31,046 bases of DNA from a virus. The translations under genes were made by a program, and so were the position numbers. The stretch lies in IMG/VR virus record IMGVR_UViG_3300021139_000080, positions 1-31,046 of that record. One strand, written 5' to 3'. The notes beneath the pieces are model-generated. The model had not been told where the DNA came from, made no database searches, and saw nothing but the letters and a program-made list of their open reading frames with translations. Shown piece by piece: positions 1-31,046 of the stretch. Every line of letters starts with the position of its first letter. The stretch's first letter is position 1.

Positions 1-2
1 GG

Positions 3-113
3 GTCAAACAAACAAAGCATTATCAGCCATTGTTTAGCGAAAGAAATGGTTATACCAATGTTTACAAGTGTTTTGGTTTAACTTTTAAATTTTTAAAGGT
101 ACAAGAGAAATGA
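3..113 (+). CDS. 3' end of an upstream CDS (partial, product unknown)
   Basis: From base 3 one frame stays open for 36 codons and stops with a TGA at 111-113. That stop lies inside an ATGA shared with the next start at 110. ATGA and TAATG overlaps are the rule in this operon, so this frame is the most likely tail of the preceding gene. The visible end is rich in aromatic and basic residues (it ends FKFLKVQEK) and shows no recognisable motif. The frame starting at base 1 also reads 26 codons, to a TAA at 79-81, and cannot be fully excluded. Function is unknown because the body of the gene lies outside the window. Confidence 0.45.
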   Translation, partial: VKQTKHYQPLFSERNGYTNVYKCFGLTFKFLKVQEK

Positions 114-484
114 CACCAGCAATGCGTAATGAGAACGCTTCTCATGTAGACTTTGGTTTTCTTCGTGGGATGATTCCGAGCAATCCTTTCTTTATGCCTA
201 GCAACATTGACATGATTGTGGAACGTAAGGGTAAGTTTATCTTCGGTGAGTGGAAGCGTGAAGGTGAACAGATGAAGCTAGGGCAAAAGATTCTATTGAT
301 GTCTTTGGCTAAATACCATACTGTTCTCTTAATTACAGGCTATTCACAAGGAGACGATACAAACATATCTAAAGTGCAAGTTGTTACCTGCAATGGAAAA
401 CTTAATATGATTGGTGAAAACAAGGAAGCATTGATTGAATATTTAAAAGATTGGTATGATGGAGTTGAAAGGAACAAAGTATGA
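110..484 (+). CDS. PD-(D/E)XK-like nuclease, small
   Basis: This 124-residue protein carries what looks like a PD-(D/E)XK nuclease core: Asp34 in NIDMIVE, a beta hairpin, then Glu47-Trp48-Lys49 (the ExK pair), and Gln59-Lys60 in a following helix (GQKILLMSLAK). This is the spacing of the VRR-NUC and Holliday-resolvase-like small phage nucleases, which cut DNA using Mg2+ bound by the D and E residues. The start at 110 is preceded by AAAGG about ten bases upstream; a second ATG at 122 is possible. The gene ends in an ATGA overlap with the next small gene and sits just upstream of the DNA polymerase, which fits a role in replication or recombination. The motif is visible, but the family name and target are inference. 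Confidence 0.45.
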   Translation: MTPAMRNENASHVDFGFLRGMIPSNPFFMPSNIDMIVERKGKFIFGEWKREGEQMKLGQKILLMSLAKYHTVLLITGYSQGDDTNISKVQVVTCNGKLNMIGENKEALIEYLKDWYDGVERNKV

Positions 485-600
485 GTAAGATGGACGGAGG
501 TAAAGGAGATAAGCCAAGACCAATCCCTGACAGAAAAAAGTTCGAGGATAACTGGGATGCTATCTTCAAAAAGAAACCTGCTGAGAAAGAAAAGAAGTGA
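481..600 (+). CDS. 39-residue phage protein with GGKGDKPRP motif
   Basis: This very short ORF starts inside the ATGA overlap with the nuclease gene. It encodes 39 residues with an N-terminal Gly/Lys/Pro/Arg-rich stretch (GGKGDKPRPIPD) and a C-terminal NWDAIFKKK followed by Lys/Glu repeats. From memory, small phage proteins of the pattern GKGDxPRP...NWDxIF occur in many tailed-phage replication modules, and their function is not known to me. The protein is highly charged and probably disordered at both ends, with no signal peptide or membrane segment. The TGA stop overlaps the GTG start of the next gene (GTGA, 597-600). The operon overlaps and the motif support a real gene. Confidence 0.65.
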   Translation: MSKMDGGKGDKPRPIPDRKKFEDNWDAIFKKKPAEKEKK

Positions 601-770
601 GATTCTTTCAGATTGCCTTTACAATCCTTGGAATTATCTTTACAATAAATATTATACAAACTACAGTACAGTATAATATAAAAGATTCTGTTTATGCTTG
701 TGAAGAAGTAACAAAAGCAGACCCTATTGATGTACAAAAGATATGTAACAGAAGATGGAGAAGAAAATGA
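597..770 (+). CDS. Small membrane-anchored protein, GTG start
   Basis: This 57-residue protein is read from a GTG that overlaps the preceding TGA. Residues 3-21 (FFQIAFTILGIIFTINIIQ) form one hydrophobic segment, probably an N-terminal membrane anchor. The rest contains ACEEVTKADPIDVQKIC and a basic tail, NRRWRRK. The two cysteines (Cys35 and Cys50) could pair if the C-terminal part faces the periplasm. The C-terminal motif resembles small phage membrane proteins I have seen elsewhere, but no function is known to me. It ends in an ATGA overlap with the next small exported protein. The GTG start is chosen from the overlap and because it begins just before the hydrophobic segment; there is no strong ribosome site, so translation is probably coupled. 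Confidence 0.6.
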   Translation: MRFFQIAFTILGIIFTINIIQTTVQYNIKDSVYACEEVTKADPIDVQKICNRRWRRK

Positions 771-907
771 GAAATGTTATAACAATGTTATTACTGTGTG
801 TTGCAGTTACAGCACAGGCACAGACAAGCACCACTGTCGTTATGCCTGATGGTACAATGTTGGTTTGCACAACAATCGGTACAATCGTAACCTGCACACA
901 GATTTAA
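767..907 (+). CDS. 46-residue exported small protein
   Basis: This ORF starts in an ATGA overlap and encodes a classical signal peptide: basic N-terminus (MRN), hydrophobic core (VITMLLLCVAV) and a signal-peptidase-like site after TAQAQ. The mature part is only about 27 residues (STTVVMPDGTMLVCTTIGTIVTCTQI). It has two cysteines and beta-type alternation, so it may form a disulfide-bonded hairpin in the periplasm. It ends in a TAATG overlap with the DNA polymerase start. Its role is unknown. Being exported yet encoded next to the polymerase suggests an early function on the host envelope, but that is inference. Confidence 0.6.
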   Translation: MRNVITMLLLCVAVTAQAQTSTTVVMPDGTMLVCTTIGTIVTCTQI

Positions 908-2556
908 TGAAGACTTTAGTTCTCGATATTGAAACTAACTTAGCACACGATACAATCTGGTGCGTGGTTACTTTGCATAGAGAAACTGGAGAAATTAAAG
1001 TCTGGAAAGACAAGGAAGGTTTAAATGAATATCTTAGAAATGCAGATACCATTGTGGGTCATAATCTTATCGCCTTTGATGCCCCTGTTCTTAATCGTGT
1101 TTGGAACACTAAAATCAGGGCTACCCAGTGCGCTGATACTCTCCTGCTTTCTAGGCTTAGCGACTCTAGTCGTGATGGCGGTCATTCATTAGATGCTTGG
1201 GGCAAAACATTAGGCTTTGAAAAGATTGAGTTCAGCGACTTTGACGGTGGCTTAACAGAGGACATGATTACTTACTGTATTCGTGACGTAGAGTTGACGA
1301 GTAAAGTATATGATGTGTTATGGCAAGAGCTGGACAAGAACAAGATTAGCGATGAAGCAATCCAATTAGAATATGATGTTCAAGTAATCTTATCGGAGAT
1401 GGAACGTAATGGATTCAAGCTCGACATACCTTATGCACAGACGCTGCTCTGTGAGATTAAGACAGAGATGGCGAGTATCGAGGAATCGTTACAGGACATC
1501 TTCCCTCCGATTGTTACGGAGCGTGTATCGGAAAAGACTGGCAAAAAACTTAAGGATGACGTGGAGGTCTTTAACGTCGGCAGTAGACAGCAGATTGCGA
1601 AGCGTCTTATATCGAAGGGATGGAAGCCTGAAAAGACTACCGAGAAGGGTCAAGTCATTGTCGATGAAACGACTCTTGAAACCTTGGATATACCTGAAGC
1701 GAAACCTATCGCACGATATTTAATGTTGCAAAAGAGAGCATCACAGTTAGATTCATGGTTAGAAAAACTAGGAGAGGATGGGAGAGTACATGGTAAAGTT
1801 ATTGGTTTTGGTGCTGTCACTGGTAGAGCTACTCATTCTAGCCCTAATATGGCACAAGTCCCTGCGACTAGGGCAACACTTGGAAAAGAGTTTAGGTCGT
1901 GCTGGACGGTTGAAGATGGAAACGTTTTGGTGGGTGTCGACCTTAGTGGTATTGAACTTCGATGCTTTGCTCATTACTTGGATGATAAGGAATACATAAA
2001 TGAAACAGTCAACGGTGATGTCCACGCTAGAAATCAGCAGGCATTTGGGGTTGAATCGAGAGACCTTGCGAAGACTGTCTTGTATGCGACTTTGTACGGA
2101 GCATCCTCAGCCAAGATTGCTAAAGTTATTGGTTGTAGTCAAAAAGACGGAGCCAAGATTATCAGTAATTTCTGTAAAGCAGTGCCATCGTACGAAAGGC
2201 TTAAAGCCAAGGTTGAACGACTTGCTGAAAAGGGAAGGTTACCTGGGCTTTGTGGCTATCAACTTACGGTTCGGTCAGCCCATTCGTCGCTCAATACACT
2301 CCTACAAAGTGCAGGGGCAATCATTGCGAAACAGTGGCTTGTTCAAATCAAAAAGAACCTCCGAGCAGAAAAGATTCCTTACAAGCTGGTAGCATGGATT
2401 CACGACGAGGTACAGATTGAGACCCCAGCAGAATATGGGGACAGAGTAGGTAAAGTGGTCGTTCACTCTGCTGCAGAAGCAGGCGAGATATTGAAGTTCC
2501 GTTGTCCAGTCGGGGCTGAATATGGTGTTGCACAAAACTGGGCAGGCAGCCACTAA
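907..2556 (+). CDS. Family A DNA polymerase with 3'-5' exonuclease domain
   Basis: This 549-residue protein is the replicative polymerase. The N-terminal proofreading domain shows Exo I (Asp7-Ile-Glu9), Exo II (NLIAFDAPVL, Asp58) and Exo III (Tyr123...Asp127). The palm and fingers show motif A DLSGIELR (Asp345, Glu350), motif B with Arg385, Lys389 and Tyr397-Gly398, and motif C His499-Asp500-Glu501. Motif A resembles the T7 gp5 type (DxSGxELR). At 549 residues it is much shorter than T7 gp5 (704), so the thioredoxin-binding insertion is probably absent. The start at 907 is chosen because its ATG overlaps the previous TAA (TAATG) and opens directly on the Exo I strand; a TTG at 865 in frame would add 14 residues overlapping the previous gene. 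No primase or helicase is visible in the window. Confidence 0.97.
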   Translation: MKTLVLDIETNLAHDTIWCVVTLHRETGEIKVWKDKEGLNEYLRNADTIVGHNLIAFDAPVLNRVWNTKIRATQCADTLLLSRLSDSSRDGGHSLDAWGKTLGFEKIEFSDFDGGLTEDMITYCIRDVELTSKVYDVLWQELDKNKISDEAIQLEYDVQVILSEMERNGFKLDIPYAQTLLCEIKTEMASIEESLQDIFPPIVTERVSEKTGKKLKDDVEVFNVGSRQQIAKRLISKGWKPEKTTEKGQVIVDETTLETLDIPEAKPIARYLMLQKRASQLDSWLEKLGEDGRVHGKVIGFGAVTGRATHSSPNMAQVPATRATLGKEFRSCWTVEDGNVLVGVDLSGIELRCFAHYLDDKEYINETVNGDVHARNQQAFGVESRDLAKTVLYATLYGASSAKIAKVIGCSQKDGAKIISNFCKAVPSYERLKAKVERLAEKGRLPGLCGYQLTVRSAHSSLNTLLQSAGAIIAKQWLVQIKKNLRAEKIPYKLVAWIHDEVQIETPAEYGDRVGKVVVHSAAEAGEILKFRCPVGAEYGVAQNWAGSH

Positions 2557-2559
2557 ATG

Positions 2560-2568
2560 TGGTATAAT
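2560..2568 (+). promoter_or_regulatory. Extended -10 promoter candidate upstream of the SSB gene
   Basis: The sequence TGGTATAAT matches the extended -10 element (TGnTATAAT) of sigma70 promoters. It lies in the only clear gap of the replication block, just after the polymerase stop and about 40 bases before the SSB start. No good -35 is present at 17 bases, which extended -10 promoters can tolerate. It would give extra expression of the SSB and exonuclease genes, consistent with high demand for SSB. Confidence 0.4.
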
Positions 2569-2607
2569 AGTAGTTCGCAGTTTAACTAAATTAAAGGAAT
2601 CAAAATT

Positions 2608-3030
2608 ATGAGTACAGGTAAATCAGTAGCAGTACAGGCAGACGTGTTTTGGGCTTGCACACAGACTCCGAACCCAACTTCGGACAAAGAGCAATATACC
2701 ATCAACTTGTCTAACCTTTCAGATAAGGCAGCAGCAGCATTAGAAGAGCTAGGTATCACAGTTCGTACAAACGAAGAGAAGCGTGCAGCAGAAGGCAAAT
2801 ACATTACTTGTAAGAGCAACTACAAGATTGATGCGTTTACTCCTGATGGTGAAGCTATCTCTGCAGATAAGAAGATTGCTAACGGCAGTAAATGTACAGC
2901 AATCGTGTCTTCTTATGAATGGAACTATCGTGGCAAAAAAGGTGTTAGCCCATCTTTGAAGAAGTTGACAATCACTAATCTGATTGAATACAAAGGTGCT
3001 AACGTTGAAGAATTGGACGACGTACTTTAA
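2608..3030 (+). CDS. Single-stranded DNA-binding protein (gp2.5-like)
   Basis: This 140-residue protein has the features of small phage SSBs of the gp2.5/DUF2815 type: a predicted beta-rich OB-type core, the stretch ANGSKCTAIVSSYEWNYRGK followed by GVSPSLKKLTI, and an acidic C-terminal tail (VEELDDVL) of the kind that contacts polymerase and helicase. It would coat ssDNA during replication and recombination. At 140 residues it is shorter than T7 gp2.5 (232). The start at 2608 has an AAAGGA ribosome site and a promoter candidate just upstream. It overlaps the exonuclease gene through TAATG. Its position between polymerase and exonuclease supports the call, although the family match is from memory of conserved patterns. 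Confidence 0.65.
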   Translation: MSTGKSVAVQADVFWACTQTPNPTSDKEQYTINLSNLSDKAAAALEELGITVRTNEEKRAAEGKYITCKSNYKIDAFTPDGEAISADKKIANGSKCTAIVSSYEWNYRGKKGVSPSLKKLTITNLIEYKGANVEELDDVL

Positions 3031-3716
3031 TGGCACACATCCTTATTGATGGCGATATTATCGGATACCGAATCGGTTTTTCTACTGAAGAGGAGAACGA
3101 AAAAATTGTCATCTCTAGGGTTGCAACATTTGTAGAAACTATGCTCTGGGAGGACCTCGAAGCTGAGACCTACCAGGGCTATTTAACTGGCAAAGATAAT
3201 TTCCGTTATGACATCGCAAGAACTGCTCCGTATAAAGGAAATCGCACAGCTCCTAAGCCTAAGCACCTCCAGCTTATTCGAGATTATCTTATCTCGGCTT
3301 GGGACTTCAAAGTCTCCGTCGGGCAAGAAGCAGATGATGAGATTGCGATAGAGCATACAGCACGAAATTACGAAAGTATTATTGCAAGTATTGACAAAGA
3401 TTTTTTACAGCTTCGTGGTAATCACTGGAACTTTGTCAAAAAAGAAATGACGTTTGTAACAGACGAAGAAGCACTTCTTAATTTTTATAGGCAGGTACTA
3501 ACAGGTGACAGAGTTGATAACATCATTGGTCTCAAAGGCATCGGCCCTGTTAAGGCTGACAAAATCCTCGCCCACTGTGAAAGTGCAGCAGACATGTATT
3601 CTGCTTGTGTCGAAGCATACGGTGGCTCAGAAGAACGAGTCATTGAAAACTGCCGACTGCTATGGCTTAGAAGAGAAGCCAACCAGCTCTGGCAACCTCC
3701 CACCGAAGGGTTATAA
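3030..3716 (+). CDS. 5'-3' exonuclease (FEN/T7 gp6 family)
   Basis: This 228-residue protein shows the flap-endonuclease metal site in order: Asp7 and Asp9 (LIDGD), Glu100-Ala-Asp102-Asp103-Glu104, Asp122 and Asp124 (SIDKDF), then Asp160 and Asp163 beside the helix-three-turn-helix DNA-binding element DNIIGLKGIGPVKADKIL. T7 gp6 and related enzymes remove RNA primers and resect ends to allow recombination and concatemer formation, and degrade host DNA. The start shares TAATG with the SSB gene, and the stop abuts the next ATG directly. All expected acidic residues are visible, so an active enzyme is likely. Confidence 0.92.
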   Translation: MAHILIDGDIIGYRIGFSTEEENEKIVISRVATFVETMLWEDLEAETYQGYLTGKDNFRYDIARTAPYKGNRTAPKPKHLQLIRDYLISAWDFKVSVGQEADDEIAIEHTARNYESIIASIDKDFLQLRGNHWNFVKKEMTFVTDEEALLNFYRQVLTGDRVDNIIGLKGIGPVKADKILAHCESAADMYSACVEAYGGSEERVIENCRLLWLRREANQLWQPPTEGL

Positions 3717-4400
3717 ATGATTTTACTACTAAGCAATCACGGTCATCCTGACGAAAGGTTCAACGAATATGTTCAACGAGCTTCTCAATTCTATGCTGAG
3801 CAGTTATTCCCTAAACAGCTCCTCAGACATATCGTTGTGTCTGTTAAGTTTAGTAAGCATTTGGATGCTTTTGGATACACTAGCGTCGAGAAAAGAAATA
3901 GCAAAGGTGCAGCAAGAGAGTTCTTAATTGAACTTCATCCCTACATCACAGGTAAAGAGATTTTAAAAACACTTGCACATGAATTTGTTCATGTCAAGCA
4001 GTACGCATACGAGGAATTAAATGAAGAGCAGACGCAATGGCAAGGTGAACCCTTCGACAGTGATGCAGTGGACTATTACCAACTGCCTTGGGAAATCGAA
4101 GCTCATGGACACGAAATCGGATTATTTACAAATTTCGCTAAAAAGGAATCTCTTTGGAATGTCCTTGAAAATGTCTACAATCCTGACACCCCTGTCGAAC
4201 CTGTTCCGCTAGGATGGAAAAATGAAAACCAGTTCAGCAAAGCAAAAAGGCCGACTGTTGCAACAGCTAGTGAGGGACACCATCTTAAAGCACTTTCCGA
4301 ACTTGGGGGAAAGGGATGTGAGGTCAACATCGATGGGGGCAGGCGGAGAAGACGTGCAGCTATCAGAAGCTGGCTTAAAAAGTTTTCCTTATGGAATTGA
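3717..4400 (+). CDS. HExxH zincin-type metalloprotein (SprT-like)
   Basis: This ORF of 227 residues contains HEFVH at 88-92, the zinc-binding helix of zincin metallopeptidases. PWEIEAHGHEIGLF at 124-137 could supply the third ligand (Glu126 or Glu128). The layout resembles small SprT-like and toxin-type minimal gluzincins found in phages; the substrate is unknown. The last 59 codons overlap the start of the following nuclease gene in another frame. That part, which includes a five-arginine run, looks like an out-of-frame reading of the nuclease gene rather than a folded domain. The functional domain therefore probably ends near residue 160-168, and the ancestral stop may have been lost. The start abuts the exonuclease stop. 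Confidence 0.65.
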   Translation: MILLLSNHGHPDERFNEYVQRASQFYAEQLFPKQLLRHIVVSVKFSKHLDAFGYTSVEKRNSKGAAREFLIELHPYITGKEILKTLAHEFVHVKQYAYEELNEEQTQWQGEPFDSDAVDYYQLPWEIEAHGHEIGLFTNFAKKESLWNVLENVYNPDTPVEPVPLGWKNENQFSKAKRPTVATASEGHHLKALSELGGKGCEVNIDGGRRRRRAAIRSWLKKFSLWN

Positions 4401-4572
4401 ATGTAAGAACTTAGCAAAGATAGCAGTCTATAAGTTTTACGAGCAAGCAACAACACATGGTAGTGCAGAGCCTTTAGTAGTAATCAAACAGAACAGAAGT
4501 AAGCCTTTAGCAATAGTAGATTTAGAACACTTTATTGACCTAGTGAGGAAAGCAAATGAAAAACAGATTTGA
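4222..4572 (+). CDS. PD-(D/E)XK phage endonuclease / Holliday-junction-resolvase-like
   Basis: This 116-residue nuclease has an N-terminal helix KQKGRLLQQLVRDTIL, the segment SMGAGGEDVQLSE with Asp44, and Glu60-Cys-Lys62 (GIECKNLAKI), giving the D...ExK site of the PD-(D/E)XK fold. Proteins with this layout are common in phage replication modules and may cut branched DNA or act as a restriction-like nuclease. The ATG at 4222 lies inside the zincin gene and has AGGA seven bases upstream; the frame is closed by a TAG at 4210-4212, so initiation must be internal. The overlap with the zincin ORF is 179 bases. It overlaps the next gene by 17 bases. The nuclease call is well supported; the exact substrate is inference. 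Confidence 0.8.
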   Translation: MKTSSAKQKGRLLQQLVRDTILKHFPNLGERDVRSTSMGAGGEDVQLSEAGLKSFPYGIECKNLAKIAVYKFYEQATTHGSAEPLVVIKQNRSKPLAIVDLEHFIDLVRKANEKQI

Positions 4573-4915
4573 TTTAGAAAATGACATTATGAATGTCTGG
4601 GCTGTTAAAGACCATCTCGATAAAGTAATTTGGCGTATGATGGACCATCCTGAAAGAATGAATGAAGACCAAGTATGGAATCATTTAGAAGCAGTCAAGA
4701 ATAGTTTTGATTTACACTGCGAAGCTTTGATGGATACTTTCTGCCAAGTATTTCAGCTTAATGAATATGCAACAGACGAAATGAAGCAATTACGTCAGCA
4801 GATGCTTGATGGTTTAACTAAAAAAGCCGATAAAGAAGATGCTGATAAGTTTTGGAAAGAAAAAGGCTTACCTGAGTTTCCTGTCAAATCTAAAAAGACA
4901 GGTAAAACTAAATGA
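4556..4915 (+). CDS. Conserved phage protein, helical, unknown function
   Basis: This 119-residue protein begins RFDLENDIMNVWAVKDHLDKV and is predicted to be almost wholly helical, with many charged residues and a Lys-rich C-terminus (PVKSKKTGKTK). I recall phage proteins starting FDLExDIMxxW of similar length in replication modules, with no assigned function. It overlaps the nuclease by 17 bases and the following exonuclease by ATGA. It has no cysteine clusters, membrane segments or catalytic motif. A small DNA-processing accessory role is possible from context only. Confidence 0.75.
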   Translation: MKNRFDLENDIMNVWAVKDHLDKVIWRMMDHPERMNEDQVWNHLEAVKNSFDLHCEALMDTFCQVFQLNEYATDEMKQLRQQMLDGLTKKADKEDADKFWKEKGLPEFPVKSKKTGKTK

Positions 4916-5649
4916 AAATTTTACTCCTCGACATCGAAACAAGTCCTATGACTGCGTATGTGTGGGGTATTTGGGACCAAAACATTTCCCCTAATCATAT
5001 CATCGATTCATCAGAGATTCTTTGTTGGGCTGCTAAGTGGCTCGGTGAAAAAGAAATCATGTTTGATTCTGTACACAACTCAAAACCTAAGAAGATGCTG
5101 AAGGGAATCTATGACCTCCTCAATGATGCAGACGCAGTCATTCATTATAATGGTACTAAGTTTGACATTCCTACTCTTAACAAGGAATTCTTATTACATA
5201 GTTTTACTCCACCATCGCCTTATAAACAGATTGATTTACTGCGTGTTGCTCGTAGCCAGTTTCGTTTTCCTAGCAACAAATTGGACTACGTTGCTCAGCG
5301 ATTAGGATTAGGTAAAAAGACTGCTCATGCTGGTATGGAGCTTTGGACTAAATGTATGGAAGGTGATGATGAGTCTTGGAAAATTATGGAGAAGTACAAT
5401 AAACAAGACGTTACTTTGCTTGAGAATGTGTATCATCGTATTCTTCCTTGGATTAAACATCATCCTAATTACAATTTATACGCTGATGGTCATGTGTGCC
5501 CTACCTGTGCTTCGACTAAGCTACACAAAAGAGGCACAGCAGTCACAACTACTTCAACGTATCAACGTTATCAGTGCAAAGATTGCGGTACGTGGAGTCA
5601 AGGCACTAAGTCTCTCAAACAGTCTGTTGAAATAAAAAGGATTGTTTAA
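4912..5649 (+). CDS. DnaQ-like 3'-5' exonuclease with C-terminal zinc ribbon
   Basis: This 245-residue protein has the RNase H-fold DEDDy exonuclease motifs: Asp7-Ile-Glu9 (LLLDIETSP), Asp85 in HYNGTKFDIPTLN, and Tyr162...Asp166 (YNKQDV). The C-terminal part has two Cys pairs, CPTC (196-199) and CKDC (222-225), forming a zinc ribbon that probably binds DNA or RNA. It resembles YprB-type and phage predicted 3'-5' exonucleases. Because the polymerase has its own proofreading domain, this enzyme more likely processes nucleic acid ends or recombination intermediates. It shares ATGA with the upstream gene and TAATG with the DUF3310 gene. Confidence 0.88.
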   Translation: MKILLLDIETSPMTAYVWGIWDQNISPNHIIDSSEILCWAAKWLGEKEIMFDSVHNSKPKKMLKGIYDLLNDADAVIHYNGTKFDIPTLNKEFLLHSFTPPSPYKQIDLLRVARSQFRFPSNKLDYVAQRLGLGKKTAHAGMELWTKCMEGDDESWKIMEKYNKQDVTLLENVYHRILPWIKHHPNYNLYADGHVCPTCASTKLHKRGTAVTTTSTYQRYQCKDCGTWSQGTKSLKQSVEIKRIV

Positions 5650-6038
5650 TGAATGAATGCCTTTATCATAAGAGGATTTATCATACTTTTTGTCAAGACT
5701 GCATGCTATTAAAAATGGAAAATAATAAAAGTAAATACGAAACTATCTATGGAGCAGGACCTGCTGACTCTTACTATCCTCCAAACTCCTATGCTTCAAT
5801 TCCTGAAGGAGTAGAATTTAAAGACATGGTAAATTCTCCAAGTCACTACACTCAAGGTAACATTGAATGTATTGAAGCTATTGCTGAAGTAGTAAAACAT
5901 CTTGATGGCATGGAAGCAATGTGCACAGGTAATGCAATCAAGTATCTCTGGCGTTGGAAACACAAGAATGGAACTGAAGATTTAAAAAAAGCTGTATGGT
6001 ACATTCAAAGGATGATTGATGAGTTTGACACTAACTGA
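5649..6038 (+). CDS. DUF3310 domain protein
   Basis: This 129-residue protein carries the DUF3310 signature in its C-terminal half: NSPSHYTQGNIECIEAI, then CTGNAIKYLWRWKHKNG and EDLKKAVWYI. DUF3310 proteins are widespread in phage replication and nucleotide-metabolism modules; I believe T7 gp1.7, a nucleotide kinase, belongs to or near this family, but activity cannot be inferred for this short form. The first 18 residues hold Cys4, His7, Cys15 and Cys18, a possible small zinc site not usual in the bare domain. It overlaps the exonuclease stop by TAATG and overlaps the next small gene by 20 bases. Confidence 0.85.
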   Translation: MNECLYHKRIYHTFCQDCMLLKMENNKSKYETIYGAGPADSYYPPNSYASIPEGVEFKDMVNSPSHYTQGNIECIEAIAEVVKHLDGMEAMCTGNAIKYLWRWKHKNGTEDLKKAVWYIQRMIDEFDTN

Positions 6039-6186
6039 TATAATATATCGTCTTAAGCAGTTAGATGAGATGGATGTCACAGATATTCTTGGTTTAACTA
6101 CCGAGGATATCTGTGAAAGATTCTTAGATGTAATAGAAGAAAAAGCAGATGTATTAGAACAACTACTAAAGGACGATGATGAGTGA
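6019..6186 (+). CDS. Small acidic helical protein (55 residues)
   Basis: This ORF runs in another frame from the end of the DUF3310 gene. It encodes 55 residues: MSLTDIIYRLKQLDEMD, then DVTDILGLTTEDICERFLDV, then an acidic helix ending LLKDDDE. I recall similar 45-55-residue phage proteins with LKQLDEMDVxDLLxIxxEDIxxRF next to DUF3310 genes, with unknown function. It is strongly acidic, with no membrane segment. It overlaps the preceding gene by 20 bases and the next by a few, in keeping with the operon. Confidence 0.7.
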   Translation: MSLTLTDIIYRLKQLDEMDVTDILGLTTEDICERFLDVIEEKADVLEQLLKDDDE

Positions 6187-6400
6187 AAAAAAACCATTAC
6201 ACGATATGGGACCTCCCATAAAAGACGAGATACCTGGCTTGCGAGACTTCTTCGCTACGTCAGTGCTTTCAGGAGCAATCTCAGCAGCAGGTGTGCCTGC
6301 CAGCGATGATGATGAATATTGTAATTTTATGGCAGAGTTTTGTTATAAAATGGCAGATGCAATGATGGTAGAAAAGTATAAGAAAAACACAAGACATTAA
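6179..6400 (+). CDS. Small phage protein with LRDFFA motif
   Basis: This 73-residue protein begins SEKKPLHDMGPPIK, followed by LRDFFATSVLSGAISAAG and a C-terminal helix with YKMADAMMVEKYKKN. Phage and prophage proteins with LRDYFA near the start and a MADAML helix near the end are common; no function is established to my knowledge. Two ATGs occur in tandem (6176 and 6179). The AGGA at 6170-6173 is better spaced for 6179, so that one is chosen. It lies eight bases upstream of the ribonucleotide reductase gene. Confidence 0.7.
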   Translation: MSEKKPLHDMGPPIKDEIPGLRDFFATSVLSGAISAAGVPASDDDEYCNFMAEFCYKMADAMMVEKYKKNTRH

Positions 6401-6408
6401 GGATATAA

Positions 6409-8310
6409 ATGTACAACACCCCTTTTAGCACCGTAGGATATATTACCTATAAAAGAACTTATGCACGTCGTTTAGACGAGGCAGACATCAACAGCAAGAC
6501 AGAAGAGTTTACTGATACCGTTGAGCGTGTAATCAAAGCAGCAAATGAGCAGTTAGGTTGTAACTTTACAGCGAAAGAGCAAGAGCGTCTTCGTAAGTAT
6601 TTAATGGAATTAAAAGGCACTGTAGCAGGTCGCTTCTTATGGCAGATGGGTACAGACACTGTAGGCAAGCTAGGTCTTGCTTCATTACAGAACTGTGCGT
6701 TCACTGTTATTGATGACCCTGTACGTCCTTTCACTTGGGCTATGGACTTACTTATGTTAGGTTCAGGCGTTGGTTATAACATTCAAAGGAAAAACGTTGA
6801 AAAACTTCCTGAAGTCAATATTAATTTTACCGCCCCTACTCGTTTGGATACTGCTGATGCAGACTTTATTGTTCCTGATTCGAGGGAAGGCTGGGTCAGT
6901 CTCCTTGGCAAAACGCTCAAGGCAGCGTTCTTAAGTGATAAGAATCCTACCTTTACCTATAGCACTGTGCTTGTTCGTGGTCGTGGGGCTGCTATTAAGG
7001 GCTTTGGGGGCACTGCATCAGGTCCTGAAGACTTATGTGATGGAATCGCCAAGGTAAGTACTATCCTTGAGAAACGTGCAGGCAAGAAGCTTCGTCCTAT
7101 TGATTGCTTGGACATCATGAATATTATTGGTGCAATCGTCGTAGCAGGTAACGTACGTCGCTCAGCACAGATTGCGATTGGAGATGCAGACGATGTTGAA
7201 TATCTTTTGGCAAAGCGTTGGGACATGGGCAATATCCCTAGTTGGAGAGCTATGTCTAACAATAGTGTTGTGTGTAATGACATTAAAGATTTGCACGAGT
7301 ATTTCTGGGATGGCTACGAAGGCAAAGGCGAGCCGTACGGTCTTATTAATCTTAGACTTAGTAGAAAAATTGGTCGCCTTGGTGATACTAACTATCCTGA
7401 CCCTGACGTTATGGGTTACAATCCTTGTGCTGAACAATCATTGGCTGCTTACGAAACATGTTGTTTAGCTGAAGTTTATTTGTCTAACGTAACCTCTAAG
7501 GAAGAATTCATTGACATCTGTACTTTACTATATCGTATTAATAAGCATAGCTTGTCTCTGCCTTGTCATCTGCAGGAAACAGCCGATATCGTACACAAGA
7601 ACATGCGTATGGGTATTGGGGTTACTGGTGTACTACAAGCTTCTGATGAGCAGCGTTCTTGGTTAAACGATGCTTATGTAGAGTTACGTAAGTTTGACAA
7701 AGAGTATTCTGCTAAGCATGGTTTCCCTGAGTCCATTAAGTTGACTACAGTTAAACCTTCAGGCACTTTATCTTTGTTACCAGGTGTGACTTCTGGTTGC
7801 CATCCTGCTTACAGCCACTACATGATTCGTCGTATCCGTATTGCTGCAGACCACAGCTTAGTGCAAGTCTGTCGTGAGCATGGATACCCTGTAGAGTTCC
7901 AGCGTAACTTTGACGGCACTGATGACCATAGCACAATGGTAGTATCTTTCCCATTTGCTTATCCTGAAGGCACAAAGATTGCTGCTGAGATGACTGCTAT
8001 TGACCAACTAGAGACTGTTAAATGGTTGCAAGAAAACTGGTCAGACAATAGCGTTAGCTGCACTGTGTATTATCGTAAGGAAGAGTTGCCAGAGATTAAG
8101 AAATACTTGGCTAAGAATTACAAGAACAATCATAAGTCACTTTCGTTCTTGCTTCACAATGAGCATGGCTTTGCTCAGGCTCCTCTCGAACAAATTACTA
8201 AAGAACAATATGATGATTTAGTAGCATCAACTACTATTATTACAAATATTAACGAAGTTGAGTTTGATGGCGGAGACGAATGCGCTTCTGGAGCTTGTCC
8301 TATAAAATGA
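6409..8310 (+). CDS. Class II (adenosylcobalamin-dependent) ribonucleoside-triphosphate reductase
   Basis: This 633-residue enzyme reduces ribonucleoside triphosphates to dNTPs using coenzyme B12, supplying DNA precursors. It matches the monomeric Lactobacillus leichmannii type. Cys96 (LQNCAFTVI) and Cys351 correspond to the substrate-reducing pair. Asn338-Pro-Cys340-Ala-Glu342 is the thiyl-radical motif, and the C-terminus ends ECASGACPIK with the reducing pair Cys625/Cys630 (C-x4-C). All key residues are present, so activity is expected. It is about 100 residues shorter than the 739-residue model enzyme. The ribosome site AAGGA is well placed. Being oxygen-independent and needing no second subunit, it fits a compact phage genome, but it needs B12 from the host or environment. 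The stop overlaps the HNH gene by ATGA. Confidence 0.95.
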   Translation: MYNTPFSTVGYITYKRTYARRLDEADINSKTEEFTDTVERVIKAANEQLGCNFTAKEQERLRKYLMELKGTVAGRFLWQMGTDTVGKLGLASLQNCAFTVIDDPVRPFTWAMDLLMLGSGVGYNIQRKNVEKLPEVNINFTAPTRLDTADADFIVPDSREGWVSLLGKTLKAAFLSDKNPTFTYSTVLVRGRGAAIKGFGGTASGPEDLCDGIAKVSTILEKRAGKKLRPIDCLDIMNIIGAIVVAGNVRRSAQIAIGDADDVEYLLAKRWDMGNIPSWRAMSNNSVVCNDIKDLHEYFWDGYEGKGEPYGLINLRLSRKIGRLGDTNYPDPDVMGYNPCAEQSLAAYETCCLAEVYLSNVTSKEEFIDICTLLYRINKHSLSLPCHLQETADIVHKNMRMGIGVTGVLQASDEQRSWLNDAYVELRKFDKEYSAKHGFPESIKLTTVKPSGTLSLLPGVTSGCHPAYSHYMIRRIRIAADHSLVQVCREHGYPVEFQRNFDGTDDHSTMVVSFPFAYPEGTKIAAEMTAIDQLETVKWLQENWSDNSVSCTVYYRKEELPEIKKYLAKNYKNNHKSLSFLLHNEHGFAQAPLEQITKEQYDDLVASTTIITNINEVEFDGGDECASGACPIK

Positions 8311-8771
8311 TACATAAACACCACATTATCCCTAAGCATTTAGGAGGTACTAATGACAGTAAGAATATTGCTTTGCTTACTCCTTTAGAACACGCCGAAG
8401 CTCATTGGATTTTGTGGTGTACTTATCGAAAAAAAGAAGACTGGCTTGCAGCAATAGGTTTAGAAGGATGGGCTATAAAAAGTAAATTAATTATAGAATT
8501 ATCCAAATTAGCAGGTAAACAAGGAGATAAGGTGTTACGTGCTTTACATGGTGAGAATTATAAACATTTAAAGTCAAAAGCAGGTAAAGCAACTGGAAAA
8601 GTGCAATACAATAACGCTCCTGTTTATACGTGGACACACCCTATACATGGTGTCTTTACAGGTAAAGCAGTCGATTTATGTAGAAAATATGAAGGGTATT
8701 GTGCGTCACATCTTAATGATGTAGCAAACAATAAAAAACGTAAACAACACAAAGGATGGAGAAAGATATGA
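8307..8771 (+). CDS. HNH endonuclease, free-standing homing type
   Basis: This 154-residue protein starts in the ATGA overlap at the end of the reductase gene. Residues 4-36 give an HNH site: KHHIIPKHLGG with His5/His6, then NDSKNIALLTPLEHAEAHW with Asn20, His29 and His33. The C-terminal part (TGKAVDLCRKYEGYCASHLNDVANNK, then HKGW) resembles the NUMOD/IENR1 helix-turn-helix repeats that position homing endonucleases on DNA. Free-standing HNH genes commonly sit beside reductase or polymerase genes, which they often target. An in-frame upstream start at 8280 would overlap the reductase end and is less likely. Confidence 0.88.
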   Translation: MIHKHHIIPKHLGGTNDSKNIALLTPLEHAEAHWILWCTYRKKEDWLAAIGLEGWAIKSKLIIELSKLAGKQGDKVLRALHGENYKHLKSKAGKATGKVQYNNAPVYTWTHPIHGVFTGKAVDLCRKYEGYCASHLNDVANNKKRKQHKGWRKI

Positions 8772-9022
8772 TTGAAAAACAAGATTTTATGTTAGGAATG
8801 AAACGCTTGAATGAAGTGCTCAACATGGCTGATGAAGTTCAGCCGTTGATTATGAAGCGTTGTATGGAAGCTGCTACCGACTTTGACTCTATGGACCCAG
8901 TGCAATTTGTGGTCTTGTGGAAAGACATAGCAAAAATGCTTCGTCCTATTAATGATAAGTTGTTAGAGCTACAAACTGTCTCTATGTTTAGAGAGTTACA
9001 GCCTGAAGGCAATCCAGAATAG
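8768..9022 (+). CDS. Small helical protein, last gene of the rightward operon
   Basis: This 84-residue protein begins MIEKQDFMLGMKRLNEVLN and is predicted to be all-helical, with many Met residues and no cysteine cluster or membrane segment after its single Cys. The ATG at 8768 sits in an ATGA overlap with the HNH gene and has GGAG six bases upstream; an alternative ATG at 8756 adds four residues. It ends 23 bases before the terminator hairpin. I do not recognise the family. It may have followed the reductase directly before the HNH gene was inserted. Confidence 0.65.
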   Translation: MIEKQDFMLGMKRLNEVLNMADEVQPLIMKRCMEAATDFDSMDPVQFVVLWKDIAKMLRPINDKLLELQTVSMFRELQPEGNPE

Positions 9023-9045
9023 TTTTTCGGTAGTTGTACTTGACA

Positions 9046-9069
9046 GGGACTCTTCGGAGTCCCTTTTTT
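9046..9069 (+). terminator. Rho-independent terminator of the rightward operon
   Basis: A perfect seven-base-pair stem GGGACTC/GAGTCCC closes on a TTCG tetraloop and is followed by six T residues on the + strand. It lies 23 bases after the last rightward gene. The minus strand has no T run after the hairpin, so it acts for rightward transcription only. Confidence 0.95.
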
Positions 9070-9124
9070 ATTGTAGGTGAGGGGGTAGCTTCTCGTCTGC
9101 CAATTCGTTGATACCCTAGCTGGA

Positions 9125-9167
9125 AAGACGGAAAACAACTAGGTTAAGCATGCCCTCGTGCCGTCTT
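9125..9167. other. Inverted repeat in the convergent intergenic gap
   Basis: AAGACGG (9125-9131) and CCGTCTT (9161-9167) could form a seven-base-pair stem around a 29-base loop that includes a GCATGC palindrome. It lies just past the stop of the last leftward gene (9171), where a leftward terminator is expected, but only TTT follows the stem on that strand. The gap from 9070 to 9170 is unusually long for this genome and holds no ORF I can support. It may be a weak leftward terminator or part of a structured RNA. Confidence 0.3.
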
Positions 9168-9170
9168 GAC

Positions 9171-9323
9171 TTATTTCTTTTTTGCAGTCTTAGCAGATTC
9201 TTTAAAAGCTTTAGCAGTAGGAGCACCTTTGCTACCTACTTTACGCATCTTCTCGCCTGAGCCTTCTTTGATACGTTTTTTCTTTGCTGCGATGTTGGCG
9301 TATAGCCCTGGTTTAGTTGCCAT
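9171..9323 (-). CDS. 50-residue basic phage protein (GLYANIAAKKKRI family)
   Basis: This protein is 50 residues long and strongly basic: GLYANIAAKKKRIKEGSGEK, then MRKVGSKGAPTAKAF and a Lys-rich end. I recognise this pattern (GLYANIxAKxxRIxxGSGEKMRKPGxxGAPTAxAF) as a small protein found in very many phage lysis and tail regions, without a known function. It shares TAATG with the preceding gene, which fixes the start at 9323. It is the last gene of the leftward block. Its charge suggests nucleic-acid or protein binding, which is inference. Confidence 0.8.
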   Translation of the reverse strand: MATKPGLYANIAAKKKRIKEGSGEKMRKVGSKGAPTAKAFKESAKTAKKK

Positions 9324-9538
9324 TATTCGTCGTTCCCTATTTTAATACCAGTGATAAGACCAATGAAGCCACCTACAATGGTTTGAAATGCAGGAGTAAT
9401 AGCTTCAAAGATTTTAGTATTATCTACTATTGGATTGAAAAGACCCACAAGTAAAACACCAACCATACTAAGAAGGATAAGAGTAAGAGTGACAGTAGCG
9501 AGGAGGGTGACATACGCTGATAATTGTTCTTTGTTCAT
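9323..9538 (-). CDS. Small two-TM membrane protein, candidate holin
   Basis: This 71-residue protein has two hydrophobic segments: residues 9-33 (long, beginning YVTLLATVTLTLILLSM) and residues 52-67 (QTIVGGFIGLITGIKI), joined by a polar loop with PIVDNTKIFEAI. A short size, two membrane helices and a position next to spanin and lysozyme genes fit a class II holin, but holins cannot be identified by motif. The ATG overlaps the i-spanin stop by ATGA, and its own stop overlaps the next start by TAATG. A second candidate holin lies at 9948-10151. Confidence 0.7.
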   Translation of the reverse strand: MNKEQLSAYVTLLATVTLTLILLSMVGVLLVGLFNPIVDNTKIFEAITPAFQTIVGGFIGLITGIKIGNDE

Positions 9539-9948
9539 TTTAAAGCTATTTGTTCGTTAAGCCAATCCTGTATAGACACTAGTTGTTGCGTAGTGGCTGC
9601 ACAGGCGGAAGCAAGTTGAATGTACTGGGCTTTTGCATCAGCGAGGCTGGTGGGGTTGGGAAGGCTGGACACTGTACCGCTATTGGTGTCGTCGAGCATC
9701 CGTTGATAAAAATTATGGATGTTATTAAGATTAGCTTGGTATTCACGTTCTGCACCTTTATTAATTATTTCTTGTTCTTTAACCTTTGCTTCGTTCTCTG
9801 CAATTTGCTTTTGTGCAATAGCTTCTGTTTCAGCTTTAAACACAACATAATCATTATGCCCAACATGCCAGCCGCTATAAAAAATACCACATACAAGTAA
9901 AGCAGCCACTCCAATTTTGACATAAGTTAATACCGATAAAGGAAACAT
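9535..9948 (-). CDS. i-spanin (Rz-like)
   Basis: This 137-residue protein has one N-terminal membrane helix (about residues 9-28, VKIGVAALLVCGIFYSGW). A long charged coiled coil follows (ETEAIAQKQIAENEAKVKEQ), and the C-terminus reads SACAATTQQLVSIQDWLNEQ, a pattern typical of Rz-like proteins. Inner-membrane spanins pair with an outer-membrane lipoprotein to fuse the two membranes at the last step of lysis, so the host has an outer membrane. A second gene encoding that lipoprotein is embedded in another frame (9579-9746). Neighbours on both sides are small membrane proteins. Confidence 0.85.
   Translation of the reverse strand: MFPLSVLTYVKIGVAALLVCGIFYSGWHVGHNDYVVFKAETEAIAQKQIAENEAKVKEQEIINKGAEREYQANLNNIHNFYQRMLDDTNSGTVSSLPNPTSLADAKAQYIQLASACAATTQQLVSIQDWLNEQIALK
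9579..9746 (-). CDS. o-spanin (Rz1-like lipoprotein) embedded in the i-spanin gene
   Basis: In the +1 frame inside the Rz-like gene lies a 55-residue ORF from a GTG at 9746, with an AAAGG ribosome site eight bases upstream. It encodes a basic start (NTK), a hydrophobic stretch (LILITSIIF) and the lipobox INGC, with the lipidated cysteine at residue 17. The mature part (CSTTPIAVQCPAFPTPP, then ASLMQKPSTFNLLPPVQPL) is proline-rich, as in lambda Rz1. It would sit in the outer membrane facing the periplasm and bind the i-spanin C-terminus. Rz1 genes nested wholly within Rz are known in lambda-type phages. The combination of lipobox, proline content and position makes this call strong despite the GTG start. 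Confidence 0.85.
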   Translation of the reverse strand: MNTKLILITSIIFINGCSTTPIAVQCPAFPTPPASLMQKPSTFNLLPPVQPLRNN

Positions 9949-10151
9949 TATCTGTCTTCCAAAGGTTTAGTGGTTGTGGCCCTAAGATAACTAATAACAA
10001 TACCTATAACAAACATAGATACGCTATAGACTTTAGGGTCTAGTAAATCTTGAATGTATGAAGAATTATCTGAGATAGCTCCGAGCAAAAACAGTAGTCC
10101 TGAGAACCACATAGTCCTTGAACGAAACATTCCAGGAAGCTTACGTCTCAT
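9948..10151 (-). CDS. Small membrane protein, candidate holin
   Basis: This 67-residue protein has a basic N-terminus (MRRKLPGMFRSRT), then two hydrophobic segments, residues 14-26 (MWFSGLLFLLGAI) and residues 42-56 (VYSVSMFVIGIVISY), and a polar end (TTTKPLEDR). Small phage proteins of this form, with a PxVYxxxMxxIGxxxxxLR-type second helix and a KPL-like tail, are often found in lysis modules. A holin or antiholin role is likely from size, topology and position between lysozyme and spanin. Both ends use TAATG overlaps. Confidence 0.65.
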   Translation of the reverse strand: MRRKLPGMFRSRTMWFSGLLFLLGAISDNSSYIQDLLDPKVYSVSMFVIGIVISYLRATTTKPLEDR

Positions 10152-10312
10152 TACTTCATTTTCTTTTTAGTGGCAATTTTGCTTTTAATCTTAGCTTTAC
10201 TAGCTTTAGATAAAGCAATAGCTACGGCTTGCTTTTGTGGCTTACCAGCAGCCATTTCAGTTTTGATGTTAGAAGAAACAGTCTTTTTAGAACTTCCAGT
10301 TTTTAATGGCAT
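10151..10312 (-). CDS. 53-residue basic phage protein (MPLKxGSS / PQKQAVAIAL family)
   Basis: This protein reads MPLKTGSSKKTVSSNIKTEM, then AAGKPQKQAVAIALSKA and a Lys-rich end. I recognise the pattern MPLKxGxSxxTxSxNI...GxPQKQAVAIAL as a very common small phage protein, often near lysis or structural genes, of unknown function. The strongly basic tail suggests binding to nucleic acid. The stop overlaps the next start by TAATG and the start lies three bases after the lysozyme stop. It is short and easily missed. Confidence 0.8.
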   Translation of the reverse strand: MPLKTGSSKKTVSSNIKTEMAAGKPQKQAVAIALSKASKAKIKSKIATKKKMK

Positions 10313-10315
10313 GAT

Positions 10316-10765
10316 TTATCCTACGTAAGTTGAATGAAGAAAGCAGTCCTGCTCAGCATGTCTGCGTTTAAGAATACCTGGTACTTCTTTACCGCCTGCC
10401 ATAGACCACTTAGGAAACTCTCCTGAAGCAGCTAGTTTATTGCCAGACTTAATAAGCTTTAATAGTGTTGAACGCTGGAAAGCACCTACACCTAAGTTGT
10501 ACACAAAGGACACAAGAGCATCAAACTCGTTTTGCTCTAGTTCTACACCGCAAGCATTAACAGCTTCTTCAGCAGTGTGTAGGTCTTTACGCAAAAGCTC
10601 TGTAGCCTGTCCCATAGTAATAGGAGAGCCTTCAACACAGCCATCACCAGCTACCATTAAGTGACCGTAACCTACAGTCCACTTACCTACAATATCTTGA
10701 TAGGGCATCGCTCTAAAGCCCTCAAAAGATTTAATTTGGTCAATACCTTTGTCAGAAGTTTTCAT
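10316..10765 (-). CDS. Endolysin, GH24 (T4-type) lysozyme
   Basis: This 149-residue muramidase shows the GH24 catalytic triad with T4 lysozyme spacing: Glu15 (SFEGF), Asp24 (PYQDIVG) and Thr30 (WTVGYGH). It cleaves the glycan strands of peptidoglycan. FDALVSFVYNLGVGAF (residues 82-97) is a further family motif. No signal peptide is visible, so release through a holin is expected; two small membrane proteins nearby are candidates. The ATG overlaps the fibre-like gene upstream by TAATG. Confidence 0.95.
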   Translation of the reverse strand: MKTSDKGIDQIKSFEGFRAMPYQDIVGKWTVGYGHLMVAGDGCVEGSPITMGQATELLRKDLHTAEEAVNACGVELEQNEFDALVSFVYNLGVGAFQRSTLLKLIKSGNKLAASGEFPKWSMAGGKEVPGILKRRHAEQDCFLHSTYVG

Positions 10766-11145
10766 TATGTTGCCTGAGTTGATGCAGTTAAAATACCGTT
10801 AGTAAAAGTCATGCTGCCGTTAGTACCACCTGTAGTTAACTTAGCAGTAGTAATAGTTCTAGTAATGCCGCCAGTAGGTACAATAGTTCCTGATACACTT
10901 ACACCAGTAAGAGTACCCCCAGTAATAGCTACGTTGTCAGCGTTTTGTACAGCAATAGTACCTAGACCTAAGTTTTGTCTAGCTCCTGCAGCGTTATTAG
11001 CTCCAGTACCGCCTGCAATAATAGGAGTTATAATGTTGCCATTTTGTGCTTGCTGTATGTAGTTTCCTAAGTTACGAAACCAATCACGCCAGCTTTGTAC
11101 TTCACTAATTTTATCTTGTGGGATAGGAGGTAAACTATTAGCCAT
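10765..11145 (-). CDS. Short tail-fibre-like protein
   Basis: This 126-residue protein has a helical start (PPIPQDKISEVQSWRDWFRN) followed by the fibre-type sequence AGGTGANNAAGARQNLGLG and then beta-rich Thr/Gly/Ile repeats (VAITGGTLTGVSVSGTIVP). GGTGAxNAAGARxNLGL is typical of phage tail-fibre and collar proteins that form trimeric beta structures. Being short and next to lysozyme, it may be an accessory fibre, a fibre tip or a remnant. The ends overlap neighbours by TAATG. Confidence 0.7.
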   Translation of the reverse strand: MANSLPPIPQDKISEVQSWRDWFRNLGNYIQQAQNGNIITPIIAGGTGANNAAGARQNLGLGTIAVQNADNVAITGGTLTGVSVSGTIVPTGGITRTITTAKLTTGGTNGSMTFTNGILTASTQAT

Positions 11146-11804
11146 TATTTATCACTCTTTAAATAATTATCCATTTTATCTAAAATTTGTTTTTGTTGTT
11201 TAGAATAATGTTTATTCATTTCAGAATCAGGAAATTGTTTAAATAAATAACCACGAAGATAAGTAGGTTTACCTGTTTGTTCTAACCATTGTTTGTAAGG
11301 ACGGTCATCACCACGTTCATGGTCTTCTCTATAAAACTCACGAAGAGAAGCCTTTGCTTCAGGGGTCTTTAATGTTTGTTCAAATTGTTTATTAAGTTTA
11401 TACAATTCTGGGTGGTTTTCTTTATCATTAACAAGATTATGAGAAACAATGTCACCAGCTATATCAGTAGGTTTAACATTTTTATCTAATACTTGAATTA
11501 CATGTTTATCTTCTGGGACACCTTCTGGTCTTTTAAACTTTTCATCTCCAGGGTCTCCTGGTTGCCAATGTTCTAATTTTCTAAAATCATCTTTAGAAGT
11601 AGGCTGGGACTCAACATAACCATAGTCTAAACCTTTTAATTTAGGGTACATATCTTGAGCTTGTTGTAATAGATTTTTTTGAGGCTCTAAAGTAGATTGT
11701 CCTGTAGTATCTCCCATTGGATTAGTAGAAGGAGTATAGCCACCTACAGAAGGAGTAGAGCTTTGCTGACCCATTAATCCTTGTAATAGTAAGCTATAAT
11801 CCAT
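11145..11804 (-). CDS. Hypothetical phage protein, possibly virion-associated
   Basis: This 219-residue protein starts with a low-complexity Ser/Thr/Gly/Gln region (residues 1-45), followed by a charged helical body. Near residues 160-190 it reads DDRPYKQWLEQTGKPTYLRG and then YLFKQFPD. I recall QW...GxPxYLRGYxFxQ(W/F) in other phage proteins encoded near internal virion proteins, without a known role. It has no catalytic motif or membrane segment. It sits between the ATP-grasp enzyme and the fibre-like protein, with TAATG at both ends. Confidence 0.7.
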   Translation of the reverse strand: MDYSLLLQGLMGQQSSTPSVGGYTPSTNPMGDTTGQSTLEPQKNLLQQAQDMYPKLKGLDYGYVESQPTSKDDFRKLEHWQPGDPGDEKFKRPEGVPEDKHVIQVLDKNVKPTDIAGDIVSHNLVNDKENHPELYKLNKQFEQTLKTPEAKASLREFYREDHERGDDRPYKQWLEQTGKPTYLRGYLFKQFPDSEMNKHYSKQQKQILDKMDNYLKSDK

Positions 11805-13141
11805 TATCTTCCGTCCTCTACTTCAGTAGCATAACCACAGCCTTGTAAGTCATCTAAGCACTTTTGTACTTTTTCACCAATGTCTGTACGATAAGCAATA
11901 GAGTTAGGAATCTCAATTTTCTTTTTAATCTTGCCGTAAACTGACTCACGAGCTTTCTCAATAGAGTCACCTAGTCCTACTACTGTGCAGACATAGTCGC
12001 CAGCAGTTACAAACATAGGGACATTTTCTTTGAGTTCTCCGTCAACCATTGCAGGACCTTTGCCCCACTGCACTTCACAAAGATGTACATCATTGATAGC
12101 ATCTTCCATTGTCAAGCCCCAGATAGGATAACCAGAGTTTTCCTTTTTAGTAATATGGCTAAATGGATAGTCAGGAATTGTTACAACAACACCGCAAGCA
12201 ATCTTGTCTGAAGTCTTTAAAGTATCTTTACCATCAATCATGTCAAGCATCCACTGAGCAGGGTCACCCTTGTGCAAAGACATCTGAATGTTAAACAAAG
12301 GCCAGCCTGGACGAGTAGTAAACTCTAAAGGCCATGCTTTACCATTCTTATCAATAATACAGTTAACGTCAATGTAGCCTGTGTAGCCAATACCATGAAG
12401 CATGTCTTCTAATGGTTTAAGCATCTGGTCAGCTAGTTTAGAGTCTTTGGTGTAGCGAACAATAGTACCTTGCTCACCAGTAGTAACACCAAGTTCGCCA
12501 TCCATGAGCTTCTTGTGTTCCCAGGACTCACAAAAGTTCTTAGAAAAACCACCAGCACCGAACCAGCCACCTACACCAAACTCAATACCTGGACGGAACT
12601 CTTGAAGAATAAACTTACCTTTAAAGGAGTTCTTTTTCTTCCAGCGAGTTAACATGTATAGCATGTCAGCAGCAGACTTAGCTACATAGGATAAAGTCTT
12701 GTCTCCGTCACCAATAGGCTTAGACACAAAGCGACGTGGGTTCTCTTTGACGTATGCAATAGCATCGTCATAGTTGTCAAAGGTTTGACTAGGAATGGTT
12801 TCAATACCAGCCTTGTTAAGAATCTTCTCACCGTAGTCACGCTCTTGTTCCCAGCGAGTACCTTCTAGGTTCGCACCAAAGATGGGATAACCTTGGTCAC
12901 GATAACGCTCTAGACCATAAATATAATAAATGTTATCTGTAACAAAGATTAAGTCAGCCCACTTCATGTGGTCTTCCCACGAGCTAACTCGTTTAATTAG
13001 ACCACCATCGCCTACTTCAGCACGTGAGCCATCTTTGTTATGACGTAAAAATAACTTAACTTCATGCCCAGCTTCTTGACTTCGTAGTCCAAAGGAAAGA
13101 CCGCAACCGCAGCCTGATGGGTCAATAATTAAAATCTTCAT
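11804..13141 (-). CDS. PurD-like ATP-grasp ligase
   Basis: This 445-residue protein aligns by eye with phosphoribosylamine-glycine ligase (PurD) along its whole length. It has an N-terminal nucleotide-binding-like domain (MKILIIDPSGCG), an ATP-grasp core with Lys in FVSKPIGDGDKTLSYV, the acceptor strand LQEFRPGIEFGVGGW, and EHKKLMDGELGVTTGEQG in place of the PurD DHKRxxDGDxGPNTGGMG. Next come DKNGKAWPLEFTTRPGWP with the metal Glu, and a C-terminal domain with VGLGDSIEKARESVYGKI and YRTDIGEK. PurD joins glycine to phosphoribosylamine. The altered GGMG motif (GEQG) and the setting among virion genes make purine synthesis doubtful, so it may ligate an amino acid to another acceptor. It overlaps the internal virion gene by ATGA. 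Confidence 0.85.
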   Translation of the reverse strand: MKILIIDPSGCGCGLSFGLRSQEAGHEVKLFLRHNKDGSRAEVGDGGLIKRVSSWEDHMKWADLIFVTDNIYYIYGLERYRDQGYPIFGANLEGTRWEQERDYGEKILNKAGIETIPSQTFDNYDDAIAYVKENPRRFVSKPIGDGDKTLSYVAKSAADMLYMLTRWKKKNSFKGKFILQEFRPGIEFGVGGWFGAGGFSKNFCESWEHKKLMDGELGVTTGEQGTIVRYTKDSKLADQMLKPLEDMLHGIGYTGYIDVNCIIDKNGKAWPLEFTTRPGWPLFNIQMSLHKGDPAQWMLDMIDGKDTLKTSDKIACGVVVTIPDYPFSHITKKENSGYPIWGLTMEDAINDVHLCEVQWGKGPAMVDGELKENVPMFVTAGDYVCTVVGLGDSIEKARESVYGKIKKKIEIPNSIAYRTDIGEKVQKCLDDLQGCGYATEVEDGR

Positions 13142-14556
13142 AGGTTCTTCTCTTTAGCAATAGCACCAGCAGTTGTAGCACCGATAAACAATCTCATAGC
13201 ACGACTAATATCTTGAGGAGTCTGAGCACCATTCATAATGTCAGTAATATTATTATACACTTTATCGGAAAGTTTCATCTGCTTTTTAACTTCAGGACCT
13301 ATAGTGCCCCACATTTTTTTAGCTTCTATTGCTGTAGTACCTTTTAAGTAATTTAAGAATTCTTGTTTAAATACTTGGATACCTTCAGGATTTTTACCTA
13401 AGTTTTGTAGCTGGTCTTTAATAGCAGAACCGCTATTATTAGCAAATAAAGTAGGAAGAGTGTCTTTAGCTAAAGCAACACGTTCTGTCTCAAAAGCACC
13501 ACGAGCAATCTCTTCAGAGCGTTTACCTGTAGTTCTTTCAAGATAATCATTAAATGCTTTACGAGCATTCTGAGTTTCTGTAGCAGTAGCGTCTTTATTA
13601 AATTTAAGATTCTCAATTACTTTATCGCCTTTAAGGGCATTTCCGTTATTGTTAGCAAAGAAAGAAGAATAAGCATCTTTTTGAGACGCAACATCACCAT
13701 GCAAAGATTTAAACTCAGGAGAATTTAAAAAAGTCTCTGCTTGTTTGCCTTTAGGGAAAGCTACATTGTCATAAGCTTGTTTAGCATCTTCGTACAAAGA
13801 ATGAGAAACATTTTTATCTGGTACAATGTTGACATCAGGGTGTGCTTGTCTTAAAGCAGCAGTAGTTTCGTCAATATTTTTAGTAGAACCAACTCCTAAT
13901 GTTTTAGCTTCCTCTTCAAGAGTTTGAGCAGCAGCTTTATAATCAGCAGGTTTTCTTTTTTCTAAAAATTCACTAGTACCTCTAACAATAGGACCAGCAA
14001 AAGGAATATCCATTGATTTAAGAACAGCTTTAGCTGCATACTTAGACGCATAATCGGCTGCTTTCTTTTCAATCATCATACCAACTTTGGTAGATAAACC
14101 AGCACCAGGACTAATCAAACCTGCAGCAAACTGTGTGCCTTCTCCAAATCCTAAATCTTCCGCACCTGCTTCAAGAAGACCTGATACAGCTCCTCCAATA
14201 GCCCCTACAGTGCCTGTAACAATAGCACCAGGACCTGTAAAAGCACCGATAGTACCTCCTATAGCACCGCCAGTGACAGCCCCTGCAGCAGCTCTTGTAA
14301 CATAATCACCAACACTCAGTTTACCTGCTTTAGATGGGTCACGACCAAATAATTCTTTAGCTTTAGAACGTGTATCTTCAATCGTTTGTTGACGACCTGC
14401 TGAAGGAACTAAATGGTCAATAATTTGTTTAGGTGTATATCCTTCTTTTTCAGCAGCGTCTTTATCAAACCCTGTTTGTTGAGACAAATGAGCAGCTATC
14501 TCATCATCTGAGTAGCCTTCTTTTCGAGCACCTGCTACATCAAAGTCTAATGCCAT
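13138..14556 (-). CDS. Internal virion / ejection protein with Gly-rich hydrophobic region
   Basis: This 472-residue protein has two short N-terminal repeats, EGYSDDEIAAHL and EGYTPKQIIDHL, a type often seen in phage internal virion proteins. A long Gly/Ala-rich hydrophobic segment follows at about residues 88-135 (AAAGAVTGGAIGGTIGAFTG and on), and then a helical Asn/Lys-rich body. The Gly-zipper-like region is the sort that inserts into membranes when podoviruses build a conduit across the host envelope. It is the last of three consecutive large proteins of this type and overlaps the ATP-grasp gene by ATGA. The exact role is inferred from composition and position. Confidence 0.75.
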   Translation of the reverse strand: MALDFDVAGARKEGYSDDEIAAHLSQQTGFDKDAAEKEGYTPKQIIDHLVPSAGRQQTIEDTRSKAKELFGRDPSKAGKLSVGDYVTRAAAGAVTGGAIGGTIGAFTGPGAIVTGTVGAIGGAVSGLLEAGAEDLGFGEGTQFAAGLISPGAGLSTKVGMMIEKKAADYASKYAAKAVLKSMDIPFAGPIVRGTSEFLEKRKPADYKAAAQTLEEEAKTLGVGSTKNIDETTAALRQAHPDVNIVPDKNVSHSLYEDAKQAYDNVAFPKGKQAETFLNSPEFKSLHGDVASQKDAYSSFFANNNGNALKGDKVIENLKFNKDATATETQNARKAFNDYLERTTGKRSEEIARGAFETERVALAKDTLPTLFANNSGSAIKDQLQNLGKNPEGIQVFKQEFLNYLKGTTAIEAKKMWGTIGPEVKKQMKLSDKVYNNITDIMNGAQTPQDISRAMRLFIGATTAGAIAKEKNL

Positions 14557-14557
14557 T

Positions 14558-16474
14558 TTATCGTACCAAAGGTTTAGCTAACGGATTAGGAACATTTAAA
14601 GATTCTAAATTAGAAGAAAAAGAACCGCCTTGACCACCGCCAAAAGCACTAATAGGACGCATCGGTTTTTTACCTGTGCCTTCAGTAATTCCTTCGGCTT
14701 TTCTTTGTTCTTCTGCTTTTTTAGTGCCTTCTTTAAGATATTCATTAGAGTTTTTAGAAAATAATAAAGAATAATCTTCTTTGTTTAAATTTTCTTTATC
14801 AGCACCTAACCGACGATTTAAGTTTCTCATAGCATCGTCTTGACGGTCTTTTAACACACCAACAAGAGTTTGAGGACTTAAAGATTGGTCATAAATACCA
14901 GCAAATTGTTTTTCAAGGTATTGGTTAATACGCCCACCGCCAGAAGCCATAGCATCAGAATTAGCCAATGTTTTTAATTCTTTAGAAAGAATAACAACAT
15001 CTTCAGAATATTTTTCAGGATGGTTAGAAATGTTGTCTAATAGCTGACCAGTCATTCCCCCAGCTTTATTAGCAAGAGCAGCTAATGTGCCAACAGCACT
15101 AGGATTTTTAGTAATTAAATTAGCTACTTTTTCAGTTTGTCCAAGAACATCATAAGAACCTGAAATAACTTTTTTAGCTGCTGTTCCTTGCCCAACTAAT
15201 TTGTTAGGAGGAATAGCAAACTCTTTTCCTACTTCAGCAATATCACCAATCTGCTTTTGAATAGGAATAGAAACATCTTCATACATCTGAGCAACTTCGG
15301 CTCTTTTATTAGCTTTAGCAGTCTCGTAAGATACATCAGCAACTTTACCGCCACCAGATAAGTTCTTTTGAATTGCTTCACCAACAGTAACTTTACCTTG
15401 TAGGTCAGGGTTAGCAGCAATTACTTTTTCACTTAATACATCTTTAACAGGAGTATCAGGGTCAGCTTTAGCTAACTTCTTAGCATCGGTATCCCCAAAT
15501 CTCCACCATAAATCTTTATTGGCATTAGTAGGCTGTAAACCAGCAGCAGAGATTTCTTTAGTAATTTGACCTTCAAGAATTTTGGCAGCTTTTTCTTGAG
15601 CATCTTTATTGCCTTTAAGTTTAGAAAACTCAGGCAATGAAGGGTCTTCTTCACGAATCTTATCGTATGTACCTTTAGTGATACCATACTTACCAACAGC
15701 AGAGGATGTTTTACTTTCAGCACTATAAGCAGCATCACCTTTAAAACCACCAGATTCAACGCTTGCACGAGAAGACAAGAAATCACCTGTACCTTCGGCA
15801 GCACCTGCAGCAGCAGCTCCTGCTTTCTTTTGATACTTAGGAAGAACACCAGTTTCTCTAGTTAGCTTTTCTTCTGCAGTTAAAGGTAGACCATTTTTAG
15901 CTTTAGCTTCAATACGGCTTAGTTCAACTCGTAAATCTCTTGTGTCCATCAAGTCTTGACGATTGTCAGTAGAAATAGCTAATGCCTGTGCTCTTAAATG
16001 CTGGTCAGCAGTCATTGTCATATCTATTAATGCTTTTTTCTTAGCAGCAAAATCCATATTAGGATTACGCATTATAGATTCTACAGACATACGAGCAGCA
16101 GGGTCTTTAACAGTTTCGTTAATTACATTTTGTAACTGACTGTCATCACCAGCACTTTGCAGTAATTGACCAGCGTATTCTAATTCACCTTGTTTAACTT
16201 TTATAGTATCAAGCTGTTGCTTGTTTACGTCTGTAGATAAATCTCCAGCTTGCTTTTGTAGCTTATAAGCAGCAGAGGATAATCCTTTGCTTTGTAGCAT
16301 ACCAGCAGCTTGGTTAAGTGTAGCGGCTTGCTTAACAGGGTCTTTAATATCTTCAGGTGTTTGACCTGCATACATCTTACTAAGAATATCTTTAGAAGCA
16401 ATATCTTCAGATATGCCTGTACCTGTTTTATAGCCTTCGCCTACAATCTTAGCAACATCTAAGTAATCTGCCAT
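14558..16474 (-). CDS. Ejection protein with transglycosylase/lysozyme-like domain
   Basis: This 638-residue protein has a long helical N-terminus (1-215), then a lysozyme-like domain: SRASVESGGF with the likely catalytic Glu240, followed by SSAVGKYGITKGTYDKI and WWRFGDTDAKKLAKADPDTP at about 330-350. These resemble lytic transglycosylase domains of podovirus internal proteins such as T7 gp16, which open the peptidoglycan during DNA injection. A helical C-terminal half follows. The start at 16474 is preferred: GGGAG lies eight bases upstream and it comes just after the previous stop. An in-frame ATG at 16504 would add ten residues and overlap the upstream gene by 29 bases. Confidence 0.85.
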   Translation of the reverse strand: MADYLDVAKIVGEGYKTGTGISEDIASKDILSKMYAGQTPEDIKDPVKQAATLNQAAGMLQSKGLSSAAYKLQKQAGDLSTDVNKQQLDTIKVKQGELEYAGQLLQSAGDDSQLQNVINETVKDPAARMSVESIMRNPNMDFAAKKKALIDMTMTADQHLRAQALAISTDNRQDLMDTRDLRVELSRIEAKAKNGLPLTAEEKLTRETGVLPKYQKKAGAAAAGAAEGTGDFLSSRASVESGGFKGDAAYSAESKTSSAVGKYGITKGTYDKIREEDPSLPEFSKLKGNKDAQEKAAKILEGQITKEISAAGLQPTNANKDLWWRFGDTDAKKLAKADPDTPVKDVLSEKVIAANPDLQGKVTVGEAIQKNLSGGGKVADVSYETAKANKRAEVAQMYEDVSIPIQKQIGDIAEVGKEFAIPPNKLVGQGTAAKKVISGSYDVLGQTEKVANLITKNPSAVGTLAALANKAGGMTGQLLDNISNHPEKYSEDVVILSKELKTLANSDAMASGGGRINQYLEKQFAGIYDQSLSPQTLVGVLKDRQDDAMRNLNRRLGADKENLNKEDYSLLFSKNSNEYLKEGTKKAEEQRKAEGITEGTGKKPMRPISAFGGGQGGSFSSNLESLNVPNPLAKPLVR

Positions 16475-16475
16475 C

Positions 16476-17138
16476 TTAGTCTCCCATTCCGCCAGTACCG
16501 CCAAATGCTTGATTCCACGTAGCAGCAGCAGGGGCAGCAGCAGGGCTGGCTACAGTACCTGTTGGGTCATAAGATAATCCTGTGTATCCTCCAGTCATTC
16601 CAGAACCCATTCCTGAGTATCCAAAGTTTTGTGAAGCAGAACCACCAAATAAACCACCAAGAGTACTTAAACCACTCAATGCTGTACCTGTTCCTTGTAG
16701 CATACGATTTTGAGCAGCACTAGCGGCTTGTTGTTGTGCAAGACCTGCAGCAGCAGGAGACTGTGAAGCACCAGAAAGCTGCATTAAATTAGCAAGTTGT
16801 GAGTTGTAGTAAGAAGCAAAAGTGTTTTGTCCTTGAGACTGCAACGCATTAGCTTCAGCACCAGACTGGAGCATACCAGTAGCGGCAGCACCTCGTTGGG
16901 ACTGTTGTAAACCTGCTTGTAGTTGTTGCTGGTAACCAGGCTGTGACATAGCCAATGAAGGGTTATTCATTAAATCGTTTAATTGGGTAGCAGCTTGACC
17001 ACGATACTGACCATAAGGGTCATAAGTACCTGAGCTAGTGCTACCACCTCCACCACCGCCTAAACCTAAAGGGTTTCCTGTGAGAGCGTTTACACCTACT
17101 GTTAAGCCTACTACTGAAGCTGCAACTGAAGCTGACAT
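16476..17138 (-). CDS. Small ejection protein (P22 gp7-like), Gln/Gly/Ala-rich
   Basis: This 220-residue protein has a hydrophobic start (SASVAASVVGLTVGVNALTG), a six-Gly run near residue 28, a helical Gln-rich centre (YQQQLQAGLQQSQRGAAATG, MLQSGAEANALQSQGQ, LAQQQAASAAQNRMLQGTG) and a Gly/Tyr-rich end. Composition and order, directly ahead of the two larger ejection proteins, match small DNA-injection proteins of P22-type podoviruses. It has no enzymatic motif. The first 28 bases of the gene overlap the end of the cupin-SET gene, whose C-terminal residues LCQLQLQLQ are simply the out-of-frame reading of this start. Confidence 0.7.
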   Translation of the reverse strand: MSASVAASVVGLTVGVNALTGNPLGLGGGGGGSTSSGTYDPYGQYRGQAATQLNDLMNNPSLAMSQPGYQQQLQAGLQQSQRGAAATGMLQSGAEANALQSQGQNTFASYYNSQLANLMQLSGASQSPAAAGLAQQQAASAAQNRMLQGTGTALSGLSTLGGLFGGSASQNFGYSGMGSGMTGGYTGLSYDPTGTVASPAAAPAAATWNQAFGGTGGMGD

Positions 17139-17977
17139 AATGTTGTTTCCTTATAAAGGCTTAGAGCCTGTCTATAATCAATGGTAATTTCTTCACCTAA
17201 TAAGCCTCCACGCATTCCTGATATTGGTTTAGAGGCTACCAAGTCAATATCTTCATTATCTCGTAAAACAAAAACTGCATTTGGATTCTTGGAATGGTTT
17301 GTATATCTACCAGCAGGAGTTCTTTTATCTCCTAACCTAGCTGGAGCAATAACTTCGCCAGCTTGGATGTTTCCTGTAGCAAACAAACCTTTACCTTCAA
17401 TCTTGGAATCAGACACCATTGCTTTGTAGCTTCCTTGTGGAAAAGGTATCTGGTCTCCTTCATATTCTGATATTTGCCGAACAAGATTTAAATTTAACTT
17501 ATACTCTGCCATTGCTTTTTCAAAGTCCTGAACATCTGCTGAGTAATCGTAAGTTAATAATTTATCTTGTTCTTTAAGATGTTCTTCAAGAAATTCATTA
17601 TCTTCAAATAACATTTTTTCTAATTTAGCAACATCTGTTTCTTCTGTAGCATAAATGTTTTGAAAAGTCATCTCTTCTAAAACATAAGCTACTTTACGTC
17701 CTGCTGAAGCTATAAAAGACTTAGGAGCACTGATTTCAACTTTGTTTCCATCAGGTGCTACAAATATCATCTTACCTGTTAACATTACACAAAGGTGAGG
17801 ATGCTTATGAAAGTGTCCTACAACTAAAGTGCCAGGACCATAAGTTACTTCTCTAATATATAAACCAGGACCAAAGTGATGAACAACAGGACAATCAGCT
17901 TGTTCTTGTTTTAGCAGTTCCTTTGTTAAGTTATCAATCTTATTTTCTAAGATTTCTGTAGGTAACTGCTGATTCAT
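17111..17977 (-). CDS. Cupin-SET domain fusion protein (candidate lysine methyltransferase)
   Basis: This 288-residue protein joins two domains. Residues about 37-112 form a cupin barrel, with VGHFHKHPHLCVMLTGKM giving His57, His59 and His61 as possible metal ligands. Residues about 184-270 form a SET domain: SKIEGKGLFATGNIQAGEVI, then RYTNHSKNPNAVF with the NHS-x-x-PN pseudoknot motif, and GEEITIDYR with the catalytic-region Tyr. SET enzymes methylate lysines using S-adenosylmethionine. No pre- or post-SET cysteines are seen. An acidic helical linker (115-165) connects the domains. The start at 17977 has GGAG nearby. It lies between the P22 gp10-like and ejection-protein genes, so a virion protein or an early host protein is a plausible substrate. 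That is inference. Confidence 0.85.
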   Translation of the reverse strand: MNQQLPTEILENKIDNLTKELLKQEQADCPVVHHFGPGLYIREVTYGPGTLVVGHFHKHPHLCVMLTGKMIFVAPDGNKVEISAPKSFIASAGRKVAYVLEEMTFQNIYATEETDVAKLEKMLFEDNEFLEEHLKEQDKLLTYDYSADVQDFEKAMAEYKLNLNLVRQISEYEGDQIPFPQGSYKAMVSDSKIEGKGLFATGNIQAGEVIAPARLGDKRTPAGRYTNHSKNPNAVFVLRDNEDIDLVASKPISGMRGGLLGEEITIDYRQALSLYKETTLCQLQLQLQ

Positions 17978-17979
17978 TT

Positions 17980-19680
17980 TTATCTCCGATAATTTGTGGG
18001 AGCCATACCGCCACCCTCTAATTCTCCAATTTCAAAATCTACTTCAGCAGCATCTAAACGTAATGGCTGATTTTCTGTGCAAAGAAATTCCCAAGCTCTG
18101 CGTCGTGCTTGTCCTGTTTGATAAATCTGAGAACGAGACGCATTAAGGTTCACAGTACGATATGGAGACCACGATTTATAATCATCATCAGTGTGACGAA
18201 TATTCATTGTAGCTGGGACTTTATCTCCCACAATCTCAACTCGATTATAAAACTTACGCTTAGTAGTTCCATTATCAACTAGGTCTGTAACACAACGATA
18301 ATAAATTGGAGCACCTGCATCATTGTAAAACAAATCTGATAAAGTGTATAGAGTACCGTTATCATCATCTAAAAGATAATAAGTTAAACCGTCACCTGTA
18401 AAATAACTAGGACGGAAGTACTGTTCTGCATATATACCAGGAATACCTGAACTAGCATCACCAACAGCCCACATGGTCCATTGATACCACATTTTTTCAG
18501 ATACGTCGTATACTATTGTAACATTTAAATCATGTAATGTCAAGACATAAAAAGGATGTCCGTTAAATCTAAATGTATAGGCAGTAACGTCCTGCATGTT
18601 GCTATTGTTCAAAATACGGTCAATAAAGACAGTAGAAAGCTTAACAGGGGCTACCCCGTCAATACCATAAACACCAGTACCTGTGGTCTTAGAGATACCT
18701 ACAAATAGCACTGTGTTCTCAAAGCTCACAATAGAGTTACCGTTAGCACAGCCTACTTCAAACTTATAAGAAGGGGCAGAAGATAAAGGAGACCCTGGAT
18801 AGTTACCATTGTCATAAAAGAAGTCTGTAGACCATTGTCCTAGACCTAAGATATAGTTTAAATGCTTAGCAATCCCTGTAAGGTTATCTGGCTCTGACTC
18901 GGCTGTGACATAATTTAAAGCATTCCAAAGATTAGGATTATTTAACTCACAGTTGTACAACCTGCCTGCTACTGTTCCTATAACAATATAAGAATCTAAA
19001 AAAACAATACCAGGTGTAAAAGGACCTGTAGGGAAAGAATTCAAAAGGGCAGAAGCCGTTGCTCCCATACCTGTTGGGTCGTTAATAGTAACAACTAATG
19101 TATCTGAAGATGTATAGCCTGAACCGCCATTAGTAATAGTAATTCCAGTTACAATACCGCTTGCAAATTGAACAGTACCTGTTGCTGTAGTACCTCCTCC
19201 TGAAGGAGCTGAAAAAGTTACTGTAGGAGCTGTATACCCTGTACCACCTGTTAAAATAGTAGTTACGGCTATATTGTCATTTTTAACTTGACTAAAAGCA
19301 CCTGTAGTTCCATTGACTATATAACCATTAGTTTGATTATGAAAAAATAAATAACCATTATCTAATGTTTGTGTAAAATAACATTGTAATATATCACCTG
19401 TAATAGTATCAACTACAGTTGAAGCATAAGTAGTTGGGTCAATCTTGTATAAAACATTATTGACAACAGCGTACAACATGCCTTTAAATAAATAAATACC
19501 TTGACCTTGAGCTGAAGGAATAGAAGGAGATACAGTCTGAATAGCTAAACCAGGTCGTTTAATAAACTCACGCATTTGATTGCGTGTTTCAAAGTAACCA
19601 TTGACACATTTAGAGTCTGTGTTTAACAAACCATCACGTGTTTCAATAGGCTGAGATAAAGGTATTCTTTGAATAGCCAT
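17980..19680 (-). CDS. P22 gp10-like tail hub / packaged-DNA stabilisation protein
   Basis: This 566-residue protein matches the P22 gp10 type: an N-terminal RIPLSQPIETRDG, then KRPGLAIQTV, repeated propeller-like blades, a central TAESEPDNLTGIAKHLNYIL and GQWSTDFFYDNG, and a C-terminal RRAWEFLCTENQPLRLDAAE. gp10 forms the tail hub that plugs the portal after packaging and holds the spikes. An extra Gly/Thr-rich module sits at about residues 141-216 (see the finding at 19033-19260). The ATG at 19680 is preferred; it follows the gp4-like stop by one base (TAATATG). A TTG at 19698 is in frame but overlaps the upstream gene. P22 gp10 is 472 residues, and the inserted module accounts for most of the difference. 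Confidence 0.88.
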   Translation of the reverse strand: MAIQRIPLSQPIETRDGLLNTDSKCVNGYFETRNQMREFIKRPGLAIQTVSPSIPSAQGQGIYLFKGMLYAVVNNVLYKIDPTTYASTVVDTITGDILQCYFTQTLDNGYLFFHNQTNGYIVNGTTGAFSQVKNDNIAVTTILTGGTGYTAPTVTFSAPSGGGTTATGTVQFASGIVTGITITNGGSGYTSSDTLVVTINDPTGMGATASALLNSFPTGPFTPGIVFLDSYIVIGTVAGRLYNCELNNPNLWNALNYVTAESEPDNLTGIAKHLNYILGLGQWSTDFFYDNGNYPGSPLSSAPSYKFEVGCANGNSIVSFENTVLFVGISKTTGTGVYGIDGVAPVKLSTVFIDRILNNSNMQDVTAYTFRFNGHPFYVLTLHDLNVTIVYDVSEKMWYQWTMWAVGDASSGIPGIYAEQYFRPSYFTGDGLTYYLLDDDNGTLYTLSDLFYNDAGAPIYYRCVTDLVDNGTTKRKFYNRVEIVGDKVPATMNIRHTDDDYKSWSPYRTVNLNASRSQIYQTGQARRRAWEFLCTENQPLRLDAAEVDFEIGELEGGGMAPTNYRR

Positions 19681-19681
19681 A

Positions 19682-20431
19682 TTAGTTTGGTTGTCCAAAA
19701 GTCAAGTTAGCCATGCGAAGGTCGGCTTGGAAGAATGTGGATACTGACTCTACGTCCCAGTCTGTTAACTGTTCACGATATGTTTTAGCTCTTGCTGCAA
19801 TCTCTTGACGATGGCCTGCAGGCAAAGAGTACTCGATAGCTAACTGGTCAGCTAAATTCCATACCAAAGTGTTCATCCACTCTACAGGAAAGTTAGGAAC
19901 AGAAGAACCATAGTTTACATCTTGAATAGGCTGCTGAGCCATGAAGTATAAGTCATACTGATAGGCAGCATTGTAGTCAGGAGTCAAGTAAACATACATG
20001 TTACCTGTATTCTGACGAATTTCATAATAGATAGAGTTAGCAACACCAGTGCTAAACTTAGAACCTAAAGTCATGTACTCTTGTTGGCTAAGAAGCTGTA
20101 CAGGAGTATCTACAGGAGGAGTTACAGTAGTTTGACGTAACCAAGCCTGAATCACTTTTAAAGGCTTGTCAGTATCTAAGTCTACACTAGGATTCTGTGA
20201 GATAGGTCCAATAGAGTACTGAGTCTGTCCGTTAACTAAAGGTAAGACTAACTGGTTGACTGTCCATAGCTTTAAGCCCTCAGTCTGCATTTGCTTAACA
20301 AACAAATTCAAAGCCAAAGAAGCATTCGCTACTGTTTCTGAATCAGGAGTAGAACCAAGTTCTAAAACACCCAACTTACGCAACGCTAGTTGAATAATTT
20401 GGTCTCTTGTAACACTAAAAGTAGATGACAT
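19682..20431 (-). CDS. P22 gp4-like head-to-tail adaptor
   Basis: This 249-residue protein begins FSVTRDQIIQLALRKLGVLE and contains ALNLFVKQMQTEGLKLWTV, QLLSQQEYMTLGSK and AIEYSLPAGHRQEIAARAKT. This is the layout of P22 gp4-type tail accessory factors, which bind below the portal as a ring and connect it to the gp10 hub. The immediate downstream neighbour is the gp10-like gene, as in P22-like tail clusters. No enzymatic motif is apparent; P22 gp4 has been reported to have muramidase activity, but I see no evidence for it here. The separation from the next gene is TAATATG. Confidence 0.88.
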   Translation of the reverse strand: MSSTFSVTRDQIIQLALRKLGVLELGSTPDSETVANASLALNLFVKQMQTEGLKLWTVNQLVLPLVNGQTQYSIGPISQNPSVDLDTDKPLKVIQAWLRQTTVTPPVDTPVQLLSQQEYMTLGSKFSTGVANSIYYEIRQNTGNMYVYLTPDYNAAYQYDLYFMAQQPIQDVNYGSSVPNFPVEWMNTLVWNLADQLAIEYSLPAGHRQEIAARAKTYREQLTDWDVESVSTFFQADLRMANLTFGQPN

Positions 20432-20432
20432 A

Positions 20433-20660
20433 TTAGCTTCCTAAAATCATACGAATGGCTTTATCTAAGCCGATAGATTGAGCGACCACTACAGCCAAAG
20501 CACCAATAGCTATATACTTAATTTGTGATAAGTTCTTTTCAATAGAAGTCATAGCTTTTTTCATATCAAGATGACTTTCACGCAATTCTCTAATATCTTC
20601 AGCGTGGTTCTTTGAGTACACTTCAAGGCGTACTACTCTGGTTTCTAGTTGGTCGGACAT
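20433..20660 (-). CDS. Small coiled-coil plus C-terminal TM protein (XhlA-like layout)
   Basis: This 75-residue protein has a heptad-rich helix (LETRVVRLEVYSKNHAEDIR, then ESHLDMKKAMTSIEKNLSQI) followed by a single C-terminal hydrophobic segment (YIAIGALAVVVAQSIG) and a short tail. This matches the topology of haemolysin XhlA-type proteins, which act with holins, and of small phage tail-anchored proteins. It lies inside the tail cluster and not in the lysis cassette, so a lysis role is uncertain. The stop is one base before the gp4-like start. Confidence 0.7.
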   Translation of the reverse strand: MSDQLETRVVRLEVYSKNHAEDIRELRESHLDMKKAMTSIEKNLSQIKYIAIGALAVVVAQSIGLDKAIRMILGS

Positions 20661-20662
20661 AG

Positions 20663-20815
20663 TTATTCTTGTGGTTGAGTAGGTTCTTCAGTAATTAAAG
20701 CATACTGCTGTTGTAGCTTTTGAAACAATGGAAAAGCACCTGACTGTGTAGGTAATTGTCCAATGACTTGCAAAATAAATTCTGCTTCTTTATCTTCTAA
20801 TGTAAATGTTTTCAT
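20663..20815 (-). CDS. 50-residue conserved phage protein (KTFTLEDKE / LPTQSGA)
   Basis: The 50-residue protein reads KTFTLEDKEAEFILQVIGQL, then PTQSGAFPLFQKLQQQY and an acidic Pro-rich tail. I recall small phage proteins with this LEDxExxxIxxxIGxLPTxSGxxPLxxKLxxQ pattern, encoded near tail genes; their function is unknown to me. The frame stays open upstream to 20995, but that extension lies wholly within the tailspike gene. The ATG at 20815 comes one base after the tailspike stop (TAATATG), as at other junctions here, so it is chosen. Confidence 0.75.
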   Translation of the reverse strand: MKTFTLEDKEAEFILQVIGQLPTQSGAFPLFQKLQQQYALITEEPTQPQE

Positions 20816-20816
20816 A

Positions 20817-22448
20817 TTATAAATTTCCCATTGAAACCCAAGTTCCAGGTGAACCAGATACTGTGCATTGCCAACCTTTAGGTGAGCCAGTTGCCGAGCT
20901 TGAATTGTAAACAATGCTACCTTGACGATTAAAGGTAGATGTAGAAGTTGGATAAGTTGTGTTAAACGATTGAGATATTCCATTTGGATAAACATCTTTT
21001 AACATACTACCAACAATTCGATTGTTTCTAGCTGCGCCACCTGTTGTTGAAATTTGAGAAATGTAATCCTCAAAAATGCTTGTTCCAGTTCCATAAGTAG
21101 CAGAGCCAAGGAATTGATTGTTATCAACAGAAACAATAACGCTAGAATTATCTCTAAAATAAACGCCTTGAGTTACAGTTCCAGAATTAACTAAAATTTG
21201 ATTGCCATCAATTTTAATTGAATTTGCTACGTTGTATGCACTAATAGCGTAAGTCGTTGCGTTTGAATGAAGTATGTTATCGTTAATTTTAATTTCATTA
21301 ATTAACAAAGACGCTGTTTGGTCAATATAAATAATTGGCGCATTAGATGAGCTACCATTTTGAATGGTGTTGTTATTTATATTTATTGAATTTGGTGCAT
21401 AAGTGCTTGTTGCTATGCTGCAAAGAATTGCACTGCTGTTTGCAACTTGACTTGATTGCAACCTGTTATTTGAAATAATAAAATCACCTGTTACTGGTGC
21501 GCCAGTACCATAGCTACCAATTTCAATGCAATTTGAATTGCCCAAAGAGTTGCTATATCCGTAAACATAATTTCCAATGACGGTTACGTTGTAAACATTT
21601 TTGCCACCACTTTCTGCAACGGCATAAATACCTGACTCACCATAACCAATCACAGTACAACCCATGATGGTTATGTCAGAACCTGCATGAAAATCAATTC
21701 CTTTGCGTAGATTAAAGTTTGCTGTAACGCCTTGGATGTTGATGTAGTTGGTATTGTTTACACCATCACCAGCAGAAGTAGCCAAACCATAACCATAAGT
21801 AGGCGCACTTATTCCATTGTAAGAATAGTTGCCGCCAGAAATAAACACAGTTTGATTGCTGCCTTCACGATAGCCAGCGTATAAATTGCTAGACATATTG
21901 CAATTGACAACGTAAATATTGTTTGAGCTTTCAACCAAAACGCCTGTATTGCTATACCCAGTAGCAGTTACACCTGTCAAAGCTATACGATGGAAGTTGT
22001 TAATGATTAAACCATCAAGAGTTCCTAATGCTGACCTTGAATCAATAAAGGAACAGTTTTCAATGTCGATTTGATTCGTCCCTGTCCATGTGACCGATGG
22101 GCCAGTAATAACTTCATCACCAGTAAAGTTCAAAACACCAGTTTCTGTGCTTGGCTCTGTTATGGTTGCAGATGTAAAATTAAAATCTTTAAGCCGCCAA
22201 TGCACGTTGCTTGACAATGTTTTAGAAATTGTTGATGTGATTTTGTAAGTTAAACCAAGACCATCAAACTCTACACTTGTCCCAATAAATGCTGTAAACA
22301 TTGCAGTAATAGCAGCAGTATCATCGGCAACGCCATTACCTACAGCACCAAAATCTTTAGCACTTACTGTTTCAGAAAGTTTGAAATTAATAGCTCTATT
22401 AATTGCACCTGTAGAGCCTTGGTCATATTTTGGAATTAATGTAGTCAT
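20817..22448 (-). CDS. Tailspike, pectate-lyase-like beta-helix
   Basis: This 543-residue protein opens with YDQGSTGAINRAINFKLSET and VSAKDFGAVGNGVADDTAAI, the hallmark start of phage tailspikes with a right-handed beta-helix. The body has repeated Asn-ladder strands (for example NNIYVVNCNMSSN, ISNNRLQSS, ININNNTIQNG and IKIDGNQIL). The C-terminus ends KGWQCTVSGSPGTWVSMG, a short knob seen on many spikes. It likely binds and may cleave surface polysaccharide; the catalytic residues cannot be named by eye. It lacks the N-terminal anchor domain shared by the two upstream fibre proteins, so it may attach differently. It has an AAAGGT ribosome site. Confidence 0.88.
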   Translation of the reverse strand: MTTLIPKYDQGSTGAINRAINFKLSETVSAKDFGAVGNGVADDTAAITAMFTAFIGTSVEFDGLGLTYKITSTISKTLSSNVHWRLKDFNFTSATITEPSTETGVLNFTGDEVITGPSVTWTGTNQIDIENCSFIDSRSALGTLDGLIINNFHRIALTGVTATGYSNTGVLVESSNNIYVVNCNMSSNLYAGYREGSNQTVFISGGNYSYNGISAPTYGYGLATSAGDGVNNTNYINIQGVTANFNLRKGIDFHAGSDITIMGCTVIGYGESGIYAVAESGGKNVYNVTVIGNYVYGYSNSLGNSNCIEIGSYGTGAPVTGDFIISNNRLQSSQVANSSAILCSIATSTYAPNSININNNTIQNGSSSNAPIIYIDQTASLLINEIKINDNILHSNATTYAISAYNVANSIKIDGNQILVNSGTVTQGVYFRDNSSVIVSVDNNQFLGSATYGTGTSIFEDYISQISTTGGAARNNRIVGSMLKDVYPNGISQSFNTTYPTSTSTFNRQGSIVYNSSSATGSPKGWQCTVSGSPGTWVSMGNL

Positions 22449-22457
22449 ATATTACCT

Positions 22458-23882
22458 TTAAGGATGCGATGCAACATAAGCATCAAATTTATTGTTTAGC
22501 TCTTGAATTGCTGCTGTTAATGTAGCTACTAAGAATGAAGTGTCAATACCTTGATAAACTGGATTTCCTTTAGAATCTACTGCATCTTTTTCGCCAGTTA
22601 CGCAATCAGGCACAACGGCTTGAAGTTCATGAGCAATAAATCCTTGGCCCTTAGATTTATCAGAAATCCAATCGTATGTAACTGGTTTTAACTGAGCAAC
22701 AGTATCTAATGCACCTATCATTGGCGATACATTTTCTTTTAAGCGATAGTCCGAAGAAGTGGTGTACGAAGTAGATGAAGATGTAGAGGTTATGCTGCCA
22801 ACACCAGTATTATTATATCTAAAATATAGTTGATATCCAGTTCCTGTAGTATTTGCATAATTTAAATCTATACCAACACCTGCTCCACCTGCTCCCGAAT
22901 ATGTACCACCAAAACAATTATCAGATGCAGAACCAATATAAGATGTAATTCTTCCACTTCCGCCACTAGGTTTACTTGTAGTCCCAACTAGCAAGTTACC
23001 GCTAGAGTCAATACGAGCACGTTCTGTTGCACCAACACCCGTACCAAAAACTAAAGGATTTGCTGTTGTTGTTCTTAAAAAGAAAGCACCATTTGATTCT
23101 GCAATTCCGTTTGAACCATCTGAAGTAATCCCAACATATACAGTACTATTGGTAACTTGTAATTTGTAAGAACCTGAAGGTGCTGCACCAATACCTAAAT
23201 TTGTACCATCAAACTGCAAATTTGAACTGGAATTAAATGCACTTGTTCCGTTGCCATAAGGAATATAACCTGCGGTAAGAGTGGTTAATCCTGTGCCGCC
23301 ATAAGCAACACCAACAGTAGTTCCATTCCAAGTAGCTGTTGTAATTACGCCACTTGAAGACAATTGCATCAATTTAGTATTAGCAATACCAGCGTTATAC
23401 CATTGGAAACCATCTCCAGCAAAAGCACTAAAACGACCAAAGCCAGTTGCATAGTCCATTACTAGACCATCACTAGGAGCAGTAGCAGTAAATGTTCCTG
23501 TAGTTGCTAAACCAGCAGAAGAAGTTAATTGGCCGCTAATGGCCTGGTCAGCATTAAATGTATTTGTTTCATCCAGCTTTGGAAAGTCATTAAGACTTGC
23601 ACGAACCAAGCGAAGAGATACTACTGCACCTGCAGCAAATGCTGTGGCAGATGTTCCATCTTGCGCTCTAGTGATAGCAAACGTAGTTCCTGATACTGAA
23701 GTGACTTTAACAATTTCAATAGTTGTTTGTGTTGCAGCATCAGCTAATGTGCAATAAAAGTATTGAACTCCAGTAGGTGATGGAAAGCCTGTCGCAGATG
23801 TAACACTCATAGACGTAGCTCCAGTAGTTAAACTAGAAGCTAACGTAGTGTTAGCATTGTTTGCGAAGAGCATATTTGCCAT
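22458..23882 (-). CDS. Tail fibre with C-terminal S74 intramolecular chaperone
   Basis: This 474-residue protein has an N-terminal anchor domain (residues 1-100, ANNANTTLASSLTTGATSMS ... GFPSPTG ... TRAQDGT) and a Gly/Thr/Ser-rich beta fibre (GVAYGGTGLTTLTAGYIPYG, ARIDSSGNLLVGT). The C-terminal 98 residues are an endosialidase-type chaperone (Peptidase_S74), beginning SDYRLKENVSPMIGALD with the likely self-cleavage Ser377-Asp378, and containing GFIAHELQAVVPDCVTGEKD. The chaperone assembles the trimer and is then cut off. The start at 23882 follows the upstream stop by one base (TAATATG). An in-frame codon at 23933 overlaps the upstream gene and is rejected. The anchor resembles that of the 841-residue protein. 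Confidence 0.9.
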   Translation of the reverse strand: MANMLFANNANTTLASSLTTGATSMSVTSATGFPSPTGVQYFYCTLADAATQTTIEIVKVTSVSGTTFAITRAQDGTSATAFAAGAVVSLRLVRASLNDFPKLDETNTFNADQAISGQLTSSAGLATTGTFTATAPSDGLVMDYATGFGRFSAFAGDGFQWYNAGIANTKLMQLSSSGVITTATWNGTTVGVAYGGTGLTTLTAGYIPYGNGTSAFNSSSNLQFDGTNLGIGAAPSGSYKLQVTNSTVYVGITSDGSNGIAESNGAFFLRTTTANPLVFGTGVGATERARIDSSGNLLVGTTSKPSGGSGRITSYIGSASDNCFGGTYSGAGGAGVGIDLNYANTTGTGYQLYFRYNNTGVGSITSTSSSTSYTTSSDYRLKENVSPMIGALDTVAQLKPVTYDWISDKSKGQGFIAHELQAVVPDCVTGEKDAVDSKGNPVYQGIDTSFLVATLTAAIQELNNKFDAYVASHP

Positions 23883-23883
23883 A

Positions 23884-26409
23884 TTAGTACCAAATATCCA
23901 TAAAGAATGTTCCTGAACCGCCAGCAGAAGCAAAACTAAATGCTGACAATGAAACTGCCCCTGCAGAAGGAGTTAACGTATAAACCTGGAATAAAGCATT
24001 ATTTCCAGAATAAGATACTGTGTAATTTAAGTTTTGAGTCATTGTTTGTGTGTTTGCTGTTGTAGCATTACATTGTGGCAATAACTGATAAATTTCATTA
24101 CTATCAACAGGACTTACCAAAAGAGCAGTTCCACTTCTTGAAACATTTATATTGGTAGGAACTCCAGCAATTTGAACAGCAGATAAAGTTCCACCACTTA
24201 TTTGATTAATTTGAAATCTTGCCCATTCAGAAGGATTTAAAGCACCATTTCTATAAGTAGCGGTTGAAGGAATTGTGTTATCTTTAAATGTATGACTATT
24301 GGGCTGCGCTACATATTGAAGCGTATGAGTACCAGTTCCCGCATTTGTATAAGCAACGTAAGGGCCAGTGCCATTTAAAGCATACGCAAGTGAAGTTGCT
24401 ATATAAAATGCTTCTGTATTTGGATTGGCTAAATAAGCATAATATGTTTGTCCAGCAGTTAAACCAGTTGGCAATGTTCCAGTTGTAGTAAATTGAATAG
24501 GTGTTCCTGTAGAAGGAGCATCTGTTAAATTGCTTGGATTACTAATATTTTTGCACTGCATTAATATGTAGCCAGCAGAGCTTGTTGCAACCACATTACT
24601 AGCAATAGCTGTTGACGCTACAAAATTATGAAATACAATTCCATTTAAATCTGGGCAGGTGTTTCCTGTTACGGTTAGATTATCACATCCTCTAGTTCTA
24701 ATAATAGAAGTTAAAGATGTTGTAGGAAGCATATAATTTTGAATAAATATATTATTTGAAACAACAGTGTTATTTGCTCCAAATAAATCTAATAATTGCA
24801 AATAAGTAGCCCCTGTAGTTGAGCCAATAATTTGATTATTAGAAATAATTGTAGAGTCTGAAACACCAGCAGTAATCAAATAACATATATTATTAGTTAC
24901 TATATTTCCTTGAGTAGTCCCTGGATTTGTATTTAATGTAGATAAAGAAATAGATAAATTACTTGTTCTTGGAACAGCATTAGATGTTGATGTAAATGCA
25001 GAACTCACTTCACCAGTATTTCCATCAATTAAATTGTTTTTTACTTCACCAACTAAAGTATCAGCTTCTAAATCAATGTTGCCGTTAATTTTATTATTAA
25101 TAATTGAATTTTCAGAACCATAGGAAATTGCTATAGCCTGTCTACCACTTAAATTGTTATAAATGTAACAATCTTTAATAGTATTATGGTCGGAGCCAAC
25201 TACTCTACCAGTATCGTATCCAATAGTAATTCCATCGCCAGCACAATTTGTAATACTTGTTCCAATTATTTTACAGAAACTAGAACCCCAAAGCATTACG
25301 CCTGGAGAGAATTCTTCACCTGAATATGTTTGTGAAGATTTGTTTCCGTTTAATGTTCCGCCAATAATTGTAGAATTTGTAATGGCAGAAGATGCAGTAC
25401 CCATTCTAATCATCGGATTATGCGAGGTAGTGTGAGGCTTCATTAATAATGTAGCACCAGTTAAATCTAGCGTTACATTAGATGGTATTACTATAGTATC
25501 AATTAAATATGAGCCTGAAGGAACTGTAATTTTTAATGCGCCACTATTTAAAGCGTTTTGAAATGCTGCTGTATTGTCTGTTCCAGAAATTCCAGAACCG
25601 TCAGCAACAGCACCAAAATCCAATACAGAAACTGATTCTTGAAGTTTAGATGTTAAAGTACGAACTGTGTTTTGTGGTTCAATCGCAAAGTTAATAGGAT
25701 GAGTTAATGAATTAGCATAAGTATTAAACTCAGCAGTTGTAGCAAAATCAGCAGCACTAGGAAGTTCACTAATTTTATCTTGGACAGTTCTTTGGATAGA
25801 ACCTGTTCCTGGCTCTTCATAATAAATATTACTAGCGTTGAGTTGTCCTGAAGCTACAGGAAGACCATAAACAACTTCAACTATGTCACCAGCATTTAAA
25901 CCAGTAAAGAAAGTAATAGAAGTGCTTGAAGACTCTGAATAGTTAGTATCAACAACTTGTTTGCTACCGTTAACAAATACTGCTAAATTGTTTTGGTCAG
26001 GAAGGTAAGTAAATGGTATTGTAAATACTGTTTGACCTTGAGTAGCTATAAAAGAAACTTCTTGAGTTGCAGCAGCACCACCGCCTCCACCGCCACCAGC
26101 AGCAAATAAATTTAAACTTTGAGCTGTAATACGTAATTGTACGTTATCGCTGATGTTAAAGATTTGTGGTTGAGTATTTTCTTGACCACGTTCTACAGTT
26201 AAGAAATCACCGTTTCTATAAGTACATTTAACAATCTCACCTACTTCAGGGTTGTTGATTTGAATCAACGTCAACATGAAGTAGTTACCGCCAGTAGGTG
26301 AAGGGAACTGTTGTCCTGTACCTGCTACTACTTGTAATACGGTATCAGTAGGCGTAATAGCCACAGCAAGGGCTGTAGCAGCGTTGTTAGTAAATAATGG
26401 AATTGGCAT
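23884..26409 (-). CDS. Large tailspike: anchor, Gly linker, adhesin domain and beta-helix
   Basis: This 841-residue protein has an N-terminal anchor (1-100, LFTNNAATALAVAITPTDTV ... QFPSPTGGNYFML ... VERGQENTQP), a run of Gly near residue 104, and a beta domain (EVSFIATQGQTVFTIPFTYL, then LAVFVNGSKQVVDTNY). A right-handed beta-helix follows, starting VSVLDFGAVADGSG and rich in Asn ladders. A Thr/Gly module at about 629-702 (TGTPIQFTTTGTLPTGLTAG) interrupts the helix region. The C-terminal part (about 710-841) is a beta domain ending FFMDIWY. It should be a trimeric receptor-binding spike, possibly a depolymerase. Three receptor-binding genes lie in a row here. Confidence 0.88.
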   Translation of the reverse strand: MPIPLFTNNAATALAVAITPTDTVLQVVAGTGQQFPSPTGGNYFMLTLIQINNPEVGEIVKCTYRNGDFLTVERGQENTQPQIFNISDNVQLRITAQSLNLFAAGGGGGGGAAATQEVSFIATQGQTVFTIPFTYLPDQNNLAVFVNGSKQVVDTNYSESSSTSITFFTGLNAGDIVEVVYGLPVASGQLNASNIYYEEPGTGSIQRTVQDKISELPSAADFATTAEFNTYANSLTHPINFAIEPQNTVRTLTSKLQESVSVLDFGAVADGSGISGTDNTAAFQNALNSGALKITVPSGSYLIDTIVIPSNVTLDLTGATLLMKPHTTSHNPMIRMGTASSAITNSTIIGGTLNGNKSSQTYSGEEFSPGVMLWGSSFCKIIGTSITNCAGDGITIGYDTGRVVGSDHNTIKDCYIYNNLSGRQAIAISYGSENSIINNKINGNIDLEADTLVGEVKNNLIDGNTGEVSSAFTSTSNAVPRTSNLSISLSTLNTNPGTTQGNIVTNNICYLITAGVSDSTIISNNQIIGSTTGATYLQLLDLFGANNTVVSNNIFIQNYMLPTTSLTSIIRTRGCDNLTVTGNTCPDLNGIVFHNFVASTAIASNVVATSSAGYILMQCKNISNPSNLTDAPSTGTPIQFTTTGTLPTGLTAGQTYYAYLANPNTEAFYIATSLAYALNGTGPYVAYTNAGTGTHTLQYVAQPNSHTFKDNTIPSTATYRNGALNPSEWARFQINQISGGTLSAVQIAGVPTNINVSRSGTALLVSPVDSNEIYQLLPQCNATTANTQTMTQNLNYTVSYSGNNALFQVYTLTPSAGAVSLSAFSFASAGGSGTFFMDIWY

Positions 26410-26413
26410 TTAA

Positions 26414-26692
26414 TTATCCTACTGTAATAGTGTTTATAACAAAACCGTCTACTAATCTATTAGAACTATAAATGGTAATGTATTGATTTTGAGGCTCTGG
26501 TCTTGTCCAAGGAGGTGCTTGATAGTCTGCTACGCCTCGTACAAAGTCCTGTGGCTGTCTCGGCTCCCAATCGGCAGGACAAACTTTCAGTCCATCCCAT
26601 CTCTGGCGTAAATCGCTTGCTCGCATTTTCCTTCCGCAAGCATCGCAGAGTACTGCCCAATCACCTCTGTCATAGCGACTAAAATAGCTCAT
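26414..26692 (-). CDS. Conserved phage zinc-knuckle protein (CDACGRK...VCPADWEPRQPQDFVRG)
   Basis: This 92-residue protein contains CDACGRK (Cys16, Cys19) and VCPADWEPRQPQDFVRGVAD (Cys38), and then APPWTRPEP. I recognise the pattern CDxCGxxxxxSxLRxRWDGLxVCxxDWExRxPQDFVRG as a small protein common in podoviral and siphoviral structural regions. A three-Cys plus Asp/His metal site is likely. The role is unknown; its place between the fibre-tail adaptor and the spike suggests tail assembly. It overlaps its upstream neighbour by ATGA. Confidence 0.8.
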   Translation of the reverse strand: MSYFSRYDRGDWAVLCDACGRKMRASDLRQRWDGLKVCPADWEPRQPQDFVRGVADYQAPPWTRPEPQNQYITIYSSNRLVDGFVINTITVG

Positions 26693-27000
26693 ACTTGTGT
26701 AGCGTCGTAAACAGTTAAATCACCAACACCCACATAGGTGTTAGTCAAAGAAGTAGTAATCGTCATCTCAAGGCGATAAGTTACTTCAGCTAGTCCACCA
26801 ATAACCCTTTGAGACGCTGTCTTATTAACAATGACTGCCGCACCTAAAAGAAGATTAGATGGGTTAGGGTCTACACCGTTCATAACAACAATAGCACAAG
26901 TTGCTGTTAGGATAGTTTCACCAGCAGCTAAAACCTGCGTAAAGTCAAAAGTGAATAACTCACTTTCGGTGGTAATCTTGTAGGAAAATGACTCAGCCAT
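26689..27000 (-). CDS. Phage fibre-tail adaptor-like protein
   Basis: This 103-residue beta-rich protein reads FTFDFTQVLAAGETILTATC, then VDPNPSNLLLGAAVI and GLAEVTYRLEMTITTSLTNT. This matches small structural proteins annotated as fibre-tail adaptors: a strand-rich domain with a DF(S/T)xVLAxGE start and an xxYRLxxxxxTS strand near the end. It would link spikes or fibres to the tail. A promoter candidate lies just upstream (27019-27047), inside the end of the repeat-protein gene. The start overlaps that gene by TAATG. Confidence 0.75.
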   Translation of the reverse strand: MAESFSYKITTESELFTFDFTQVLAAGETILTATCAIVVMNGVDPNPSNLLLGAAVIVNKTASQRVIGGLAEVTYRLEMTITTSLTNTYVGVGDLTVYDATQV

Positions 27001-28409
27001 TAAAGTTTCCGATATAACATTATAACACGATTTTTAACAAAAGACAAGGTTTTTTCAGCCTTTTTGACTAAAATATCTCTGTCCTTAACTATAACTGCTG
27101 TAAGCTGTTTAGGCCCAACAATAAAAGTATACTTAGCTACTGCTCCAAACTTCTGTACAATACCAGGGTAAAGACTAACTATTGCATAGCTTATTACTGT
27201 AAGTACTTTTTCAATAAACTTATTAATCTTAACTGTAGTGGTTACTGTAGCAGCTAATAGTTTATTGGGCAATCTTTTTAAACTAACAACATTATTAACA
27301 CCTAAAGCTAATATTACACTTGTAGTAATTCTACGGATTATTGTAACAATCGTAGTTACTGCATAAGTTATTATTTTAGCTATTGCCCTAGGTATAGTAA
27401 TTGTTGTGGTTACTAAGGCAGTTAATATTTTAAGTACACTGTTTTTAATTGAAGCTGTATTTGATACTGTAGCTAATAAAGTCTTAAAACGACCAAAGTT
27501 AATACGAGCTGTGCTGGTTACATTGACTGATAAAGCAACCAAGTGGTTAGCTATTTCAGTAATAACAACAATTACAGTCTCTACTGCCGATACTAACAAC
27601 TTACCTATTAAACGAGCTATTGTAGCCGTGCTAGTGACTGTAGCTGTTAATGTCTTACTTGAATAACGAGCTATTGTGGCTGTGCTAGTAACTACTAAAG
27701 CCATTATCTTAGCAATAGCTTTTTTGATACTTACTGTGCTAGTAACATTGTACGACAATGTTTTAAATAAACTAAGTATTCTAGATATTGTTGCAGCACT
27801 AGTAGACAGTACTAAAATAAGCTTATTAATTAGTTTAGTTATACTAGCTGTAGAGCTAACTGTTGCAGTTATAAACTTAGATAACTGCCTAACAATATTA
27901 ATAGTGCTAGTTACTGCTACGCTTAAACTCTTAGGTATAGCTTTAATCAAAGTAGCTGTACTTGTTACAGCATAACTAAGGGTTTTAGATAAAGACAACA
28001 ATCTACTTAAGGTTGCTGTTGATGTTACGTTAATAGTAAACGCAACTAAGTGCATTGCTGATTCTGTTATAACTACTAGGACATTGTCCACAATAGTAGT
28101 CATTAATTTACTGATTGCTCTTCTAATACTTACAGTGCTTGTTGAGGTTACACTCAATGCTTTTAATATTGTAAGCTTGTAAGCAATACTTACTGCATTT
28201 GAAACACTAACTGATAAAGTTCTAAGAAGATTTAAAACTTTAGATATACTAGCTGTAGAAATTACAGCTAATAAAATAATTTTAGATATATTTAAAAACT
28301 TAGAAATGGAACTAGTACTCGTAGAAGTAACACTTAACGAGGGAGTTAATGTGATATTATCTCCGTCATTAATTGCTACTCTATCTATACTAGAACCATT
28401 AATTGCCAT
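27000..28409 (-). CDS. Tandem-repeat structural protein, 18-20-residue units, unknown function
   Basis: This 469-residue protein is built almost entirely of tandem repeats (residues about 27-405) with the consensus VTSTATIxRxIxKxLxxx: a Thr/Ser/Val strand followed by a basic amphipathic stretch. About 18 units of mostly 18, sometimes 20, residues can be counted. Units at residues 87 and 258 each carry a 20-residue extra segment (VDNVLVVITESAMHLVAF and VETVIVVITEIANHLVAL), so a larger block of 171 residues was probably duplicated. The protein has almost no Asp or Glu and is rich in Lys, Arg, Ile, Leu, Val, Thr and Ser. The N-terminal 25 residues and the C-terminal 65 are not repeated. Its position between two small tail proteins suggests a virion filament, sheath or membrane-active part. 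I do not recognise a named family. Confidence 0.85.
   Translation of the reverse strand: MAINGSSIDRVAINDGDNITLTPSLSVTSTSTSSISKFLNISKIILLAVISTASISKVLNLLRTLSVSVSNAVSIAYKLTILKALSVTSTSTVSIRRAISKLMTTIVDNVLVVITESAMHLVAFTINVTSTATLSRLLSLSKTLSYAVTSTATLIKAIPKSLSVAVTSTINIVRQLSKFITATVSSTASITKLINKLILVLSTSAATISRILSLFKTLSYNVTSTVSIKKAIAKIMALVVTSTATIARYSSKTLTATVTSTATIARLIGKLLVSAVETVIVVITEIANHLVALSVNVTSTARINFGRFKTLLATVSNTASIKNSVLKILTALVTTTITIPRAIAKIITYAVTTIVTIIRRITTSVILALGVNNVVSLKRLPNKLLAATVTTTVKINKFIEKVLTVISYAIVSLYPGIVQKFGAVAKYTFIVGPKQLTAVIVKDRDILVKKAEKTLSFVKNRVIMLYRKL
27019..27047 (-). promoter_or_regulatory. Sigma70-type promoter candidate before the tail-fibre genes
   Basis: On the minus strand, TTGTCT (27042-27047), a 17-base spacer and TATAAT (27019-27024) form a good host-type promoter, with TG one base before the -10 (TGTTATAAT). 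It lies in the last codons of the repeat-protein gene and would start transcription just before the adaptor gene at 27000. An AT-rich coding end can produce such a match by chance. Confidence 0.5.
27195..28331 (-). repeat. Tandem protein-coding repeat, about 54-base period
   Basis: These bases encode the tandem units of the 469-residue protein. The commonest spacing between VTSTxxI blocks is 18 codons (54 bases), for example at residues 148, 166 and 184, at 222, 240 and 258, and at 297, 315, 333 and 351. Recurrent strings such as gtgctagt and tgtagctg (on the + strand) mark the unit starts. The units have diverged at DNA level, so the array is old or under selection at protein level. The opposite strand is also open here (27406-27975) as a by-product. 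Confidence 0.85.
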
Positions 28410-28777
28410 TAACTAAATTGTACTTTAAAAGTAAATTGGATGGAATCGCCATTGTTCAATGGGATGCCACTAAAGTCACCTTTTACAAACAAGTTACCAG
28501 AAGTAGAAGCATCAAACAAACCAGCATTGGTGATTGTCTCACTTGTGCCAGCAGTCTGTGTACCTACAACTTGGAATGTGTCGTTTGTCGTACTTGTTGT
28601 TACTTGTGAAGTAGTGCCTGAAACACGTGGCAATACTTCTGTAAACAAAGTTGTATCTGTTGCTGCCGTCGTACCTGCACCTGTACCCCAACCAATGTAT
28701 TTAGGTTGAGTAGCCGCACCACCATTAAGGTAGTTGGTTACGATGGCTTTCCCAGTATTAACTAAGAGTGTAGCCAT
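28409..28777 (-). CDS. Conserved phage tail/virion protein (VNTGKAIVTN...WGTGAGT family)
   Basis: This 122-residue beta-rich protein has LLVNTGKAIVTNYLNG, then YIGWGTGAGTTAATDTTLF, QVVGTQTAGTSETITNAGLF and LFVKGDFSG. I recognise this pattern in small phage virion proteins often labelled tail-fibre or structural proteins; the ITNAGLFD and KGDFS strings are characteristic. The exact role is not known to me. GGAG nine bases upstream supports the ATG at 28777. It overlaps the repeat-protein start by TAATG. Confidence 0.75.
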   Translation of the reverse strand: MATLLVNTGKAIVTNYLNGGAATQPKYIGWGTGAGTTAATDTTLFTEVLPRVSGTTSQVTTSTTNDTFQVVGTQTAGTSETITNAGLFDASTSGNLFVKGDFSGIPLNNGDSIQFTFKVQFS

Positions 28778-28914
28778 TTTTTAATTCTCCAAATGATTCT
28801 TTTAAGTGGGTTAGCATGATAATAATCTATAACGCCAAGTTCCTCCACAGTGCCGTCAGCACGAGTGATGGTGGCAATTAGTTGGATTTCCTTAGCATCT
28901 AGATTAGTATTCAT
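28762..28914 (-). CDS. 50-residue conserved phage protein (LGVIDYYHANPLKRIIWRIKK)
   Basis: This short ORF encodes NTNLDAKEIQLIATITRADG, then TVEELGVIDYYHANPLKR and a basic aromatic tail (IIWRIKKWLH). It has a beta-hairpin-like first half and an amphipathic, strongly basic C-terminal helix. Small phage proteins ending with a HxNPLxRxxWRIxK motif are familiar from other phage structural regions, with no known role. The ATG shares TAATG with the upstream gene, and the last 16 bases overlap the downstream gene in another frame. Confidence 0.7.
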   Translation of the reverse strand: MNTNLDAKEIQLIATITRADGTVEELGVIDYYHANPLKRIIWRIKKWLHS

Positions 28915-29330
28915 TATGTATGTTGTTTAACCAACTCAAGAACGATTGTAAATGTCAAGGTTTGACCTGTGCCTTCGTAATCAAAGGTCGCTAAAATCTC
29001 ACCTGTAGGATTGACAGCATTATTAATAATACCGCCATAGTGCTGAGCTTCTACTTTACCACGTCCTGCAAAGTTCCAGAATACAGTATTAGCAGAAGCA
29101 CCTTTCCAAAGAATGTTTACAGTTAATAAGTCTTCTACGTCGTAGTTGATTTTATTAACACGTAAACGATTAGCTTTAACACCGTTAATATCAAAATCAC
29201 TTAAGTTAGCAGGGTTAACAATAGTGTAAACACCTGCATCAGTAGCTGTTAAAGTACCTTCGTATTTAATTACAACGTGACGAGGCCCATCAACAAGAAT
29301 CTGAATAGGAGTTTGAATAGTAGTAGTCAT
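28914..29330 (-). CDS. Conserved phage structural protein, beta-rich
   Basis: This 138-residue protein includes IQILVDGPRHVVIKYEGTL, then DGVKANRLRV-like strands (INGVKANRLRVNKINYDVED), ILWKGASANTVFWNFAGRGK and QHYGGIINNAVNPTGEILAT. I recall similar proteins in the region downstream of phage capsid genes, labelled structural, but cannot name a function. It is predicted to be wholly beta-stranded and could be a head decoration or tail component. The start has GGGAG at good spacing. Confidence 0.7.
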   Translation of the reverse strand: MTTTIQTPIQILVDGPRHVVIKYEGTLTATDAGVYTIVNPANLSDFDINGVKANRLRVNKINYDVEDLLTVNILWKGASANTVFWNFAGRGKVEAQHYGGIINNAVNPTGEILATFDYEGTGQTLTFTIVLELVKQHT

Positions 29331-29343
29331 TTGCTACTCCCTA

Positions 29344-30045
29344 TTAACGTGAAACTTCGACAGCAGCCAATACGTAGTCAATGGTCATTGTTTCTAGAAC
29401 TGTTGGTGTATCCGAAAAAATTGGAGACAACAAAGCACTAGTTAAAGTAGTACCAGAAGAACCGATAGTTGGTGAAGTAATACGAGCAACTAAATTACCG
29501 TTTACATACACTACTAAATCAGTATTGTCATAGTGGAAACCGAGTTGAATAAAGGTTTGAGCAGCTATAGTAGCTACACCAGTAATCAAAGTAGTAGATG
29601 TAGAACCTACACGTGATACTAAGTTAACTGAAGTACCAGAAGTTACAAACCATAAACCATCAGTAGCAGAAGTACCAGCAGAAGCTAGACCAGCTAAGAA
29701 AGTACCAGTAGTTGCACTAACTTCAAGGCGAGTTGTGTACCATAGTTTTTGACCAGCAACAAAGCCAAATGATGTACCTGTTTTAAATGCTGAACTTGCT
29801 GTGGTAGTTCCGCCTGGTAGTAAAACAGCTAATCCGCCTAAACCAGAAGCTTCAATTAAAGTAGAGCCTGAACCAGAAATGGTAAAGTCTTCAGCATTAA
29901 CAGACATGAAATCGTTAGAATAAGAAGCTACGCCATAACCAGGGTCGCTTGTGCTATTGAAAGGGTCTGGAAGCGGATAACTTGAAAGTGGTTTGCCTTT
30001 AGCAACGGTGGCAATACCGTATGTAAATCTTGTTGGTGTGCCCAT
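29344..30045 (-). CDS. Lectin-like beta-sandwich virion protein
   Basis: This 233-residue protein opens with TPTRFTYGIATVAKGKPLSS, a start I have seen in phage structural proteins near capsid genes. It continues as a Ser/Thr/Gly-rich beta fold with YTTRLEVSATTGTFLAGLAS, TDGLWFVTSG and LGFHYDNTDLVVYVNGNLVA. The last is a strand pattern typical of concanavalin-like/LamG sandwiches. It could be a capsid decoration protein or an adhesion domain on the head. AGGAG lies eight bases before the ATG. A 58-base gap separates it from the 63-residue gene and holds only a weak ACGTC/GACGT hairpin. Confidence 0.65.
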   Translation of the reverse strand: MGTPTRFTYGIATVAKGKPLSSYPLPDPFNSTSDPGYGVASYSNDFMSVNAEDFTISGSGSTLIEASGLGGLAVLLPGGTTTASSAFKTGTSFGFVAGQKLWYTTRLEVSATTGTFLAGLASAGTSATDGLWFVTSGTSVNLVSRVGSTSTTLITGVATIAAQTFIQLGFHYDNTDLVVYVNGNLVARITSPTIGSSGTTLTSALLSPIFSDTPTVLETMTIDYVLAAVEVSR

Positions 30046-30103
30046 TTAAATCTCCTAAAAGTGATGGGTTCACGTCATTTAAGACGTTTAGGATTAGTAA
30101 GTA

Positions 30104-30295
30104 TTACTTAGGATACGACAATGATTCTACTGCATGTAGACGTTTCTTTTTAACGCCTGAATCTTGACCGCCTTTGTTTTCTACTGCTTGGGTGTTGCCT
30201 AAACCTTTTTTAGCATTGCTTTTTGGAGTTGCCATATTGCTTGGCTTATTCTTAGCTACGCCTGCTGGAAAGGTTTCGATGATTCTTTTTTCCAT
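30104..30295 (-). CDS. Small basic protein, first gene after the strong promoter
   Basis: This 63-residue protein reads EKRIIETFPAGVAKNKPSNM, then ATPKSNAKKGLGNTQAVENK, and is polar, basic and probably unstructured. It is the first gene of the transcript from the promoter at 30349-30377, with AAAGGA in front of the ATG. I do not recognise a family. Its place just downstream of the capsid and endonuclease genes suggests a minor virion or assembly role, but nothing in the sequence proves this. Confidence 0.6.
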   Translation of the reverse strand: MEKRIIETFPAGVAKNKPSNMATPKSNAKKGLGNTQAVENKGGQDSGVKKKRLHAVESLSYPK

Positions 30296-30310
30296 GATTT
30301 GTCCTTTAGA

Positions 30311-30348
30311 AGGAAAGGAAAGGAATCTTGTGAATTCCTAACCTTCCT
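30311..30348 (-). promoter_or_regulatory. 5'-leader hairpin of the structural transcript
   Basis: On the transcript the leader begins close to AGGAAGG and folds as AGGAAT/ATTCCT (six pairs, seven-base loop) on top of a lower purine/pyrimidine stem (CCTTCCT region 30342-30348 against AGGAAAGG 30311-30318) across a 2x2 internal loop. It starts at or within a few bases of the predicted start site, so it could protect the RNA 5' end or control access to the AAAGGA ribosome site just downstream. It lacks the T run of a terminator. Confidence 0.55.
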
Positions 30349-30377
30349 ATTATATCACAAATTAACTCAAATGTAAA
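30349..30377 (-). promoter_or_regulatory. Strong sigma70-type promoter, leftward
   Basis: The minus strand carries TTTACA (30372-30377), exactly 17 bases, and TATAAT (30349-30354), with TG one base before the -10 (TGATATAAT). That is a consensus -10, a five-of-six -35 and an extended -10. It reads into the 63-residue gene and the virion genes beyond, with a predicted start near 30342. The window therefore relies on host-type transcription, at least for this block. Confidence 0.85.
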
Positions 30378-30386
30378 GAGTTAATT
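30360..30386. promoter_or_regulatory. Inverted repeat overlapping the -35 box
   Basis: AATTAACTC (30360-30368) and GAGTTAATT (30378-30386) form a perfect nine-base inverted repeat around a nine-base centre that contains the -35 element. This is where a repressor or activator dimer could bind. It could also act as a weak hairpin at the end of the endonuclease VII-like gene, whose stop codon (30381-30383) lies inside the right arm, but the stem is AT-rich and only TTT follows. Confidence 0.5.
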
Positions 30387-30716
30387 AAGTAGATAGTTGA
30401 TTGCTTCTGCAAGGAATTTAGGATTATCTCTAAAGTTACCTAAACCTTGATTACACCCCATACACAACAAACCACGAACTTTCTTAGTAGTATGGCAATG
30501 GTCTACTGCCAGATTTCTAGGTTGTTTCGTTCTGTTATCTATGACTGTTTCAAAGTTTTTGCATATCATACAAACACCGTTTTGCTTTTCTAACATTTCG
30601 TTGTATTGTTCTAAAGTAATGCCAAAGCTTTTCTTTAAATCAGTACTTCGTACTCTGTCAGGATGTTTTAAGCGGTATTGCTTTTGATAAGCAGCAGCTT
30701 TAGCCTTTTTATCCAT
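30381..30716 (-). CDS. Endonuclease VII-type HNH endonuclease
   Basis: This 111-residue protein shows the endonuclease VII fold of the His-Me family: zinc pairs Cys49/Cys52 (CMIC) and Cys85/Cys88 (CMGC), the DHCH motif at 72-75 with the catalytic His, and CNQGLGNFRDNP with Asn94. T4 endonuclease VII resolves branched DNA before packaging, but many small phage copies are free-standing mobile endonucleases. Its placement between the capsid gene and the next virion gene, rather than among the replication genes, favours a mobile origin. The basic N-terminus (KKAKAAAYQKQYRLKHPDR) likely binds DNA. Confidence 0.9.
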   Translation of the reverse strand: MDKKAKAAAYQKQYRLKHPDRVRSTDLKKSFGITLEQYNEMLEKQNGVCMICKNFETVIDNRTKQPRNLAVDHCHTTKKVRGLLCMGCNQGLGNFRDNPKFLAEAINYLLN

Positions 30717-30743
30717 AATCCCTTAAGAATCAACTACTTACCG

Positions 30744-31046
30744 TCAAGGACCATTCACGCCATAGATGGCACGTGGGTCAGACCAACCAAAGCTGTAACG
30801 CTCGTAACCTTTAGCCTTAGCGTTCATTGTGTCAAAATCATTGTCCTGGTCGAACATGATACCAACACGCTCATAGTACTTAAGACCATTTTGAACGTTA
30901 GTGCGGAGGAACCAAGCGTGTGGGCTTGTTAGGTAATGGTTCATTACGATACCTTCTGGGATGGCATTAGTTGCCTTCAGAACGTTGATATCGTTATTTG
31001 CAGTACCTGATTGGAATACAGACTTCAGAATGCGGTTAGCGTTGTA
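30744..31046 (-). CDS. Major capsid protein, C-terminal part (runs off the window)
   Basis: The frame is open from the window edge to a TGA at 30744-30746, giving the last 100 residues. It contains NDINVLKATNAIPEGIVMNH, then SPHAWFLRTNVQNGLKYYER and MFDQDNDFDTMNAKAKGYER followed by YSFGWSDPRAIYGVNG. The AWFLxT...NGLKYYxR...F.QDNDFDTxNAKxKxxxRYSFGWxDPRxIYG pattern is typical of the P-domain and C-terminus of HK97-fold coat proteins in this type of phage. The internal Met at 30944 is not the start, because the reading frame continues upstream without interruption. The gene sits upstream of the other virion genes, as expected. Confidence 0.85.
   Translation of the reverse strand, partial: YNANRILKSVFQSGTANNDINVLKATNAIPEGIVMNHYLTSPHAWFLRTNVQNGLKYYERVGIMFDQDNDFDTMNAKAKGYERYSFGWSDPRAIYGVNGP

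Follow-up and report, generated by a model that had tools for sequence, protein, structure and literature searches.

A candidate rope protein of beaded phage fibres, encoded between Gp80-like and Gp77-like genes

Beaded fibres in GP4 and its relatives

In GP4-type fiber I, five fibres are carried on a 15-fold adaptor ring. The GP4 structure paper of Zheng et al. from 2023 reportedly describes five fibres, in each of which an elongated rope protein joins five Gp80 dimers, and a rope that links beads in this way is said to have been reported for this one phage structure. PDB entry 8jou holds 10 Gp80 and 3 Gp77 chains, with none among its chains resembling the rope, and a search of the PDB with five Burkholderia-type ropes as queries returned only a chance match and no rope chain. 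One structure has made this kind of fibre known; what is new here, as far as the searches show, is the repeat code, the variation in length and the hypothesis of a ruler. Beaded fibres are also found in the Anabaena myophage A-1(L), where the neck fibre proteins gp82-gp81-gp80 form five fibres on a pentadecameric neck ring (PMC10966104).

In the phages JC1, BcepIL02, Itty13 and POI1126 a Gp80-like bead gene is followed by a gene for a repeat protein and then by a small gene in the adaptor position, for which the match to the Gp77 profile is shown for JC1 only. In BcepMigl the bead is likewise followed by the repeat protein. PHROG 19041, annotated 'virion structural protein', matches the ropes of JC1, BcepIL02, BcepMigl and Itty13. 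A beta-type repeat with a period of 20-21 residues is present in the ropes of BcepIL02, BcepMigl, Itty13 and POI1126, and is weaker in JC1, while an N-terminal LN/IN motif in the GP4-like ropes resembles that of the protein described below. The shared gene order, period, N-terminal motif and annotations would suggest that the middle gene of the GP4-like cassette most likely codes for the rope. In phages whose bead is approximately 65% identical to that of GP4, the ropes are 284-285 aa long and have about 11 strands (counted by eye), against the 10 Gp80 beads of 8jou.

The rope of GP4 is presumably a virion component, and the middle repeat protein is annotated as virion-associated in BcepIL02 (gp56) and BcepMigl (gp57), which argues against its being a fibre assembly factor or chaperone that is not kept in the virion. 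That explanation can draw on JC1, in whose virions the bead (gp53) and the adaptor (gp55) were detected and from whose list of virion proteins the rope homologue, gp54, is absent (PMC9144972). The absence gives no support for a rope, and a protein that is unusual and present in one or a few copies per fibre could escape detection; a role confined to assembly is considered improbable.

The candidate rope and its neighbours in the window

The window is the whole of a 31,046 nt stretch of viral DNA (IMG/VR record IMGVR_UViG_3300021139_000080). On its minus strand, a repeat protein of 469 aa, the candidate rope (27000-28409), is encoded between a Gp80-like chain-fibre subunit of 122 aa, the bead (28409-28777), and a Gp77-like fibre-tail adaptor of 103 aa (26689-27000). 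The upstream bead gene matches Pfam family Gp80, 'Podophage GP4 fiber I protein' (PF23140, E 1.3e-8), and the downstream gene matches Gp77 (PF23148, E 2.9e-9), both above the curated cut-off. The position between a virion protein and a fibre-tail adaptor, as read in the first-pass annotation of this DNA, is confirmed.

A profile of 19 diverse bead sequences, that of the window included, matches GP4 fiber I (8jou_a) at 2.9e-43. The AlphaFold2 model of the bead (pLDDT 78) has 8jou_a at rank 2 in Foldseek (E 6e-3), and its alignment to 8jou_a by VIA-align covers 106 residues with an rmsd of 3.3 and a Z of 7.6, which is tied with other phage beta proteins. A weak match of the bead fold (Z 4.8) drew attention to the garland of phage 7-7-1, and the annotation of the genome region examined offered no lead to a repeat protein. 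Wider relatives of the bead, in Sporosarcina, Methylophilales and Mycobacterium phages among others, often have some other gene than a rope after them, so that beads form a wider family than ropes.

The bead–rope–adaptor cassette is conserved at more than 50 loci. The bead, the rope and the adaptor were run separately as queries, and as many contigs are close relatives the counts that follow are not independent. A rope is downstream in 47 of the 52 bead-retrieved viral loci with enough sequence; among rope-retrieved loci the bead is upstream in 45/53 and the adaptor adjacent in 53/58; and in 60 of 63 adaptor-retrieved loci the rope is no more than 100 bp away. At some loci there are other fibre genes between the bead and the rope, with rope and adaptor still adjacent. 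This place in a conserved virion fibre cassette agrees with the probable structural role first proposed for the repeat protein.

TAATG stop/start overlaps couple the rope gene to both neighbours, the adaptor start codon overlapping the rope stop in this way. Codon differences are mostly at position 3 in five of six pairs of rope homologues, the exception being locus L007 against L059. These two features indicate that the rope gene is under constraint and, by all indirect signs, translated.

Further downstream are tail spikes, fibres and a phage stabilisation protein. Since only a 31 kb fragment of a virus record makes up the window, it is this gene content that the assignment to podophages is based on. 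The fibre is most likely a flexible side fibre of a short-tailed phage, in which the rope would run through a row of bead proteins.

Three other minus-strand genes of the window may be mentioned. At 11804-13141, on the structural-gene strand, there is a PurD/GARS-like ATP-grasp protein with no PHROG match (PF01071, 5e-7; PF02843, 1.1e-7, below its cut-off). The protein at 17111-17977 has an N-terminal half matching short tail fibre PHROGs and a C-terminal SET domain (PF00856, 1.5e-7), an odd pairing for a virion gene cluster. An endonuclease VII homologue (PF02945, 8e-25) is upstream of the structural genes, at 30381-30716.

The candidate rope starts with an N-terminal peptide, MAINGSSIDRVAINDGDN... 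(residues 1-22, 28344-28409), probably its distal end on the motif counts and fusions given below. This is followed by 21 units, mostly of 18 or 20 residues (residues 23-418, 27156-28343), and by a segment of short strands and basic residues (residues 419-469, 27003-27155) that is the probable adaptor anchor, on its correlation with the adaptor. The 18-residue period first seen in this 469-residue ORF is clear, with z = 9.3 when residues 21-400 are compared with themselves by BLOSUM autocorrelation; 500 shuffles gave no value above 4.5 at any lag. Tandem repeats are thus present as described, in larger number than the approximately 18 counted at first: profile segmentation identifies 20 units in residues 23-418 and one divergent unit in a 39-residue gap, with a mean of 0.8 units in the shuffled protein. 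The consensus unit of the family is K-T-L-S-V-x-S-T-S-T-V-T-I-x-K-x-I-x, an alternating, strand-like pattern of beta type, in keeping with the earlier suggestion of one extended strand per unit.

Two units (...VVITE...) are atypical and slightly acidic, at residues 102-121 (LMTTIVDNVLVVITESAMHL, 28047-28106) and 270-290 (KLLVSAVETVIVVITEIANHL, 27540-27602). Two such units had been recognized in the first-pass annotation, placed at residues 87 and 258 and taken to mark a duplication of 171 residues; their VVITE motifs are at residues 112 and 281, a spacing of 169. The higher-order pattern is captured better by a single longer spacer (20 or 21) at about every fourth unit, or approximately 74 residues (autocorrelation z = 5.7 at lag 74 and 5.6 at lag 149). 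Across the family, the atypical unit type is most often placed seven units ahead of the array end. A DNA tandem repeat search found no tandem array at the DNA level in the rope gene, which means that the repeat units are old and conserved at the protein level.

Acidic residues are indeed almost absent (6 Asp and 5 Glu, 11/469) and the net charge is +43. With its high content of Ile, Leu, Val and Thr together with Lys and Arg, and a maximal 19-residue hydropathy of 2.03, a protein of this composition might instead be membrane-active or ejected, inserting in the host envelope; insertion in membranes was suggested at first. Only 18 of 451 hydropathy windows exceed 1.6, however, and K or R predominates at positions 1 and 15 of the unit (66% and 76%). 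A series of uncharged hydrophobic segments of about 19 residues, as for an integral membrane protein or pore, was not found in the rope. The alternation is that of strands and not of helices, and the gene has a fixed place between those for the bead and the fibre-tail adaptor, all of which makes membrane insertion very improbable.

The AlphaFold2 model of the rope monomer, a prediction proposed at first pass, has strands throughout and a mean pLDDT of 56, with no confident core from 15 aligned homologues; strands were obtained, a confident fold was not. Such strands and the regular beta-type repeats would also suit a fibre that stands by itself, as a homo-oligomeric beta-solenoid or filament needing no beads to fold. 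That no core is predicted with confidence, that no solenoid match to the rope was found in Pfam, PHROGs or NCBIfam, and that the rope gene is tightly linked to the bead gene all speak against a solenoid or filament of this kind, which is unlikely; a string that passes through the adjacent bead protein is the more probable reading. Low confidence for the lone rope is expected of a chain that folds on its partner, which fits the threaded string without proving it. The best match in a fold search with the rope model was an uncharacterised phage protein, set aside for its low confidence.

The rope family and its length variation

The sequence of the candidate rope had no match in Pfam, PHROGs (to E 0.1), NCBIfam, PADLOC or PDB sequences, and no named family was known for it at first pass. 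Relatives are nevertheless plentiful, forming 58 rope clusters, and are still unnamed: no Pfam or NCBIfam family covers the rope, and only the Burkholderia-phage form has a PHROG, which is without a specific function. The window protein is most likely, on its repeats and gene context, a member of a widespread, unnamed family that forms the string of beaded phage fibres. A pattern search of prokaryote genomes for the host gave 23 matches, none of them a relative.

Comparison of unit number between relatives, as had been proposed, gives a range of about 8 to 36 across the 58 clusters. Single spacings in the family are 18 or 20, and therefore even, in 581 of 626 cases, which would hold the two faces of an uninterrupted strand in register. 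A longer spacer tends to recur at every fourth position; relative to shuffled spacer order, z is 8.1 for a distance of 4 units and 5.2 for 8 units, these scores being inflated by shared ancestry. Many ropes end, whatever their total, with the same seven spacings, which from the N-terminal side are 21-18-18-18-20-18-18, which would suggest that length varies mainly on the N-terminal side.

Ropes start with a short peptide (MAINGSSI...IN or MFGKQPFSS...) except in L198, L085 and L003, which have a large domain there. Of 76 rope N-termini, 36 contain a motif of the window type, which is present in 5.7% of other ORFs; among named GP4-like phages six of seven ropes have it. In three of the four fusions to a large domain the domain is N-terminal; the extra domain of L238 is C-terminal, which is against a simple rule that the N-terminus is distal. 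At the other end, similarity of the last 60 aa tracks that of the adaptor (rho 0.64, permutation maximum 0.12, 51 loci), a correlation confounded by the adjacency of the rope C-terminus and the adaptor gene, whereas rho is 0.06 for the N-terminal 24 residues at the same number of loci.

Some of these genes have been missed or annotated otherwise in deposited genomes. An ORF of 998 residues in MW202615.1 (L003:4716-7712) combines an N-terminal domain (approximately 310 residues) with about 30 near-perfect 18-residue rope units, where the deposited annotation has a minus-strand CDS (UOF79353.1) instead. The rope gene of Agrobacterium phage Atu_ph08 (L099:4411-4923), between the bead and the gene in the adaptor position, is unannotated, an overlapping minus-strand CDS having been annotated in its place. 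In L198:369-4001 and L085:2078-4282 an adhesin-like N-terminal domain of MA-YWVGG type (approximately 500-660 residues) is fused to a rope part of about 26 and about 10 units, respectively; in L040 a protein with a start of the same type is encoded separately, after the bead gene.

Proposed fibre and comparison with known systems

The repeat protein is, with a probability of roughly 0.7, the rope of a chain-like collar fibre, of the same kind as GP4 fiber I. From the genes and their repeats it can be inferred that a single rope chain would be present in each fibre of the virion, its C-terminal segment anchored to the ring-forming Gp77-like adaptor at the tail vertex, and that it would run outwards through the beads as a nearly continuous beta strand. 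Each unit of 18-20 residues would bind roughly one Gp80-like bead subunit, to which it would probably add a beta strand. The N-terminus would be at or near the distal tip; in some relatives it carries a large adhesin-like domain.

If each unit docks about one bead subunit, the number of units would set the number of beads and so the length of the fibre. The N-terminal peptide and the C-terminal segment are conserved in the family while unit number varies widely, and the fact that related phages differ mainly in repeat number suggests that the rope may set fibre length. This ruler function, with one unit per Gp80 subunit, is put forward more tentatively than the rope itself, at slightly less than even odds. 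The strongest rival is that the protein holds the beads as a rope or anchor and is no ruler, its repeats giving flexibility and avidity and bead number being independent of the units. Among phages with such a repeat protein, bead counts are not known to exist for any other than GP4. Unit totals are odd in some rope clusters and even in others, so that strict pairing with bead dimers is not established, and this too would suit a rope that does not measure. The regular spacing, the conserved ends and the variable interior are what would be expected of a ruler, and the approximately 11 strands for 10 beads in GP4-like phages also favour one; a rope without this function is accordingly judged rather unlikely.

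The rope loci supply a gene family, a repeat code, a probable anchored end and natural length variants, and the last of these make it testable whether repeat number sets bead number. Were it to do so, the rope would act as a molecular ruler of a new sort, strand-like and situated outside the tail tube. Gain and loss of units, with swaps of N-terminal tips that include adhesin-like domains, would then vary the reach of the fibre and its receptor-binding tip. The family also gives a function to proteins that are called hypothetical, or were missed, in deposited genomes.

The closest described system is GP4 fiber I, with which the window shares the gene order seen in GP4-like phages, homologous bead and adaptor families, and a long extended partner protein encoded between the two. 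Compared with the GP4-type rope, the window protein has units of 18 rather than 20-21 residues, a composition of Val, Ile, Thr and Lys rather than one rich in Gly and Ala, 21 units rather than approximately 11, and no sequence match over the repeats, and what it has in common with the Burkholderia-phage ropes is no more than the N-terminal peptide, the period and the position. PHROG 19041 is its positional counterpart and has the N-terminal LN/IN motif, a period of about 20 residues and a basic C-terminal segment, but its profile misses the window protein.

The fibres of A-1(L) are likewise beaded, but each is a head-to-tail chain of trimeric beads for which no rope is described (PMC10966104). 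They were for this reason set aside as a model, and the naming of their gp80 like the Gp80 of GP4 is coincidence only. Phage tail tape measure proteins are mostly helical and are found inside the tail tube. The likeness to these is one of analogy only, in that the length of a protein sets the length of another assembly, whereas the rope would be an external, strand-like string.
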